Source: Aquimarina macrocephali JAMB N27 (GTDB taxonomy: Bacteria; Bacteroidota; Bacteroidia; Flavobacteriales; Flavobacteriaceae). From it: a DNA stretch of 64,000 bases. Under the pieces are notes generated by a model. It was not told where the DNA came from and ran no database searches. It saw only the letters and a list, made by a program, of their open reading frames with translations. This document shows, piece after piece, positions 1-64,000 of this stretch. Position 1 is the stretch's first letter. Each line of letters begins with the position of its first letter. The stretch spans positions 62,001 to 126,000 of the forward strand of contig NZ_JACA01000035.1 of the NCBI RefSeq assembly GCF_000520995.1, written 5' to 3'. A program made the translations under genes and the position numbers.

Positions 1-584
1 TTGAAATAAATTCCATTTATTCTCACAAAGTCTCCTACTGCCTCTTCATCTTTATCATAGAATTGCTTATAGATATCTTCACCAATCACACAGACCTTAC
101 GTTCATATTTTATATCTTCTTCATTAATAAATCTTCCTCCATCAAATATTTTTTTCTTTGATACTTTGTCGATCGTTGGATAATCACCAAACACCTTAAA
201 TGCTCCTGACTTAGAACCTTTTACAAATTGCCCTGGTGGGGTTCCCCATTGACCAGTAACATTACGAGGAGCGATATACTCAATATCATCGACCTGAGAT
301 TTTAATGTTTCTACATCATTTAATGTGAGTTGCATTCGTCTCCCTCTTTTAAAACCTTCGTTAGGTATACTGGTTTGTTGCCCCCAAACAAACATCGTGT
401 TGGTTGCAAAATCATTAAACTGACTTCTAAAACTATTATCCAAGCCCTTAGCCATCCCCAAAAGAAACACAAATAAAAACACTCCCCAGGTTACCCCGAT
501 AACTGTAATTATGGTTCTTATTTTATTCTTACGAATAGCTCCATAAATTTCTTGCCAGGTATCTCTTTCAAATATAAATTTCAT
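1..584 (-). CDS. MacB-like ABC transporter permease, N-terminal part (runs off the left edge)
   Basis: The minus-strand reading frame opens at an ATG at 582-584 and stays open to base 1, giving about 194 residues with no stop, so the C-terminal half lies outside the window. The start resembles the neighbouring permease at 602-1831: a short amphipathic start (MKFIFERDTWQEIYGAIRKN), one transmembrane helix around residues 25-45, then an extracytoplasmic domain. That is the MacB-type permease layout: one N-terminal helix, a large periplasmic domain and three C-terminal helices, the last part missing here. It follows the other permease by 17 bases, so the ATPase at 1824-2525 and the two permeases form one operon. 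I infer a heterodimeric exporter or lipoprotein-release type transporter; the substrate is unknown. Confidence 0.88.
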   Translation of the reverse strand, partial: MKFIFERDTWQEIYGAIRKNKIRTIITVIGVTWGVFLFVFLLGMAKGLDNSFRSQFNDFATNTMFVWGQQTSIPNEGFKRGRRMQLTLNDVETLKSQVDDIEYIAPRNVTGQWGTPPGQFVKGSKSGAFKVFGDYPTIDKVSKKKIFDGGRFINEEDIKYERKVCVIGEDIYKQFYDKDEEAVGDFVRINGIYF

Positions 585-601
585 ACCATTTCGATTTTTA
601 G

Positions 602-1831
602 TTATTCATCTCTCAATGCAATTATAGGCTTTATTCTTGCTGCTCTTCTTGCTGGGATATATCCCGCTAAAAGACCAAAAAATATCAATATTATTGTTGC
701 AGTCATAATAATACCTGTATCTACTTTAGGGTTAAGAATAAAAAACTCTTCCAGGTTGTTACCTATAAGTTTTAATGCCAAAATTCCTAAAATTAATCCA
801 AGATATCCTGCAACAGATGTTATCAGAACTGATTCTTGGAGTACCATAGCTATAATTGATTTTGGTGATGCTCCCAGTGCTTTTCTGATTCCTAATTCTT
901 TGGTGCGTTCTTTAACACTAAATGTCATGATATTACCAATACCAATAACTCCAGAGATTAGAGTCCCTATACCTACAACAAATATGATCATATAAATACC
1001 TCCAAGAATAACCATAGTTTCTTTAATATCTTCTGCAAAACTTCGTACCCTGATTGCACTTTGATCATCCGGGGCTACTTTAAATTTTTCTTTAAAATCT
1101 TCTTCAATTTTTTTAGAAAATGCAATAGCCTGCTCGGTACTCATAGCCATATTATAAGATAGGTTTATCTGATTAATATGATCATTATTTCCATAGAGTA
1201 ATTGAACAGTTTTATATGGCATATAGATTATTCGCTCTTCATTATCACCGCCACTATCTTGAAAAACTCCAATTATTTTATAGGCTATCCCATCTACATT
1301 TAACATTTTACCTAAGGCCTTTTCATTTTTAAAAAGATCTTTCTCTACTAATCTACCAATAACAATGTTCTTGGTACGTTCGTTAACATCTGACTCATTA
1401 AGATATCGTCCGTTCATCATTATGGTTTTCTCAAGATATTGATGATCTGGATGCACAGCTCTTATGCTATAGCTACCAGATTCTTTCTTATATTTTGCAG
1501 AACCATTTCTATATATTCTTGGGGTAGCAAACTCAACCTTGCCTATATAATTACTTTTTATAAATTCGAAATCTTCATTTTTAAACTGAATTCTTCTATT
1601 TTCCTGAAAGCCTTTATACGCTTTTGATGTATTTCCTCCACGAATGAATATGATATTTTGAGCGTCATCGACAAAACTGCTTAAAAAACTATTGAGAAGA
1701 CCATTACCCAGTCCTAACAGAATTGTAAAGATCAGGATTCCTAAAGCCACTGTAAATCCAGAAAGGAATGTACGTAGCTTATTTTTTCCTATAGCTTCAA
1801 ATATTTCACCCCATCTATCTCTATCAAACAT
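602..1831 (-). CDS. MacB-like ABC transporter permease
   Basis: 409 residues with an N-terminal helix at about residues 21-47, a MacB-type periplasmic domain (about 50-275) and three C-terminal helices from about 278, 325 and 372, which is the normal family layout and length. The cytoplasmic loop has the FtsX-type sequence KERTKELGIRKALGASPKSI. The start overlaps the end of the ATPase gene by 8 bases, so translation is probably coupled. Such permeases pair with a soluble ATPase and often a membrane fusion protein to move peptides, lipoproteins or drugs from the inner membrane. No fusion protein is visible here; one may lie beyond the left edge. Confidence 0.93.
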   Translation of the reverse strand: MFDRDRWGEIFEAIGKNKLRTFLSGFTVALGILIFTILLGLGNGLLNSFLSSFVDDAQNIIFIRGGNTSKAYKGFQENRRIQFKNEDFEFIKSNYIGKVEFATPRIYRNGSAKYKKESGSYSIRAVHPDHQYLEKTIMMNGRYLNESDVNERTKNIVIGRLVEKDLFKNEKALGKMLNVDGIAYKIIGVFQDSGGDNEERIIYMPYKTVQLLYGNNDHINQINLSYNMAMSTEQAIAFSKKIEEDFKEKFKVAPDDQSAIRVRSFAEDIKETMVILGGIYMIIFVVGIGTLISGVIGIGNIMTFSVKERTKELGIRKALGASPKSIIAMVLQESVLITSVAGYLGLILGILALKLIGNNLEEFFILNPKVDTGIIMTATIILIFFGLLAGYIPARRAARIKPIIALRDE

Positions 1832-2525
1832 ATTGAGATGCTCTAACTTGTTCTACTTCTTTATCTTCAACAATAACACCATCTTTAAGGTGCACTATAC
1901 GTTTACACATATCAGCAATATCCGGCTCATGAGTTACTACCAATATTGTTTTACCTTCATCATTAATATTCTGAATGATATCCATTACTTCATACGAAGT
2001 TTTACTATCCAAAGCTCCTGTTGGTTCATCTGCCAATAACACTTTAGGATCTGCAGCTAATGCTCTGGCAATTGCTACACGTTGTTTTTGTCCTCCGGAA
2101 AGCTCACTTGGTAGATGGGTCGCCCATTCTGCCAATCCTACTTTGCTAAGATAATCCATCGCTGTATCAATTCTTTCTTTTCGCTTTTTGCGTTGGTAGT
2201 ACAATGGAAGGGCAACATTTTCTAAAGCTGTCTTGTAATTAATCAAGTTAAAGGATTGAAAAACAAATCCTAAAAATTTGTTACGATACTGTGCTGCTTT
2301 AGTTTCGTTTAATCCTTTGATAGGAACTTCATCTAAAAAATAGCTTCCGCTATCGGCTTCATCCAGCATTCCTAAGATGTTTAACAATGTAGATTTTCCA
2401 GAACCCGAAGATCCCATTATAGCGACCAACTCGCCCTCTTTTACATTAAAATCTATTCCTTTGAGTACATGAAGCGAATTGCTTCCCATTTGGTAAGATT
2501 TATGTAAGTCTTTTATTTCAATCAT
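1824..2525 (-). CDS. ABC transporter ATP-binding protein (MacB/LolD family)
   Basis: 233 residues, a complete nucleotide-binding domain. The Walker A motif GSSGSGKST is at residues 38-46, the Q-loop glutamine at 90, the signature LSGGQ at 142-146, Walker B VLLADEP at 162-168 followed by the D-loop TGALD, and the switch histidine at 199. The spacing and the TGALD sequence are those of the LolD/MacB/FtsE group, which powers MacB-type permeases. It is the first gene of the operon with the two permeases downstream. The ATG lies 211 bases from the next gene upstream, so it probably has its own promoter. Confidence 0.95.
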   Translation of the reverse strand: MIEIKDLHKSYQMGSNSLHVLKGIDFNVKEGELVAIMGSSGSGKSTLLNILGMLDEADSGSYFLDEVPIKGLNETKAAQYRNKFLGFVFQSFNLINYKTALENVALPLYYQRKKRKERIDTAMDYLSKVGLAEWATHLPSELSGGQKQRVAIARALAADPKVLLADEPTGALDSKTSYEVMDIIQNINDEGKTILVVTHEPDIADMCKRIVHLKDGVIVEDKEVEQVRASQYV

Positions 2526-2586
2526 AATACTTGATTAAGATTTGTAAGGCAAAATACCTTAGTAAAACTGAGACCACTAGCCTAAA

Positions 2587-2692
2587 AATACTGTATAGTA
2601 TTAGATCAATCTTACAGTTTTCCCCTGAAGACTTATTGATTGGTTAGTGTCGTCTTGTTACATAAGACTAGTTACATGGTATTTTTGTTACA
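2587..2692. promoter_or_regulatory. Upstream region of the ABC operon: inverted repeat and three GTTACA repeats
   Basis: The 211-base gap before the ABC operon holds a 16-base inverted repeat (aatact-gtat-agtatt, 2587-2602) and three direct copies of gttaca at 2657-2662, 2671-2676 and 2687-2692, 14 and 16 bases apart. Repeats like these often mark regulator binding sites. The binding protein is unknown, and AT-rich sequence makes chance repeats easy. Confidence 0.35.
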
Positions 2693-2736
2693 TCTTTTCT
2701 TGTTATGAAAATGTTAAAAAATTAAGAACTCTTTAA

Positions 2737-2970
2737 TTAAAGCTTTTTTGCAGTTGCCGATTTTCTTTTATTTCTATAAATAATGTACCCTACAACCCCT
2801 ATTAGGACATATGGTATAATCATTAGGTATACAATCCCATTATTGATTCCTTTTGCAGTTTCCCGTCCTTCTTCATTCTCCAGAACTGCTCTGCACATTG
2901 CACATTGTGCCTCTACCGGGGTGGTAAATATCAAAAAAAGAATTAGTATGTAAAAAAATTTTATTCGCAT
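2737..2970 (-). CDS. Small membrane protein with an N-terminal CxxC motif
   Basis: 77 residues: a signal-peptide-like start (about residues 1-21), then CAMC at about 23-26 right after the predicted cleavage site, a short acidic stretch, a transmembrane helix (about 46-66) and a basic tail. The gene follows the DUF420 gene by 15 bases in the oxidase-assembly cluster. The CxxC outside the membrane and the neighbours (SCO protein, DUF420 protein, oxidase subunits) suggest a role in copper or thiol handling during oxidase assembly. I do not recognise a named family, and the role is inferred from context. Confidence 0.8.
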   Translation of the reverse strand: MRIKFFYILILFLIFTTPVEAQCAMCRAVLENEEGRETAKGINNGIVYLMIIPYVLIGVVGYIIYRNKRKSATAKKL

Positions 2971-2985
2971 ATGTATGTACTCAAA

Positions 2986-3534
2986 CTAAACATAATATGG
3001 AGATATCATAAAATATACAATCACTCCTGTAACAGCCACATACAACCAAATCGGAAATGTAATTCTTGCAATTTTTTTATGTCTATCAAATCGTTTCGCC
3101 AATGCTCTTACATAAGTAATCAATACAAAGGGAATAACGACAACCGACAGGATTATATGAGTGACCAAAATAAAATAATATACATACCGTATCGTTCCTT
3201 CTCCTCCAAATCGAGTAGAATCACTAGTCATATGATACGCGATATACATCAATAAAAACAATACCGAACATAAAATAGCTGTTTTCATGAGCTTCTCATG
3301 TAATGCAATATTCTTATTTTTTATTGCCCATAACGCAGCTAGTAAAATCACAGCGGTTAAACCATTAATAGTTGCATATATTGGGGGTAAAAAAGTAAGG
3401 GGTTGCACATCAAACCCAAGTTTTCTCAGATTAACTCCAAATAATGCTGCTACTGCAAGAGGAATAAAAACCGATAAAATTACAATCCATTTATTGTATT
3501 TTTTTTCTACATCTGATTGGTTGTTGTTACTCAT
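2986..3534 (-). CDS. DUF420 membrane protein, probable oxidase assembly factor (CtaM-like)
   Basis: 182 residues with five likely transmembrane helices: about 15-35, 48-68, 86-103, 123-147 and 160-178. Histidines in the membrane region (for example YIAYHMTSDS and YFILVTHIIL) fit the DUF420 family, whose Bacillus member (YozB/CtaM) is needed for active aa3 oxidase. The start overlaps the end of the SCO gene by 8 bases, indicating coupled translation. I infer a role in heme or copper insertion into the oxidase encoded at 46.7-49.7 kb and 5.1-7.2 kb. The family assignment is from recall of the length, the fold pattern and the context. Confidence 0.85.
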   Translation of the reverse strand: MSNNNQSDVEKKYNKWIVILSVFIPLAVAALFGVNLRKLGFDVQPLTFLPPIYATINGLTAVILLAALWAIKNKNIALHEKLMKTAILCSVLFLLMYIAYHMTSDSTRFGGEGTIRYVYYFILVTHIILSVVVIPFVLITYVRALAKRFDRHKKIARITFPIWLYVAVTGVIVYFMISPYYV

Positions 3535-4261
3535 TCTTATCTAATAGTTTCTTTATATCTTCTAATAAAATAGTTATTTGTTCTTCTTCTCCATTTTCAT
3601 CTACTTTTTCCTTTACCCCAATTGTTCCTCTATAATAAATAATAGGATTGCCTGAGGCATCATATCTAGATCTTATATATCCTTCCTGATCAATTAAAGC
3701 AAAGTAGCCGTTATGCTCAAATCCACCTGGCACATCGGGATTCTCTGCAGCATAAATATTAAATCCAGCGTTGGCCAATTCATAGATATCTTCTCTATCT
3801 CCTGTTAAAAAATGCCAATCAGGATCTATTACTTTATACTTCTCTGCGTACTTCTTAAGTCTTTTTGGTGTATCAAACTTAGGATTGATCGTAAAAGAAG
3901 CTACTCCAAAATTTTCATCGTCTTTTAATTTATTTTGCAGATATACCAAATTTTTATTCATCTTAGGGCAAATAGTAGGGCAACTGGTAAAGAAAAACTC
4001 TGCTATATACACTTTACCTTTATAATCATGATTAGTAATTAGAATACTATCCTGATCTAAGAATGCAAATTCAGGAACTTTTTTTGGTGTTCCGTTAAGT
4101 TTTATATAACTAAGTTTCTCATTGGCAACAGGGTTACTGGCACTCATCCTATCATTTTTAACAATCGAAGTGCTTTTAATTCTATTTATAATCTTTGGGA
4201 TAAAAATGATTCCAAAAACCAATATGATAAACGATATCCCGATGTATGAATTTTTTTTCAT
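3527..4261 (-). CDS. SCO1/SenC/PrrC family copper chaperone
   Basis: 244 residues: an N-terminal membrane anchor (residues 7-27) and a thioredoxin-fold domain. The copper site is complete: CPTIC with cysteines 94 and 98, and the distal histidine 183 in GGFEHNGYF. SCO proteins bring copper to the CuA site of oxidase subunit II or reduce its cysteines, and this organism has a CuA subunit II at 48610-49683. The gene sits between the DUF420 gene and a second, cysteine-free SCO-like gene 11 bases upstream, all in one transcription unit. Confidence 0.93.
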   Translation of the reverse strand: MKKNSYIGISFIILVFGIIFIPKIINRIKSTSIVKNDRMSASNPVANEKLSYIKLNGTPKKVPEFAFLDQDSILITNHDYKGKVYIAEFFFTSCPTICPKMNKNLVYLQNKLKDDENFGVASFTINPKFDTPKRLKKYAEKYKVIDPDWHFLTGDREDIYELANAGFNIYAAENPDVPGGFEHNGYFALIDQEGYIRSRYDASGNPIIYYRGTIGVKEKVDENGEEEQITILLEDIKKLLDKNE

Positions 4262-4272
4262 GCGCTTACTCT

Positions 4273-4926
4273 TTATTTCTTTTTACGATCTGCTTTATAT
4301 TTTTTTAAAGCCAAACGATATTCTGCAAGAATCACTTTTACATCATCACTCATGACATTTGATAAATCAGCAACAGAACTTGCATCATAACCATATACTT
4401 TTGATTCATTCTCTTTTAAATTACCATCTCTACCTCTTAGTCCTCCATTTTTGTCAACTATATACACATACTGAGTAGCCAAATTATCATCTAATTGATG
4501 CGGAGTCTTTAAACTCTTAAATAAGGCTTTTATACTTTCTGGGGTGCCAAAAACAAAGTTCCACTCAGAAACATCGGTAATGTTGTCTAATTCGTCCAAT
4601 AGTTTCTTTGCAGCATTCTCACTACCATAAGGTAGAACCATTACAAACTGAAAATCACGAAACCCATAATTTTTTTTATAAATTTTTTGATTTAAGTTAA
4701 AAGCATTTCCCTGTTTGTTATGAATATCTTTCCCTAAGAAACCAAGTACAGTAATCTTATCAGAAAAACTAACTTCTTTTTTGGCTAGTGGTTCAAAATT
4801 TTTAAGATTCTCTATAGATTCATTAAGCACAGGAAGTTTGGCGAAATTATGTACTCCAGAAGCAAAAAATAAATAAGCCACTAATGGTAATACAAATAAG
4901 ACTCCTAAGACAAGAAATTTTTTCAT
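4273..4926 (-). CDS. Membrane-anchored SCO-like protein lacking all cysteines
   Basis: 217 residues with an N-terminal anchor (about 4-22) and a domain whose pattern resembles a thioredoxin/SCO fold: a strand around ITVLGFLGKD, a later WNFVFGTPESI, and YVYIVDKNGGLRGRDG near the C-terminus, where SCO proteins have a similar strand-turn-strand. There is no cysteine anywhere, so it cannot bind copper in the SCO manner. The C-terminus is a lysine-rich helix. It is the first gene of the four-gene assembly cluster, 11 bases before the real SCO gene. I infer a scaffold or partner for the SCO protein; the fold call is from pattern only. Confidence 0.75.
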   Translation of the reverse strand: MKKFLVLGVLFVLPLVAYLFFASGVHNFAKLPVLNESIENLKNFEPLAKKEVSFSDKITVLGFLGKDIHNKQGNAFNLNQKIYKKNYGFRDFQFVMVLPYGSENAAKKLLDELDNITDVSEWNFVFGTPESIKALFKSLKTPHQLDDNLATQYVYIVDKNGGLRGRDGNLKENESKVYGYDASSVADLSNVMSDDVKVILAEYRLALKKYKADRKKK

Positions 4927-5056
4927 TTGACAAGTATCAAATAGTTATAAAGTCGATATTTAATACCGTTCATCCTTTCAATTTACTAGAAAAGAAAATT
5001 CAAACAACAAATGGTATAAATTCTGAAATAAGCTCAGAACAATTGTGTAAAAATAA

Positions 5057-5085
5057 AAAAAGACGGCTTAATAGACCGTCTTTTT
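5057..5085. terminator. Intrinsic terminator after the subunit IV gene
   Basis: A 10-base-pair stem aaaaagacgg / ccgtcttttt (5057-5066, 5076-5085) with a 9-base loop and T runs on both strands. It lies 30 bases past the stop of the subunit IV gene (minus strand), so it ends the ctaB-cox unit and separates it from the SCO cluster. Confidence 0.8.
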
Positions 5086-5115
5086 ACAATGCTTTTAACT
5101 TATATATTTAACGGA

Positions 5116-5475
5116 TTAAAAATCCCAAGCTACATGCCCATTTTTATAGATTTCAAATATGTAATCTCCTTCTGTAAGCAGGATAAACATTAAATAACAA
5201 ATTAAGAAAATTCCTGTCCAAACGACAGATCTTCTTAAGCCTTTAGTCTCACCTTCCATATGCATAAATGACCAGGTGATATAATATGCTTTGTAAATTG
5301 TAAGAATAATAAAAATCCAATTTAATAGTTTCATACTAATTAAAGTGGTTTCTACTAAAAATGCAGGTTTTATAATCCCTAATATTACTTCTACTATTGT
5401 AACAACAGATAATAGAATAAATACTTTCCAGATTCTTCCTATATTCGATTCGTGATGCGCTGTATCGTGTGCCAT
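5116..5475 (-). CDS. Cytochrome c oxidase subunit IV family protein
   Basis: 119 residues with three transmembrane helices at about 16-34, 47-66 and 82-104, the size and layout of the small prokaryotic subunit IV (COX4_pro) of heme-copper oxidases. Histidines cluster at the N-terminus (MAHDTAHHESN). It follows the larger subunit III gene by 23 bases and closes the operon before the terminator at 5057-5085. It stabilises the core complex rather than taking part in catalysis. Confidence 0.88.
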   Translation of the reverse strand: MAHDTAHHESNIGRIWKVFILLSVVTIVEVILGIIKPAFLVETTLISMKLLNWIFIILTIYKAYYITWSFMHMEGETKGLRRSVVWTGIFLICYLMFILLTEGDYIFEIYKNGHVAWDF

Positions 5476-5498
5476 GCTGTATAACTACTAAATTTTTA

Positions 5499-6482
5499 TT
5501 AAACCAGGTAAAAGAATGTAAATACAAATACCCATACCAAATCTACAAAGTGCCAGTATAAACCAACCTTTTCTACCATCTCATAATTCTTTCTTCTTTC
5601 ATAAGTACCGAGAATTACATTGATAAAGATGATGATATTAATAACTACTCCAGAAAACACGTGAAAACCGTGAAAACCAGTAATAAAGAAGAAGAAGTTA
5701 GCAAATAATGGAGTACCATATTCATTATGTGTAAGATTTGCTCCTTCTACAATACCAATAGCGTCTGCTTGCATTCTTTTCAAGGACTCTGTTCTTGACA
5801 AGATTGTTTTCTCTCCTTTTTCTGTTAGCGTTTGAGTTCTTACCAAAAGATCTTTTCTTTTTGCAAAACCTGTTCTTATTTCTTCAATAGTATAGGTAGG
5901 AAGAGTTCCTTCTTTTTTATACCAAATTCCATTTTTTCGCTCATGTTGAGTCCTATCCTTATGGGTATCGATAATTGCAATATCTTTTAGACCTACTCTA
6001 TGCCCTTCACCATCTACAAATTGCAAAATTTGTCCTCCTTTGGTTTCTACCGCGCCATATTCTCCTTTGATAAAGTTTTTCCACTCCCAGGCTTGTGATC
6101 CTACAAATATTGCTCCACCAATTATAGTTAAGAACATATAAAAAATTACCTTTTTCTTTTTCATATGATGTCCCGCATCTACGGCTAATACCATAGTTAC
6201 TGAAGAAAAAATCAAGATAAAAGTCATCAAAGCCACATAATACATTGGAGCATCTACCCCATGTAAGAATGGAAAGTGATTAAATACTTGATCGGCTATA
6301 GGCCAGGAATCTATAAATTTAAATCTTGAAAAACCATAAGAGGCTAAAAAACCAGAGAATGTAAGTGCATCCGAAAGGATAAAAAACCACATCATCATCT
6401 TACCATAACTTACCTTGAGTGGTTGATTGCCACCTCCCCAGGTTTTATCTTCAGTACCTGTTTTAGTAACAGTTGTTTCCAT
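5499..6482 (-). CDS. Cytochrome c oxidase subunit III, long form with a hydrophilic insert
   Basis: 327 residues against the roughly 190-270 usual for subunit III. The membrane core is recognisable: helices near 28-48, 80-100, 112-130, 258-286 and a C-terminal helix ending in VWVFVFTFFYLV, with the family sequence FFFITGFHGFHVFSG at about 264-278. The extra length is a charged segment of about 110 residues (138-250) between the third and fourth of these helices. The subunit sits next to subunit I and helps keep it active during turnover. A second, shorter subunit III lies 139 bases upstream. Both genes read with ctaB. Confidence 0.93.
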   Translation of the reverse strand: METTVTKTGTEDKTWGGGNQPLKVSYGKMMMWFFILSDALTFSGFLASYGFSRFKFIDSWPIADQVFNHFPFLHGVDAPMYYVALMTFILIFSSVTMVLAVDAGHHMKKKKVIFYMFLTIIGGAIFVGSQAWEWKNFIKGEYGAVETKGGQILQFVDGEGHRVGLKDIAIIDTHKDRTQHERKNGIWYKKEGTLPTYTIEEIRTGFAKRKDLLVRTQTLTEKGEKTILSRTESLKRMQADAIGIVEGANLTHNEYGTPLFANFFFFITGFHGFHVFSGVVINIIIFINVILGTYERRKNYEMVEKVGLYWHFVDLVWVFVFTFFYLV

Positions 6483-6621
6483 ATAAAGAATTTGGTATTG
6501 TTAAATTTCCCACAAAAATAATCAATTTTATCATTTCACCTGCTCAAATTTATTTTTTAATTGTCACAGATGCTTTTCTTTAAAACAATCTCTTTTATAG
6601 TATTAAATCAATGATCTAAGA

Positions 6622-7203
6622 TCATTTAACGAAATACAAAAACAAAAAGAGATAAACCCACAGGAAATCAACAAAATGCCAGTACATAGCACCTAATTCT
6701 AAACCAAGAGTTTGACCTGTTTTATATTTTTGTTTAAAATGATTATAAATTACAACTAAAAGCACTAATATCCCTCCAATGATATGTGCAAGGTGTGTTA
6801 CTACAATTATAAACATAAATGTAGTAACGATATTAGATGTCGGACCTGTAAAATGATATCCTTGTCTAATAATATCGCTAAACCCTTCAAACTGCAAGAA
6901 TATAAATACAATTCCTAATGCAAGTGTAGAGAGCAGTAATACTGTAGCCAGACTTCTATTATTTTTCTCAATCGCGTTTTTCACAAAGTAAAATGTAACA
7001 CTACTTGCTACTATGATCAATATACTATATATAAATGCATTTGGAAAAACAAGATCTATCCCCCAGTCTTTCCTACTTTTACTCACAACATAAGCACTAG
7101 TAAGTCCTGCAAACACCATTGCCATACTAATCATAGCAAACCACATCATGGTTTTTTTGGACCTATTAACTTTTTCTTGTGTTGTTCCTTGTGTTAAATC
7201 CAT
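6622..7203 (-). CDS. Cytochrome c oxidase subunit III, short form
   Basis: 193 residues with five transmembrane helices (about 18-40, 54-74, 86-104, 122-148 and 168-190), the size of the compact bacterial subunit III. Family sequence includes VVTHLAHIIGG (about 134-144) and YWHFVDFLWVYLFLFLYF at the end. The start overlaps the end of ctaB by 10 bases, so the two are translationally coupled. Having two subunit III genes side by side is known from other flavobacteria; whether both enter the same oxidase cannot be seen from sequence. Confidence 0.92.
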   Translation of the reverse strand: MDLTQGTTQEKVNRSKKTMMWFAMISMAMVFAGLTSAYVVSKSRKDWGIDLVFPNAFIYSILIIVASSVTFYFVKNAIEKNNRSLATVLLLSTLALGIVFIFLQFEGFSDIIRQGYHFTGPTSNIVTTFMFIIVVTHLAHIIGGILVLLVVIYNHFKQKYKTGQTLGLELGAMYWHFVDFLWVYLFLFLYFVK

Positions 7204-8105
7204 ATTCTAACAAATTTATCTACTACATAAATGACTTGTAATAATGTAATATACAAGACACTCATTAGCATTAATTGCTTTGCTGTTTTAGCATCTCTAA
7301 CCTTATATAATCGAACTGCAGATCTAATTAAAATTATTCCTAAAAACAGAATAATTACTCCTGATACCGGAGTAAGATAAAGTTTACCAGTAACTCCAAA
7401 AACAGGTATTAAAGAGGTTACTACAGTCCATAATGTATAAATAATAACCTGCACAGCAGTACCTTGATCCCTTTTACCTGTCGGAAGCATAAAAAATCCT
7501 CCTTTTTTATAGTCATCAAACAAAAACCATCCTATAGCCCAAAAATGTGGAAACTGCCAAAAGAATTGAATCATAAACAATGTTCCTGGTTCTATCCCAA
7601 AATTATTTGTTGCCGCCACCCATCCTAACATAAAAGGAATTGCTCCAGGAATAGCACCAACAAAAACAGACAATGGTGTTTTTGTTTTTAAAGGAGTATA
7701 TAAACTTACATATATAAATATAGAAATCGCTCCAAACATAGCCGTTTGAGGATTAATCGTATACAACACAGATATTCCTGCAATTGTAAAAAATGTAGCA
7801 ATTGCAAAAGCCGTATTAACAGACATTCTTCCAGACGGAATCGGTCTATTTTTAGTACGATCCATCAGCTTATCTAAATTTCTTTCTATAATCTGATTAT
7901 ACGCGTTTGAGGCCCCTACCATAAAATAACCTCCTACAGCGAGAAGAATCAGGGTATTCCAGGAAACTGTTTCTACACCTAATAAATATCCAGCAACAGA
8001 AGAAAAAACCACACTTAATGCCAGACGCATTTTTGTAATTTCTTTAAAATCCTGAACAATCGAGATTTTTATAGTATTCGTTTGGGTCACGCTCAAATTT
8101 TGCAC
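7194..8105 (-). CDS. ctaB: Protoheme IX farnesyltransferase (heme O synthase)
   Basis: 303 residues with about eight to nine transmembrane helices and the prenyltransferase motif NAYNQIIERNLDKLMDRTKN with its aspartates, followed by RPIPSGRM. The enzyme adds a farnesyl group to heme B to make heme O, the precursor of heme A for the aa3 oxidase. The frame opens at a GTG (8103-8105); other non-ATG starts lie at 8096 and 8090, so the exact N-terminus is uncertain. It leads the ctaB-coxIII-coxIII-coxIV unit, and a promoter-like sequence lies about 30 bases upstream. Confidence 0.95.
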   Translation of the reverse strand: MQNLSVTQTNTIKISIVQDFKEITKMRLALSVVFSSVAGYLLGVETVSWNTLILLAVGGYFMVGASNAYNQIIERNLDKLMDRTKNRPIPSGRMSVNTAFAIATFFTIAGISVLYTINPQTAMFGAISIFIYVSLYTPLKTKTPLSVFVGAIPGAIPFMLGWVAATNNFGIEPGTLFMIQFFWQFPHFWAIGWFLFDDYKKGGFFMLPTGKRDQGTAVQVIIYTLWTVVTSLIPVFGVTGKLYLTPVSGVIILFLGIILIRSAVRLYKVRDAKTAKQLMLMSVLYITLLQVIYVVDKFVRIWI

Positions 8106-8136
8106 GTTTTCTAAATAGCTTTTTTTAAAAGTGGTG

Positions 8137-8167
8137 CAAAGATATATCTTAAAAGCATTTTAGACAA
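8137..8167 (-). promoter_or_regulatory. Promoter of the ctaB-cox operon
   Basis: On the minus strand the sequence TATCTTTG (8137-8144) matches the Bacteroidota -7 element TAnnTTTG, and a TTG (8165-8167) lies 20 bases upstream, the usual spacing for the -33 element. It sits 31 bases before the ctaB start. Confidence 0.65.
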
Positions 8168-8347
8168 CTTATAACTACTTATAATTCACCTTTTAACAAC
8201 TTACCTCTACAATAAACAAACAATTCTAAGAGTTGATCAAAATTTCTTTTTACAGAACATTTTGATAATCACCCCAATAGCCAAGAGTAATTTTTGCGCT
8301 TTATTAACGACAAATCATCATAAAAAAACCACATAAAATCATCTCTA

Positions 8348-9217
8348 ATGAAAAAATTACTGATTCTCGCAGTCTTTACACTTTTCTTTGCTGCTAATGC
8401 ACAAGATAAAGAAGTCAAAATCACCGTTGACCCATTGTCAGATAATATTTATATGCTAACTGGTCAAGGAGGTAATATTGGTGTTTTTAAAAACGAAAAA
8501 GGATTGTTTATCATTGATGATCAATTTGCACGATTATCTGATAAAATTCTCACCAATCTAAAAACAATAAGCGACCAACCGGTTACTATGGTAATCAACA
8601 CACATTATCATGGGGATCATACCGGCGGGAATGAAAATATGGCGAATAGAGGCGCTACGATCTTTGCTCAAAAAAATGTAAGATCCAGAATGGAAAAAGG
8701 ACAAAAGGAAAAAGGAAGCATTGTTCCGCTATCGTTACCCGTAATTACATTTAACGAAGGGTTGCAATTATATTTCAAAGATGAAAACGTAAAAGCGTTT
8801 CATGTACACAATGCTCATACCGATGGAGATGCTCTTATCTATTTTGCAAATGGAAATGTACTACATATGGGAGATACCTTTTTTAATGGACGTTATCCCT
8901 ATATAGATTTAAAATCTGGCGGAAGCATTAAGGGATACATAAAAGCATCAGAAAAGGCATTACTTATCGCAAACGATGCCACTAAAATCATTCCCGGACA
9001 TGGGAAATTGGCAACAAAAAAAGATTTGGAAATGTTTTTGAAAATGCTAAAAGAAATTACCAGTACTATTCAAAAAGAAATCGATGCTGAGAAATCTGAA
9101 AAAGATATTATAAAGAACACCTCGCTTACAGCGACCTATGATACAAAAGGATACGGTGATGGATTTATTAACTCAGAACGTATGCGAAAAACGATTTACA
9201 CTAGTCTCACCAAATAA
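8348..9217 (+). CDS. Secreted metallo-beta-lactamase-fold hydrolase
   Basis: 289 residues: a signal peptide (residues 1-18, cut after ANA) and an MBL domain with HYHGDH at 86-91, histidine 157, aspartate 176 and histidine 219 in IPGHG. That is the full two-metal ligand set of the superfamily. The enzyme is therefore a periplasmic or secreted zinc hydrolase. The sequence is close to the generic MBL-fold group that includes B-class beta-lactamase relatives, but nothing proves that it acts on beta-lactams. It is transcribed against its neighbours, between ctaB and the tonB pair, and ends at a shared terminator (9232-9262), so it looks like a single-gene insertion in the backbone. Confidence 0.92.
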   Translation: MKKLLILAVFTLFFAANAQDKEVKITVDPLSDNIYMLTGQGGNIGVFKNEKGLFIIDDQFARLSDKILTNLKTISDQPVTMVINTHYHGDHTGGNENMANRGATIFAQKNVRSRMEKGQKEKGSIVPLSLPVITFNEGLQLYFKDENVKAFHVHNAHTDGDALIYFANGNVLHMGDTFFNGRYPYIDLKSGGSIKGYIKASEKALLIANDATKIIPGHGKLATKKDLEMFLKMLKEITSTIQKEIDAEKSEKDIIKNTSLTATYDTKGYGDGFINSERMRKTIYTSLTK

Positions 9218-9231
9218 AAAGAATCTATTAA

Positions 9232-9262
9232 AAAAGCCTGCTAATATAATCAGCAGGCTTTT
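9232..9262. terminator. Bidirectional terminator between the MBL gene and a tonB gene
   Basis: An 11-base-pair stem aaaagcctgct / agcaggctttt (9232-9242, 9252-9262) with a 9-base loop and T runs on both strands, between two convergent genes whose stops lie 15 bases before it and 7 bases after it. Confidence 0.9.
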
Positions 9263-9268
9263 ATATCT

Positions 9269-10012
9269 TTAGTTCTGTATTTTAAAAACAATTGGCAACT
9301 GATACTTTACAGTTACAGCTCTACCTCTTTGTTTACCAGGTGTCATCTGTGGGAACAAGTTAATCACTCTTTGCGCTTCTTTTTTTAATTTTGGATGCGC
9401 TGCTCTAACCCGGATGTTCTTAATCATCCCATCGTCATCAACATCAAACTGAGTATAGATTCGTTGCACTCCTGTTAAACCATATTTTTCTCCTAATTCT
9501 GTATTAAATTTTCTGGAAACGATTTTTCTAATTTTTTCAGAAAAACAAGCCGCCTTTTCTTTATTGGTCCCTAACATTTCACATCCAGGAAATACAGGAA
9601 CAGATTCTACTTTTATAAAATCAAAAAACGGAGGATCTTCAACTACAGGCTCTACATCCTTAATTGTACTAGGATCAAATGGCTTAGATTCAATTGGCTC
9701 ATTTTTGAACACCTTATCTGCATCTGTTATTTCAGTATCATTATCAATGACTTTAAATTCTTCTGGAACAACAGCTGGCTTTGTATACTTTCTGGCAACT
9801 TCTTTTGGCCTGGGCTCTTCATAAATTTTGTAAACCCCATCCCAATCTACATCAGGCTCTTCAATTGTAAGGTCAATGTCGCTATCATTAACTATTGGTG
9901 TAGCGGTATACACCTCAAACATTACATAGGTAAATAAAAGACTCGCTATAAGTCCAATCTGAAAATTCACCAATGTACTTTTTCGTACATTAGCATCGTG
10001 CTTGTTACTCAT
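9269..10012 (-). CDS. TonB-family energy transducer (paralogue 1)
   Basis: 247 residues: a short cytoplasmic start, one transmembrane helix (about 14-35), an acidic and proline-rich periplasmic linker (about 40-130) and a TonB C-terminal domain (about 140-247) with the sequence FPGCE and two cysteines (about 145 and 157). TonB carries the energy of the proton gradient from ExbB/ExbD to outer-membrane receptors; no exbB/exbD is in this window. It is a tandem paralogue of the gene at 10123-10848 but lacks the polyproline run. A terminator lies between the two, so they may be expressed separately. Confidence 0.92.
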   Translation of the reverse strand: MSNKHDANVRKSTLVNFQIGLIASLLFTYVMFEVYTATPIVNDSDIDLTIEEPDVDWDGVYKIYEEPRPKEVARKYTKPAVVPEEFKVIDNDTEITDADKVFKNEPIESKPFDPSTIKDVEPVVEDPPFFDFIKVESVPVFPGCEMLGTNKEKAACFSEKIRKIVSRKFNTELGEKYGLTGVQRIYTQFDVDDDGMIKNIRVRAAHPKLKKEAQRVINLFPQMTPGKQRGRAVTVKYQLPIVFKIQN

Positions 10013-10067
10013 AATATTTAGTTTTAACGTTACAATTAATCTAAATCAACAAGCATACCAAAAAAAA

Positions 10068-10097
10068 GAATCCCGTCTACATACTGTGACGGGATTC
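10068..10097. terminator. Terminator after the second tonB gene
   Basis: A 10-base-pair stem gaatcccgtc / gacgggattc (10068-10077, 10088-10097) with a 10-base loop, followed on the minus strand by ttttttt. It lies 26 bases past the stop of the gene at 10123-10848. Confidence 0.85.
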
Positions 10098-10122
10098 TGA
10101 TATTTTATAAAGTATTTTCTTT

Positions 10123-10848
10123 TTAGTCCTGTACCTGAAAAACTATTGGTAGAGAATACAGTACACCTACTGCTTTTCCTCTTTGTTTTCCTGGAGTCAT
10201 TTTAGGTAATAACTTAACAACTCTTTGTGCTTCTTTTTGTAATCTTGGGTGTGGAGCTCTTGCCTGAACACCAACAATATTACCACTTCTATCAATTTTA
10301 AATCTCACATAGATTCTATTAACGCCTGAAAGACCTAATTCACTACCAATCTCTGTATTAAATTTACGGTTAATAAACTTCTTAACCTTATCACTCATAC
10401 ATTTCTTTTTAGCTGCATTATTTCCTGCTTTCTCACAACCAGGAAAAATCGGCACATTCTCGATAACTGCAAATGGTACATCAGCAATTACTTCTTCTTC
10501 ATCTGCATCTTCAATTTCTTCTACCTCAACGATCTCTTCTTCCTGATTCGTTTCTGTAGACTCAATAATAGTCTCCTCTACTTCTTCTTCATCCTCTACT
10601 ACATCAATAATTTCTGGTGCTGGTGGAGGTGGTGGTGGTGGTGGAGGTGTGTTCAGGTTTTGAGTAATTGGCACATCTTCTTCTTCCAATTCATCAAGAT
10701 TAACCTGACCTATATCTATATTGGTTCTATCGTAGGTTTTCCACTCTATTCCCTGCCATGTTATAAAAAGAACTAAAATAAGTCCTAATTGAAGGAATAA
10801 GATACTTTTCTTAGTTAAATCTGATTTTGGATTTTTCTTTGGTTCCAT
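10123..10848 (-). CDS. TonB-family energy transducer (paralogue 2, polyproline linker)
   Basis: 241 residues with a transmembrane helix at about 15-32, a run of nine prolines near residue 70, a strongly acidic linker to about 125, and a C-terminal domain (about 130-241) aligning closely with paralogue 1: FPGCE, two cysteines, KFNTEIGSELGLSGVNRIYV and GKQRGKAVGVLYSLPIVF. The rigid proline linker and acid segment are typical of periplasm-spanning TonB proteins. The close similarity to its neighbour points to tandem duplication followed by divergence of the linker. Confidence 0.93.
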   Translation of the reverse strand: MEPKKNPKSDLTKKSILFLQLGLILVLFITWQGIEWKTYDRTNIDIGQVNLDELEEEDVPITQNLNTPPPPPPPPPAPEIIDVVEDEEEVEETIIESTETNQEEEIVEVEEIEDADEEEVIADVPFAVIENVPIFPGCEKAGNNAAKKKCMSDKVKKFINRKFNTEIGSELGLSGVNRIYVRFKIDRSGNIVGVQARAPHPRLQKEAQRVVKLLPKMTPGKQRGKAVGVLYSLPIVFQVQD

Positions 10849-10983
10849 ATTATATAATCGTTATAGGATTGCTAAAATAGCTAATTTCTTTTGTAATTTC
10901 CAACTAAAGATCAAAATGTAAAACAAAAAATAAGTTTTTTAACTTTTATGCTATCTACTTTTCAGTGATAACACAGCTGTTAT

Positions 10984-11406
10984 CTATCTGATTTCCTGTT
11001 TATTTTGTTTAAATCTTAGTAATTTACTTTTAAACACTACAAAAACAAATACTGCAAAAATTGTACCACTTGTGTTTGCAACTACATCATACCAATCAGA
11101 ACTACGATATGTTGTTAAAAGTGCTTGTAATACTTCCATCAGGACACCATATAGGATACATATAACCGAAGTAATAATCAAACTCTGTTTTAAATTTTTA
11201 TTCAATTTTTCAGAAAAAAAGAAAAACAAAGCCCATGCTATAGTTAAGGTAAAATATGCAATAAAATGACCTATTTTATCACTCCCTTCTATCGTAAATG
11301 CAACTGGATTAATAAATTTTGCCAGTGACGCCCACGTCACCAGAGAGGTTAATACTACAACCAGGACAAAAAGGGTCTTATGCCCCAACAACCTCTTTAT
11401 ATTCAT
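10984..11406 (-). CDS. VanZ-like family membrane protein
   Basis: 140 residues from the ATG at 11404-11406; a longer frame opens at 11442, but its extra 12 residues ([12 protein letters not shown]) lie inside gcvH and look unlikely. There are four transmembrane helices (about 7-27, 45-63, 76-95 and 103-130). The sequence [20 protein letters not shown] and the later ..[21 protein letters not shown] match the VanZ-like pattern (GHF, and E-x2-Q ... R..D..D...N). The start overlaps the end of gcvH by 29 bases. The function of these proteins is mostly unknown; resistance to glycopeptides should not be inferred. Confidence 0.88.
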
Positions 11407-11761
11407 CTGCAGACAGCAATAGATCGTCAATTTGAGAAACATCAGATATTTTAACCTTTACCATCCAACCCGCTCCATATGGGTCACTATTTACCAATTC
11501 TGGTTCACTTTCTAAAGCTTCATTAAATTCGATAATTTCGCCTGCCATTGGTAAGAATAGATCTGATACCGTTTTTACTGCCTCTACAGTACCAAAAACT
11601 TCTTGCTCTTCTAATTCTTCGCCAACTGTTTCTACTTCTACATAAACAATATCACCTAATTCGCTTTGCGCAAAATCAGTAATACCAATAGTTGCAATAT
11701 CGCCTTCAATTTTGATCCATTCGTGATCTTTGGTATATTTTAAATCTACAGGAGTATTCAT
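11378..11761 (-). CDS. gcvH: Glycine cleavage system H protein
   Basis: 127 residues, the usual length. The lipoyl-lysine is K63 in [12 protein letters not shown], and the flanking hydrophobic strands and the C-terminal sequence [15 protein letters not shown] fit the family. The lipoyl arm shuttles the aminomethyl group between the P, T and L proteins during glycine breakdown in the cytoplasm; none of those genes is in this window. It sits between sprA and the VanZ-like gene in what I take to be the conserved flavobacterial order ruvA-sprA-gcvH-vanZ-tonB. Confidence 0.96.
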
Positions 11762-11895
11762 TTCAAAAAAATTTATGAGTTGTTAATATTATGATGACGA
11801 AAATAAATCTATTTTATTAAATTTTGAGAAAACCTGATAAAAAATTATCAAAAAACAATAATACACCACTTTAAACAAAAAGTAATTGGAAAATC

Positions 11896-14800
11896 TTAAT
11901 TACCAAAATTATATCTTAATGTAAATCCTCCTCGAATTGTTGTCTGAGGAAATGCGGTAGAAATAGAATACTTAGAAAAGGTGTGATCATAAAATAATAA
12001 CGCTGTTAAGTTTTTACTTAACGCATAATCTGTAGTAAACTTTATTCCATAAATATCTTGTCCTGCCGTTACCTGGGTATTCTCTAAGTCAAGATATCTA
12101 ATCAGTGTTTCATTTTGACGTAGTGATAAATCAGCCCTTAGATTAAGGTCACTTTTTATTACTTTTTTTCTTCCTGCTATTTTAGTAGCAAACGTAATGT
12201 CTTTTACCCTATACCCAAGCCCAATGATATATTCATTTCCTTGAATTTCGGTAAGTAGATTGTTGTCAAAGCTTAATGACAACGCTCTATCTTTTTTCCA
12301 TTCTGCAAGGATTTTGATCGAGTTTCTCATTTCCATATCCAATCGAACAAGTGGACTAAACTGTTCGGTTAAATTAACATTAGAATACAATTCTGGGTTT
12401 CTATAGTTATCTGCCTCATCAAATTCATTGCCTCCTCTAAATTCTAGATTGGTTTGAAATTGATTAATAGTATAATTAGCTCGATACCCATGGGCTACAG
12501 AAAATCTTTTAAAGCGTTTCTTAAACCATTTTAAGTTCATTAAACCTGTATATTTTATATCCCAATTAGGTAATGGAATATCTCTAAAAGCTCCTTTTTT
12601 AACTTTTTCTGGATTCCCTCCTGTATAAGCGGCCAAGAACGCTGGTAGTAAAACTGCTTGATTTGTTCTTCCGTAGCCATCAGGAAAACCATCTCCATCA
12701 CTATCAACATTTGGATTATTTCCTCTCTCTACTGCTAATCGTCTGGCAATAATCAATCTGTTTTCTCTAAACTTATCAAATGCCTCTGATGAAAACTCAT
12801 CGCTCTTCTTAAATGCAGTCCTGATCAATACTGTCGAAATTGTAAAATTACCAAAGGTATTTCCGGTAAGAGATTGATACGGATTATCATCAAAAATACT
12901 ACCATCAGAATTTGTGTTTACCCGATAATTTTCGGTAAAGGTTTCAGAAGAATTTCTATTGGCGCTAATATCGATCTTAAGCCCTTTTAACAATCCCAGA
13001 GAAGCTTGTATATTAAGTTGCTGTCCTTCTACCTCCTGATATTGTTGGTTAAATTCTTGATATAACGTAAGCCACCCATTACGTGCAGCAAGGTCCCGAA
13101 TATCAGATTGGCTACCAAAAGTAAATCCAACCGTAGGTTTAAGAGTCCCTACAAAACCTGGAGATCTGGTATAACCGGGCAGGAAAATACCATTATCTTG
13201 TTGGTAATTCACATTTATTTTTTTCACTGCAGTAACTAATCCAATAAGTGTATTATATGCCTTATCACCTACGCTTAATTTACTTCTACCTCTTTTGGGT
13301 TTATTTTTTTGTGGACTCTCTGGTGCTCGAGCTCCTTCCTTTTTATCTTTCGAATCTTTATCGTTCTTTTTTACACTTTTTCTTCCGGGTTTCACTTTGG
13401 TTAATCCTGCATATTTATACAATGTATTCATATCCAATGAACCGTTTAACGTATGCACATTAGCATTCTGAACTGTATTTCCTAAATCCGGAATACCTTC
13501 TAAAGTTTTTAAAGCCTCACTTCCTTTTACCCATTGGAAATCTGCATTATAGGCATATGTTGCACGTATAAATTTTAATACCGGTATTTTCTTAAAAGGA
13601 ACTTCATAATTAACCTGAAGTTGTTGACTATGAGTATTAGGATCTCCTATATCAAAAAAGCCACTCCATACATCTATAGTATTATCAACTTCATTATTTT
13701 CATCAATAAAGTTTTTAACAATACGATTATTAGCAGAAGTGAAATTAAAATTCAAAGACTTAGTCAAATTATAGTTGACTCCATATTGCCAATCAAACAG
13801 GAAATTACGTTGATATAATGTCGGCAACCTGATATCGTCTGGTCCTAAAGTAATATCTCTAAAAACCTGTTCATTATATTGCCTATTGATATTAGAGTTT
13901 ACCGAGATACTCGTAGGAAGTAAGTTTACATTAAAATCCTTAATCAAGTCAAAATATTTACTCTTGCCTAAGAACTTAACTTTCTTAAAAGGCTCTACCT
14001 CTTTTGGCTGAAAACTAAAATCATAGGTTCCTCCTAGTCTTACATTTTGATCTAGTGATTTTTCTATCTCAAAATCACGATGATCTGTTTGATTATATGT
14101 CCCTGAGAATGCAAAGTTTTCTACATCATAAGGCATTGGTTTACCATCCCCTGTTCTCTCTTTACGTAATCCGATAACATTAAAACTTTGCCTTTTTGTA
14201 TACTCTGTTGATTGTTTTTCTATACGTTCTTTCTCGGCAGGATCAGTTTCGCGATCTAATCGATCCTGAAGTTCTATATCCTGAAATTCGGGATCAAACT
14301 GCGGAGTAATTAACTCTTCTCCACGGCTATAATTAAATGGCACTTGCATTCCCCATTTTTTGGGTAATAATTGCCCTAAATTAACATTGGTAGTTACATC
14401 ATATTGCTTAAGATCCTCTCTACTTCGCTCATTAGGTCCTTGTTCAATCCCTCCGAATCCAATAGTACTAATTCTTCCTGAGGCACTAACATTTGCAAAA
14501 TCTGCAATATTAGCATCCAAGCTACCTACAGCAGCCCAACCACCTCTATTTTTAAGATCACTTAGGCGCATTTCATTATACCAAACTGTTCCCGATTGAT
14601 CACTACCACTATCATTTTTGATACCCACCATCATCACTCGTACATCTCCAAAATTAGGATTACCCTTAATTCCTACTCTAAGATTATTAGGACCTGTAAA
14701 GAAATTAAGATCATTTGCACTAAGAGCATCATCTCCTAATACATTAGATTTTATTTGCTGAAGAAATTCTAAAGGAAGGCTTAATCGATTATTTTCTGGC

Positions 14801-17800
14801 CACGCTCCATTCTGACTACTATCGTTTCGATCAGAAACGGTTAAAGGTAATTCGATCTCGTAGAAATTATTGGTAAAATCATTACCCATTCTAATAAAAG
14901 CTTTTAGATCTCCATCCTGAATTGGGATTGCCGGTTCAGGAAGCGACTCTGCATGCAAAAACATTTCAAGATTCTCATATTGACGCATATCAACATTGAA
15001 GTTCTTATACACTCCACGGGCATCACCAGATTGCAGGTCATTTACTGTAAGCGCCAATGATCGCTCATCGTCTCTTATAATATTATTGTTATTATTTAAC
15101 TGCTCTCTCACAACTCCGGGCGGTGTCACATAATTTGCGGTCTCCTCAGAACTTACCGAGGTCACAATTACATCACTGTTACCTGTTACATTAAGACCAC
15201 TTGTTGGGTCATTTACAGTATTACCTTCTACAACATATCTTCTATAATCACCTCTTACCAAATCAAGACTACCAAATCGTAACAAAGTTGGTTCTGCAAA
15301 ACCAGTAAGATACATCCTCATAAATCGAATAGATCTAAAATCACTAATATTTATAGCTCTATCTGGATTATAAATAGGCACCTTAAAGCGTACCCATCTA
15401 GTATTTATTTGACCTCCCAGTACATTAACCGGAATATCTCTAACATCAGATATGTAACCAGTCCCATTATCATTACCCACTCCCATACCTCTAAAAATTG
15501 GAATCTCATACTCAAAATAACTATTAATCGTATTCATCGTATTATCCCTATTTACATCTTCTGCTGTAGGGAAAGTGGTATTTCCTCGATCATCATTAGA
15601 CACATTGGTAGGTGAATTACCTTCTGTACCATTATAACCGTCATATCGTTGTTGAATAGTTCCTCCTGCCTGAAGGAAATAGGTATAATTATCTCCTGAA
15701 GGATCATCTAAAGATTGGAATGCGGCATATTCTGGTTTTTGTTTTTCATCCTGATCTCCCAAACCATCAAATCCAGCATCCTGATCTATTCTGTCCGGAC
15801 CATCAGAATCAAAAGCATAGATCAAGGATTGATTTACAGGAACTCTAGCATAGTCTGTATCTACTGCACTGCCAATACCTCCTTTAGGCAATCCATTTTC
15901 ATATTGCTTTCTACCATCTTTAAGTACATCTTCACTAATATTACCTAAATTAAATACAATGGTACCTCCTGGGTTATCTACATCATCATATTCGAAAGGA
16001 TCCATTAACCAAAACTCAATAAACTCTACATTAGACTGTTCAAAATTAGTAGATGTTAATTGCCTGGTAATTCCTCCAAAATTATTTCTGGAATCAGGTT
16101 GCGGTAACGAACTCCCGGGAGCATATGCAGGATTAAAATTATATTGTCCTCTTTGTCCTGGTCTATAATTAAGATCCAGTGTAAACAATGCCAAGGTTTG
16201 CCCTTGTGAGATATCTGTCTCTGGAAAAATTTCATTAATAAATACTCTTCTGGTAGCATTAGAAGCCAAATCTTGCTCAGATACTCCACTTGGTCTTCCA
16301 TTACTGTAAAAGATCGGGTCAATAGAATACCAAGACAATTTTGCTCTTTGATATCCCGATTGTATACCATCAACAACAATATCACTAGCAGGATTACTAG
16401 GGTCACCAAAACCAACAGGTATACTAGAGAGTTCCCACGACAATGGTGAACTTACATCTATTCTGGTTTGTGCTCCTTCAAAATCATCTATATATGTGGT
16501 TACTTTACCGTCAAAATTAGCTCCTCTTGGCGCCCCTGCAATCAGGTAGGCCCCTTCTGCTCTAACAGAAACATTCGAGGGTACATCTGTATCGATATTA
16601 GGGAGTTTATTCACCATCCTGGTTAAGAAAGGAACTTCTGTAGAATATGCTACATTAAACCCTAATATTGTATTATTAATAGGCTCAAAATCATAATTAG
16701 ATTTTTGAGTAATTGGTCTTTCATTCAGATTTAAATAGGTTCCTCCTATAATAAAGTCGTCACTAAATTTATGTTCTATATTTAGTCCTGTAAAACGTTT
16801 TGTTTGTTGACCAAAGACAGCATTATTCTCGGTAGAAACCTGAATAGGTGTATTCGAAGACAGTAATGCTTCATCCAGAATATTTACTCTTCCCAATTGA
16901 TAATTCACTGTATAATCTACTCCTTCCTGCAAAGTTCTTCCTCCCGCAGTAACAGTTACAGAACCTTGAGGAACATTAAATGCTCCCAGAGGAATTCCAT
17001 CCTGACCAGAAGATTTGTATCTTCCTTTTAATTGAAAGTAATTTTTATCGGCAGATTGCTGTCCCGCAACAATCTTAGTCTGTGTATATAAATCACGAAA
17101 TACGTATTGCGCCTGATTTGGGTTATACGAATTAGGATTAGTATAATCTGCTCCAACGGGTCCATTATCCAGTTTATCGAAGAGATGCTCTCCAAATGGT
17201 TCTATAGTAGTAAAAATAATACGGCCATTTTGTGAATCAATAGTGACCCCTGGCACATAATCGAAAAACCCATCTCCTCCTTGCACCGGATCATTATTAG
17301 GATTAAGACGATCCAGGTTAAAAACTTTGAGTAGTGTTGTCTGCTCTACATCACTTGGTAGTGCAACAGATGACCCTTCTGCTGCAGTAATATAATTTAC
17401 CGGAGAAGGATTTGAATATAAAATATTTAATCTAAAATCATTTTGTTCTAATCTAAATGCTCCTGTACTATAGATGTTCTTCATCATCAGGTCCCATATT
17501 GGTAATGTCACATTAACAATAGGACTTTTAAGCATCTTAACGACTAAACTTTGACTTGAACCTGCGTCTACAGTACCCCCGGTATTATCACCTACAGTTG
17601 CATCTACTCCATCATTTGCAAATTCACCAACCTGAAAAACTTCTCCATTTCTGGTATATTGATATGCAATTGCCAAAACCTCATCATTATTCAGCTTTTG
17701 ATTTAAAGAGATATATCCTAATTGGGGATTAAGCGTATATTCACTTTGATTTAATTTCCTTGCATTTTCTAAAATTGCGTAATCAAATCCTTCATTAAAA

Positions 17801-19053
17801 CTGGCTATCGCACCAACAAATCCTTGTTGCACAGTAGATACTTGTCGCACTGCTTCGGTAACCGGTCCTCCCGGACCAATAGCTGTTGGATCCAGATCGT
17901 TATTACCGTTATCCGGAAAAGCTCCTGCACCTGTATTAAATAAAGAGGCTGGTATTGTAAAATTACCCGTGTCTGGTGCTTCCCCTATATCCTGAAGCGC
18001 AACAATATTACGCGCATTGGTCAAGGTTTGTGCACTTGTTGCTCTATTCGTTACCCATACTTCGATCCTTGTTATCTGTATATTATTATTAATAAAAGGA
18101 TAGCTAGCTAAAGAATTATTATATGTATCTCTAAAATAATGTGATAAAAAGAAATGTCGATTTTCATCATAATCCAACGCAAAAAGTTCAAAATCTTCTA
18201 CCGTTCCTCCTCCTTCTACATTTACAGATCTTGTTTCAGAACGTTGTTCGGAATACACTCCTGTAACGGTGGTTCGTCCAAATTGTAGTCCCATTTTAAC
18301 TCCAAAAAGACTTTGTGCTCCCTGTATCAATGTGCTGTTTAATGGCATGCTCACATTACCTACCTCGATACTTTGGATAATATCATCTTCTGTAGGCGTG
18401 TATTCTAATTTTAATTGATTCTGAAAATCGAAAGTAGATTCTGTATCATAATTGGCTGTTACCTGTAGCCTTGTCCCTATTTTACCCAGTAAACTTAAAC
18501 TGATTCTTTGATCAAAGTCGAATGTAAAATTACTTCGGTTACGAGGAGAAAAAGCAGGATTATCTTGTTTTGTATAGAGTAATCCTAAATCTATTTCTAC
18601 AGATCCCTGTGGAACAATTTCAATTTCATTTCCCCCGAAAACAGATTCGAAGAAATTAGAATTGACATAAAAAATAGGGAGTAAATTCTTTCGTTTCTCT
18701 TCACTACCGTCTTTTTTACCACTAAAAGCTTCAATCTTTTCTTTAAAATAAGCTCTTCGTTGTTCTTGCTCTACTAAAGCTTCGTATTCTGATGGGGTTA
18801 AGAAAAGAGGATATCGTACATTAAAGTCCCCGAGTTTCTCTCGATAGATATATCGATTCGTAATCGGATCGTATTCATATTTGGTTACAATACTGTTTGG
18901 ATCTGGTAAAGATAATGCTCCCAAAGAAAATGTAGTACTTGTAGAGTCTCGAACAGTTTGATTGTCCTGACCCTGTAACACCCCACTATAAAGTGCTATC
19001 AAACATACTAATATCCTAAAAAAATCAACGCGTAAGTAATTCGAAAAACTCAA
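11896..19053 (-). CDS. sprA: SprA, type IX secretion / gliding motility outer-membrane protein
   Basis: 2385 residues, a size nearly unique to SprA (Sov in Porphyromonas), the giant outer-membrane barrel through which type IX cargo leaves the cell. The N-terminus is hydrophobic and cut near GVLQGQ, then comes a long chain of beta-strand segments ending in an aromatic strand (TTIRGGFTLRYNFGN) typical of an outer-membrane barrel. A lysine-rich insert lies about four fifths of the way in. The frame starts at a TTG (19051-19053); an in-frame stop lies 18 bases upstream, so no ATG start is possible. The gene begins 4 bases after ruvA ends. Its presence implies gliding and/or type IX secretion. Confidence 0.96.
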   Translation of the reverse strand: MSFSNYLRVDFFRILVCLIALYSGVLQGQDNQTVRDSTSTTFSLGALSLPDPNSIVTKYEYDPITNRYIYREKLGDFNVRYPLFLTPSEYEALVEQEQRRAYFKEKIEAFSGKKDGSEEKRKNLLPIFYVNSNFFESVFGGNEIEIVPQGSVEIDLGLLYTKQDNPAFSPRNRSNFTFDFDQRISLSLLGKIGTRLQVTANYDTESTFDFQNQLKLEYTPTEDDIIQSIEVGNVSMPLNSTLIQGAQSLFGVKMGLQFGRTTVTGVYSEQRSETRSVNVEGGGTVEDFELFALDYDENRHFFLSHYFRDTYNNSLASYPFINNNIQITRIEVWVTNRATSAQTLTNARNIVALQDIGEAPDTGNFTIPASLFNTGAGAFPDNGNNDLDPTAIGPGGPVTEAVRQVSTVQQGFVGAIASFNEGFDYAILENARKLNQSEYTLNPQLGYISLNQKLNNDEVLAIAYQYTRNGEVFQVGEFANDGVDATVGDNTGGTVDAGSSQSLVVKMLKSPIVNVTLPIWDLMMKNIYSTGAFRLEQNDFRLNILYSNPSPVNYITAAEGSSVALPSDVEQTTLLKVFNLDRLNPNNDPVQGGDGFFDYVPGVTIDSQNGRIIFTTIEPFGEHLFDKLDNGPVGADYTNPNSYNPNQAQYVFRDLYTQTKIVAGQQSADKNYFQLKGRYKSSGQDGIPLGAFNVPQGSVTVTAGGRTLQEGVDYTVNYQLGRVNILDEALLSSNTPIQVSTENNAVFGQQTKRFTGLNIEHKFSDDFIIGGTYLNLNERPITQKSNYDFEPINNTILGFNVAYSTEVPFLTRMVNKLPNIDTDVPSNVSVRAEGAYLIAGAPRGANFDGKVTTYIDDFEGAQTRIDVSSPLSWELSSIPVGFGDPSNPASDIVVDGIQSGYQRAKLSWYSIDPIFYSNGRPSGVSEQDLASNATRRVFINEIFPETDISQGQTLALFTLDLNYRPGQRGQYNFNPAYAPGSSLPQPDSRNNFGGITRQLTSTNFEQSNVEFIEFWLMDPFEYDDVDNPGGTIVFNLGNISEDVLKDGRKQYENGLPKGGIGSAVDTDYARVPVNQSLIYAFDSDGPDRIDQDAGFDGLGDQDEKQKPEYAAFQSLDDPSGDNYTYFLQAGGTIQQRYDGYNGTEGNSPTNVSNDDRGNTTFPTAEDVNRDNTMNTINSYFEYEIPIFRGMGVGNDNGTGYISDVRDIPVNVLGGQINTRWVRFKVPIYNPDRAINISDFRSIRFMRMYLTGFAEPTLLRFGSLDLVRGDYRRYVVEGNTVNDPTSGLNVTGNSDVIVTSVSSEETANYVTPPGVVREQLNNNNNIIRDDERSLALTVNDLQSGDARGVYKNFNVDMRQYENLEMFLHAESLPEPAIPIQDGDLKAFIRMGNDFTNNFYEIELPLTVSDRNDSSQNGAWPENNRLSLPLEFLQQIKSNVLGDDALSANDLNFFTGPNNLRVGIKGNPNFGDVRVMMVGIKNDSGSDQSGTVWYNEMRLSDLKNRGGWAAVGSLDANIADFANVSASGRISTIGFGGIEQGPNERSREDLKQYDVTTNVNLGQLLPKKWGMQVPFNYSRGEELITPQFDPEFQDIELQDRLDRETDPAEKERIEKQSTEYTKRQSFNVIGLRKERTGDGKPMPYDVENFAFSGTYNQTDHRDFEIEKSLDQNVRLGGTYDFSFQPKEVEPFKKVKFLGKSKYFDLIKDFNVNLLPTSISVNSNINRQYNEQVFRDITLGPDDIRLPTLYQRNFLFDWQYGVNYNLTKSLNFNFTSANNRIVKNFIDENNEVDNTIDVWSGFFDIGDPNTHSQQLQVNYEVPFKKIPVLKFIRATYAYNADFQWVKGSEALKTLEGIPDLGNTVQNANVHTLNGSLDMNTLYKYAGLTKVKPGRKSVKKNDKDSKDKKEGARAPESPQKNKPKRGRSKLSVGDKAYNTLIGLVTAVKKINVNYQQDNGIFLPGYTRSPGFVGTLKPTVGFTFGSQSDIRDLAARNGWLTLYQEFNQQYQEVEGQQLNIQASLGLLKGLKIDISANRNSSETFTENYRVNTNSDGSIFDDNPYQSLTGNTFGNFTISTVLIRTAFKKSDEFSSEAFDKFRENRLIIARRLAVERGNNPNVDSDGDGFPDGYGRTNQAVLLPAFLAAYTGGNPEKVKKGAFRDIPLPNWDIKYTGLMNLKWFKKRFKRFSVAHGYRANYTINQFQTNLEFRGGNEFDEADNYRNPELYSNVNLTEQFSPLVRLDMEMRNSIKILAEWKKDRALSLSFDNNLLTEIQGNEYIIGLGYRVKDITFATKIAGRKKVIKSDLNLRADLSLRQNETLIRYLDLENTQVTAGQDIYGIKFTTDYALSKNLTALLFYDHTFSKYSISTAFPQTTIRGGFTLRYNFGN

Positions 19054-19057
19054 TGTT

Positions 19058-19639
19058 TTATAAATTTTTTAGTGCCTGTTTAATAATATTTTCAACTGTT
19101 TCTTTGGGGCTTTGTTTTAGAACTTTATCAATAGCTTTTTCTGCAATTTTTCGATTAAATCCTAGGGTTTCTAATGCAGATAACGCTTCATCTTTATTAG
19201 TATTGCTTTGCGACACTGAAACTTCGTCTATATTATATACTTTAAGGATTTTATCCTTTAGATCTATAATAACGCGTTGGGCAGTTTTGGCTCCGATTCC
19301 TTTAATAGATTGAATTGTAGCTACGTCATTAGAAGCTATTGCTTCTTTAATTTGATCGGGGTGTAATGAGGATAACATGGTTCTGGCTGTACTTGCTCCT
19401 ATTCCCGAAACCGAGATTAAAAGCCTGAAAATTTCTCTTTCTGATTTTTCGGCAAAACCAAATAAGGTATGAGAATCTTCTTTTACCTGCAGATGTGTAT
19501 ATAACTGTAGCACTTCTCCTTCGGGAATTAAAGAAAAAGTATGTAATGAAATATGTAATAAATACCCTACTCCACCACAATCTATTACTACATCAGTTGG
19601 ATTTTTTTCAACAAGCCTCCCCTTGATATGTGTGATCAT
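19058..19639 (-). CDS. ruvA: Holliday junction branch migration protein RuvA
   Basis: 193 residues with the three RuvA parts: an N-terminal OB fold (1-62, starting MITHIKGRLVEKNPTDVVID), a helix-hairpin-helix region (about 64-140, with VSGIGASTARTML and IKGIGAKTAQRVIIDLKDK) and a C-terminal three-helix domain (about 148-193) that contacts RuvB. RuvA tetramers hold the four-way junction while RuvB, encoded at 45501-46523, pumps DNA. The gene is followed by sprA after 4 bases. Confidence 0.97.
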   Translation of the reverse strand: MITHIKGRLVEKNPTDVVIDCGGVGYLLHISLHTFSLIPEGEVLQLYTHLQVKEDSHTLFGFAEKSEREIFRLLISVSGIGASTARTMLSSLHPDQIKEAIASNDVATIQSIKGIGAKTAQRVIIDLKDKILKVYNIDEVSVSQSNTNKDEALSALETLGFNRKIAEKAIDKVLKQSPKETVENIIKQALKNL

Positions 19640-19944
19640 TTGTTAAGTTAATGTACTCTTTTTGAGTTTTTATACTGCAAAAATAAATCCTGATCTTCAT
19701 CAGGGGTCAGTTTTTCTCTAATCTTATTTTTTTAGTAGCATTGTTAGTGCTATCAAAAAAAAACACTTTATCAGAGCATAAAATCATAATTATTATTGCT
19801 TGAATATTAAAATTCAAGAAGAGCTGAGTGTTAAGCAACCAAATGTAATAAAATTCTGCTACATACACGGGATAAAAAAGGCCCTTTAAGAATGGTGTAT
19901 TAATGGTGTTATATTTAGGTCAAATTTACTTACATACTTTAGTA
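19640..19944. other. Intergenic region upstream of ruvA
   Basis: 305 bases without a supported gene. It holds the ruvA promoter element (19678-19685) and AT-rich sequence with no coding pattern. It marks the right side of the ruvA-sprA unit, where the inserted block (AraC-type gene, HTH gene, IS1 copy) begins. Confidence 0.6.
19678..19685 (-). promoter_or_regulatory. Promoter -7 element of ruvA-sprA
   Basis: TATTTTTG on the minus strand matches TAnnTTTG and lies 39 bases before the ruvA start. No clear -33 TTG is visible at the expected distance. Confidence 0.45.
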
Positions 19945-20412
19945 CTATCGTAAACTCTCTCTATATGCCGTTGGTGTAACGCCTGTATGTTTTTTAAAAA
20001 CACTATAAAATGTACTTATATGGTTAAATCCTACTTCATAGCCGATCGCAGAGATTTTATATTTATCAAAATCCGGGTTACTTAGTAATACTTTGGCTTC
20101 TTCTACCCTGTATAGATTGATAAAATCTGTAAATCTTTGCTGTGATACCTGGTTTATTATTCCCGAAAGTGTTGACCTATTGGTTTTTAGTTTTTTGGCC
20201 AACGAATCTAGGGTTAGCTTCTGCTTTCTATAGATGTGTTCTTTTTCAATTACATCAGTTAACTTTTTAAATATAGGATGGTCTTTTGTGTATTTATCTA
20301 CTTTATAAGTATTCAGTTTTTTATATCTGCCATTAATTAAAATTTTACAGCGTACCATAACTCTTGCTATTTTAGAATGATATGCATCTCTATAACTCAT
20401 CGAATACAACAT
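19945..20412 (-). CDS. Short AraC-type DNA-binding protein
   Basis: 155 residues. The last 100 form an AraC-type double helix-turn-helix: LTLDSLAKKLKTNRSTLSGI for the first helix pair and ISAIGYEVGFNHISTFYSVF plus KKHTGVTPTAYRESLR for the second. Flavobacterial members normally carry a long N-terminal sensor (TPR or seven-helix membrane domain) before the sequence KYTKDHPIFKKL; here only about 45 residues precede it. It is either a stand-alone regulator or the remains of a longer one. It lies in the inserted block between ruvA and maeB, divergent from the small HTH gene. Confidence 0.82.
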   Translation of the reverse strand: MLYSMSYRDAYHSKIARVMVRCKILINGRYKKLNTYKVDKYTKDHPIFKKLTDVIEKEHIYRKQKLTLDSLAKKLKTNRSTLSGIINQVSQQRFTDFINLYRVEEAKVLLSNPDFDKYKISAIGYEVGFNHISTFYSVFKKHTGVTPTAYRESLR

Positions 20413-20477
20413 ATTAACCTAAATATCTTCATTTTTCATTTTTGTTTAAATTTCTTCAAATATAGGTAAATCTATCT

Positions 20478-20501
20478 TTTTGCGTCCTATAGTCCGCAAA
20501 A
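20478..20501. promoter_or_regulatory. Inverted repeat between two divergent regulator genes
   Basis: Arms ttttgcg and cgcaaaa (20478-20484, 20495-20501) around a 10-base centre, inside the 121-base gap between the AraC-type gene and the HTH gene. It could be an operator for either. The sequence TATCTTTTTG just upstream resembles a promoter element for the HTH gene. Confidence 0.35.
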
Positions 20502-20533
20502 TTTATTGTAACAACTTATTTCTTTGTTGTTAT

Positions 20534-20755
20534 ATGTCGGATATCAACAAAAGAATTTGTAATTATATTGCTAATGAATGGGTAGACAAAGCCAAGTCAA
20601 ATAGGGCTTTTGCTACTGACCATAATCTTGATGAAAAAACGGTAAGAAAGATTCTACGACCAGAAGGTTATAGGATTCCCGTGAGAACACTAGAGAAGAT
20701 ATGCGAAGCCAGAGAGATTAAGATTTCTGAGTTTTTCTGTTTAATAGGGCTATAA
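20534..20755 (+). CDS. Small helix-turn-helix protein
   Basis: 73 residues from the ATG at 20534-20536; the reading frame is open further upstream, but the extra residues (MRPIVRKIYCNNLFLCCY) look non-coding. The pattern RAFATDHNLDEKTVRKIL followed by RTLEKICEAREIKISEFF is that of an XRE-like HTH, as in small phage or toxin-antitoxin repressors. It is short enough to be a stand-alone repressor. No toxin partner is visible beside it. Confidence 0.75.
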   Translation: MSDINKRICNYIANEWVDKAKSNRAFATDHNLDEKTVRKILRPEGYRIPVRTLEKICEAREIKISEFFCLIGL

Positions 20756-20896
20756 GCTAATTTCTTTTTCAGACATACTCTCGATGCCCTGATAAAAAAT
20801 GGAAAACTTAAATCTATAGTATAAAAAACCCTGACAATCTTGCGCTTTAATTGACCAACAACTAATCAATAATATAAATACATATTTCATTTTACT

Positions 20897-21073
20897 TTAT
20901 CTTAAAAGTTCTCTTATTATTAATCCAATTCCAATTATAATAAAGCCTATACCACCGCTTATAAGATTCATCGTAAGACCTGTATACTTTTTTACATGAT
21001 TTCGGTAATAAATCAAAATAAGTGTACCAAACACGATTAATAAAAGCCCTAAAATTATATTAATAAAATCCAT
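20897..21073 (-). CDS. Small two-helix membrane protein, 58 residues
   Basis: Translating the minus strand from the ATG at 21071-21073 to a TAA at 20897-20899 gives 58 residues: a first helix at about 4-20 (INIILGLLLIVFGTLILIYY), a basic loop (RNHVKKYTG) and a second helix at about 35-53 rich in isoleucine and glycine. The helix-loop-helix layout with a positive loop is what a genuine small membrane protein looks like, and no in-frame stop interrupts it. It starts 11 bases after the severed gene tail at 21085. The family is unknown. Confidence 0.55.
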   Translation of the reverse strand: MDFINIILGLLLIVFGTLILIYYRNHVKKYTGLTMNLISGGIGFIIIGIGLIIRELLR

Positions 21074-21084
21074 ATATCTGCAAT

Positions 21085-21140
21085 TTAATTTTTTTCTTTT
21101 TCTTCTTCCGCTTTAGATTCCTCTCCGTTTTCGTAAAGGG
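21085..21140 (-). pseudogene. Severed 3' end of a gene beside the IS1 copy
   Basis: The minus strand reads TLYENGEESKAEEEKEKN and then a stop (TAA at 21085-21087). This acidic tail looks like a true C-terminus, but upstream the frame runs into a stop at 21166-21168 and no start is present, exactly where the IS1-family element begins. I infer that the element or a related deletion removed the 5' part of the gene. Where the rest went cannot be seen; no matching 5' end lies on the other side of the element. Confidence 0.4.
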
Positions 21141-21935
21141 TAGTATGTAACCCCCGATTTCCATATTAAATCATTGAGATCGGGATAGAAGTAATTTTTT
21201 ATGGTTAAGAAAACTATCCCCAAAAATAGATTCGTAAATGTGCTGTGAGATATACTTTGTTTCTCGAAAAACAAATTGTTCTTCTTGATAACCTTTTAAT
21301 ATGAGTACGTAAGGTTAAATTCTTACGTTCTATCCTATTGGTACAATACCGAAACACTTTATGAATTTCTTTAGGGATCAATCCTGGATAAATATTTAAT
21401 CGGTCGGTATAAATGCTCTTAGGCTTTAATAACACTAATTTATCTATCAAAGGTCTGATGGTATCTTTTGTTTTTCTACCAACAAAAAAATCAATAATGT
21501 TTTTGGTCTCTCTTTCTATAGCATATGTAATCCAGACTACATTGTTTTTACTACCAATAAAGCTCCACAGCTCATCGACCTCAAATTTGCAACCTAACTT
21601 ATTAAAATATGGAACTTTAATTTGATGACTAATTTTTAGCATTCTAGATAGTACTGTATTTTTTGAAATACCTATAATTCTAGAAATGCTCAAAATACCA
21701 CAACTTTCTTTGAGTAAACTTTTAATTAAAGTATCTGTTGTGGTTTGATACGCTTTATAAGAATATAAATCTTGGAATGAAGTACAACAATCTCTACATA
21801 AATAACGTTGTTTGCCATTTCTTTTACCTCGCTTTATACAATTTGGTTGGTTACAGTTTTTACAATTCATAATTACAAATATAACCAAGCACCAATTTGA
21901 CCCACGTAGCAATATAAAACCCTTATTTTATAGGT
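21138..21935 (-). mobile_element. IS1-family insertion sequence (ends approximate)
   Basis: One complete IS1-type transposase gene (21214-21870) with about 70 bases on each side. The ends are not sharply defined: gggt..gtatgtaac at 21138-21151 and the reverse complement of the sequence near 21907-21933 (gggttttatattgctac) are only loosely similar, so the terminal repeats are a guess. No target duplication was found. Confidence 0.5.
21214..21870 (-). CDS. IS1-family transposase
   Basis: 218 residues from the ATG at 21868-21870; a longer frame starts at 21912 but adds only 14 unlikely residues. The N-terminus has the InsA-like zinc finger (CKNCN..NCIKRGKRNGKQRYLCRDC), then a helix-turn-helix and the InsB-like catalytic part with DELWSFIGSK, YTDRLNIYPGLIP and the later NRIERKNLTLR, which match the D-D-E triad region. 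In classical IS1 the two parts are joined by a frameshift; here they are one continuous frame. The protein appears intact and may be active. Confidence 0.88.
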   Translation of the reverse strand: MNCKNCNQPNCIKRGKRNGKQRYLCRDCCTSFQDLYSYKAYQTTTDTLIKSLLKESCGILSISRIIGISKNTVLSRMLKISHQIKVPYFNKLGCKFEVDELWSFIGSKNNVVWITYAIERETKNIIDFFVGRKTKDTIRPLIDKLVLLKPKSIYTDRLNIYPGLIPKEIHKVFRYCTNRIERKNLTLRTHIKRLSRRTICFSRNKVYLTAHLRIYFWG

Positions 21936-21966
21936 TCTAAACAATCTTAAGTAGTGTAAACAACAT

Positions 21967-21994
21967 AAACAAGCCTCAATAAAGAGGCTTGTTT
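21967..21994. terminator. Hairpin terminator between maeB and the IS1 copy
   Basis: An 11-base-pair stem aaacaagcctc / gaggcttgttt (21967-21977, 21984-21994) with a 6-base loop and T-rich flanks. It lies about 140 bases past the maeB stop and probably ends maeB transcription before the insertion. Confidence 0.7.
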
Positions 21995-22083
21995 ATTATA
22001 TAAAATACTGATAATCAATCCTAAAAATACACTTTTTCTCAAAAGCACCAGTTTGGGACATTACCGTAATATACTACTATCTA

Positions 22084-22109
22084 ATCCGTAATTGTTCTGG
22101 ATTACGGTT
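22084..22109. terminator. Second hairpin just past maeB
   Basis: A 7-base-pair stem ccgtaat / attacgg (22086-22092, 22101-22107) with an 8-base loop, 24 bases past the maeB stop. It lacks a clear T run, so it may be an RNA 3' structure rather than a strong terminator. Confidence 0.4.
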
Positions 22110-22132
22110 GTTTGGTTTTACCAATCAATTGT

Positions 22133-24442
22133 TTAGACAACATCCGGCATTAATGATAATTGCAAATCTCTTTTTTCCTTCTGCTGAGCATCAATAACAG
22201 CAACTGCTGCCATATTGATCATTTCTTCTACACTTGCTCCCAACTGAAGGATATGAGCTGGCTTATTCATCCCCATCATAATAGGCCCTATAGATTCTGC
22301 ATTATTAATTTCGCTTAATAATTTGTAATTACTATTGGCCGAATCTAAATTAGGAAATACCAATGTATTCACCTTTTGTCCATTAAGCTTAGAGAATGGA
22401 AACTTATCCTTTCTCATTTTTCTGTTTAATGCAAAGTTCATTTGCAGTCCGCCATCTACAACAAGATTAGGATAATACCTATGCAAATATGCTACTGCAT
22501 CCTGCACTTTTGAAGCGGTAGGGTGTTTTGATGATCCAAAATTAGAATATGAAACCATCGCAATCACAGGCTTAACTCCAAACATCTCTACTGTTCTTGC
22601 GGTCATTTGCGCTATTTTTGCCAATTCTTTTGAAGAAGGCTCGATATTAATAGAGGTATCACTTATAAACAATGGACCTTTATCGGTCATCATTACATTC
22701 ATGGTTGCAATACGAGTTGCTCCTTTGGCAAGTCCTATCAAATCCATCATGGGTTTAACTACAGTTGGATAACTTCTGGAATATCCAGAAAGCAATGCAT
22801 CAGCATCTCCTTCATTAACCATCATAGCAGCAAAATAGTTACGCTCCCGCATTAATTTTTCTGCATCATAGAGGGTAATTCCTTTACGTTTATTGGTTTC
22901 CCAATATTGTTTAGCATATCTGTTTTTACGATCACATTCTTCATCTGCTTTAGGATCAATGATATCAACACCTGTAGGATCAAAATCAATCTCTTTCATC
23001 AGTTCGAGTATGATATCTTTACGTCCTAATAAAATCGGAAAAGCAATACGTTCTTCTTTAACTGTCTGAGCGGCTTTTAATACATCCAAATGATCTGCCT
23101 CTGCAAAAACAACGCGTTTAGGGTTTGTTTTTGCTCTGTCTAGTAATAATCGAACTAACTTATTATCATTACCCATTCGCTCCAGCAGTTCATCTTCATA
23201 CTTTTCCCAATCGGTAATGACTTCTGTTGCTACACCACTCTCGATAGCTGCTTTGGCTACCGCAGGAGGCACTTTTGCAATAAGTCTTGGATCAAAAGGT
23301 TTAGGAATGATATAGTCTTTACCAAAATTAAGACGTGTTTCTCCATATGCTATATTTACTTGCTCTGGAACAGGTTCTTTGGCTAACTCGGCTAATGCTT
23401 TTACAGCGGCCATTTTCATTTCTTCATTAATAGCTGTAGCTCTTACATCCAGCGCTCCTCTAAAAATAAAAGGAAATCCCAATACATTATTTACCTGATT
23501 AGGATGATCACTTCTTCCTGTAGCCATGATCACATCTTTACGAGCTTTAATTGCCAGATCATATTTTATTTCGGGATCAGGATTTGCCATTGCAAAAACA
23601 ACAGGGTTATCTGCCATAGTTACCAACATATCCGGAGTTACCAAATTAGCCATCGACAAACCTATAAATACATCTGCATCTCTCATTGCATCTTCTAAGT
23701 CATTTAGATCACGATCTGTGGCAAATTCTGCTTTTTCGGGAGTAAGACTCTCCCGGTCTTTACGAATTACACCTTTACTATCGGTCATGACGATATTTTC
23801 GGCTTTGGCACCAAAAGCTTTATACAATCTTGTACAAGATACTGCTGCAGCACCGGCACCACTAACCACAATTCTTACTTCTTCAATGTTTTTATTTGCA
23901 ATTTCTAATGCATTTAATAACGCAGCGGCAGAAATTATGGCTGTACCATGTTGATCATCATGCATTACCGGGATATCCAGTTCTTCTTTTAATCGTCTTT
24001 CGATCTCGAAGGCTTCTGGAGCTTTAATATCTTCAAGGTTTATTCCCCCAAATGTTGGAGCAATGTTTTTAACTGTTTCGATAAAAGCATCTACATCTTT
24101 GGTATCTACTTCGATATCAAACACATCAATATCGGCAAATATCTTAAACAATAACCCTTTTCCTTCCATTACAGGTTTTGAAGCTTCTGGACCAATATCT
24201 CCTAATCCTAATACCGCAGTACCATTTGATATTACAGCAACCAGATTTCCTTTTGCTGTATATTTATAAACATCTGCTTTATTTTTTTCGATTTCCAAAC
24301 AAGGCTCTGCAACACCAGGAGAATATGCTAAAGACAAATCTCTTTGAGTTGCATATTTTTTAGTAGGAACGACTTTAATTTTACCCGGGGTAGGCTTGGC
24401 ATGATATACTAATGCCTCTCTTCTTTTACTTTCGATACTCAT
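22133..24442 (-). CDS. maeB: NADP-dependent malic enzyme with phosphotransacetylase-like domain
   Basis: 769 residues, the usual size of the two-part enzyme. Residues 1 to about 425 are the malic enzyme: YSPGVAEPC near 40, HDDQHGTA at about 160, the nucleotide-binding VVSGAGAAAVSC and FAMANPDPEIKYD. Residues from about 430 on are the phosphotransacetylase-like domain that acts as a regulatory part rather than a transferase. It turns malate to pyruvate and CO2 in the cytoplasm, making NADPH. It sits between queG and ruvA in the presumed backbone, now separated from ruvA by an insertion and from queG by a sugar locus. Confidence 0.96.
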   Translation of the reverse strand: MSIESKRREALVYHAKPTPGKIKVVPTKKYATQRDLSLAYSPGVAEPCLEIEKNKADVYKYTAKGNLVAVISNGTAVLGLGDIGPEASKPVMEGKGLLFKIFADIDVFDIEVDTKDVDAFIETVKNIAPTFGGINLEDIKAPEAFEIERRLKEELDIPVMHDDQHGTAIISAAALLNALEIANKNIEEVRIVVSGAGAAAVSCTRLYKAFGAKAENIVMTDSKGVIRKDRESLTPEKAEFATDRDLNDLEDAMRDADVFIGLSMANLVTPDMLVTMADNPVVFAMANPDPEIKYDLAIKARKDVIMATGRSDHPNQVNNVLGFPFIFRGALDVRATAINEEMKMAAVKALAELAKEPVPEQVNIAYGETRLNFGKDYIIPKPFDPRLIAKVPPAVAKAAIESGVATEVITDWEKYEDELLERMGNDNKLVRLLLDRAKTNPKRVVFAEADHLDVLKAAQTVKEERIAFPILLGRKDIILELMKEIDFDPTGVDIIDPKADEECDRKNRYAKQYWETNKRKGITLYDAEKLMRERNYFAAMMVNEGDADALLSGYSRSYPTVVKPMMDLIGLAKGATRIATMNVMMTDKGPLFISDTSINIEPSSKELAKIAQMTARTVEMFGVKPVIAMVSYSNFGSSKHPTASKVQDAVAYLHRYYPNLVVDGGLQMNFALNRKMRKDKFPFSKLNGQKVNTLVFPNLDSANSNYKLLSEINNAESIGPIMMGMNKPAHILQLGASVEEMINMAAVAVIDAQQKEKRDLQLSLMPDVV

Positions 24443-24477
24443 ACTAAATCAAGATATATGTGCTAATAAAAATAAAG

Positions 24478-24522
24478 ATCAAAATACCATAACTACGTAA
24501 TTTGCGGTTATGGTATTTTGAT
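24478..24522. terminator. Long hairpin between the trehalase gene and maeB
   Basis: A perfect 16-base-pair stem (24478-24493 with 24507-24522; arms atcaaaataccataac and gttatggtattttgat) and a 13-base loop, followed on the minus strand by ctttatttttatt. It can end the trehalase transcript 126 bases past its stop. It also lies downstream of a -7-like element (24536-24543), so it may sit in the maeB leader. Confidence 0.75.
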
Positions 24523-24535
24523 ACTAATATATATA

Positions 24536-24543
24536 CAAAGGTA
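24536..24543 (-). promoter_or_regulatory. Possible maeB promoter -7 element
   Basis: TACCTTTG on the minus strand matches TAnnTTTG. It lies 94 bases before the maeB start, with the 16-base-pair hairpin between. No good -33 TTG is seen. Confidence 0.4.
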
Positions 24544-24647
24544 CAAGTCTGTATGAGATGCGGAAATTAATATAAAGGAATCTTTGCGAAAAATCAGAAT
24601 TGAGAAAAAACACCCTGCATTTAACAATCTTATTAAAGATTTATCAA

Positions 24648-26531
24648 TTAATTATTGATTTTACTGAATATTTCATCAGGATCCACAAGTTGATTTAATT
24701 TATACTTATATTCAATAGGCAAAAGGCTTAACCCTAGTTGATAGGAAGCATTCATCCATCCAAAACCACCATCGGGAACATATTTAAAATCAGACCCTAC
24801 ATTACCATACTCTACATTTACCTTATAAGTACCATTAACAACATCAAACTTTTCAGGAATAATACCATTATAATCTGCTGCATTTTTAGTGATCATCCAT
24901 AGCCATCGATATATAAGCTCTTCTGCCAGATCCTGATACCCATAATTAAGTAATCCTTTCCAGATTATCATTTGATGTGGTGCCCACCCAAACGGGTAGT
25001 CCCATTGTCGTTGTGGTGCATCTTCTGGAACATCATGAAGTGAAGCTTTAGAGCTTCCGGTAATCCCGAATTTATATTTTAGCTTAGGCAATAAGTACGC
25101 TATGATACTTTTTGCCTGATCAGCTGTACATATTTTTGCCCATAATGGATAAAACCCGGTTGCTGATTCAAAATGGGTTTTCTTTTTTTCTAACAGATTA
25201 TAATCAAAATAACTTCCTGTTTCTTCATCCCACAGGTATTGATTCATTAGTGCTATTCGTTTGGATGCAACATCATCCCAATACTCTGATCGCAATTTTC
25301 TGTCTTCATATACAAATACATTATTAAAAAAATTCTTGATGATATATGCCAGATCTTTTTCATACTTATATACTAATGTATTAAGATCTACAGTAGTTAG
25401 ATCGGCACATATCCCCTCTAATCTATATGTGGTATCATGACCACTTTCTCTTACACTTCGATCATGCAAAAAATATTGATCAAGTTCTTCACTATCAATC
25501 TCTCTTTGCAGGTATTTTTTTCTAAATTCTTCGATGGATTGCGAATCGTTATTCTTATATTTATGTAATATGTAATCATAATGTCCCTCTTCTACTTCTG
25601 CTGTTATACCTATCCCCTCTGCATAAAATCTGTTCAATCCATTTGACGCTAATCTTTTTCCTGATTGCATCCAAACAGTTTCATATTCATAAATAGCTGT
25701 CCTTACACATTCCTCTAGCCAGGAGATGGGTGTTTGATCTCTATATTTTTCATAATATTCTACAACCATAGATGTATAAAAGGGAGGTTGAGTTCTTGTT
25801 AGATAATAACTTCTATTGGCATTTAGAATTTTACCATAATTCTTGATTTGATATGTGAAATTATCTATCATTCCTTTAGAAAGTTCTTTTCTGGCATCCA
25901 GCAAAAGACCTATATTTATAAAATAGCTATCCCATCCATACATTTCATTAAATCTTCCTCCCGGAACCAAAAACGGAACAGCTTCTTTTTTATGATTAGT
26001 AGTGGTTAATGCTAATCCTAAAATCCCAGGTTTATCATTTATGGATCGCACAAATTCTGGCGTTATTTTTTCGGGAAGAGTCTCCAGTATAATATGATCT
26101 ATTTCTTTTGTAACTTCTTGATAATAAGAATAGGCTTCTTTATCATAAAAAGGAACATATAACCGTTTCTCTTTTATATCACGTTTATCATCAGACAGAA
26201 TTTTTTCAATACCACTTCGATCCAGTTTTCTGGTCAACCGATCCCAATAGTGCTCTTTTATCATTTTAGAGATTCTAATGCTTGGTTGCTGTTTTATCTC
26301 TGTTAAAGAAATTTCTATAATCCCTTCCTGGTTTTCTTTTGCCAACTCTAATTCCTGAAGCAAATTAGACAGGTGATAGGTTCCCCGAATAGTATAAACT
26401 TCGTTACTAATGGTATGTATTTTAAATTCTTTTGGACCCTGATCATCAATGGTAATCTTCTTGTCTTTATCGGTATCTTCTTGTTGAAGTAAACTGTGTA
26501 AGACATCTTTTTTATATATTTTAATCAACAT
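24648..26531 (-). CDS. Trehalase, neutral (fungal-like) type with calcium-binding domain
   Basis: 627 residues, GH37. Both trehalase signatures are present: PGGRFNEMYGWDSY (190-203) and QRQWDYPFGWAPHQ (507-520), with GHDTTYR at 364-370 holding the probable catalytic aspartate. The N-terminus is unusual: DTDKDKKITIDDQGPK (19-34) has the spaced acidic residues of the Ca2+-binding loop of fungal neutral trehalases, followed by YTIRGTYHLSNLLQELELA, also like those enzymes. There is no signal peptide, so it should act in the cytoplasm, splitting trehalose to two glucoses. The start overlaps the end of the MFS gene by 11 bases, so sugar import and cleavage are coupled. Confidence 0.93.
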   Translation of the reverse strand: MLIKIYKKDVLHSLLQQEDTDKDKKITIDDQGPKEFKIHTISNEVYTIRGTYHLSNLLQELELAKENQEGIIEISLTEIKQQPSIRISKMIKEHYWDRLTRKLDRSGIEKILSDDKRDIKEKRLYVPFYDKEAYSYYQEVTKEIDHIILETLPEKITPEFVRSINDKPGILGLALTTTNHKKEAVPFLVPGGRFNEMYGWDSYFINIGLLLDARKELSKGMIDNFTYQIKNYGKILNANRSYYLTRTQPPFYTSMVVEYYEKYRDQTPISWLEECVRTAIYEYETVWMQSGKRLASNGLNRFYAEGIGITAEVEEGHYDYILHKYKNNDSQSIEEFRKKYLQREIDSEELDQYFLHDRSVRESGHDTTYRLEGICADLTTVDLNTLVYKYEKDLAYIIKNFFNNVFVYEDRKLRSEYWDDVASKRIALMNQYLWDEETGSYFDYNLLEKKKTHFESATGFYPLWAKICTADQAKSIIAYLLPKLKYKFGITGSSKASLHDVPEDAPQRQWDYPFGWAPHQMIIWKGLLNYGYQDLAEELIYRWLWMITKNAADYNGIIPEKFDVVNGTYKVNVEYGNVGSDFKYVPDGGFGWMNASYQLGLSLLPIEYKYKLNQLVDPDEIFSKINN

Positions 26532-27741
26532 TATTTCTTGTTAATTTGTGTAATACCAGTAATGTCAATAACAGTAAAATCATTGGTATTATCGTATAAT
26601 AAAATGCTTGTTGGGCACCAACATTTTTAAATAACCAGCCTACTATTGTAGATCCTGTAGTGCCTCCTAAAGCAGAAAAAACTACGATAAGACCAGTCAT
26701 AGAACTATGTAATTTTTTGGGCAAAGCACTTAATACGGCAGAATTTATTAAAGGATATATCGGAGCAATACATAATCCAATAAGTGGAAACGCATATCCT
26801 ATCCATGGTATATCTGTAATCTTTTGGATTTCCTGCACCTCAACATTAAGGGTTTTTGGTAAAATAAAAACTACCATAAGTATTGCTAATCCTATACATA
26901 CGGTAAGAATATAAACCCAAGGTATTCGTTTTGATAAAATTCCTGCACCTATCCTTCCTATAGCCAGTGATATTGCAAAAACGCTAGACATCATAATACT
27001 TACATTAGGAGGAAGTTGTAATACCCTTTTATAAAATGTAGGTAACCATGTCATCACTCCTTGTTCTACCATCACAAATAGAAAGGCACTACCAACAAAT
27101 ACGATGACCAGCATTTTGGTACATAAAAGCATCATTTGCCTGATATCGTCTAATAGATTTACACCCGGAATTTCATTTCCTTCCTCAAATCTGGTAAAGA
27201 ACAGCAATAGAAATGACACAAAAATCAATGCCGCCAAAAGCCAATACACCCGTAACCATGCATCTGGATCATTATCATTATTAAATCCGGGAAACAGAAA
27301 ATAAGCCGTAGCTATTCCTATCATAAAAACCCCTTCTATAGTACTCATTAAACTATTGTGGGCTCTTTTGGTTTCTGTAATTATCCCTATTAATGTATAT
27401 ACCGAAACTTTAACTAAGGCAAAGGATACTCCTATTGCAGCAAAAAGAAGTTTTGCAGACCAGAAAGAATTACCATAATACATCCCCAAACACCCAATAA
27501 AAGAAATCAATAACCCGGACAATATTGCCTTTTTATACCCTATTCTTGGTAAAAAAGAAGCGATTAAAAATGAAACCAATGCTATCGGCAAATCTTTAAA
27601 CCATTCTAAAGTACTTGCCTCGATCTCATCAACATGGTAATTCTCCAGAGATTTTAAGATCACTATCCCCACACTATTAAGGAGGATAGCAAAAATAAAA
27701 TAGTTGATAAACAAGGATATTTTTATAGATATATTCTTCAT
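26521..27741 (-). CDS. MFS sugar transporter, probable trehalose or disaccharide carrier
   Basis: 406 residues with about twelve transmembrane helices in two halves. It belongs to the major facilitator superfamily; GAGILSKRIPW after the middle resembles the family loop motif. There is no signal peptide, as expected for an inner-membrane carrier. It overlaps the trehalase gene by 11 bases and lies in a unit with a TonB-dependent receptor and a divergent LacI regulator. From that context I infer import of trehalose or a related glucoside across the inner membrane; the substrate is not readable from sequence. Confidence 0.88.
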   Translation of the reverse strand: MKNISIKISLFINYFIFAILLNSVGIVILKSLENYHVDEIEASTLEWFKDLPIALVSFLIASFLPRIGYKKAILSGLLISFIGCLGMYYGNSFWSAKLLFAAIGVSFALVKVSVYTLIGIITETKRAHNSLMSTIEGVFMIGIATAYFLFPGFNNDNDPDAWLRVYWLLAALIFVSFLLLFFTRFEEGNEIPGVNLLDDIRQMMLLCTKMLVIVFVGSAFLFVMVEQGVMTWLPTFYKRVLQLPPNVSIMMSSVFAISLAIGRIGAGILSKRIPWVYILTVCIGLAILMVVFILPKTLNVEVQEIQKITDIPWIGYAFPLIGLCIAPIYPLINSAVLSALPKKLHSSMTGLIVVFSALGGTTGSTIVGWLFKNVGAQQAFYYTIIPMILLLLTLLVLHKLTRNNVD

Positions 27742-27770
27742 TAAAAATAGTCGTGACTGGTTATTAATTT

Positions 27771-27799
27771 AAAACTGCCCGAGCAATACGAGCAGTTTT
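27771..27799. terminator. Hairpin between the receptor and MFS genes
   Basis: Arms aaaactgc and gcagtttt (27771-27778, 27792-27799), with part of the loop also able to pair, lie between the receptor stop (27814) and the MFS start (27741). On the minus strand it is followed by ttttaaatt. It may be a partial terminator that lowers MFS-trehalase expression relative to the receptor. Confidence 0.55.
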
Positions 27800-27813
27800 T
27801 TGGCTCCAAACAA

Positions 27814-30441
27814 TTAAAAATCTATTGCTACAGATAATCTATACGCTCGACCCAAAATTGGTCTGGCCAAAAACACATCATCATTAGCATTAGTTGTTCC
27901 TCTTGGGTTACCTTCTGTTAACCCTATTTCATTAAACAGATTAGAAGCATCAAACCCAAATCGTAAGTTTTTTATCTTGTAATATGCTCCTGCATTAAAA
28001 ACATTAAAAGCAGGGAGTTCTGTGGTATTAGCTTCATCCTGATATTTTTTTCCAAAATAAGACCATTGCGTATATAACCCCAGGTCTTTAATAATTTCTA
28101 CCTGTGGTCTCAATGTAAAATATAGATTAGGAATTCTTCTGGCACTATTTCCTTCATAATTAAAAGTTGTACCATCTGCATTAGCTCCAGAAAAATTATC
28201 ATACTCTGGTTTTTGAACCGTAATATTAGCTTCTACTGCAAAAGCTTTGTATTTAGCATTAGCTTCAAGCTCTACTCCTATATTATTTACATCGGCAAAT
28301 TTATTTTCTGAAGTACCATCTGCCAAAATATCTGTAAAGGCAATATTATCCATATTCATATAGAAAAAGTTAGCATAAATACCTATGTTGGAAGAAGAAT
28401 ACTTAAATCCTAATTCTGACTGATCCACCTCGGTAACTTCGATAGCACTAAGATCAGATGCATTGTCATAGTAAGACTCTTCTATTGGTGATCTAAATCC
28501 ATGACTATGTCTTGCGTAGATTGCCATGTTATCACTAAACTTGTAATTTAATGCAGTAGTATATGATAGTTCGTCTACATCATAATTCCAATATGTATAT
28601 GGATTACCATCTACAACAGTAAGTGCATCATCGGCAGTATTATCAGGTAGCAATCCTAAATCTGTTGAAAAAAATCGGGCGTTATCGCGATATCCAGAAT
28701 ATTTATCATCGTCGTAACGAAGTCCAAAATTAGCGGTTAGATTATCCGTAAAATTAACTTCTGCATCTATATAAAGAGCATTTAACCTTCCTTTGGTTTG
28801 TGCATCTCTTTCTAACCAGGTAATTCTTTCTATTCCGTTATAGGTTCTGGAAATTCCTGTACTGGTATCTACCAGATTTACCAATCTTGGATTATCAGAT
28901 ACATCAACCAGGTAATTACTCCAGTTCCAATATTGGTTTGATTTCCAATTAGAATAATAATATCCCAGGGTGACATTTATTTTTTCGAAATTAAATGAAA
29001 ATGCCAGGTTGTTTGCAAAATTAGACATGTCTTTATCAATTGCCCAATGATCTGCACGCATTACCAATGTATTTGGGTTTAAAGCTACACCAGTATCTAC
29101 ATATGTATACTCGGCATTTGCTGCATCGGTTAGTGGAAACTGTGTTGTTCCTGTAGCAAAATCGGCTTGTGTATTTGGTCCTCCGGTACTAAAAATTGCA
29201 TTATAGTTTAGATCAATGCTTGTATTTCTAAATGTATTTTTTACCGAAACCACATCAGAAATATGATATTTAAGCTCTCCTCCTATCGCATCTACATTGG
29301 GGTGCACACCATCTTCTAAATCTCTTTCAAAAAACCCTCCTCCTATTTGGGGCACTCGAAGTCTGCTAAAATTTCTTGATGCTAATGTTCCGTAATTAGC
29401 ATCGAAACCTTCGAATTCTTCTGGATTTCCATCGCTGTCCCCACGTAGTGGTATTGGTAGTAAGAACAGGTTTCTGTCATCCAGTTTTTTATAATGTATT
29501 CTGGCATAACCTCCATCAAATTTATAGGTAAGATTAAATTTCATCTGCCCTCCTTTGTTAGCTTCAAATCCCGGGTCCCTAATTCCCTGATCTACTCTAT
29601 AAAATCCTCCTATATTAAAAAGCAATTTATCCTCGACAATTGCTCCTCCAATATTGAGATCAGTTCTAAAAAGCCCATAATCTCCTACAGTCATTTTGGC
29701 TCTTCCTATTAGTTCATTTTGACCTGTTTTAGAGATGAAATTAATAATCCCGCCAGGTGAATTTGTAGCAAAAACAGAAGCAGATCCTCCTCGTATGGCT
29801 TCCATTCTTTTAACAGTTTCATCTAACCTATACCAATTATCTGCATTTGCAAATTGTAAGGCACCATCTTCAAAAACAGGAAGTCCATCTTCCTGAATTT
29901 GAACAAATTCATATGCTCCAGCAGATGGAATTCCTCTGGCAAAAAGATTATTTCCTACCTCTCCTCCAGAAGTTTCAACAACAAACCCAGGAACTGATTG
30001 TAGCAGATCAGCAGTACTCTGTGGAGCTTTTTGCTCTATTTCTTTGACTCCCATTGTGGTTATTGCTACACTGGATTCTAATTTTGTTCGTGGATTAGAA
30101 GATCCGGTTACTACAATCTCATCTAATGAAAGTAGATCTTCTTCTAAAACAATATCTCGAACGATGTTATCTGCCATAACAATCTCCTCTCTTACGGTTT
30201 TAAACCCAACAGAGGAAATTATCAAAACATAAGTGGCATTGGTTTCTAGATTATTAATTATATATTCTCCATCAAAATCTGATGTTGCTCCTCTATTAGT
30301 TCCTTCCAGTACTATATTAACCCCAATTACCGGAATGCCCTTATTATCTTTAATCGTTCCTGATACACTTTTTCCTCCTTGAGCAATGGAATCCCCTATC
30401 CCGAAAACTAAGAAGAGAATAATACATAGTCTTGTTCTCAT
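27814..30441 (-). CDS. TonB-dependent outer-membrane receptor
   Basis: 875 residues: a signal peptide (about 1-20), a carboxypeptidase-regulatory-like domain (about 25-105, with SGTIKDNKGIPVIGVNIVLE), a plug (about 115-235, with DLLQSVPGFVVETSGG and MEAIRGGSASVFATNSPGG) and a beta barrel ending GRAYRLSVAIDF. It imports a substrate across the outer membrane using TonB energy. It has the extra N-terminal domain of Bacteroidota receptors, but no SusD gene lies beside it. With the MFS carrier, trehalase and LacI regulator it forms a trehalose-type utilisation locus; the true ligand is inferred. Confidence 0.93.
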   Translation of the reverse strand: MRTRLCIILFLVFGIGDSIAQGGKSVSGTIKDNKGIPVIGVNIVLEGTNRGATSDFDGEYIINNLETNATYVLIISSVGFKTVREEIVMADNIVRDIVLEEDLLSLDEIVVTGSSNPRTKLESSVAITTMGVKEIEQKAPQSTADLLQSVPGFVVETSGGEVGNNLFARGIPSAGAYEFVQIQEDGLPVFEDGALQFANADNWYRLDETVKRMEAIRGGSASVFATNSPGGIINFISKTGQNELIGRAKMTVGDYGLFRTDLNIGGAIVEDKLLFNIGGFYRVDQGIRDPGFEANKGGQMKFNLTYKFDGGYARIHYKKLDDRNLFLLPIPLRGDSDGNPEEFEGFDANYGTLASRNFSRLRVPQIGGGFFERDLEDGVHPNVDAIGGELKYHISDVVSVKNTFRNTSIDLNYNAIFSTGGPNTQADFATGTTQFPLTDAANAEYTYVDTGVALNPNTLVMRADHWAIDKDMSNFANNLAFSFNFEKINVTLGYYYSNWKSNQYWNWSNYLVDVSDNPRLVNLVDTSTGISRTYNGIERITWLERDAQTKGRLNALYIDAEVNFTDNLTANFGLRYDDDKYSGYRDNARFFSTDLGLLPDNTADDALTVVDGNPYTYWNYDVDELSYTTALNYKFSDNMAIYARHSHGFRSPIEESYYDNASDLSAIEVTEVDQSELGFKYSSSNIGIYANFFYMNMDNIAFTDILADGTSENKFADVNNIGVELEANAKYKAFAVEANITVQKPEYDNFSGANADGTTFNYEGNSARRIPNLYFTLRPQVEIIKDLGLYTQWSYFGKKYQDEANTTELPAFNVFNAGAYYKIKNLRFGFDASNLFNEIGLTEGNPRGTTNANDDVFLARPILGRAYRLSVAIDF

Positions 30442-30518
30442 AATTTTTTAAGTATTTAGTTCTCTGCAATTTCATAAAACCTTAATGATAATTTACTTTT
30501 TCTTTAAGGTTCATAGGG

Positions 30519-30557
30519 TTCGAAATCGTTTTCGATACGATCGAAAACGATTTCGAA
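30519..30557. promoter_or_regulatory. Double LacI-type operator between receptor and lacI-type genes
   Basis: A perfect 18-base inverted repeat (30519-30536 with 30540-30557) around a 3-base centre. Each arm is itself an imperfect palindrome of LacI-family style: gaaatcgttttc centred on CG at 30527-30528, and gaaaacgatttc centred on CG at 30548-30549. The centres are 21 bases apart, two helix turns, so two dimers could bind the same DNA face. It lies 78 bases before the receptor start and 159 before the regulator. Confidence 0.8.
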
Positions 30558-30716
30558 AGAACTATTCATTTGAGTCAAAAAGCCCATATAAAAGTACTTT
30601 TCTCATTCCTTTTGTCTCTTTTTATTAACAAGAGAGGTTTTTCAAATTTTTATATTTTATTAATCTAATTGTATTTTAGCTTAAATTGTATATTTAATAA
30701 ATATAACACTTAGTCT

Positions 30717-31736
30717 ATGAAAGTTACTACTCTAAAAGATATTGCTAATGAATTAGGAATATCTGTAGCAACTGTATCTAAGGCTTTAAAAGATTATCCC
30801 GATGTAAATAAGGGCACCAGAGAAAAGGTTCTTCAGATTGCAAGAAAATTAAATTACTCACCTAATCAATTAGCTGTAAATCTAAGAACTAAGCAAACAA
30901 AAACAATTGGTGTTATCATCCCGACCACAGTACATCATTTTTTTTCTAAAGTAATAGATGGCATCATTGAGGAAGCAGAAAAAAAAGGGTATCTGGTTAT
31001 CATTCTCCAATCTAGTGAGAAGCTATTTCTTGAAAAACTACAAGTGAATTTATTGATTGATAAACGAGTAGATGGTATTTTAATGTCTTTATCTAATAAG
31101 ACTAACGAATTCGTTCATTTAAAAAAAGTACTGAGTCGAAATATCCCTTTGGTTCTTTTTGATAAAATAGAACCTTCTATACCTTGTTCTAAAGTAAGGA
31201 TCGATGATAAAAAAGCTGCATACGAGGCTGTTTCATATCTTATTTCCAAAGGATACAAAAAGATTTCACATTTCAGAGGGGATCTTAACCCCAAAATTTC
31301 TAACGATCGTTTTGAGGGATATAAAGAAGCATTAGAAGATCATGGGATCACATATGATGCTTCATTGGTATATCTGTGTAATAACAATACAGATTTTGAA
31401 GATGGATATAACAATGCGAAGAAGCTAATACAGGAAAATCCCGAGGTCGATTCTATTTTTACAATAACCGATCTTGTGGCAATTGGTGCAATAAAATATT
31501 TTAATGAGAATAACATCAAAATTCCCAATGATGTAGCTGTTTTTGGGTTTAGCAACTGGTTTATGTCTTCCGTTGTCTCTCCTACATTAACAACAGTACA
31601 TCAACCTGCACATCAAATGGGAGTTGTAGCCACCGAGATTTTGTTAAATGAAATTGAACTAAACAAAGAGAATATGCCTAGTCTTCATAAAGAAGTAATT
31701 CTCCCTACCGAACTTATTTTTAGAGAGTCGTGTTAA
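30717..31736 (+). CDS. LacI-family transcriptional regulator of the sugar locus
   Basis: 339 residues: an N-terminal helix-turn-helix and hinge (1-60, with TLKDIANELGISVATVSKAL) and a periplasmic-binding-protein-like sensor domain (about 61-335, starting TIGVIIPTTVHHFF). This is the full LacI layout. The regulator is divergent from the receptor gene, with a strong double operator between them, so it very likely controls the receptor-MFS-trehalase unit and perhaps itself. The effector is probably the sugar or its phosphate. Confidence 0.94.
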   Translation: MKVTTLKDIANELGISVATVSKALKDYPDVNKGTREKVLQIARKLNYSPNQLAVNLRTKQTKTIGVIIPTTVHHFFSKVIDGIIEEAEKKGYLVIILQSSEKLFLEKLQVNLLIDKRVDGILMSLSNKTNEFVHLKKVLSRNIPLVLFDKIEPSIPCSKVRIDDKKAAYEAVSYLISKGYKKISHFRGDLNPKISNDRFEGYKEALEDHGITYDASLVYLCNNNTDFEDGYNNAKKLIQENPEVDSIFTITDLVAIGAIKYFNENNIKIPNDVAVFGFSNWFMSSVVSPTLTTVHQPAHQMGVVATEILLNEIELNKENMPSLHKEVILPTELIFRESC

Positions 31737-31743
31737 ACGTATT

Positions 31744-32673
31744 CTAATCCTCAAATAAAAAATCAATATTCCTTTTCAATCCAGAGAACTTGGTTCTTTT
31801 TACTGCAGATTTTTGAAACACTTTAGAAAATACTTCTTGTGTAATTTCTTGCCAATCTTTTTTTGACATCTCTAACAGTTCTGGTTTCGGATTAAAAAGA
31901 GGTTCATTATGTGGTTTAGAAAAACGGTTCCATGGACATACATCCTGGCACACGTCGCAACCAAACATCCAATCATCAAATTGATTTTTATAACTATTAG
32001 GAATCTCTTCTTTAAGTTCTATCGTAAAATAAGATATGCATTTACTGCCGTCTACTACATAAGGCTCTACAATTGCTTGTGTAGGACAGGCATCGATACA
32101 TGCTGTACACGTACCACAATGGTCCGTAACGGGAGTATCGTATTCTAAGTCAAGATCTATAATTAGCTCTGCAATAAAATAAAAAGAACCTACCTGCTGT
32201 GTCAAAAGGTTACTATTTTTACCAATCCAACCCAATCCACTTTTTGCCGCCCAAGCTTTATCCAACACAGGTGCAGAATCTACAAAAGCTCGTCCTTGTA
32301 CATCGCCAATTTCTTCCTCAATAAAATGTAATAACTGCTTCAGTTTATCTTTAATCACAAAATGATAATCAGTACCATAAGCATATTTAGATAGCTTAGG
32401 AGCTTCTGAATCTTTTTGTTTTTCTGAAGGAAAATAATTGAGCAGTAATGATATTACACTTTTTGAATCATCAACCAATTTAGTGGGGTCCAGACGTTTA
32501 TCAAAATGATTTTCCATATACTGCATCTCACCATGCATATTCTGGTTGAGCCATTTTTCTAAACGCGGAGCTTCCTGTTCCAGAAATTCTGCTTTAGAAA
32601 TTCCGCACGATAGAAAACCCAAGCGTTTTGCCTCGGATTTGATACATTGAGTGTATTTGGTTTTAGAATTCAA
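31744..32673 (-). CDS. queG: Epoxyqueuosine reductase
   Basis: 309 residues, the usual length of the short QueG form. There are two 4Fe-4S groups: [12 protein letters not shown] (cysteines 186, 189, 192, 196) with C212, and CDVCQDVCP (239, 242, 246). The aspartate in [15 protein letters not shown] (132) is the likely proton donor. The enzyme uses cobalamin to reduce epoxyqueuosine to queuosine in tRNA wobble positions. The start is a TTG (32671-32673) that directly follows the stop of the channel gene (TAATTG), so translation is probably by re-initiation. Its stop lies 7 bases from that of the convergent LacI gene. Confidence 0.96.
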
Positions 32674-33207
32674 TTACACTTCTTCTTTATGGTCAATTTG
32701 TTTTTCTGGGTACTTATTCATGATTTGGATTCCTTTCTGTATCACAAGAGATGTAGGCAAAGTTATGTTTTCGCCTCGATCTGTAACCATAAAAAGATAA
32801 AATCCTGTAATATCTTTCACTTCTCCGGTCCAATCAAAATCTTTATCCAAAACCCGTATCCTATCTCCTATCCTAACCGGGTGACTAAAAAATAAAATAA
32901 TGCTTGCGGTAAGATTAGATAAGATTGACCATTGTGCAAAAAAAGCAATCCCCAATACTGCTAAAACCGAAGAAATAAAAACACTAAATTGTTTAAGTTC
33001 TACTCCCCAGATAATCACTAAAGCTGTCCCTGCAATAAGGTAATGAAGTAGGTTAGACAGGTTACGTATTAGTTTTCTTCTATCGGCATTTATAGATTTT
33101 AATTTTGCGAACTTTTTGATTACTCTTTTTGTAATTAATAACACAAAAAATAATAGTATCAATACTATTATGGACAATAAAATTTCATTTCTAAAAGCGA
33201 TCATCAT
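32674..33207 (-). CDS. Small mechanosensitive (MscS-family) channel
   Basis: 177 residues: three transmembrane helices (about 6-28, 50-68 and 72-106) and a beta domain. The third helix and the next part, FAQWSILSNLTASIILFF and HPVRIGDRIRV, are the MscS pore helix and the start of its cytoplasmic vestibule; the C-terminal domain is shortened. It relieves turgor by opening under membrane tension. Two ATGs open the gene (33207 and 33204). It joins queG without a gap, as in other flavobacteria where a small MscS protein precedes queG (from memory). Confidence 0.88.
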   Translation of the reverse strand: MMIAFRNEILLSIIVLILLFFVLLITKRVIKKFAKLKSINADRRKLIRNLSNLLHYLIAGTALVIIWGVELKQFSVFISSVLAVLGIAFFAQWSILSNLTASIILFFSHPVRIGDRIRVLDKDFDWTGEVKDITGFYLFMVTDRGENITLPTSLVIQKGIQIMNKYPEKQIDHKEEV

Positions 33208-33273
33208 TTAGTTTATTAGCGTATTGCATATTTGTTCTAGCAAAAATACGCAAAGAAGTTGTTTAAACTTTTT

Positions 33274-33702
33274 TCAATTTGCTCTTTTAAATACAAAATC
33301 ATCATTTCCTCCATCAGTAAGTGTAAGTATATCACCTTGTAATTTATATGAAAATATATCCTTTGGGGGAGGAAAAGTTCCTTTTATTAATTTTATGGTG
33401 TCATCTGTAATTTCTTCACTGCCTCCACTTACACATAATTTAGTCCCGTTTTGAACAACTACCATCGAATTTATATTCACAGTGGTCTCTTTATCAAATT
33501 TTAGCGTTGTTGCACTTGTATCGCAACCTATCAGAACACCCTCTATGTTTTGATTATAGCCTTGTTCTGTGGTACTTTCTAAAATCCATGTACCAATAAT
33601 AGTATCATTATTAGTGTTTGTGTTTGTATTTGTATCATCATCGCCTGAGCACGATGATATCATAATTGCCAATAGGGCAAGTACAAAAATCTGGTTTTTC
33701 AT
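33274..33702 (-). CDS. Lipocalin-like lipoprotein
   Basis: 142 residues: a lipoprotein signal (ALLAIMISSC, cysteine at about 18) followed by SGDDD, the acidic export tag of Bacteroidota surface lipoproteins. A simple Asn-Thr run links the anchor to a domain starting IIGTWILESTTEQG, with later TLKFDKETTV, FSYKLQGDILTLTDGG and FVFKRAN, the alternating strand pattern of lipocalin-like domains. Two cysteines (about 60 and 90) may form a disulfide. It may be a surface ligand-binding protein; the ligand is unknown. Confidence 0.82.
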   Translation of the reverse strand: MKNQIFVLALLAIMISSCSGDDDTNTNTNTNNDTIIGTWILESTTEQGYNQNIEGVLIGCDTSATTLKFDKETTVNINSMVVVQNGTKLCVSGGSEEITDDTIKLIKGTFPPPKDIFSYKLQGDILTLTDGGNDDFVFKRAN

Positions 33703-33870
33703 AATTAGTTATTTATTAAATAGTTATCCTACATCTACTAACATTTTAATACTAAAAAAAGTATTAGTTAGCACGTTTATTATTATTTATCTCAAAAAAC
33801 CAGAATACCTATTTTGGCAATCTGGTTTTCCTTAGTCTGTGACCTAACTACATTTATAATTAAGCATAGT

Positions 33871-34020
33871 CTAGTATGGGTTTCTACAAATCTCTGCACA
33901 TTCTCTTGCCGATAAACCGGCACAGAGTACTTGTTTACAGTTATTGATCCTTCCTGCAAAGATTGTTTTTTGAGCAATTCTACTAAGAACCTTAACCTCA
34001 TTTAGTTTAAGAATTTTCAT
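33871..34020 (-). CDS. Cysteine-rich peptide with double-glycine-type leader (49 residues)
   Basis: The minus strand from the ATG at 34018-34020 to a TAG at 33871-33873 encodes 49 residues. The leader MKILKLNEVKVLSRIAQKTI aligns with that of the neighbouring 64-residue peptide, then FAG/RINN, so the cleavage site would be Ala-Gly rather than Gly-Gly. The remaining 26 residues hold four cysteines (28, 33, 41, 45). This is the architecture of exported peptides cut by C39-type peptidases (Bacteroidota natural product precursors). No modifying enzyme or transporter is adjacent. It lies 58 bases after the second peptide gene. Confidence 0.65.
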   Translation of the reverse strand: MKILKLNEVKVLSRIAQKTIFAGRINNCKQVLCAGLSARECAEICRNPY

Positions 34021-34078
34021 GATTTTTATTATTTTAAATTAGTATTCTATGAACATTTAAAGACATTCTAGATTATAT

Positions 34079-34273
34079 CTATCTACAGGGTACTCGTACT
34101 TTAACCCATCTACAATATCTTCCGGTTAATGGCGGAAAGCCAACTGTATCACATAACCATTTCCATTGCCAACACGTAAGTATGGGATCAGGAAGGTTTA
34201 TGTCTCCGCCACCTATTGATTTTTGTGCAGTTTTGCTTAGGGTTTTAATTCCTTCTATTTTTAAATTTTTCAT
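34079..34273 (-). CDS. Cysteine- and tryptophan-rich peptide with GG leader (64 residues)
   Basis: 64 residues: a leader MKNLKIEGIKTLSKTAQKSI with a GGG at 21-23, then a core from about residue 24 with four cysteines (34, 41, 54, 63) and three tryptophans, basic at the end (KVRVPCR). The leader matches the double-glycine pattern of Bacteroidota peptide precursors (K-L-x-LS-x-x-QK-x-I-x-GG). It starts 9 bases after the PLAT-like lipoprotein gene ends, so the two are co-transcribed. A bacteriocin-like or signalling role is possible, but no immunity or export gene is recognisable. Confidence 0.75.
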   Translation of the reverse strand: MKNLKIEGIKTLSKTAQKSIGGGDINLPDPILTCWQWKWLCDTVGFPPLTGRYCRWVKVRVPCR

Positions 34274-34282
34274 ATCGTTATT

Positions 34283-35014
34283 TTAAAAATTTAATCTACC
34301 AGTTCCTCTTTCTCCTGCAGAATACGTATCCCATCCCCAGAAAAATGTGTTATCCAACCATCGATTTGGGTAGGATCTTAAATAAGTACTTCCTGTAGCA
34401 GAAACTGTTTGATATGATGGGTACGCATAGATATCATAATTTGTTATAAACCATCCATCTGTTCCTTTTAATGAAATTTTGCCGGATTGAATTTCTACCC
34501 AACTTATAGCTTGTCCCGGGTATCTTGCACTTAAATAATAATAGTCTGTTTGTCCTCTTTCTCGATCATCCCCAGCATTATTTAAACTAGATACCGAATG
34601 CGTATAGATTCCTCTACTGGTTCGAAACCTCACACTAGCCTTAGCATCTCCATCAGTTTCATTATTTTTTTGAGCTCCTGTCTTTGTACGGATTCTATAA
34701 TACCATCTTGTACTATAACCTTTCTCATAATTGGTATTTACCGAATTCTTATTCATATATTCTGTAACTTCTTCTTCAAATCTTGCATCAGCTTCTTCTT
34801 TACTTATATCGGCGCTATAACTTCTATGTAATATTGGAATTACAACTTCCGCATTTTCTTCAATCTTGGTATCACTTTTACCCGTTTTGCTCATAAAGCC
34901 TTCGGTATTATTTGAAATTTCGGGAATAACCTCTTGTTCCTTCTCGCAAGAAGCAATTGCTACTATGCAAAATACCCCTACTACATACATTTTTAGATTT
35001 GTTAGTCTTTTCAT
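34283..35014 (-). CDS. Lipoprotein with PLAT-like beta-sandwich
   Basis: 243 residues: a lipoprotein signal (FCIVAIASCEK, cysteine about 23), an acidic linker (to about 105) and a C-terminal beta-rich domain. The segment RIRTKTGAQKNNETDGDAKA is like the start of a PLAT/LH2 domain, which binds lipids or proteins. A second beta-strand run (GWFITNYDIYAYPSYQTV) fits the same fold. The Glu after the lipid cysteine suggests surface exposure is possible but not certain. It starts 20 bases downstream of a 34-base block shared with the next gene, and is followed closely by the two small peptides. Confidence 0.75.
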   Translation of the reverse strand: MKRLTNLKMYVVGVFCIVAIASCEKEQEVIPEISNNTEGFMSKTGKSDTKIEENAEVVIPILHRSYSADISKEEADARFEEEVTEYMNKNSVNTNYEKGYSTRWYYRIRTKTGAQKNNETDGDAKASVRFRTSRGIYTHSVSSLNNAGDDRERGQTDYYYLSARYPGQAISWVEIQSGKISLKGTDGWFITNYDIYAYPSYQTVSATGSTYLRSYPNRWLDNTFFWGWDTYSAGERGTGRLNF

Positions 35015-35034
35015 TTTATTTAATAATTAGTTTT

Positions 35035-35068
35035 TTGCCTACTCTATTCACTTTTCGGCTACCGTGTT
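35035..35068 (-). promoter_or_regulatory. Shared 34-base upstream block, copy 1
   Basis: The block matches 35464-35497 at 29 of 34 positions and lies 20 bases before the PLAT-like lipoprotein gene. On the minus strand both copies contain AACACG, then CGAAAAGTG or TGAAAAGTG, then ATAGAGTA. The fixed distance to two different genes suggests a promoter or RNA element. Confidence 0.6.
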
Positions 35069-35128
35069 TACTTAAATCCAGATTATGCTACTCAAAAAAT
35101 GGTTTTAGAAAGTATACTTCAGTTGTAT

Positions 35129-35440
35129 TCAGAATCTAATTTCAGGAGAGTTTTGAGCCACTCCTCCTCCATCAACATAATAGGTCACATTAGTATCCTT
35201 TTTTACTTTTATTTGCATTCTTGCCCTGGTCAATGACCATTTACCAACTTGAAGTTTTTTGTAGGTTCTTCCGTCTAACTTTTGTTTCTGTCTATCTTTT
35301 CCAAACCAGCCAACACCATATCTAACTTTAATTGAAGCATCGTTTGGGGCTTTAAAAAAAGCAACTCCATTGGCATTAAAAAAGCTTTCCATAGTTTTCC
35401 ATTTCCCCTTTTTTACAAATTTTTCCCTAATCGTGGCCAT
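35129..35440 (-). CDS. Small beta-rich protein of unknown function
   Basis: 103 residues, no signal peptide and no membrane segment. It is rich in lysine and aromatic residues with a strand-like pattern (IKVRYGVGWFGKDRQKQKL and KKLQVGKWSLTRARMQIKV), so a small beta-sandwich is likely. It ends with VDGGGVAQNSPEIRF. It has the second copy of the 34-base block 23 bases upstream, so it is probably controlled together with the PLAT-like lipoprotein gene. I do not recognise a family. Confidence 0.65.
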   Translation of the reverse strand: MATIREKFVKKGKWKTMESFFNANGVAFFKAPNDASIKVRYGVGWFGKDRQKQKLDGRTYKKLQVGKWSLTRARMQIKVKKDTNVTYYVDGGGVAQNSPEIRF

Positions 35441-35463
35441 AACTTATTATATATTTTATTTTC

Positions 35464-35497
35464 TTGCTTACTCTATACACTTTTCAGCTTACGTGTT
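35464..35497 (-). promoter_or_regulatory. Shared 34-base upstream block, copy 2
   Basis: Copy of the block at 35035-35068, 23 bases before the 103-residue gene, same orientation. Substitutions are at five positions only, while the flanking sequence is unrelated, which points to selection on the block. Confidence 0.6.
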
Positions 35498-35635
35498 ATC
35501 TAATACCAATTATTTTTAAGCTTTAATTCTGAGCTATTAATAGTTCTATTTTTATATTGCATAAGGGCATATATCTCCATATCCATAAGAATATGGGATC
35601 ATTGATTACGTTAAATTTTATGTGAGAAGGTTAGG

Positions 35636-37096
35636 TTATGTAATATTCACGGTAATTTGATAATCTTCTAGATTCGAAGTGACAACACTATTAGTACTTC
35701 TTTTACTTGAAGGAAATGTAGCATTTACAATCCCAATCTTATCATTCTCAATATCACCTCCTTCTAACAAATCTGTTCCTAGCTTTAAAAACCCTTTTCT
35801 AATCCCTTCTCCTGCTGTTTTTCTTTCCTGAGAATTTAAGCTAGACGAACTCGCTACTTTTGAAGACAATCCTACAGATTTACCAAGAATATCATGAATA
35901 GGATCAGCTTCATATCCATTAGTTGATATTTTAACTTGTTGTGTTTTGTGTAAATGAAGAACTACCTTGTGATTTAATGTGCGTTTTCCTTTATCCATAC
36001 TTTCAAACAATCTCCATCGGCCATTAATACCAACATACAGATACCATTCATCCTTCTTTTTAAAAATTATTCCATCAGGATCTTTATCCTTCTTAAAAAC
36101 AGCTTCTCGTACTGCAACAGTTACTTTTTTAATATGCTTAGCATCTATTCCTTTGGGATCCGACCATCCTCCACTAATTATTACTCCATAATTTTCTGAT
36201 GGAATATTTTTTCCCTTCAGTGGAATCGTCACTCTTAACAATTTTGGATCATCACTTGGAAAAGGAGTAATTATTGGATTAATAGCACTAGCAATCATTT
36301 TCTTTACTTTGAATTTTGGGATTGAAGAATCTGATGGTTTTGGCGGCAGGTAGAGATCAAAAGTATAATTTTGATCATTAATCTTTTGGTTGATATATCC
36401 CCCCTTTTTATTTATGTAAACGATTGCTTGATTAGCTCTGGACAATCCTTTATTTCCCGAAAAAAGATCCGTCTCTTCCCGAAAAGAAACTACTGCTTTT
36501 GGAGGGTGAATTTCGGACCTGTGTTTTCCATTTTTAGGATGCCCACAGTCATAGATCCATCTCCCAGTAATTTGTATACGATCACCAGGCATGGGTAGTG
36601 ACCATAACGGAACAAATTTAGAATCCCATTCACATTCCATTACGGCAATCTGATCTTTAGCATTATACTTACCATTTGCCGGGCTATTCAGATAAAAAAA
36701 CTGCTTATCAGTTTTTACAAAATAATTCCAGTCATAACTATGATGCCATGGTTTAAGAGGAAAATCTGTACCTGATATTCTGCTCTGTGTCAAAACACCT
36801 TTTATCGTTCGTATTTGGGCACCGGTTCTCGAGTCTCTTTTAGCTGCAGAAACCCAAGAAGGAACAACTTCTCCAAATTCTTTTGTTAAGATCTTTGGTA
36901 ATATCACAAGCTTTAACGAATTGCTCTTCCTACACCCACAACCAAACCCATTTCCATCATTCTTTGAAGAAAATACCGAATGTGCTTTTTTTATAGATGT
37001 TGGTAAGCCAAAATGCATTTCATGATTTTGTTTTATACTAATCACAGGAAATGAAATGCCTTGCTCTCGGTAAATATTTCTTATACTTAATGTCAT
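35636..37096 (-). CDS. Unrecognised 486-residue protein with Cys/His motif
   Basis: 486 residues, no signal peptide. A CxC pair (GFGCGCRKS, about 50-56) lies near the N-terminus. The middle has GRWIYDCGHPKNGKHRSEIH (about 188-207), a motif with Cys and His residues that could bind metal. Further on EWYLYVGINGRWRLFES and a C-terminal part, ISTNGYEADPIHDILG, resemble repeated units of bacterial proteins of unknown role (from memory, not firm). It ends a three-gene unit with the 92- and 69-residue genes, 10 bases after the 92-residue one. No function can be stated. Confidence 0.7.
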   Translation of the reverse strand: MTLSIRNIYREQGISFPVISIKQNHEMHFGLPTSIKKAHSVFSSKNDGNGFGCGCRKSNSLKLVILPKILTKEFGEVVPSWVSAAKRDSRTGAQIRTIKGVLTQSRISGTDFPLKPWHHSYDWNYFVKTDKQFFYLNSPANGKYNAKDQIAVMECEWDSKFVPLWSLPMPGDRIQITGRWIYDCGHPKNGKHRSEIHPPKAVVSFREETDLFSGNKGLSRANQAIVYINKKGGYINQKINDQNYTFDLYLPPKPSDSSIPKFKVKKMIASAINPIITPFPSDDPKLLRVTIPLKGKNIPSENYGVIISGGWSDPKGIDAKHIKKVTVAVREAVFKKDKDPDGIIFKKKDEWYLYVGINGRWRLFESMDKGKRTLNHKVVLHLHKTQQVKISTNGYEADPIHDILGKSVGLSSKVASSSSLNSQERKTAGEGIRKGFLKLGTDLLEGGDIENDKIGIVNATFPSSKRSTNSVVTSNLEDYQITVNIT

Positions 37097-37106
37097 AATC
37101 TATCTT

Positions 37107-37385
37107 TTAAGGTTCTAGGTTTTTCACTCTTGTTTCCAGATCTTTTAATTTATCCAACACATCAAGGTTTCCAATCATCAGCCTTTTGTGTACTATAAAA
37201 CTTGATGTTTTAGAATCGAAAGTGGCGAGCAGATTGTTTGCAGACCCAAAGATTTCTATTTTTGTCCCTTGCAATTTTACTTTACTATTCGTTAAAACAA
37301 TATCTGCCGGTTGTTGAATTGGTTGAAATACTTCACCTACTACTACCGGATTGATTTTTATCGCAGGTTTTGTCACTTTTGCCAT
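37107..37385 (-). CDS. Small protein with C-terminal coiled coil
   Basis: 92 residues: a beta-like N-terminal part with repeating strand patterns (IVLTNSKVKLQGTKIEIFG) and a C-terminal heptad segment (LDVLDKLKDLETRVKNLE, about 74-91) that should form a coiled coil. There is no signal peptide or membrane helix. It lies 4 bases after the membrane protein gene and 10 before the 486-residue gene, so all three are probably one transcript. No family recognised; a trimeric tail-tip-like role cannot be supported. Confidence 0.65.
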   Translation of the reverse strand: MAKVTKPAIKINPVVVGEVFQPIQQPADIVLTNSKVKLQGTKIEIFGSANNLLATFDSKTSSFIVHKRLMIGNLDVLDKLKDLETRVKNLEP

Positions 37386-37389
37386 AATG

Positions 37390-37599
37390 CTAATTGTTTT
37401 TGGTTATTGCGTTACTAATTATTTTTACTTTATTGATTACATATCCCACAAAATACCAGGTTGCCAAAAATGCAATACACTCAAAAGCAAAGCTTCCTAA
37501 TTTGTAAAAAGATTCTGCTATTAATAGTGATATCCCAAGTGAGGGAATGAATTCAAGAGTAATTTCCTTAAGCGTTAGTTTTTTTAAAATGCGATTCAT
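37390..37599 (-). CDS. Small two-helix membrane protein
   Basis: 69 residues with a basic start (MNRILKKLTLKEI) and two hydrophobic segments (about 17-32 and 38-58), ending in a basic tail. It is the first gene of the three-gene unit that runs away from the sigma factor gene. Upstream, the minus strand has AAAGAGTA at the same distance (about 25 bases) from the start as the AGAGTA of the 34-base blocks. No family recognised. Confidence 0.65.
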   Translation of the reverse strand: MNRILKKLTLKEITLEFIPSLGISLLIAESFYKLGSFAFECIAFLATWYFVGYVINKVKIISNAITKNN

Positions 37600-37712
37600 A
37601 ATTCTTAACTTTTATATGTTTTATACTCTTTATGGAAGAAAAAAACCGAATCTTAACATCTATAGGAAGAAAAATGTTTTTTTATACCTTAGAGGAATAG
37701 AAATCATACCCG

Positions 37713-38264
37713 GTGGATCAATCCCTTATTGACATTTTAATTCATAGTAATCCTAAGGAAATAAGTAAATTATATTATTTACACAGGAGCGCTTTTTTTA
37801 ATTTTGGAAAAAAATATGGTGTAGACCAAGACTCCATGGCCGATATCTATCAAGATGCATTTGTAGTACTTAGAAAGCAAGCAATACAAGGAAAATTGGA
37901 GGTTGTGAACAGCTCTTTAAAAACCTATTTATTTGGTATCGGTAAACGAATGATTTTCAACCATTATAAACAGCATAAAAATACAGTTTCATTAGAACCA
38001 AAACTTCATATTACCAACGATAACATCGAAAAAATCACATTTGATGAACCTGTCGAGCTTTCTGTAGAGCAAAGACTTTTACAGACTTTTTTTAATAAAT
38101 TAGGAAAACGATGCAAAGAGATGTTAATATTATTCTATTATCGAGGACTAACAGTAGAGGAGATTGCCGAAAAAGAAGGATATGATAATACTAATGTAGT
38201 GAGTAGTCAAAAATCCCGATGTATTAAGCAATTAAGAGCAATGATTAATCCCCCTAAACAATGA
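37713..38264 (+). CDS. ECF-type RNA polymerase sigma factor
   Basis: 183 residues with sigma region 2 (about 20-85: DSMADIYQDAFVVLRKQAIQ and YLFGIGKRMIFNHYKQ) and region 4 (about 120-175: RCKEMLILFYYRGLTVEEIAE). That is the two-domain ECF layout. The frame starts at a GTG (37713-37715); the next in-frame methionine lies within region 2. The stop overlaps the start of the next gene by 4 bases (ATGA), so sigma factor and the membrane protein are translated together, as is usual for sigma / anti-sigma pairs. Confidence 0.88.
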   Translation: MDQSLIDILIHSNPKEISKLYYLHRSAFFNFGKKYGVDQDSMADIYQDAFVVLRKQAIQGKLEVVNSSLKTYLFGIGKRMIFNHYKQHKNTVSLEPKLHITNDNIEKITFDEPVELSVEQRLLQTFFNKLGKRCKEMLILFYYRGLTVEEIAEKEGYDNTNVVSSQKSRCIKQLRAMINPPKQ

Positions 38265-38977
38265 AACCCCAGGATCTCATATCAAAATACATTCAAGGTA
38301 CCTTAACAATTGAGGAACAACAGGAATTTGACACACTATTAAGTGTTGATCAAAATTTTAGAGACGAAGTACTGTTTCATACTAATCTTAAAAAAGTAGT
38401 AGAACATAAGGATGATGATGATTTTAGACATTTGCTTTCTGGCCTTGAGTCTAATGTTAAGAAAAAAAATAAATTAAAATGGTGGTCTATAGCAGCTTCT
38501 ATTCTTGTACTATTAGGAACCATCTATTTTTGGAATACCAAAAAACCAGTGTCAAATGAAGAGTTATTCGCTACTTACTTTGAACCGTATAGGAATATTC
38601 TTCAACCTGTGGTAAGAGGAGATGATCATAAGAACAAAATATCAGTAGCTTTTAATGCTTATGAAAATGGTAATTTTAAAAAAGCTCTTGACGCATTCAA
38701 TACAATATTAGAAACTGAAGAAAATGACACTCTTCAATTTTATAAAGCAAATACCTTGTTAAAACTAAATGAGACTAAAAAAGCAATTATAATTTTGGAA
38801 GAACGAAGTGAAATTAAAAACTCGTTTAGCGAAAAAAACCATTGGTATCTGGCCATGGCATATCTAAAAGTTGATCAACTTAACAAAGTCAAAGAACAAT
38901 TAGAATTATTAATAAAGATTCCTGACAGTGAATATAAAAAGGAAGAAGCTAAAGAACTACTCAAAAAACTTAATTAG
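38261..38977 (+). CDS. Anti-sigma-like membrane protein with periplasmic TPR domain
   Basis: 238 residues: a cytoplasmic part of about 73 residues starting DLISKYIQGTLTIEEQQEFD, the pattern of Bacteroidota anti-sigma N-termini, a transmembrane helix at about 74-91 (WWSIAASILVLLGTIYFW), and an outer part with TPR-like helices (about 120-235: FNAYENGNFKKALDAFNTIL). There is no zinc-binding anti-sigma motif. Its start overlaps the sigma gene by 4 bases and its end overlaps the convergent TPR-CHAT gene by 21 bases. I infer it holds the sigma factor at the membrane and can be released by an outside signal. Confidence 0.8.
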   Translation: MKPQDLISKYIQGTLTIEEQQEFDTLLSVDQNFRDEVLFHTNLKKVVEHKDDDDFRHLLSGLESNVKKKNKLKWWSIAASILVLLGTIYFWNTKKPVSNEELFATYFEPYRNILQPVVRGDDHKNKISVAFNAYENGNFKKALDAFNTILETEENDTLQFYKANTLLKLNETKKAIIILEERSEIKNSFSEKNHWYLAMAYLKVDQLNKVKEQLELLIKIPDSEYKKEEAKELLKKLN

Positions 38978-41900
38978 TTTTTTTCTAAAAATAAAAACCG
39001 GAACCAAGACCAATATCGTCATCCACCAGCGTAAAAAACCTTGCTCCAAAGATTCTGTATTACCCGAAACCACAAATCCGGCCCAATAAAAAGGGTGTTT
39101 TAATGCGTTATCTCTTACACTACCGAGATACTGAAGTTTTGCTCGTTGCAATGCTCTGTCTTTAGCATATCCTTTTTTTAAATTTTTATAAAAATAGTTC
39201 ATTATCACCGAGGTTTCTTTATCCGGCACTTTCCATAAGCTCATTACTGTGCTTTTTGCTCCTGCATAATGAAAAGCTCTTGACATACTCATCACGCCTT
39301 CACCTTTTTCCAATTTTCCGAATCCTGTATTACAAGCACTAAGCACAATCATTTCTGAAGGAATTGATAATCCATAAATATCAGATGCCATTAAAATATT
39401 CTTATTACCATTTTCAGAAAATATAAGCTTATTCAACATTGCATTTTTTTTATCAATCTCTGCATGAGTGGCCAAATGTATTATTGAAGAATTAGTAGCA
39501 TTAGCAACAAAATTTTTAACAGAAGCCTCTTCGCCCAAAAATGCTTTACCTTTCATGATTTTCGAAATACTTCTAACTTCGGTATCGCTTGAGGCAAAGG
39601 AATTATTATTTTTATATTTCGGTGCAAAACCACTCCATTTCATTTCTTTTGTAGTTTTTAATGACCTCTCGGTTAATGCTTTCAATACTGTTGCAGAACC
39701 TGCATAACTTATAGCATACTCTTCAAGCATATATCCTTTTCCATTATGCAAAACCTCAAATGGAACATAATTAAGTATGTTATCTGTTACCAGTATCAGA
39801 GTTTCTTTCAGATTCAAATTTTTCAGCAAAGCTGTAAATATTCGTTCAGAATTTTCTTTGACGTTTTGTTGGTTAAGTATTTGCTTTCTAAATTCCGTAA
39901 TTGATTTAGTCAAGCCTTTTATTATTGGTAACTTCTTAAAGTCAATAGTATCATCATTTATGATAAAAATGTATAGGTTTTTCTCTCCAGCAAAATACTC
40001 AATCAAAGTTGTATTTGTATCCAAATATTCCTTTTGTAACTGCGAGACTTTGATCGTGTGATCAGCATATTTTAGCTGATAATATCTAGGATATTCTCTT
40101 TCAATTTTATGCAATAAATCCTCAAGCTTCATACTATACTTCAATCGTAAACTCATAGTAGAATCTATCTCGAATGAATGTGTTTGAGTATGTAGTGCTG
40201 TTCTAATAGAGGACAATTTTCTTTTCAACATATTCTCCCGTTGTAATAGTGAATCAGGGACTCCAGCAATTTTTTTAAACTGTTTATCTTTTATTCCTGT
40301 TACCAATGCACTATTTCTATTAATTTCTGAAAATTGGAATGCTTTTTCCAAATATTTCTTTTGTTGAGTATTTTGAAACAAAACATAGCAAATCTCGATT
40401 GCTTTATCAAAATAATCTGGATTTTTACGTCCTACATTTATCAAGGATCTATCAGTAGTATATTGCTTTTTGATTTTACGAATATTTTGGATCATCAAAT
40501 CCATGTTTTTATACGATTGCTGAACTGATGTTATTGTTTTTGAATTCGTATATTGGGTTAAAGCAATGCAATTATTAAGATGTATCGCTTCTACTATCAA
40601 TAAAGGAAAATCATGCTCTCCTTTAGTATACAAGGCAAGATGTTTTTGAATTATTGCAAAGGCTTTTTTATGATTTCCTTGTTTAAACAAAGCTTCTGCT
40701 AATAATAGTTCACTTTTTAAGACATACCTATGATTTTTATAAAAGTGATTCGAAAAATTAATGAATGTCTTTCTGTAGAAATCTATTGCTTTTCTGTAAT
40801 TCTTTTGCTTCATATGCATATCGCCCAAACCCTGGTAACACTCTGCTTCCTGAAACTTAGAATCCATTTTTTCACTTCTCCGTAATGCTTCTTTATAATA
40901 TTTTTCGGCTTCTACATACTCAGCAAGCTTCACGTAAGTATCAGCAATTGATGTTAGATTCTGTATTGGAAACCAATTATATACTCCATAAGATTTTTCT
41001 CTAATTTGTAATGCTTTCTTATCAAAATCTAAAGATATTCTATACTCTCCTTTTAACTTTAAATATCTAACATACCAAGCTTGTATATTTGCAGTATTAA
41101 GATGATTCTCTCCATAAATGATCATTGCCTTTTTTAAAGCTTTATCGATATACTCTTCTGCTTTTTCTAAATCATTTTTCTTAGAATAAATACCACTAAT
41201 AGCGGTATAAATATCTGTAATAAAACCTACTTCTTCGCCTTGGTTTCTAAGATCATATGCAGCTGATTTTTGATAAAACTCTATAGCTTTATCGTAATCT
41301 CCCAAGGCCTCATTTACAACCCCTATATTAAACGTTGTTATTGCCAGGTCATATAAATTAGCCTTGTTTTCTAACTTAAGCTGATATGCTTTATTATAAT
41401 AATTATATGCTTTACTAAAATCTCCTTTCAATAAATAGGCACTTCCCAAATTATTCAATAATTCTGCTCTATTTAGACCTGAAATCGAATACTCAGAAAA
41501 ACTTAATGTTTTCTTTATCAATTGTACCGCTTCATCAAATCGACCAATAGTCCATAAAATGTTACTTCGTACAGTATATGTTCTTACAAGATTATATTTA
41601 GGTAAAGTTGATTTCTTTAATTGGTCCTTTAAAATTTCATCACTTATCTGTAATGCTTTTGTAGTCAAACCATCTTTTCTATACACTACAGCCTTTGTGT
41701 TCATTAACTCACCCCATAGACTGTCGTTTTTTATTGTTGAAGATGTATAGTTTTGAATAGAAACATTAATTGTTTTTAATGCTGAAGAAAAATTGTTTTT
41801 ATAAATTTCAATATTAGAAATATACAATTGTGATTTTAGATAGTTTTTAATATCATCTTTCTCTAAAAAATAGCTTGAAGCAAGCTTAAAATGAAGTAAT

Positions 41901-42022
41901 GCTTCTTTATAATTATAATGAGTATAAGCCGCAACTCCTTTTTGATATGCTCCATCTTCTTGTAGCGAAAAGGCGGATGAGCTTATCAAAAAACATAAAT
42001 GAAAGATCAGTAATTTCTTCAT
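38957..42022 (-). CDS. Secreted TPR-CHAT protease
   Basis: 1021 residues: a signal peptide (about 1-19), many tetratricopeptide repeats (about 25-470, for example LLNNLGSAYLLKGDFSKAYN and GDYDKAIEFYQKSA), a CHAT caspase-like domain (about 690-985) with the catalytic pair His853 in HLATHAE and Cys897 in SACNTGFGKL, and a C-terminal transmembrane helix (about 999-1015) followed by a basic tail. So the protease should sit in the periplasm, anchored at its C-terminus. It is convergent with, and overlaps by 21 bases, the anti-sigma-like gene, suggesting a shared module. Confidence 0.9.
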   Translation of the reverse strand: MKKLLIFHLCFLISSSAFSLQEDGAYQKGVAAYTHYNYKEALLHFKLASSYFLEKDDIKNYLKSQLYISNIEIYKNNFSSALKTINVSIQNYTSSTIKNDSLWGELMNTKAVVYRKDGLTTKALQISDEILKDQLKKSTLPKYNLVRTYTVRSNILWTIGRFDEAVQLIKKTLSFSEYSISGLNRAELLNNLGSAYLLKGDFSKAYNYYNKAYQLKLENKANLYDLAITTFNIGVVNEALGDYDKAIEFYQKSAAYDLRNQGEEVGFITDIYTAISGIYSKKNDLEKAEEYIDKALKKAMIIYGENHLNTANIQAWYVRYLKLKGEYRISLDFDKKALQIREKSYGVYNWFPIQNLTSIADTYVKLAEYVEAEKYYKEALRRSEKMDSKFQEAECYQGLGDMHMKQKNYRKAIDFYRKTFINFSNHFYKNHRYVLKSELLLAEALFKQGNHKKAFAIIQKHLALYTKGEHDFPLLIVEAIHLNNCIALTQYTNSKTITSVQQSYKNMDLMIQNIRKIKKQYTTDRSLINVGRKNPDYFDKAIEICYVLFQNTQQKKYLEKAFQFSEINRNSALVTGIKDKQFKKIAGVPDSLLQRENMLKRKLSSIRTALHTQTHSFEIDSTMSLRLKYSMKLEDLLHKIEREYPRYYQLKYADHTIKVSQLQKEYLDTNTTLIEYFAGEKNLYIFIINDDTIDFKKLPIIKGLTKSITEFRKQILNQQNVKENSERIFTALLKNLNLKETLILVTDNILNYVPFEVLHNGKGYMLEEYAISYAGSATVLKALTERSLKTTKEMKWSGFAPKYKNNNSFASSDTEVRSISKIMKGKAFLGEEASVKNFVANATNSSIIHLATHAEIDKKNAMLNKLIFSENGNKNILMASDIYGLSIPSEMIVLSACNTGFGKLEKGEGVMSMSRAFHYAGAKSTVMSLWKVPDKETSVIMNYFYKNLKKGYAKDRALQRAKLQYLGSVRDNALKHPFYWAGFVVSGNTESLEQGFLRWWMTILVLVPVFIFRKKLIKFFE

Positions 42023-42105
42023 TTAATACGTCATTAAATAATCAAATTGGTATAAAGTAAAAGTTTAGCTTAAATATAAAACTAAAGATGTAAACTACAA
42101 TATAC

Positions 42106-43440
42106 TTATCTGTCGACAAATGTAAGCATTGCGTTTTCGGGCTTTAAGGTAATCAATGGTTTAATATCGACTTTATGAAGATCAGTACTTATTTTATACT
42201 TCCTTACCAAAGTACTTATAGCCAAAATCATTTCATACATCGCAAAATTGTTACCAATACACATTCTGGGTCCTGATCCAAAAGGGAAATACCAATCAGA
42301 ATATTCTTTTTTATCTATGTCGGGATGAAATCGATCGGGGTCAAATGCAGAAGGGTTTTTCCAAAAACTTTTATGTCTGTGGATTTCAAAAAAGGAAACC
42401 AAGATAGTCGTTCCTTTTTTTAGTTTTAAATCCTGATAATTATCATCTTCTATAGCCACACGATCCGAAAAATAAGCTGGTGGGTATAACCGCATTGCTT
42501 CTTCAATACACTGTTTTGTATATCGAAATTTTGCTATCTGTTCCATTGGTTGTAAATCATCTGGAGTTTCAGAAACCTCTTTATACACTTGTTCCTGAAT
42601 CTCGGGATGAAGTGCCAGCAATACAGCAGTAAAGGTTAAAGCGTTAGATGTAGTTTCATGACCCGCCACAAACAGAATTAGAATTTCATCTATCAACTGT
42701 TCATTACCCATCACACTACCATCATCATATTTGGATGTTAATAACATATCCAACAGATCATTATATACTTTATCCGAGTTTCTTCTTTCTTCTATAATCG
42801 TATTAAGAATATCTCTGGCTTCCTGGGTCAATTTAAAGGTATTCTTAATTTTTCCACTCAGGTAAAACCACCATCTTTTATAGGGTTGCCGTATTTCTTT
42901 AACCAAAGATTTCTGGGCTGCTTCAGTTATATATTGCAATCGTGAAATGGTATCCCCCTGGGTATCTGTATAACCAAATAATGATTTTGCAACTACTTTA
43001 AAGGCCAAATCACTCATTACAGGAAAAATATCAATCTCTTTGTTAGAGGGTATCCTCAAGAATTCTTCTTGAATTACTTCTTTGATTGTGTTTATCAAGG
43101 ATTCCAGCCTTTTTTTATGAAAAGCAGGTTGAATTAAACGTCTTTGTTTTAACCATTTTTCTCCTGTAGAAGTTAATAATCCTTCTCCTACATATTTGGC
43201 CAGATCTTTTGTTTGTAATGCAGATTTAGTGTATCGTCTATGTTGTTTTTGCAGCATATGTTTGGCAAAACCAGCATCGCGAGTAAAAATAACAGTTTTA
43301 CCAAGTCCTAATTGGACTCTAAAAGCATCTCCATGTTTTTCAAAATTTTCATGATGAAAAGGAAGTGGATTTTTAAGAATACGACTTGCATTATTAAGGA
43401 CTCTAAAAAAAGAGACTATGGGAATTCGTCTATCTAGCAT
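42106..43440 (-). CDS. Cytochrome P450
   Basis: 444 residues with all P450 landmarks: the I-helix FVAGHETTSNAL, the K-helix EAMRLYPP (ExxR), the PERF-like region FDPDRFHPD and the heme loop FGSGPRMCIGNNFAM with the ligand Cys394. It is a soluble or membrane-associated monooxygenase without signal peptide. Its partner reductase is not in the window. It follows the amidohydrolase gene by 16 bases, so the two are co-transcribed. The substrate is unknown; the family recalls fatty-acid or terpene hydroxylases of the CYP102/CYP4 kind, which is only a resemblance. Confidence 0.93.
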   Translation of the reverse strand: MLDRRIPIVSFFRVLNNASRILKNPLPFHHENFEKHGDAFRVQLGLGKTVIFTRDAGFAKHMLQKQHRRYTKSALQTKDLAKYVGEGLLTSTGEKWLKQRRLIQPAFHKKRLESLINTIKEVIQEEFLRIPSNKEIDIFPVMSDLAFKVVAKSLFGYTDTQGDTISRLQYITEAAQKSLVKEIRQPYKRWWFYLSGKIKNTFKLTQEARDILNTIIEERRNSDKVYNDLLDMLLTSKYDDGSVMGNEQLIDEILILFVAGHETTSNALTFTAVLLALHPEIQEQVYKEVSETPDDLQPMEQIAKFRYTKQCIEEAMRLYPPAYFSDRVAIEDDNYQDLKLKKGTTILVSFFEIHRHKSFWKNPSAFDPDRFHPDIDKKEYSDWYFPFGSGPRMCIGNNFAMYEMILAISTLVRKYKISTDLHKVDIKPLITLKPENAMLTFVDR

Positions 43441-43456
43441 GTGAATTTTTTATCTC

Positions 43457-45469
43457 TTATTTAAAATGTTTCACTCCAATAGCTTTATATAATTTTGCAG
43501 GATTATAAATATTTCCATTTTTTATGGTAAGCTCTACCTTTCTGATATCACTAATATCATTAACTGGATTGCCATCGACCAATATTAAATCAGCTAATTT
43601 ACCTTCTTCAATCGATCCTAAAGTATCATTTACTCCAGCTATTTTTGCAGAATTCAAAGTTGCTATTTTTAAAACTTCAGAGGTTGGAATTCCTGCTTTT
43701 ACATAATTTTCCATTTCAGCATGAAGTCCAAATCCAGCCATTGAATCTGTTCCTGGCACAATCGTAACTCCATTATCATAAAGTTGTTTTACAATGCCCA
43801 ATAATTTATCATAAGAGGCCTTATATTGATCTTTTTTTCCATCAGGAATAGGAAGTCCTCCAGAATAATATCCTCTTTGAACACTTAGCGGTAATCTGTC
43901 CAAAATTTTAGCAAAAGAAGGATTTGCTTCTCCTGCTTTTACAGTAAACATGCCATCAAAAATAGAAACTGTTGGATCTATCACTATATTTTTTTCTTTA
44001 AGTAACCTTATAAAATCCTTAAACTTTTTTGATTCAAAATCTAATTTATAATTATGCTCTGCTACCATTGAAAACCGAAGCGGTTGTCTAGTATCAATCG
44101 TATCTGAAAGAAAATTCAAAGCCAACATATTGACATGTTGAATTTCATCATACCCACTCTTTATAGCCTGCTCCGCAATCATAAAAGCCGGAATATGTCC
44201 ACTCACTCTCATCCCCAGTTCATGTGCTTTATCAGCCAATGGTTTTACCCATTCTGGGGGGATAGAGCTATATAATTTAATTTGTGCATACCCTTTGTCA
44301 TGGTAGTCAGAAATTGCTTGTATTCCTTCTTCAAGAGTATTTATAATTGAGCCTGTAGGTCCTGCATATGGTCCTGCTTTATCAATAAACCCGCTCATCA
44401 CTAATATTCTTGGGCCAACCAATTTATTTACATCAAAATTTTCCTTTAACTCTGGTAAATCCGAAGAATTGCCTAAATCTCTAACCGAAGTTACTCCTGC
44501 TGCCAATTGCATCACCCCATCAGTCTCACTAATATGTGTATGCATATCAAACAATCCTGGTAATAACGTTTTATTAGTTCCATCAATAACCATTGTATCA
44601 TCTCTTTCTGTAATTACGGTAGTTGAAACTTGTTCAATTTTGTTTCCGTTAACCACAATAAATCGATTAGGTTCTATTTTTCCGGTTTTAGAATTAAACA
44701 CCCCTACATTTTTGATCAATATTTTTTTGGAAGGAGTTTCAAATAATGATGGAGATAAGTTTTTTAAATATTCTTCTTCTTTTTGTTTTTGAATTGGTTG
44801 TAATTGCTTTGCAATACTGTCATATCCTTTTTGAATACACGTAAACCAAGGTGAAACATATCCAAAAAATCTGTCGTTTTTATCAATCCAGGTGTATGAA
44901 GGTGTAAAAGATTGCCCTGTAAATTCTACCAACCTAAGTTCTGTTGAATCATTTATTTTGTGGTTATCAATATTGGTTATTTTTATTGAACCACTTGGTA
45001 ATAGATTTACTTCTTTATTTTCTGAAGAAAGTAACTTTTTGATAAGTAAATCTGTTATTCCGAAAGAGCCATTTATTGCTGAAAAGAACGAGTTATTATC
45101 AAATCTGGCTTCACCTTGCTCTGAACTACTTTTCCATTTTGCAGTTCCTTCTTTAACTTCAAAAATCTCCAAAACAGTATCTTTTAGATAATTATGTCCA
45201 TAAATCTCATGATTTATTATTACATCATTATCATTAAGAATAACTTTTTCATTAATATGAGGTCCTCTTCCCCTGTCATTAAATTCATATACATAATGGT
45301 ATACTCCATCTTTTCCTTGAAAACTTTTTTGATATCCCGCAAGTTTATCACCCATGTAGATATTATATTCTAAGCTCTCATATACTTTTACAGTTTTTTT
45401 TGTTTCTTTTTGACACGAAATTATGGCCATCGATAAAACAACTATTACAAATTTTAATGAAGTGTTCAT
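43457..45469 (-). CDS. Amidohydrolase-family lipoprotein
   Basis: 670 residues: a lipoprotein signal (AIISC, cysteine 19), an N-terminal domain of about 230 residues with no recognised family, and a C-terminal metal-dependent hydrolase domain (about 245-660). The metal ligands are visible: His310 and His312 in FDMHTHIS, Lys398 in QIKLY (the likely carboxylated lysine), His425 in GHIPA, His445 in QHVN and Asp575 in PGTDS. That is the binuclear imidazolonepropionase/prolidase-like pattern. It should hydrolyse an amide or ring bond in the periplasm or at the surface. It is co-transcribed with the P450 and lies 31 bases past ruvB. Confidence 0.9.
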   Translation of the reverse strand: MNTSLKFVIVVLSMAIISCQKETKKTVKVYESLEYNIYMGDKLAGYQKSFQGKDGVYHYVYEFNDRGRGPHINEKVILNDNDVIINHEIYGHNYLKDTVLEIFEVKEGTAKWKSSSEQGEARFDNNSFFSAINGSFGITDLLIKKLLSSENKEVNLLPSGSIKITNIDNHKINDSTELRLVEFTGQSFTPSYTWIDKNDRFFGYVSPWFTCIQKGYDSIAKQLQPIQKQKEEEYLKNLSPSLFETPSKKILIKNVGVFNSKTGKIEPNRFIVVNGNKIEQVSTTVITERDDTMVIDGTNKTLLPGLFDMHTHISETDGVMQLAAGVTSVRDLGNSSDLPELKENFDVNKLVGPRILVMSGFIDKAGPYAGPTGSIINTLEEGIQAISDYHDKGYAQIKLYSSIPPEWVKPLADKAHELGMRVSGHIPAFMIAEQAIKSGYDEIQHVNMLALNFLSDTIDTRQPLRFSMVAEHNYKLDFESKKFKDFIRLLKEKNIVIDPTVSIFDGMFTVKAGEANPSFAKILDRLPLSVQRGYYSGGLPIPDGKKDQYKASYDKLLGIVKQLYDNGVTIVPGTDSMAGFGLHAEMENYVKAGIPTSEVLKIATLNSAKIAGVNDTLGSIEEGKLADLILVDGNPVNDISDIRKVELTIKNGNIYNPAKLYKAIGVKHFK

Positions 45470-45500
45470 TACTAATGCGTTTATGTTCGATAAAAAATTA

Positions 45501-46523
45501 TTAAAATAACCCTCCTTGAATTCCTCCTTTTACTCTTCCCAGGTGTTTATATGCTGCTTCTGTTACTTCTCTACCTCGTGGTGTACGCATAATAAATCCT
45601 TGCTGAATCAGGAAGGGCTCGTATACTTCTTCTATAGTCTCTGGGCTTTCACTAACTGCAGTTGCTATAGTAGTTAATCCTACCGGGCCTCCTTTAAATT
45701 TATCAATCAAAGTCAATAAAATTTTATTATCCATCTCATCCAAACCGTGAGCGTCTACATTGAGTGCTTTTAAGGCAAATTTTGAGATTTCAATATCTAT
45801 CTTTCCGTTTCCTTTAATTTGTGCAAAATCACGCACTCTACGCAATAAAGCATTAGCTATTCTAGGTGTTCCTCTACTCCTACCTGCTATTTCGATAGCA
45901 GCTTCCATAGAAATGGGTACATTAAGTATATGGGCACTACGCTGCACTATGGTAGACAAGAGTTCTGTCGTATAATATTGTAATCGCGACTGAATCCCAA
46001 AACGAGCTCTCATAGGTGCCGTTAATAATCCTGAACGTGTTGTTGCTCCAACCAGAGTAAATGGATTCAAATTAATTTGAACTGTACGTGCATTAGGACC
46101 ACTCTCGATCATAATATCGATCTTATAGTCTTCCATTGCAGAATACAAATATTCTTCTACTATAGGGCTTAATCTGTGAATTTCGTCTATAAACAATACA
46201 TCTCTATCGTCAAGATTCGTTAATAACCCCGCCAGATCTCCGGGTTTATCCAAAACCGGGCCCGAAGTAACTTTAATTCCTACTCCTAATTCATTGGCAA
46301 GAATATGGGCTAATGTGGTTTTACCTAAACCAGGAGGGCCATGAAAAAGGGTATGATCAAGAGCTTCATCTCTTAAATTTGCTGCTTGAACAAAAATCTT
46401 TAAATTTTCAAGAACCTGATCCTGACCAGCAAAATCATCAAAGGCAAGAGGTCTTAATGCTCTTTCTATATCCAGGTCTTCGCTAGAAAAGTTTTCGTTT
46501 GTTGGATCAAGGTTTTCGTTCAT
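45501..46523 (-). CDS. ruvB: Holliday junction branch migration helicase RuvB
   Basis: 340 residues: the ATPase part with Walker [10 protein letters not shown] (62-70), Walker [12 protein letters not shown] (108-118) and sensor GATTRSG, and the C-terminal winged-helix part ([20 protein letters not shown]). RuvB is the motor that drives branch migration with RuvA, encoded about 26 kb to the left. The genes that separate ruvB from queG (32.7-45.5 kb) are mostly accessory, so ruvB marks the right border of that region. Confidence 0.97.
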
Positions 46524-46698
46524 TTATAAAGTCTCTTTATCATTGATCCGATAGCTTTATATCGGTATTAATTATACTACGACTATTTAATCCGGGTTTA
46601 ATTGATAACACCAGAGTGTCATTAACAAATATAGTAAAAAGAGCTCCCGATTAACTTCGAATATCCGTTAATTAATAGGAATAGATCAGAAAAGAAAA

Positions 46699-46724
46699 AG
46701 CCTTTTCACAAAAATGAAAAGGCT
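46699..46724. terminator. Terminator after the oxidase operon
   Basis: A 10-base-pair stem agccttttca / tgaaaaggct (46699-46708, 46715-46724) with a 6-base loop and a T run on the minus strand, 25 bases past the subunit I stop. It closes the actA-to-coxA unit before ruvB. Confidence 0.85.
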
Positions 46725-46748
46725 CGTTATATCTTTTAAACATACATA

Positions 46749-48566
46749 TTAATGATGCATTTCTTCTTCTCCTTCTTGTAATGGAATAGTCTGAGAAACA
46801 AAATCTTGTCCTGCAATTACATATTCACCATTTTCATTTGTCTTACTATAATCATAAGGCCATCTGTGTACATGAGGAATATCTCCTGGCCAGTTACCAT
46901 GCATATGCTCCACTGGTGTAGTCCATTCTAAAGTATTCGATTTCCATGGATTCTGAACTGCTTTCTTTCCGTAGAAAATAGAACTGATAAAATTATATAA
47001 GAACACTAATTGTCCTACAGCTGCTAAAAAAGCAAAAATTGTAATCAATACATTAGTATCTGTTAAGTCATCAAAATATGGAAAATTAGAATTGGTATAG
47101 TAACGTCTTGGTAATCCAGCCATTCCTACAAAGTGCATTGGAAAAAATACTCCATATGCTCCGATAGCAGTGATCCAGAAATGCACATATCCTAAGTTCT
47201 TATTCATCATCTTACCATACATCTTAGGGAACCAATGGTATACTCCTGCGAATAATCCATATAGTGCTGAAATACCCATCACCAGGTGAAAGTGTGCTAC
47301 TACAAAATAAGTATCATGAACATTAATATCTAATGTACTATCTCCAAGGATAATTCCTGTAAGACCTCCTGTAATAAATGTTGATACTAATCCTATTGAG
47401 AATAACATTGCGGGATTAAACTGCAGGTTACCTTTCCATAGGGTGGTAATATAATTAAATGCTTTTACTGCTGAAGGGATAGCAATCAATAAGGTTGTAA
47501 ATGTAAATACAGAGCCTAAGAAAGGATTCATACCAGATACAAACATATGGTGACCCCAAACAATTGTAGATAGGAATGCAATTGCTAAAATAGAAGCAAC
47601 CATCGCACGATATCCAAATATAGGTTTACGGGCATTTGTAGCTATAATCTCTGAGGTAATACCTAAAGCAGGTAGTAATACAATATATACTTCTGGATGT
47701 CCTAAGAACCAGAATAAATGTTCAAAAAGAACCGGAGAACCTCCTTGGTTATGTAGTACTTCTCCTTGTATATATATATCACTTAAATAGAAAGAAGTAC
47801 CAAAACTTCTATCCATAATTAACAATAATGCTGCTGATAATAATACCGGAAACGAAACAATACCAATAATAGCTGTTACAAAGAACGCCCAGATTGTCAA
47901 AGGCAAACGTGTCATTGACATTCCTTTGGTTCGTAAGTTGATTACCGTTACTACATAATTCAAAGAACCAAGTAAAGAAGAAGCAATGAATATCGCCATA
48001 GAAACTAACCATAGTGTCATCCCTGTTCCAGAACCTCCTATAGCTTGTGGCAATGCACTTAAAGGAGGATAAATTGTCCATCCTGCTGATGCGGGTCCTG
48101 CTTCTGCAAATAATGACAATACCATGATAACACTACTTAGAAAGAATAACCAGTATGATATCATATTTAAGAATCCAGAAGCCATATCACGAGCTCCAAT
48201 CTGTAATGGAATAAGAAGGTTACTAAATGTACCACTCAATCCTGCTGTTAGTACAAAAAATACCATTATAGTACCATGTATTGTAACCAAAGCCAGATAA
48301 ATCCCCGGATCCATAACTCCATCCTCGCCAAATTTACCTAATAGAATTTCATAAATGGTAAACTGGTGGTCTGGCCATGCCAATTGCATTCTAAATAATA
48401 AAGACATTGCAATACCAATAATACCCATAATCAAACCAGTAATCAAGTACTGCTTAGAGATCATCTTGTGATCCTGACTAAAAATATATTTGGTAATAAA
48501 TGTTTCTTTATGATGTCCGTGATCGTCGTGATCGTGATCGTGGTTATCTCCTTGAGTTACTGACAT
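46749..48566 (-). CDS. Cytochrome c oxidase subunit I
   Basis: 605 residues with twelve or more transmembrane helices. The heme and copper ligands are in HGTIMVFFVL, GHPEVYIVLLPALG (histidine and the tyrosine of the cross-link) and HDTYFVVAHFHLVMG. The N-terminus is histidine-rich (DHDHDDHGHH), perhaps a copper-gathering stretch. It is the catalytic core of an aa3-type oxidase that reduces oxygen to water and pumps protons. It closes the operon that begins with actA, so electrons can pass from alternative complex III straight to this oxidase. Confidence 0.96.
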   Translation of the reverse strand: MSVTQGDNHDHDHDDHGHHKETFITKYIFSQDHKMISKQYLITGLIMGIIGIAMSLLFRMQLAWPDHQFTIYEILLGKFGEDGVMDPGIYLALVTIHGTIMVFFVLTAGLSGTFSNLLIPLQIGARDMASGFLNMISYWLFFLSSVIMVLSLFAEAGPASAGWTIYPPLSALPQAIGGSGTGMTLWLVSMAIFIASSLLGSLNYVVTVINLRTKGMSMTRLPLTIWAFFVTAIIGIVSFPVLLSAALLLIMDRSFGTSFYLSDIYIQGEVLHNQGGSPVLFEHLFWFLGHPEVYIVLLPALGITSEIIATNARKPIFGYRAMVASILAIAFLSTIVWGHHMFVSGMNPFLGSVFTFTTLLIAIPSAVKAFNYITTLWKGNLQFNPAMLFSIGLVSTFITGGLTGIILGDSTLDINVHDTYFVVAHFHLVMGISALYGLFAGVYHWFPKMYGKMMNKNLGYVHFWITAIGAYGVFFPMHFVGMAGLPRRYYTNSNFPYFDDLTDTNVLITIFAFLAAVGQLVFLYNFISSIFYGKKAVQNPWKSNTLEWTTPVEHMHGNWPGDIPHVHRWPYDYSKTNENGEYVIAGQDFVSQTIPLQEGEEEMHH

Positions 48567-48609
48567 AACGCTATTTCTTTTTAATATAATATATTAATTT
48601 TCTTCTTTC

Positions 48610-49683
48610 TTAGTTGCTTGCTTGAGCTGATAATTGCTCTCCAAAGGTAGGTTGTGTTTTTAACCATGCCTTATAATCTTCTTCGGATTCTACTATAATC
48701 TTCATTTGCATATTATAATGTGATACTCCACATATCTTATTACACAACAGGTAGTATTCGAATGTATATTCTTCTAAAGCTTCATCTCCAGCAGCTACTA
48801 ATTTCTTGCTTTTTTCTCTTCTTATTTTATTAATTGTAGCTACTTTTTCTACCATAAACTCGCTATCTCTCATTTCGTCAGAAGTAACCGTTGGTGTATA
48901 AGCAAACTCTGTTATCATACCTGGCACAACATTCATCTGCGCTCTAAAAAATGGCATGTAAGCAGAATGCAATACATCCTGGGAACGCATTTTAAAAATA
49001 ACCTTTCTATTTACAGGTAAATGTAATTCGTTAGTTATTTTATCATCCTTTCCGTAGGTATCAGAAACATCAAGACCCAAGGTATTAATTCCTTCTATAT
49101 AACGAACATTAGCTTTACCTAATTCGTTATCCTCACCAGAATATCGAGCACGCCAGTCAAATTGATATGCATACAGCTCAACTATTAATGGGTCTCCATC
49201 TTCTTCATCAATATTCATGATATCGGTCCATGTAAACAGTCCATATATAATTAGTCCTGCAAGTACAATAACTGGTATAATAGTCCAGATAAATTCTAAT
49301 TTATCATTATCTGCAAAGAATAATGCTTTATTTTCTTTTTTACCTCGATACTTATAAGAAAAGAAATGTAACAATCCTTGTGTAAGAATCTGTACAATCA
49401 TGATCAATACCATCGAGATTAACATCAATCTATCATAATCAACACCGTGCTCAGAAGCTGATTCTGGCAGGAAGTATGAGTCATATTGCACAAAACAATA
49501 TATGGTAAGCAGGTAAAGGAATATTACAAATGCAAGCATAAGCTTACCTTGCAAATTATTGTCTTTGTCGTTGGCTACTTGAGAATTATCAGTTTTAGCT
49601 TGAGACAACTTCAATATCTTTGACATTTGCCACAACGTGATTCCAAAAAGTGCTATAACTACTAAGGTTAAGAATACAGTCAT
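48610..49683 (-). CDS. Cytochrome c oxidase subunit II with CuA
   Basis: 357 residues: three transmembrane helices (about 4-20, 52-70 and 88-110) plus a possible fourth around 140-150, then a periplasmic cupredoxin domain with the CuA ligands in CNKICGVSHYNM near the C-terminus and the upstream histidine in VLHSAYMPFF. The extra N-terminal helix is seen in Bacteroidota forms. The domain takes electrons from cytochrome c or the ActE heme. The gene lies between actF and subunit I, 43 bases before the latter. Confidence 0.95.
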   Translation of the reverse strand: MTVFLTLVVIALFGITLWQMSKILKLSQAKTDNSQVANDKDNNLQGKLMLAFVIFLYLLTIYCFVQYDSYFLPESASEHGVDYDRLMLISMVLIMIVQILTQGLLHFFSYKYRGKKENKALFFADNDKLEFIWTIIPVIVLAGLIIYGLFTWTDIMNIDEEDGDPLIVELYAYQFDWRARYSGEDNELGKANVRYIEGINTLGLDVSDTYGKDDKITNELHLPVNRKVIFKMRSQDVLHSAYMPFFRAQMNVVPGMITEFAYTPTVTSDEMRDSEFMVEKVATINKIRREKSKKLVAAGDEALEEYTFEYYLLCNKICGVSHYNMQMKIIVESEEDYKAWLKTQPTFGEQLSAQASN

Positions 49684-49716
49684 TTTTATCTATCTTCTTT
49701 TTTTACAATTCAAATT

Positions 49717-51048
49717 TTAATAATGGAAATGTTTACTTTCCTCTATATAAGGGTTTCCTTTAGGCAATAATGGTGCTTTGGTTAATGCTCTAAACACTAC
49801 GAATAAGAATAGCCCTAAAAACAATAACACAGCACTTATTTCACTAATACCTATAAACCAGGATTCGCCAACTGTTGCAGGCATTACCATATTATAAACA
49901 TCAATATAGTGACCACAAAGAATAACGATACCTGCCATTACTACAAACCAGTTTACTCGTTTAAAATCACTATTCATTAATACCAATATTGGGAAAATAA
50001 AGTTCATTACTAACATCCCAAAAAACGGAAGGTTATAATCTTCTATACGAGTAATAAAATACGTTACCTCTTCTGGTATATTAGAGTACCATATCAACAT
50101 AAACTGAGAGAACCAAAGGTATGTCCAGAAAATACTGATACCAAACATAAACTTAGCTAAATCATGAATATGACTATTATTTACAAATTCTAAATACCCT
50201 TTAGATTTTAAGTAAATACTTATTAAAGCGATCGTAGTAATACCCGAAACAAATAAACTTGCAAATACATACCATCCAAATAAGGTACTGAACCAGTGTG
50301 GATCAAAACTCATAATCCAATCCCAAGATGCCATAGATTCTGTATAGATAAAAAATACTAAGAAACCTGCAGATATCTTAAAGCTCTTTTTATACCACTT
50401 ATTTCCTTCTGTATCTTCATCCTGCTTTCTTGAATATTTAACTGCAAAATGACGATATAATAACCAACCTCCCATAAAGATAGCAGCTCTGATAATGAAT
50501 CCCCAACCATTCAACCAGCTAGATTTTCCTTGAATTAATGCATCATGAGCTACAACTTCTGGATCTGCCCATACAAACAAATGATTAATATGGAATCCTG
50601 ATAATGCTAAGATTATGAAAAGGATAATTCCTCCTGGCACCAAATATGCTGTTATCGCTTCCATTACTCTAAAAAGTACTGGAGACCATCCCGATTGAGA
50701 TGCAAATTGTATTGCATAAAATGCTAATACTCCCAGTGCAATCATAAAAAAGAAAAATGCTGCTACATATAATGAAGCCCAAGGCTTATTTTGTAGTTGG
50801 TGTAATATATGTTCATAATGTGCATCTCCTCCATGAGCATCTTCTTCTCCGTGTTCTTGATTACCATGACCACTCTCTGCTACTTGAGATTCACCATGAC
50901 CACCTCCATGAGCGTCGTGCGCTGCCATCATTTCTTTTACCTCTTCTACAGATCCAGGTCTTTGTCCAAATCCAACAATAAGACCTACAAGACCTACAAC
51001 CATAAGGATGACAGAAAATAATCTTAATCTATTTGATAGCGTATACAT
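49717..51048 (-). CDS. actF: Alternative complex III quinone-binding subunit 2 (ActF)
   Basis: 443 residues with about ten transmembrane helices and a histidine-rich segment (HDAHGGGHGE and GDAHYEHILHQ, about 45-85) after the first helix. Length and layout fit ActF, the second NrfD-like membrane subunit of alternative complex III, which oxidises quinol. It lies between actE and oxidase subunit II. The his-rich loop is unusual for the family and may bind metal. Confidence 0.92.
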   Translation of the reverse strand: MYTLSNRLRLFSVILMVVGLVGLIVGFGQRPGSVEEVKEMMAAHDAHGGGHGESQVAESGHGNQEHGEEDAHGGDAHYEHILHQLQNKPWASLYVAAFFFFMIALGVLAFYAIQFASQSGWSPVLFRVMEAITAYLVPGGIILFIILALSGFHINHLFVWADPEVVAHDALIQGKSSWLNGWGFIIRAAIFMGGWLLYRHFAVKYSRKQDEDTEGNKWYKKSFKISAGFLVFFIYTESMASWDWIMSFDPHWFSTLFGWYVFASLFVSGITTIALISIYLKSKGYLEFVNNSHIHDLAKFMFGISIFWTYLWFSQFMLIWYSNIPEEVTYFITRIEDYNLPFFGMLVMNFIFPILVLMNSDFKRVNWFVVMAGIVILCGHYIDVYNMVMPATVGESWFIGISEISAVLLFLGLFLFVVFRALTKAPLLPKGNPYIEESKHFHY

Positions 51049-51089
51049 ATCTTTATAATATCGTTATTCTTAACTTTTTTACTAATGCA

Positions 51090-51743
51090 CTAGTGTGCGT
51101 TACTATGATCTTCTGCTGATTCTTGATGTTCTTCTACTTTTGTTTCTACAACAGTAGTAGTAGCATCTGTATCTATTCGAGGCGTTTTCCCTTCCAGGTC
51201 TGCCTTTAATTTCTGTACATATTGAACAATCTGCCAACGTTCATGCTCATTGGTTTGGGAGGCATACGATCCCATAGAGTTGATTCCGTAATACATTACA
51301 TGATAAATACTTCCTTCAGTAATTGCTCTACCAATATCATCATAACTAGGAACTCCTAAAATCTTTTCTCTTTGTACCAAAGGTCCTTTTCCATCTCCTT
51401 TTCCCCCATGGCATATTGCGCAATAGATGTCATACAATTCTTTTCCGGCATCTTCATTTTCTTTTGTATATCGGATAGGATTTTTTAATGTATCCTTAGC
51501 AAGTAAGTAACCTTCTTGTGAATTCTTAAAATCATATGGCATCCATCCTCTTGGTATTGAGCCTTCGGCAGGTAACATAGCTTCCTGGCCACCAGGAAAA
51601 ACACCATATTCACCGTAAGTTTCATAACTTAAAGGTTCATACATATTAGGCATAAATTGATAATTAGGTTTTGAATCTTTTTTACAAGAAACAACGCAAA
51701 TCATCACTACTGCCGCTGCTAATATTTTTATAGTATTCTTCAT
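51090..51743 (-). CDS. actE: Alternative complex III monoheme cytochrome c lipoprotein (ActE)
   Basis: 217 residues: a lipoprotein signal (VMICVVSC, cysteine 20), and one cytochrome c motif CAICHGGKGDGKG (CxxCH, 108-112) with a likely distal methionine in GINSMGSYA. The heme c carries electrons from complex III to the oxidase subunit II encoded downstream. The C-terminus (to 217) is acidic and histidine-rich. It sits between actD and actF. Confidence 0.93.
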   Translation of the reverse strand: MKNTIKILAAAVVMICVVSCKKDSKPNYQFMPNMYEPLSYETYGEYGVFPGGQEAMLPAEGSIPRGWMPYDFKNSQEGYLLAKDTLKNPIRYTKENEDAGKELYDIYCAICHGGKGDGKGPLVQREKILGVPSYDDIGRAITEGSIYHVMYYGINSMGSYASQTNEHERWQIVQYVQKLKADLEGKTPRIDTDATTTVVETKVEEHQESAEDHSNAH

Positions 51744-51748
51744 TATTA

Positions 51749-52288
51749 CTAATGGTTATCTTCTTCCTTATCTATTACTTTAATTTCTACTGCTCCGGTA
51801 TCACCCAAAAAGCTAGCAAGTTGATCAACATCGTGATTTCCAGCATCTACTTCCATTAAGAAATGATCATCTGTAGTTCTTACATCAGGATTTTCGGCTT
51901 TTTTAAATGGCCATAGCTTACTTCTCATATAAAAAGTAATCACCATTAAATGGGCTGCAAAAAACACTGTAAGTTCGAACATAATCGGAACGAATGCTGG
52001 CATGTTTTCGATATAGCTAAAACTAGGCTTACCCCCTATATCTTGTGGCCAATCTTCGATCATGATATAGTTCATCATCAAAATTGATACTACTAACCCA
52101 ACACAACCATACATAAAGGATGTAATTGCTAATCGTGTATGAGGTAATCCCATCGCTTTATCTAGTCCATGAACCGGAAAAGGAGTATATACCTCTTCGA
52201 TATGATAATGCTCTGCACGAACTTTCTTGACAGCATCCATCAGGATGTCGTCGTCTATATATAATGCATGTATAACTTTTGATGCCAT
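51749..52288 (-). CDS. actD: Alternative complex III subunit ActD (DUF3341)
   Basis: 179 residues from the ATG at 52286-52288; a longer frame opens at 52333 but overlaps actC and adds 15 unlikely residues. Two transmembrane helices (about 60-84 and 104-126), the DUF3341 layout, and motifs such as YTPFPVHGLDKAMGL near the N-terminus. It is an accessory membrane subunit of the complex with no cofactor. It starts 4 bases after actC. Confidence 0.92.
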   Translation of the reverse strand: MASKVIHALYIDDDILMDAVKKVRAEHYHIEEVYTPFPVHGLDKAMGLPHTRLAITSFMYGCVGLVVSILMMNYIMIEDWPQDIGGKPSFSYIENMPAFVPIMFELTVFFAAHLMVITFYMRSKLWPFKKAENPDVRTTDDHFLMEVDAGNHDVDQLASFLGDTGAVEIKVIDKEEDNH

Positions 52289-52292
52289 ACTT

Positions 52293-54023
52293 CTAGTTAT
52301 TTTTAAGTTTTTCTGCCTGGCCAGCCCAATCATCGCGTTGTGCTCTACCAGGGAAAGATCCAGTGATATTATCTAATAAATCGTATTCAGTTTCGGTCAT
52401 TTTACTTACTTGATCAAAAGTAAATATTCCGATCTCGTTAAGTTTCTTTTCCATTACTGGTCCGATACCATTAACCTTTTTAAGATCATCAGCCGTTTGT
52501 GTTGATGGATCAAATGTCCCTAGGTTACCCAATAGACTATTGATGTCTTCTTCACTTACTTCTTTGGTTTCGGTTTTTTTCTTTGTTGGTTTTTCTTTAA
52601 CCACTTCTGCTTTACCTTTAGGAAGCTCATCTCTATGATCTTTTCCTGCTTCTCTTAGTTTCTTATATTTTTCTCCAGAAGATTTCAAAATTGATTTTAC
52701 TTCTGCTTGTGCTATTACAGGGAACGTACGTGAGTACAATAAGAATAAGACAAAGAAGAAACCAATTGTTCCTATAAATATTCCTATATCAACAAAAGTA
52801 GGAGAGAACATTGTCCATGATGATGGTAAATAATCTCTGTGAAGTGATGTTACAATGATCACAAAACGCTCAAACCACATTCCTATGTTTACCACAATAG
52901 AGATAAAGAAAGAAAACATTATACTTCTTCTTAATTTTGGGAACCACATAAATTGCGGTGAGAATACGTTACATGTCATCATCGCCCAATATGCCCACCA
53001 ATATGGTCCTGTTGCCCTATTAAGGAATGCATATTGTTCGTATTCAACTCCAGAATACCATGCTACAAACAGCTCTGTTATATAGGCGACACCTACAATA
53101 GAACCTGTAATCATAATTACAATATTCATCAATTCTATATGTAAAACGGTAATGTAGTTTTCTAGGTTTGATACTTTTCTCATTATAATAAGAAGCGTAT
53201 TCACCATAGCAAATCCTGAAAAAACCGCCCCAGCCACAAAATATGGTGGAAATATCGTAGTATGCCATCCAGGAATCACCGAAGTAGCAAAATCAAATGA
53301 TACAATGGTATGTACAGAAAGTACTAATGGTGTAGCTAAACCTGCAAGTACTAAAGATACTTCTTCAAAACGTTGCCAGTCTTTTGCTCTACCACTCCAT
53401 CCAAAAGATAGAAGGCCGTATATTTTTTTTGTAAATGGAGTTATTGCTCGGTCTCTAATCATTGCAAAATCAGGTAGCAATCCTGTCCACCAGAATACTA
53501 GTGATACAGAAAGATATGTAGAGATTGCAAATACATCCCATAGCAATGGCGAATTAAAATTCACCCATAGCGATCCAAACTGGTTTGGTATTGGTAATAC
53601 CCAATATGCCAGCCAAGGACGCCCCATGTGAATGATTGGGAATAATCCTGCTTGAATAACTGCAAAAATAGTCATCGCTTCTGCAGAACGGTTAATTGCC
53701 ATTCTCCATTTCTGACGAAATAACAGTAGTACTGCTGAAATCAAGGTTCCGGCGTGACCAATACCTACCCACCAAACAAAGTTGGTGATATCCCAGGCCC
53801 ATCCTACTGTTTTGTTTAATCCCCAGGTTCCTATCCCAGTAGATATTGTGTAAATAATACACCCTATCCCCCAAAGGAAAGCAAGCAGTGCAATTGAAAA
53901 GACAATCCACCAAGATTTATTTGCTTTTCCTTCTACCGCTGCTGCTACATCCAAAGTTACATCATGGTATGTTTTATCACCGGTTACTAAAGGTTTTCTT
54001 ATAGGTGCTTCGTAATGAGACAT
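52293..54023 (-). CDS. actC: Alternative complex III quinone-binding subunit ActC with C-terminal helix-hairpin-helix
   Basis: 576 residues. The first 440 form an NrfD-type membrane part with about ten helices that binds quinol. The rest is extra: an acidic/lysine linker (about 440-500) and a helix-hairpin-helix region with LKKVNGIGPVMEKKLNEIG and GRAQRDDWAGQAEKLK at the end. Such HhH tails occur in Bacteroidota ActC proteins and resemble DNA- or protein-binding modules of unknown use. It lies between actB and actD. Confidence 0.92.
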   Translation of the reverse strand: MSHYEAPIRKPLVTGDKTYHDVTLDVAAAVEGKANKSWWIVFSIALLAFLWGIGCIIYTISTGIGTWGLNKTVGWAWDITNFVWWVGIGHAGTLISAVLLLFRQKWRMAINRSAEAMTIFAVIQAGLFPIIHMGRPWLAYWVLPIPNQFGSLWVNFNSPLLWDVFAISTYLSVSLVFWWTGLLPDFAMIRDRAITPFTKKIYGLLSFGWSGRAKDWQRFEEVSLVLAGLATPLVLSVHTIVSFDFATSVIPGWHTTIFPPYFVAGAVFSGFAMVNTLLIIMRKVSNLENYITVLHIELMNIVIMITGSIVGVAYITELFVAWYSGVEYEQYAFLNRATGPYWWAYWAMMTCNVFSPQFMWFPKLRRSIMFSFFISIVVNIGMWFERFVIIVTSLHRDYLPSSWTMFSPTFVDIGIFIGTIGFFFVLFLLYSRTFPVIAQAEVKSILKSSGEKYKKLREAGKDHRDELPKGKAEVVKEKPTKKKTETKEVSEEDINSLLGNLGTFDPSTQTADDLKKVNGIGPVMEKKLNEIGIFTFDQVSKMTETEYDLLDNITGSFPGRAQRDDWAGQAEKLKNN

Positions 54024-54060
54024 AATCCTTTATAATTGAATTGATTCTTTAATTAGTTAA

Positions 54061-57000
54061 TTAAGCTTCTGTAGTATTTCTTACTTTGGTATGGTACATA
54101 ACGTTAGGCTTAGTCCCAACATGTTCCAGTAAGTGATACATACGATCATCCTCTTTAAGTTTAGCTACTTCACTATCCTTATCATTGATATCACCAAATA
54201 CCATAGCACCTGATGAACAAGCTGCAGAACAAGCTGTCTGGAATTCTCCATCCTTAACTTCTCTACCATCTCGTTTTGCATCCAAAATAGTTTTTTGCGT
54301 CATTTGAATACACATAGAACATTTTTCCATAACCCCTCTGGAACGTACAGTTACATCAGGATTAAGTACCATTCTACCTAAATCATTATTCATGTAATAA
54401 TCAAACTCATCATTGTTGTTATACAAGAACCAGTTAAACCTACGTACTTTATATGGACAATTATTAGCACAATATCTTGTACCTACACAACGGTTATATG
54501 CCATATGGTTTTGTCCTTGTCTACCATGTGATGTAGCAGCAACAGGACAAACAGTCTCACATGGAGCATGGTTACAGTGCTGACACATTACTGGCTGGAA
54601 TACTACCTGAGGATTATCTGACGGATTTTCCATCTCACCAAACTCTGATAAGGAACTTCCTAAACCTGCTATTGCATCTTTCTTATTATTATCTCCTTCA
54701 AAACTATCTTGTGAAGAATAATAACGGTCAATACGTAACCAGTGCATATCACGAGATCTACGTATTTCTGATTTACCAACCACAGGTACATTATTCTCTG
54801 CATGACAAGCGATCACACAAGCACCACATCCTGTACATGCATTTAAATCTATTGAAAGATTAAAATGATGCCCAATAGAACGATCAAATTCATCCCAAAG
54901 ATCAACTTCTGGTGAAGTAACCTCATATTCTATATGATTTTTACTCACTTCAGGAATTACGTTCCAATCGTGCTTATCTTTTGTATTGAATATTTCAAGA
55001 GTCGTTTCTTTTACAATATCTCCACGACCCATTAATGTATTATGTAATTGCACACAAGCAAACTCATGTACTCCTTCTGCAGCCTTAATCGAAACATTCT
55101 GTACTGCATTAAGGTTTTGATATAAAGAATAGGCATTTACTCCTACTATCATATCTTTTTTAAGTCCTTTAGACTTACCATATCCTAAAGCTAAACCAAC
55201 AGAGCCTTTAGCCTGTCCTGGTTGAATAATTACCGGAACAACGACTTCAGTTTCTCCTACCGTTACTTTTGCATAACTACCATTTAGAGCTCCATTTGCT
55301 ACATTTTCATTGGTTAACCCTAACTCAGCAGCATCTGCTCTAGAAACCGTTAAGTAGTTATCCCAAGACGCTCTGGTAATAGGATCGGGCATTTCTTGTA
55401 GCCAAGGGTTATTAGCCTGTTGACCATCCCCTAATGCCGTTTTAGTATATAATGTAAGTTCTATTCCACTTGATTTCGCTACAGAAAGTCTTCTTGACGC
55501 AGCACTAACATCTGGTCCAGCCGAAGTTGGCACCGGAACAGCTTCTATATCAGCCACATCTCCTTCTGGTGCTTCAAGTGCTTCTACCAATTCTTGTTTT
55601 GGAAGTACTGGTTTTACTAATATTCCATCATGCAAGGCTTGATTCCATGAAGTACCTCCAAGAATACCTGTCCATGCACTTTTTATATAATCGTGATATG
55701 TAGATGAATTACCTGTCCACTTTAATAAAGTTTCCTGGAATTGTCTTGCATCAAATAATGGTCGAATAGTTGGTTGCATCAAACTGTAGCTCCCTTTTTT
55801 CAACTCAACATCTCCCCAAGATTCTAAATAGTGAGGCGTTGTTGCAACGTAGTTACACAACTCAGCCGTAGCATCGTTATGCATGCTAAATGCAACTGAT
55901 ATATCTACTTTTTCAAGACCACTTTTAAATTCATCTGCATTTGGCAATGAATACATTGGATTAACACCAGCAATTAGCAAACCACCAACATGCCCTGCAT
56001 TCATATCTTTTACCAATTGAGCAACTGCTTTAGCGTCTCCCTGACGGATAGTACGTGGAGTAGTTTTACTAAAAGCTTTACTATGTATTGCCTTATTAAT
56101 TTCTAAAACTACTAACTGTGCATCCACATCCTGAATCCCAGTAACTACTACAGCATTACTTCCTGCTTTTTGAATCTGCTTAGCTGCTTTAACTACTTCT
56201 GCATCCAGTTTAGAATCCAAAGCTCCTTTAGAACCAGATCCTGTTACATATTTATATAGTGCAGCAAGCACTTGTTTTTGTTCTGATGGAGTAGCTTGTA
56301 TTCTTCTATCGGCATTAGCCCCTGTTAAAGACATATTTGCCTCAAACTGGACATGCTTAGACATTTTTCCATTTTTCGGGATACGTCCTTTGGCATAACC
56401 ACTATCATATCCTCCTCCTTGCCAATCTCCCAAAAAATCTGCACCAATACTGACTACAGTATTTGCTTTAGAAAAATCATAATCTGCAAGTGCTCTTTCG
56501 CCATACATCATTTGGTATGCATCCAAAGCCTCACTATTAGAAATAGCATCATATACTACGTGTTTAACGTTTTGATATTTTGCTTTAAATTCTGAAATCA
56601 ATTTCGATGTAGATGGACTGGCATATGTTTGAGTTAACAAAACAATTTGCTTACCGCCAAGACTATTTAACTTAGCTGCTACTTCTTTATCAAGCTCATC
56701 CCAACTGATATCTTCGGTTCCTTTTTTAGGCCCTTGAAGACGAGAACTATCATATAATGATAATACCGAAGCATGAACTCTGGCGTTTGCATCACCATTA
56801 GATGTTGCAAGATTATTATTTTCTACTTTTATAGGTCGACCTTCTCTAGTTTTAATTAAAACACTAGCAAAATCATACCCATCTGCTATTGTAGTAGCAT
56901 AATAGTTAGCAACACCAGGTACTATTCTATCTGGTTGAACTACGTAAGGTATTGATTTTTTAACAGGACCTTCACATGCTGCTAAAGAAGCAGCTGCTGT

Positions 57001-57186
57001 ACTAAAACCTACATATTTAAGAAAATCACGACGAGAAGTCGATGAATTTTCTAATGATGACTTATCACCTAAAAACTCATCCGTAGGAATCTCCTTAACG
57101 AACTCATTTTGTTGTAGCGTCTCAACAATAGAGCTATTTTCGTTTAGCTCTTCAACACTTTTCCAGTATTTCTTGTTTGATGACAT
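54061..57186 (-). CDS. actB: Alternative complex III subunit ActB (Mo/bis-MGD-like and FeS domains)
   Basis: 1041 residues: a twin-arginine-type signal (SRRDFLKYVG at 51-60), a cysteine at 71 that may carry lipid, a molybdopterin-oxidoreductase-like part (about 80-700) without the cofactor residues of active enzymes, and a ferredoxin-like C-terminal part with four cysteine groups (CTGCGACVIACH, CQHCNHAPCETVCP, CVGTRYCANNCP and CSMC..ACSAAC). The clusters pass electrons from quinol to the hemes. It lies between actA and actC with short gaps. Confidence 0.94.
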   Translation of the reverse strand: MSSNKKYWKSVEELNENSSIVETLQQNEFVKEIPTDEFLGDKSSLENSSTSRRDFLKYVGFSTAAASLAACEGPVKKSIPYVVQPDRIVPGVANYYATTIADGYDFASVLIKTREGRPIKVENNNLATSNGDANARVHASVLSLYDSSRLQGPKKGTEDISWDELDKEVAAKLNSLGGKQIVLLTQTYASPSTSKLISEFKAKYQNVKHVVYDAISNSEALDAYQMMYGERALADYDFSKANTVVSIGADFLGDWQGGGYDSGYAKGRIPKNGKMSKHVQFEANMSLTGANADRRIQATPSEQKQVLAALYKYVTGSGSKGALDSKLDAEVVKAAKQIQKAGSNAVVVTGIQDVDAQLVVLEINKAIHSKAFSKTTPRTIRQGDAKAVAQLVKDMNAGHVGGLLIAGVNPMYSLPNADEFKSGLEKVDISVAFSMHNDATAELCNYVATTPHYLESWGDVELKKGSYSLMQPTIRPLFDARQFQETLLKWTGNSSTYHDYIKSAWTGILGGTSWNQALHDGILVKPVLPKQELVEALEAPEGDVADIEAVPVPTSAGPDVSAASRRLSVAKSSGIELTLYTKTALGDGQQANNPWLQEMPDPITRASWDNYLTVSRADAAELGLTNENVANGALNGSYAKVTVGETEVVVPVIIQPGQAKGSVGLALGYGKSKGLKKDMIVGVNAYSLYQNLNAVQNVSIKAAEGVHEFACVQLHNTLMGRGDIVKETTLEIFNTKDKHDWNVIPEVSKNHIEYEVTSPEVDLWDEFDRSIGHHFNLSIDLNACTGCGACVIACHAENNVPVVGKSEIRRSRDMHWLRIDRYYSSQDSFEGDNNKKDAIAGLGSSLSEFGEMENPSDNPQVVFQPVMCQHCNHAPCETVCPVAATSHGRQGQNHMAYNRCVGTRYCANNCPYKVRRFNWFLYNNNDEFDYYMNNDLGRMVLNPDVTVRSRGVMEKCSMCIQMTQKTILDAKRDGREVKDGEFQTACSAACSSGAMVFGDINDKDSEVAKLKEDDRMYHLLEHVGTKPNVMYHTKVRNTTEA

Positions 57187-57245
57187 ATATAATTGATATT
57201 AGCTTCTTACTATTCTTCCGTTTACGGAAAACAATTGTTTTATTA

Positions 57246-58565
57246 TTAATAATGGCATTTACCACATTCCAGACCACCCATTTGAGCAGCTGTCAATTGA
57301 TCAACACCATATTTCTTAGAAAGTTCTTTATGAATTTTCTCGTAATATTTATTATCAGCAACTTTCACATTGGTTTCCCTGTGACAGTTGATACACCATC
57401 CCATAGTAAGTGGAGCATGCTGATACATAATTTCCATTTCTTCTACCGGACCGTGACATGTCTGGCACTCTACCCCAGCAACACTTACGTGCTGAGAGTG
57501 ATTAAAGTATGCAAAATCAGGAAGATTATGAATACGAACCCATTTTACTGGTTGTTCATCACCAGTATATGCTTGTGTATCTGTATCCCAACCTACTGCT
57601 TTATATAATTTTTGGATTTCACCATCGTAGAATTCTTTAGAGTATTCTTCTGTTGCAGTAGCATCAGCCACTTCACTAATGGATTTATGACAGTTCATAC
57701 AAACATTAAGAGAAGGAATTCCTGATGTCTTACTAACTCTTGCAGAAGAGTGACAATACTTACATTCTATCTTATTATCTCCAGCATGAATCTTATGAGA
57801 ATAGTGTATTGGCTGAACAGGTTGATATCCTTGATCAACCCCTACTTGCATAAAATATCCATATACAAAGTAACCACTAGCCAGTAACAAGAAAATAGCA
57901 GTAACCATGACCAAGAATTGGTTTTGGATAAATGCTTTCCATATTGGAGTCCTCTTTTCTGCCTGTGGCAATTCTACATTATTAGCTTCTGCAAAGCTTC
58001 TTAGCGTTTTATTTACCAGAAATAAAACCACTAGTAGCATTAGAAATACTAACGCCAATATTGCTAAAATCACATTAGCAGAAACCCCAGAGTTTTCACC
58101 TCCTGAAGCAGTATCACTTCCTGGCACAGGTGCCGGTGGATCAGCTTTAGGCTCCATCGCATAAGCTATGATATTATCAATATCTGCATTGGACAACTGC
58201 GGAAAAGCATTCATTGCAGTCTTATTATACTCTTCAAAAACAGCAACAGCTTGCGCGTCGCCAGAAGCGACCATAGCAGCACTATTTTTTACCCATGAAT
58301 AAATCCATTCTTTGTCATACTTGTCAGCTACTCCAAAAAGAGCAGGACCAACCGCTTTTTTATAACGCTTATGACAAGCCGCACAAAGTGATTTAAACAA
58401 CTCTTCCCCTTTAGCTACATCTCCTCCAGACGAAGCTTCAGTTACAGCAGCGTTATCAACAGCCGCATCATCCTGTGCAAAGACAGGGTTAAAAAAAGTA
58501 AATAAAAAAACAGTTCCTAGGATTAGGATTTTAGAGGCTGAATTTCGGTGTTTCACCTGTTTCAT
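57246..58565 (-). CDS. actA: Alternative complex III multiheme cytochrome ActA
   Basis: 439 residues: an N-terminal hydrophobic signal (about 10-30), a monoheme domain with CAACH at 61-65, a transmembrane helix (about 168-188), another (about 210-235), and a five-heme part with CKYCH, CMNCH, CQTCH, CINCH and a final CGKCH. That is six CxxCH motifs in all. It takes electrons from the FeS subunit. It is the first gene of the act-cox operon and has a promoter-like sequence about 90 bases upstream. Confidence 0.95.
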   Translation of the reverse strand: MKQVKHRNSASKILILGTVFLFTFFNPVFAQDDAAVDNAAVTEASSGGDVAKGEELFKSLCAACHKRYKKAVGPALFGVADKYDKEWIYSWVKNSAAMVASGDAQAVAVFEEYNKTAMNAFPQLSNADIDNIIAYAMEPKADPPAPVPGSDTASGGENSGVSANVILAILALVFLMLLVVLFLVNKTLRSFAEANNVELPQAEKRTPIWKAFIQNQFLVMVTAIFLLLASGYFVYGYFMQVGVDQGYQPVQPIHYSHKIHAGDNKIECKYCHSSARVSKTSGIPSLNVCMNCHKSISEVADATATEEYSKEFYDGEIQKLYKAVGWDTDTQAYTGDEQPVKWVRIHNLPDFAYFNHSQHVSVAGVECQTCHGPVEEMEIMYQHAPLTMGWCINCHRETNVKVADNKYYEKIHKELSKKYGVDQLTAAQMGGLECGKCHY

Positions 58566-58656
58566 ATTATCAAGTAGAATTATCGTCTTATTTTTGGTAT
58601 GGTTTTTTCATTAATCTCTTAAAAAAGATATAAAACCAGCACTTTTAATTCGACGA

Positions 58657-58664
58657 CAAAAGTA
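58657..58664 (-). promoter_or_regulatory. Promoter -7 element of the act-cox operon
   Basis: TACTTTTG on the minus strand matches TAnnTTTG and lies 92 bases before the actA start. No clear -33 TTG is at the usual distance. Confidence 0.45.
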
Positions 58665-58762
58665 CTATAATTAGTCGATTTTGGAAATGTTAGAGAACCG
58701 TTAACTGTTAATTTATAACAATTCTAAATAATATTTTTTAATGATTTTGAGTTATTATACTT

Positions 58763-58770
58763 TACCTTTG
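58763..58770 (+). promoter_or_regulatory. Promoter -7 element of the SPOR-protein gene
   Basis: TACCTTTG on the plus strand, 18 bases before the ATG. A TTTTG at 58745-58749 lies only 13 bases upstream of it, shorter than the usual 19-21, so the -33 element is uncertain. Confidence 0.4.
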
Positions 58771-58787
58771 CACCAAATCAATTTGTA

Positions 58788-59243
58788 ATGAGAATGTTAA
58801 ACACCACAAACCATATTTTTCTATTTGGTTTTTACCTTATAATTACCAGCACTTTAACTGCTCAGGATACCACAAATAACACTCCTGATACTCCAAATTT
58901 TGTGCCCGTAAACATATTACCACAACCAGAAGCGTCTGTTACCATCAATCAAGATCCAAGAATAAAAATGCTTCTTGATATAAAATCTAAAATGGAAAAA
59001 GATGGAGAATTTAGTGATCGTTACAAGATTCAACTGTATTATGGGAACCTAAATAAGGCAAATGAGATCATAAGAGCATCAAAAGATGCTTTTCCAAAGT
59101 GGAGTTCATCGATCCAATGGGAAACACCTAATTACAAAGTATGGATGGGAAATTATCGCACAAGACTTGAAGCTGACAGAGCATTAAAAGAAGTGCACAC
59201 TAAATTCCCTAATGCATTCATATTTAGACCCGAAAAAAAATAA
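58788..59243 (+). CDS. SPOR-domain protein
   Basis: 151 residues: a signal peptide (about 1-25, cut near LTAQ) and a C-terminal SPOR domain (about 75-148) with the pattern KIQLYYGNLNKANEI and YKVWMGNYRTRLEADRALKE. SPOR domains bind stripped peptidoglycan at the division site. The protein is small with no anchor beyond the signal peptide. It stands alone between the act operon and infB, divergent from the former. Confidence 0.9.
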   Translation: MRMLNTTNHIFLFGFYLIITSTLTAQDTTNNTPDTPNFVPVNILPQPEASVTINQDPRIKMLLDIKSKMEKDGEFSDRYKIQLYYGNLNKANEIIRASKDAFPKWSSSIQWETPNYKVWMGNYRTRLEADRALKEVHTKFPNAFIFRPEKK

Positions 59244-59268
59244 ACATTCTTTTTTATTCATAAAAAAC

Positions 59269-59296
59269 AAAACCCGATGTTTTCACATCGGGTTTT
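59269..59296. terminator. Bidirectional terminator between the SPOR gene and infB
   Basis: A 12-base-pair stem aaaacccgatgt / acatcgggtttt (59269-59280, 59285-59296) with a tetraloop tttc and T runs on both strands, between two convergent genes. Confidence 0.92.
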
Positions 59297-59320
59297 ATTA
59301 TTTATTATATATTCTAAGCA

Positions 59321-62140
59321 TTATAGCTTCTTCTTCACCGCTACTTCTTGGTAAGCCTCTACTATATCACCTTCTTTAATATCATTATAGTTCTTAATCT
59401 GCAGACCACAATCATATCCTTTCGCCACTTCTTTTACGTCATCTTTAAATCTTTTTAAAGAAGCAAACTCACCAGTATACACTACAACACCTTCTCGAAT
59501 CAAGCGTATGCCAGAATTTCGGAAAAGTTTACCTGTAAGAACCATACATCCTGCAATTGTACCGACTTTAGAAATCTTAAATGTTTCTCTAATTTCTGCA
59601 GTTCCTGTAATCTCTTCCTTCATTACTGGAGAAAGCATACCTTCCATTGCATCTTTAAGATCATTGATAGCATCATAAATAATCGAATATGTTCTGATAT
59701 CGATTTCTTCCTTATCAGCAACTTGTCTCGCATTACCTGCTGGTCTTACATTAAATCCAATAATAATAGCATCAGATGCAGATGCAAGTAACACATCACT
59801 TTCTGTGATCGCCCCCACTGCTTTATGAATGATATTTACATGAATCTCTTCTGTGGATAGTTTCTGGAATGAATCTGTTAATGCTTCTACAGAACCATCA
59901 ACATCTCCTTTAAGAATAATATTAAGTTCTTTAAAGTCTCCTAAGGCAATTCGACGTCCGATCTCATCTAGTGTAATATGTCGTTGTGTACGTACAGATT
60001 GTTCTCTATGTAATTGTGCTCGTTTTGAGGCGATATCTTTAGCCTCTCGTTCATCTTCTAATACACTAAACTTATCTCCTGCTTGTGGAGCCCCGTCTAA
60101 TCCAAGAATTGAAACTGGCGTAGAAGGCCCTGCTTCTTTCACACTATTTCCTCGTTCATCCTGCATTGCCTTAATCTTACCGCTATTTTTACCGGCAAGA
60201 ACATAATCTCCTATTTTAAGTGTACCTGTTTGCACTAAAATAGTAGAAACATAACCACGTCCTTTATCCAAAAACGCCTCGACAACTGTACCAGATGCCA
60301 GTCGATTTGGATTTGCTTTAAGCTCTAATATTTCAGCTTCAAGAAGTACTTTTTCAAGTAATTCTTTAACTCCTAATCCAGTTTTAGCAGAAATATCATG
60401 GGATTGGATTTTTCCTCCCCAATCTTCTACTAATAAATTCATAGAAGCTAGTTTTTCTTTTATCTTTTCAGGATTTGCTTCTTGTCTATCTACCTTATTA
60501 ATTGCAAATACAATTGGAACTCCTGCTGCCTGAGCATGACTAATCGCTTCTTTAGTCTGTGGCATCACATCATCATCTGCAGCAATTACAATAATAGCTA
60601 AATCTGTTACTTGTGCACCACGCGCACGCATCGCAGTAAACGCTTCGTGACCTGGTGTATCTAAAAATGCTATTTTTTGTCCACTTTCTAACTGCACTCC
60701 ATAAGCTCCGATATGCTGGGTAATCCCACCACTCTCTCCGGCTATTACATTTTCTTCTCGAATATAATCAAGTAAAGAAGTTTTACCATGATCAACATGT
60801 CCCATTACAGTTACAATAGGAGCTCTTTCTGTTAAATCTTCGGGAGCATCTACAATTTCTTCTATTGATTCCTCAATATCCGCAGTTACAAAATTAACTT
60901 CATAACCAAATTCATCTGCAACGATAGAAAGGGTCTCTGCATCTAAACGCTGATTCATTGTCACCATTATTCCTAATGACATACAAGCCGAAATAATATC
61001 AGTAGTCGCCACATTCATCATCGTAGCAACTTCAGAAGCTGTAACAAATTCTGTTACTTTAAGCACTTTGCTTTCTTGCTCTTGTTGTGCTACATCATCT
61101 TCTGCTTTCTGACGGTGTTGATCTCTCTTATCCCTACGATACTTTGCCGCTTTTGATTTATTAGATTTCCCTTGTAACTTCTCAAGAGTCTCTCGTACTT
61201 GTTTTTGTACTTCTTCTTCGCTTGGTTCTTCTTTTACAATAGCAGGTCGTTTTCCTTTTGCCGGACCTCTTCCTCTATTTCCACCTCCTCGGTTACCACC
61301 ACCAGACTGACCTCCTGGTCTACCACCACCAGATCCTTGAGCACCGCCTCCTTCTTTACTAATTCTTCTTCGGCGTTTTTTTGCTGCATCTCCTGCGTTT
61401 GAAGATTTCTTATCAGATTTATCTTCTTTCTTTTTCGCTGGTTTTTTAAACTGAGTTAAGTCAATTTTCTGACCTGTAAAATTAGGACCATCCAATTTTT
61501 TATACTGAGTTTTAACCTTTTCTGGTTCTACAGAAACTTCAGCTTCCACTTCTGGCGCTGGAGTTTTAGGCTTATCTTTGCTCACAACGGGCTCTACAGG
61601 TTTTTCTTCTTTTATTTCTTTTGGCGCTTGTCGCGTAATTTTAATTCCTTTTTTCTGAGGTCTATTTGAAACTACTTCAGGGGTTTTGCTTTTTACATCT
61701 TCCTTTTCTTTTTCTTTTACCTCTTCCTTCTTAGGAGCTTCAACTGCCTTTTCTTCGGGTTTTGCAGTATTATCCTCTTGTTTCTCACCTTCTAATTCAA
61801 TCTTACCAACTTGCTTAGGTCCGCTTAATTGAGCTTTGGCTTTTACAACTTCTCGAGCTTCTGAACGTTTACGCTTTTCTTCCTGCTCATTTTCGATCTG
61901 CACTCGCAACGCTTCTTTTTCTTTCTTCTTTTCTTCTCCAACTTCTTTTGAAGCTACTTTTTTACTTTTATCCGTTTGAAATTCATCAAACAAGAGCTGA
62001 TAAATCTCTGAAGAAATTTTTGTAGTAGGACGCGCATCTATCTCGTGACCTTTTGAATTCAAAAAGTCAACAGCCCGATCTAGCGAGATATTGAATTCGC
62101 GTAATACTTTATTTAGTCTCATTGTTCCTGCTTCAGCCAT
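59321..62140 (-). CDS. infB: Translation initiation factor IF-2
   Basis: 939 residues. The N-terminal third is low-complexity, charged, with a Gly/Arg-rich stretch ([20 protein letters not shown]) that may bind RNA. The GTPase part starts near 430 with G1 GHVDHGKTS (447-455), [15 protein letters not shown] (G3) and NKVD (G4), followed by the beta-barrel and C-terminal domains. It brings initiator tRNA to the ribosome. It is the last gene of rimP-nusA-infB, 43 bases after nusA. Confidence 0.97.
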
Positions 62141-62183
62141 AAATGCCTTTTATTTAATGCTCAAATATAATTAATTGTGATTA

Positions 62184-63416
62184 TTAATCTTCAAATTCAG
62201 ATTTTAATATTCTAATCACTTCGCCTACTGTCTCTTCCTCAAGGTCAGTTCGCTTTACTAAATCACTAATATCTTGTTCTAAAATACTCTTTGCAGTATC
62301 TAAACCAATTTTAGAAAATTCTTCAATAATCCATGAATCGATTTCATCAGAAAATTCTGTAAGCTCTACATCTTCTTCTACTCCTTCTCTAAACACATCT
62401 ATCTCATATCCTGTTAGTTGCCCTGCTAATCTAATATTATGACCTCCTCGGCCAATAGCTTTAGAAACTTCTTCTGGTCTTAGCATTACTTCTGCCCGAC
62501 TGGTCTCTTCATTAATCTTTATAGAAGTTACTTTTGCCGGACTTAATGCTCTAGTAATAAATAATTGTAAATTATTTGTATAATTAATAACATCAATATT
62601 TTCATTACCTAATTCTCTTACGATACCATGTATACGAGAACCTTTCATCCCTACACATGCTCCTACAGGATCAATCCTATCATCATACGAATCTACTGCA
62701 ACTTTTGCTTTTTCTCCAGGAATTCTAACTACTTTTTTAACTGTAATTAACCCATCAAATACTTCTGGTATTTCTGATTCGAACAATTTCTCTAAAAACA
62801 GAGGCGATGTTCTAGACATAACTATGGATGGTTTATTACCCTTAAGCTCAACAGATTCAATTACTCCTCGTACATTTTCTCCTTTTCTGAAAAAATCAGA
62901 AGGTATTTGCCTATCCTTAGGTAATATAATCTCATTACCTTCATCATCTAACATGATAATCGCTCTATGACGAATATGATGAACTTCAGCAGTATATATC
63001 TCTCCTTCTAATTCTTTAAACTGTTTATAAATATTAGTATTGTCATGTTCATGAATTTTAGAAATCAAATTCTGACGTAGCGCTAATATAGAACGTCTTC
63101 CTAAATCTATGAGTTTAACTTCTTCTGATACGTCTTCACCTACCTCAAAATCAGGCTCTATTTTTTGTGCTTCAGTTAGTGATATCTCTTGATTACCGTC
63201 TTCAACTTCACCATCTCCTACTACAATACGGTTTCTCCAAATTTCTAAATCTCCTTTATCAGGATTTATAATGATATCGAAATTGTCATCACTACCAAAC
63301 TTCTTCTTTAGAGCATTCCTAAATACATCTTCTAAGATCGACATTAAAGTAACACGATCTATAAATTTATCATCTTTGAATTCTGAAAATGATTCTATTA
63401 ATGCGATATTTTCCAT
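62184..63416 (-). CDS. nusA: Transcription termination/antitermination factor NusA
   Basis: 410 residues: an N-terminal RNA-polymerase-binding domain (about 1-125), an S1 domain (about 132-200: GEIYTAEVHHIRHRAIIMLD) and two KH domains (about 205-345: VGACVGMKGSRIHGIVREL and AIGRGGHNIRLAGQLTG). The C-terminal repeats of the E. coli protein are reduced, as in other Bacteroidota. NusA slows or frees polymerase at pauses and terminators. It sits between rimP and infB; the leader hairpin upstream of rimP is a possible target for its own control. Confidence 0.97.
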   Translation of the reverse strand: MENIALIESFSEFKDDKFIDRVTLMSILEDVFRNALKKKFGSDDNFDIIINPDKGDLEIWRNRIVVGDGEVEDGNQEISLTEAQKIEPDFEVGEDVSEEVKLIDLGRRSILALRQNLISKIHEHDNTNIYKQFKELEGEIYTAEVHHIRHRAIIMLDDEGNEIILPKDRQIPSDFFRKGENVRGVIESVELKGNKPSIVMSRTSPLFLEKLFESEIPEVFDGLITVKKVVRIPGEKAKVAVDSYDDRIDPVGACVGMKGSRIHGIVRELGNENIDVINYTNNLQLFITRALSPAKVTSIKINEETSRAEVMLRPEEVSKAIGRGGHNIRLAGQLTGYEIDVFREGVEEDVELTEFSDEIDSWIIEEFSKIGLDTAKSILEQDISDLVKRTDLEEETVGEVIRILKSEFED

Positions 63417-63431
63417 ATCAATATATTATAA

Positions 63432-63896
63432 TTAAAATGTTATCATAACTTTAGCTTCTACAATATTTTCATAAGCTATATTAGCTTCTTTAGTAACAGT
63501 CACTTTACCTTTACCTACAGGCTTTGGCTCTCGTGTTTTCCACGTTAAGACAATTGCATCTTCGGTCACTGAGATCAACTCTCCTTCGATTGTTTCTTCG
63601 GTTGTTTTTATCTTAAGTTTTCTGCCCACATTCTTTTTATACTGTCGAATATGTTTCAGACCTTCAGAAACACCTGAAGACATTACCTGAAGAGAGAAGT
63701 CTTCTTCTTCTCTATCTAAATTGTGTTCAATTGCCCTGCTTACCGCAATGCAATCTTCTACTTTCACACCATCATCTCCATCAATAATAATTTCAATACT
63801 ATTATCGGGATGAATTTTACTTTCAATTAGAAATAGGGACGGATTTTCTCGAAGTGCCCCCTCTAATAAATTCTGAACTTTGTCTTTTAATGACAT
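63432..63896 (-). CDS. rimP: Ribosome maturation factor RimP
   Basis: 154 residues from the ATG at 63894-63896, where the conserved start MSLKDKVQNLLE begins. Another in-frame ATG at 63930-63932 would add 12 residues (MRGRKVPSFYLF), but these lie on the leader hairpin and do not look like family sequence. There are two alpha/beta domains: an N-terminal part to about 80 and a C-terminal SH3-like part with GRKLKIKTTEETIEGELISV. It helps 30S assembly. It lies 15 bases before nusA. Confidence 0.94.
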   Translation of the reverse strand: MSLKDKVQNLLEGALRENPSLFLIESKIHPDNSIEIIIDGDDGVKVEDCIAVSRAIEHNLDREEEDFSLQVMSSGVSEGLKHIRQYKKNVGRKLKIKTTEETIEGELISVTEDAIVLTWKTREPKPVGKGKVTVTKEANIAYENIVEAKVMITF

Positions 63897-63909
63897 AAAT
63901 AGATAAAAA

Positions 63910-63930
63910 GAGGGGACTTTTCGTCCCCTC
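63910..63930 (-). terminator. Terminator-like hairpin in the rimP-nusA-infB leader
   Basis: An 8-base-pair stem gaggggac / gtcccctc (63910-63917, 63923-63930) with a 5-base loop, followed on the minus strand by cttttta, ends 13 bases before the rimP start. It lies downstream of the promoter at 63957-63987, so it is inside the 5' leader and may act as an attenuator. Confidence 0.7.
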
Positions 63931-63956
63931 ATCCTGGTTTTTTAATTTCAACGGTG

Positions 63957-63987
63957 CAAAGATAGTAATAATATCTTATATACAAAA
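63957..63987 (-). promoter_or_regulatory. Promoter of rimP-nusA-infB
   Basis: On the minus strand TTTTG (63983-63987) lies 18 bases from TATCTTTG (63957-63964), close to the Bacteroidota consensus TTG-N19-21-TAnnTTTG. The next bases are CACCGTTG, typical after such elements. The start of transcription would be near 63950. Confidence 0.65.
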
Positions 63988-64000
63988 TATCGCTAAGAAT

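Follow-up and report, generated by a model that had tools for sequence, protein, structure and literature searches.

We know of no settled account of how membrane anti-sigma factors of the TPR type are switched off. The RseA/DegS/RseP system represents regulated proteolysis of an anti-sigma factor, and the TPR-CHAT protease Csx29 of type III-E CRISPR systems is not known to carry an export signal or a membrane anchor. RseA is cut first by DegS and next by RseP, and Csx29 cuts Csx30, a protein that blocks the DNA binding of a sigma factor (PMC10028731; here and below, PMC-numbered sources are cited from excerpts). The sites cut by three Csx29 orthologues are not conserved (between L and D, M and K, and A and S; PMC11106740). 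DdvS becomes active once DdvA is inactivated (PMC4374960), and PDB entries 8rot and 8rw5 are titled transmembrane anti-sigma factor DdvA, with CHAT domain-containing protein (991 aa) as the molecule name; judging from its name, this is probably the protein of Myxococcus xanthus, and no paper on the structure was found in the open-access literature searched. Other clan CD proteases are also encoded near sigma factors in other bacteria, such as the EACC2 caspase with an ECF sigma factor and a DUF1822 TPR protein, and metacaspase operons with sigma-70 in Myxococcus (PMC8195603, PMC3501461).

Here, we analyzed a locus in a stretch of 64,000 nucleotides from Aquimarina macrocephali JAMB N27 (hereafter the window), which encodes an ECF sigma factor (37713..38264, forward strand, GTG start, 183 aa), a membrane anti-sigma-like protein (38261..38977, forward strand, 238 aa), and a TPR-CHAT cysteine protease with predicted export (38957..42022, reverse strand, 1021 aa). 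The open reading frame coordinates bear out the overlaps given in the first-pass annotation, 4 bases between the sigma and membrane protein genes and 21 bases between the ends of the membrane protein and CHAT genes, which lie tail to tail. The proposal that the three genes form one module holds in that the arrangement recurs across relatives, but the CHAT gene of the window is opposite in strand to the sigma pair and this copy is therefore not one operon; in some copies elsewhere, among 77 loci, CHAT is co-oriented with the pair. The sigma factor matches the NCBIfam sigma70-ECF profile over its cut-off (TIGR02937, E 8.3e-20) and the Pfam region 2 and 4 matches fall under theirs; the TIGR02937 match and the length of 183 aa place it among the ECF sigma factors, short proteins with sigma-70 regions 2 and 4.

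The anti-sigma gene lies directly 3′ of the sigma gene and encodes a helical N-terminal domain (predicted cytoplasmic), one membrane helix, a linker, and a TPR domain. The hydrophobic segment at codons 72–90 (38474..38530, forward strand) peaks at 1.56, just below the hydropathy threshold of 1.6, and the structure model has a helix at 71–93 followed by a TPR fold, with Pfam TPR matches under cut-off. Hydropathy finds one membrane helix in 77/77 anti-sigma proteins from the loci, for which sigma/anti-sigma adjacency was a selection criterion. Relatives match the anti-sigma profiles NF052375 (7/21) and NF047528 (6/21), N-terminally and below cut-off where shown, and the window copy reaches only E 0.038 against such NCBIfam profiles. 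When sigma and anti-sigma paralogues were swapped within five genomes, none of 500 swaps was as good as the actual pairing, and the trees match.

The CHAT protein matches Pfam PF12770 (E 3.5e-55) and TPR_12 (E 3.5e-39), and its His853 (39464..39466) and Cys897 (39332..39334, both reverse strand) are invariant in a 22-row alignment of CHAT proteins. With this clan CD domain and His/Cys dyad it is predicted to be proteolytic. Hydrophobic stretches at 4–22 and 994–1012, the latter with a basic tail, agree with the signal peptide and C-terminal anchor proposed earlier alongside the TPR repeats and catalytic pair; a third stretch (876–894) falls within the CHAT domain. In the PDB fold search, separase and Csx29 come first, with large rmsd: the top match, separase 9hn0 (E 1.8e-14), has whole-chain TM-scores of 0.31 and 0.21 and an rmsd of 22.5, and Csx29 follows among the top matches with 8eey_B (E 8.7e-14) and 7y85_D (target TM-score 0.61). 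PADLOC, run on six proteins, returned TPR matches.

Lys and Arg are commoner N-terminal of the helix in 71/77 anti-sigma proteins, and a net basic tail follows the C-terminal helix in all 56 linked CHAT proteins having such a helix; the CHAT domain and the anti-sigma TPR domain are therefore placed outside the cytoplasm. From hydropathy, both are predicted to face the periplasm, in agreement with the earlier suggestions that the TPR domain of the membrane protein lies outside the membrane and that the protease and its possible substrate share one side of it.

As in type III-E systems, where the ECF-like partner is CASP-sigma, a TPR-CHAT protease is encoded beside a sigma factor and its inhibitor. 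However, Csx29 is a partner of the RNA-guided Cas7-11, whereas export is predicted for the CHAT protein of the window, which has a hydrophobic N-terminus and a C-terminal helix, and the inhibitor here is a membrane protein with a conserved predicted site, unlike the non-conserved sites cut by Csx29. No array-like direct repeats were seen at 28000–52000 of the window, and a tandem repeat search of the whole window gave nothing array-like. Membership in type III-E was rejected on the export signals and the lack of a visible array, and the comparison with Csx29/Csx30 made in the first-pass annotation holds as an analogy. In DdvS/DdvA, too, an anti-sigma factor and CHAT are joined, there in one chain, whereas in the type found in the window each is a protein of its own and the gene order varies. 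The caspase and metacaspase neighborhoods differ in the protease, which is not CHAT, and no membrane TPR anti-sigma factor was seen in the excerpts describing them.

The association of CHAT with the sigma pair was surveyed in 41 genomes of the family, 16 CHAT-bearing and 25 CHAT-free. A sigma/anti-sigma pair was present in the locus of 21/30 CHAT genes (one of the 21, at a contig end, shows the anti-sigma gene only), and linkage was confined to CHAT proteins having a membrane anchor (21/25 versus 0/5 of the others, C-termini judged by eye). Conversely, 21 of the 26 full-length anti-sigma matches lie at a CHAT locus, and an anti-sigma was found in 13/16 CHAT-bearing versus 1/25 CHAT-free genomes. 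In a class sample of 60 hand-picked loci, mostly higher-scoring among the matches listed, 39/59 anti-sigmas were at a CHAT locus. The genes thus travel together, and a pattern in which CHAT stands mostly alone in genomes with this sigma pair was looked for and is not the one seen. In all, 77 sigma/anti-sigma/CHAT loci were found, with CHAT and the pair linked in four gene orders; in 22/77, CHAT and the pair converge at a spacing of −41 to +7 bp. The genome itself has 44 sigma region-2 matches, about 0.15 per 20 kb, so that some sigma factor might adjoin a CHAT gene by chance, but the recurrence of the linkage across many genomes, in four orders, makes the probability of chance neighbors negligible, and this explanation was rejected on the counts of 21/30 CHAT and 21/26 anti-sigma genes. 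For 21 anti-sigmas the examined stretch contains no CHAT, and among their neighbors no constant partner was found by eye and with a few Pfam scans; locus L240 was scored CHAT-free with a CHAT gene about 7 kb away, just outside that stretch, and L234, L237, and L262 are near contig ends. Other proteases (subtilase, retropepsin, M28) occur at some loci.

Between the membrane helix and the TPR domain, the linker of the anti-sigma proteins contains a conserved Arg followed by Gly or Ser, which in the window is R119-G120 (38615..38620, forward strand). Across 77 aligned anti-sigmas, R119 has the fifth highest conservation of all residues, Met1 counted (3.43), while G120 scores 2.30 and the neighboring positions 116–118 and 121–124 score 0.7–1.5; R119 lies within the least confident block of the outer half of the structure model. 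From conservation and covariation, the bond between R119 and G120 is the predicted P1-P1′ site of CHAT cleavage.

Three residues of the CHAT protein lie at places that correspond to the P1-binding ones described for caspase, gingipain, MALT1, and separase (PMC4626109), the last of which binds P1 Arg by two acids in a model (same source); separase differs in being eukaryotic and in its substrate. The three, all encoded on the reverse strand, are E815 in the first pocket helix (39578..39580, predicted S1-pocket acid), S895, which precedes the catalytic Cys by two residues (39338..39340, predicted S1 wall), and D934 (39221..39223, predicted second S1-pocket acid), the last put forward as a pocket residue before the covariation test. 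In 116 anti-sigma/CHAT pairs, 119-815, 119-895, and 119-934 rank 1, 4, and 7 of 77,235 column pairs, and each of the three CHAT positions has column 119 as its top-ranked partner among the 228 anti-sigma columns. Of the 87 rows with P1 Arg (86 with an aligned CHAT), 85 have E815, 85 S895, and 86 D934; in the 16 rows with Met or Leu, E815 is found in 0/14 with a residue there, one of which is Asp, and rows with Lys are mixed (E815 in 4/7). With one row for each of 111 clusters at 70% identity the picture is unchanged. Anti-sigma rows were aligned to the 77-row profile by a method blind to the CHAT sequences; a local-pair alignment of the extended set, which put the linker off by two columns in many rows and Arg in the linker column in 46/116, was rejected. 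Ambiguous rows were retained (L158, L055, L273, and L239, which has two anti-sigmas and one CHAT), L256, L260, and L263 were left out as gene calling gave no anti-sigma open reading frame, L223 and L264 lack aligned CHAT residues altogether, and L143 and L275 lack one at 815.

These CHAT proteins usually have a Glu-Ser-Asp pocket, as do 70/85 of those without an anti-sigma match in the examined locus, and the covariation evidence therefore comes from a minority of switched rows, mostly from one lineage. Along the CHAT tree there are just 6 changes of P1 class. Only three independent pairs are available for 815 (2 agree, 0 oppose, 1 no difference), which leaves the ancestry-controlled test without power, and for D934 the pairs contrasting Arg/Lys with Met/Leu agree 0.6 and oppose 1.0 times on average. 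These weak ancestry-controlled tests would suit a reading in which another protease cuts at R119 and shared ancestry alone produces the covariation with CHAT, as would the retention of Arg in 16 of the 21 anti-sigmas without adjacent CHAT and the Lys at 119 in G422, a genome without any CHAT; the other 14 of the 15 genomes concerned have CHAT elsewhere. Ancestry, however, is common to all 77,235 pairs and yet column 119 pairs best with three pocket columns, and the odd anti-sigma adjoins the odd CHAT in 6/6 genomes in which both vary (P = 0.0026, omitting G036, with Lys beside Glu-Ser-Asp, and G461, with Arg beside Arg-Ser-Asp, where variation is one-sided), so we consider that reading very improbable. 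Co-evolution of the whole proteins was not used as evidence: a CHAT/anti-sigma rank correlation of 0.36 was equalled by 0/500 shuffles, but paralogue swaps within five genomes were as good in 303/500 cases (72 for CHAT/sigma), and the correlation is thus unspecific.

The same linkage and the same P1-S1 covariation would be expected if the linker sat uncut in the active site, in what we take to be a securin-like mode, as a pseudosubstrate that keeps the protease off. The anti-sigma factor would then restrain two partners and the true substrates of CHAT would be other envelope proteins, for which the lipoproteins encoded beside CHAT at some loci are candidates. Cleavage is favored instead by the small P1′ residue (Gly or Ser, weighted 0.75, in 77 anti-sigmas), which suits a cut site, and by the CRISPR precedent, in which a CHAT protease cuts a sigma inhibitor (PMC10028731), and we regard the uncut linker as unlikely.

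A promoter-like GTTAACC occurs before CHAT, or before the gene directly preceding it, in some relatives belonging to one subgroup, where both lipoproteins and the CHAT operon seem to be under the control of the sigma factor; since the motif was first spotted in loci later used as the core set, counting it there does not amount to a blind test. A promoter for the window's own sigma factor was looked for and not found. Two genes on the reverse strand, one encoding a 243-aa protein with a lipoprotein-like N-terminus (34283..35014) and one a 103-aa protein (35129..35440), share an upstream block and are conjectured to be possible regulon members. The motif would also fit a sigma pair that merely controls CHAT as an effector, with CHAT having no action on the anti-sigma factor. 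This leaves both the covariation of the linker with the S1 pocket and the closely convergent loci (22/77) unexplained, and seems to us distinctly unlikely.

The linkage, the predicted topology, and the covariation of residue 119 with the pocket thus lend support to the earlier proposal of CHAT-triggered sigma release, and we consider it probable that the whole locus acts as a two-compartment switch, in which proteolysis of the membrane anti-sigma factor starts with a cut by the exported CHAT protease and ends with the release of the sigma factor. The ECF sigma factor would be held in the cytoplasm by the N-terminal domain of the anti-sigma, with the anti-sigma TPR domain and the membrane-anchored protease both in the periplasm. 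An envelope signal, sensed through the TPR region of CHAT itself or that of the anti-sigma, would lead CHAT to cut the linker after Arg119, and the remaining stump might be finished by a housekeeping M50 site-2 protease, one of which is encoded in the genome (E 3.9e-48). The freed sigma factor may then transcribe genes for secreted lipoproteins in the vicinity and, in several relatives, also the CHAT operon. The first cut, made by DegS in the RseA system, would here fall to a cysteine protease of clan CD.

No publication linking CHAT to a sigma/anti-sigma pair outside CRISPR turned up in the open-access literature searched, though the pairing may already be described in the 2021 ECF classification paper or elsewhere; a search of PMC7159879 and PMC8156234 gave nothing relevant. 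The analysis names a candidate protease, bond, and residues for mutation. If the switch is real, CHAT/separase-like proteases gain a role in envelope signaling outside CRISPR. CHAT matches number as many as 39 in some genomes, and a broader view, which we hold tentatively and with some doubt, is that many Bacteroidota-like genomes run parallel, insulated CHAT/anti-sigma/sigma envelope channels with their own Arg- or Met-type cut sites, matched where both types co-occur; the site-1 proteases of anti-sigma factors would then include CHAT as a new class, with Csx29/Csx30 a soluble relative. The switch, if true, also suggests why CHAT genes may have expanded so greatly in some genomes.

A sigma factor gene, an anti-sigma gene and a CHAT protease gene form a recurrent module, represented in the window by an ORF of the ECF sigma type by NCBIfam profile (37713-38264, forward strand), an ORF for a membrane anti-sigma-like TPR protein with a predicted structure (38261-38977, forward strand) and an ORF in which Pfam finds a strong CHAT domain and TPRs (38957-42022, reverse strand). 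The overlaps reported in the first-pass annotation, 4 bases between the sigma and membrane protein genes and 21 bases between the membrane protein and CHAT genes, agree with these coordinates, and the CHAT protein does carry the described TPRs, His853 and Cys897, as well as a hydrophobic stretch at each terminus, with a basic tail after the C-terminal stretch. In the model of the membrane protein (mean pLDDT 86.3), a helical N-domain leads into a single long helix (71-93), and a segment of lower certainty separates this helix from a TPR domain. Its N-domain weakly resembles anti-sigma factors (E 0.038, NCBIfam), and among 21 relatives this domain gave weak matches to two NCBIfam anti-sigma families (7/21 and 6/21). 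Most named relatives of the CHAT protein belong to Bacteroidota, for example Aquimarina.

By the positive-inside rule, applied to the basic flanks of hydropathy-defined helices, the CHAT protein and the TPR domain of the anti-sigma are both predicted to be periplasmic. A hydrophobic N-terminus is present in 70 of 77 linked CHAT proteins and a C-terminal helix (hydropathy) in 56, and the tail beyond that helix is net basic in 56/56. The anti-sigma helix was found in all 77 partner proteins at a looser hydropathy threshold (1.2), with a Lys/Arg excess on its N-terminal side in 71.

Four of the six CHAT genes in the genome are accompanied in their locus by a sigma gene and by a gene for a membrane TPR protein of the window's family; another has neither nearby, and the last is truncated by a contig end. 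These four loci hold four of the five clear anti-sigma family members of the genome (E 1.4e-24 or better; next 2.3e-4). In a family sample of 41 genomes, 16 encode CHAT proteins (30 matches, the 24 outside the window's genome being fetched with their loci), and profiles made solely from the loci of the window's genome placed the sigma/anti-sigma pair at 21/30 CHAT loci, one of them at a contig end with the anti-sigma gene alone. Sorted by C-termini judged by reading, the pair accompanies 21/25 membrane-anchored CHAT proteins and 0/5 others. The reverse search of the 41 genomes yielded 26 full-length anti-sigma matches (at least 156 bits), of which 21 lie at CHAT loci; the next best scored 46 bits and, like the remainder, was a partial match of a kind seen in most genomes. 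Full-length anti-sigmas occur in 13/16 CHAT-bearing versus 1/25 CHAT-free genomes, and the forward count is the cleaner of the two because the reverse-search profile was derived from the same loci.

CHAT proteins were found in 61 of 118 genomes of a phylum sample; from the 60 other genomes one CHAT locus each (the best) was taken, and 21 of these loci held a strict pair, the remainder including CHAT proteins of other build. A CHAT-alignment search added 80 named loci, the best among the matches listed, of which 36 held a strict pair and some of the others were short contigs. Together with 20 loci from the family sample and the window, these 21 and 36 make up the set of 77, in which 30 loci are convergent (22 within -41 to +7 bp), 19 are divergent, 10 have the pair followed by CHAT and 18 have CHAT upstream on the same strand. 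Because the genes stay linked though their order changes, a shared function is suggested. When anti-sigmas were sampled independently of CHAT, across 395 genomes of the class, 59 anti-sigma genes were called in 60 loci hand-picked among the matches listed, 39 with a CHAT gene within 8 kb and 20 without.

Other arrangements were observed alongside. Single genomes of the same class carry very large CHAT expansions (39, 35 and 29 Pfam matches in G437, G495 and G158, weak or partial ones counted). At loci L105-L107 another CHAT type adjoins a sigma gene of greater length (221-232 aa) that is followed by a different gene; this may be a second way of combining CHAT with sigma. At L069:12268-13224 and L074:5709-6665 a 318-aa anti-sigma-like protein directly precedes CHAT with no sigma gene recognised alongside. 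A group of loci (family code f21; L053, L058, L059, L063 and similar) has a constant gene neighbourhood, in which a lipoprotein gene (an M28 peptidase in L053) lies between sigma and a CHAT protein without a C-terminal helix. A subtilase (S8) lipoprotein gene adjoins CHAT in the sigma locus at L010:10403-11656 and, as relatives, in L033, L034 and L094, and L009 encodes a 129-aa lipoprotein resembling the S8 propeptide alone (by eye; no Pfam match). In L011 (4417-4854), L035, L037 and L043, a retropepsin-like aspartyl protease gene lies directly 3' of CHAT, which is preceded by a gene for a PKD/DUF7619/DUF7849 protein.

Within the anti-sigma linker, R119 looks like a candidate protease site: the Arg is conserved and lies in a flexible segment next to the membrane on its outer side. 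Weighted over 77 anti-sigmas, column 119 is Arg in 0.72, Met in 0.11 and Lys in 0.10, followed by Gly or Ser in 0.75, and its conservation score is 3.43 versus 0.7-1.5 at neighbours 116-118 and 121-124; overall linker conservation is close to that of the TPR domain (1.16 versus 1.21). In the first 77 pairs, the top partners of this column among 349 CHAT columns were 815, 895 and 934, D934 having been picked as a likely pocket acid ahead of the test. A comparison made after this result drew on passages of PMC4626109, which place P1 recognition in caspase 3, gingipain, MALT1 and a separase model at a charged residue where the first helix begins, with further P1 sites where strand 4 ends and in the loop or helix that follows. 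In the model of the CHAT protein, helix 810-823 contains E815, S895 comes right after strand 891-894 and D934 starts helix 934-949. In MALT1 and caspase 3, D462 and Q161 respectively lie two residues ahead of the catalytic Cys.

With 116 pairs, column 119 versus 815, 895 and 934 ranked 1, 4 and 7 of 77,235 column pairs, and conversely each of those three CHAT columns had 119 as its top partner among 228 anti-sigma columns. Where P1 is Arg (87 rows, 86 with an aligned CHAT), E815 is present in 85, S895 in 85 and D934 in 86. Where it is Met or Leu (16 rows), E815 occurs in 0/14 rows that carry a residue at this position (Asp in one) and D934 in 4/15, and where it is Lys (8 rows), E815 occurs in 4/7; the remaining rows have Gln (two), Val (one) or no residue (two). 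Near relatives formed only three clusters at 70% identity, and one row per cluster gave the same picture. Because all column pairs share one phylogeny, the ranking in part serves as its own control; an independent-pairs test on the CHAT tree had too few events. Within-genome pairing is a better control than this phylogeny-wide ranking: the odd anti-sigma lies beside the odd CHAT in 6/6 genomes where both partners vary (chance 1 in 384), and two further genomes vary on one side only. Whole-protein swaps between paralogues revealed no CHAT/anti-sigma specificity.

These patterns are what would be expected if the exported CHAT protein cut the linker after R119 and so freed the sigma factor, and a linker held uncut by CHAT as a pseudosubstrate would yield identical covariation. 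The Glu-Ser-Asp pocket is also present in 70/85 CHAT proteins with no anti-sigma match in the fetched locus; because it is the common state, the covariation evidence is confined to a switched minority, largely of one lineage. Column 119 is Arg in 16/21 anti-sigmas with no CHAT in the fetched stretch, whose genomes encode CHAT elsewhere in 14/15 cases and none in one, and three genomes (G003, G112, G116) have an anti-sigma match and no CHAT. Release of sigma by a CHAT cut at R119 is still the reading we hold to be probable, with confidence slightly lowered because the pocket is common even without an adjacent anti-sigma.

Upstream motifs hint at an output of this proposed switch. In five related loci, selected for carrying the motif, GTTAACC lies 45-82 nt upstream of 18/81 genes versus 6/1923 genes of other loci (shuffles 0.22, at most 2; inside-gene control 1), and again 27-29 nt upstream of the sigma gene. 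By eye, the 18 products have hydrophobic or lipoprotein-like N-termini, and the 18 genes include those directly before CHAT in L127 and L145 and CHAT itself in L165. In this motif-selected set the pattern is suggestive of autoregulation, of positive feedback and of a regulon of lipoprotein genes. The motif TTGTTAC[CT] occurs 50-66 nt upstream of the sigma gene in six other loci; no such motif was found upstream of the window's sigma. Two small genes divergent from it (34283-35014 and 35129-35440) are preceded by near-identical blocks (35031-35056 and 35460-35485, reverse strand), with no other copy in the genome at up to 3 mismatches.

The likeness to Csx29/Csx30 that had been proposed from the sequence stands as an analogy: separase and Csx29 are the best PDB matches of the CHAT model, with low whole-chain TM-scores, and the module would work like Csx29/Csx30/CASP-sigma as a functional analogue and not as a member. 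The model also matches the fold of DdvA (sequence match E 0.032), a transmembrane anti-sigma factor whose molecule name is CHAT domain-containing protein. This fusion lends independent support to the link between anti-sigma and CHAT, and makes that link less new.
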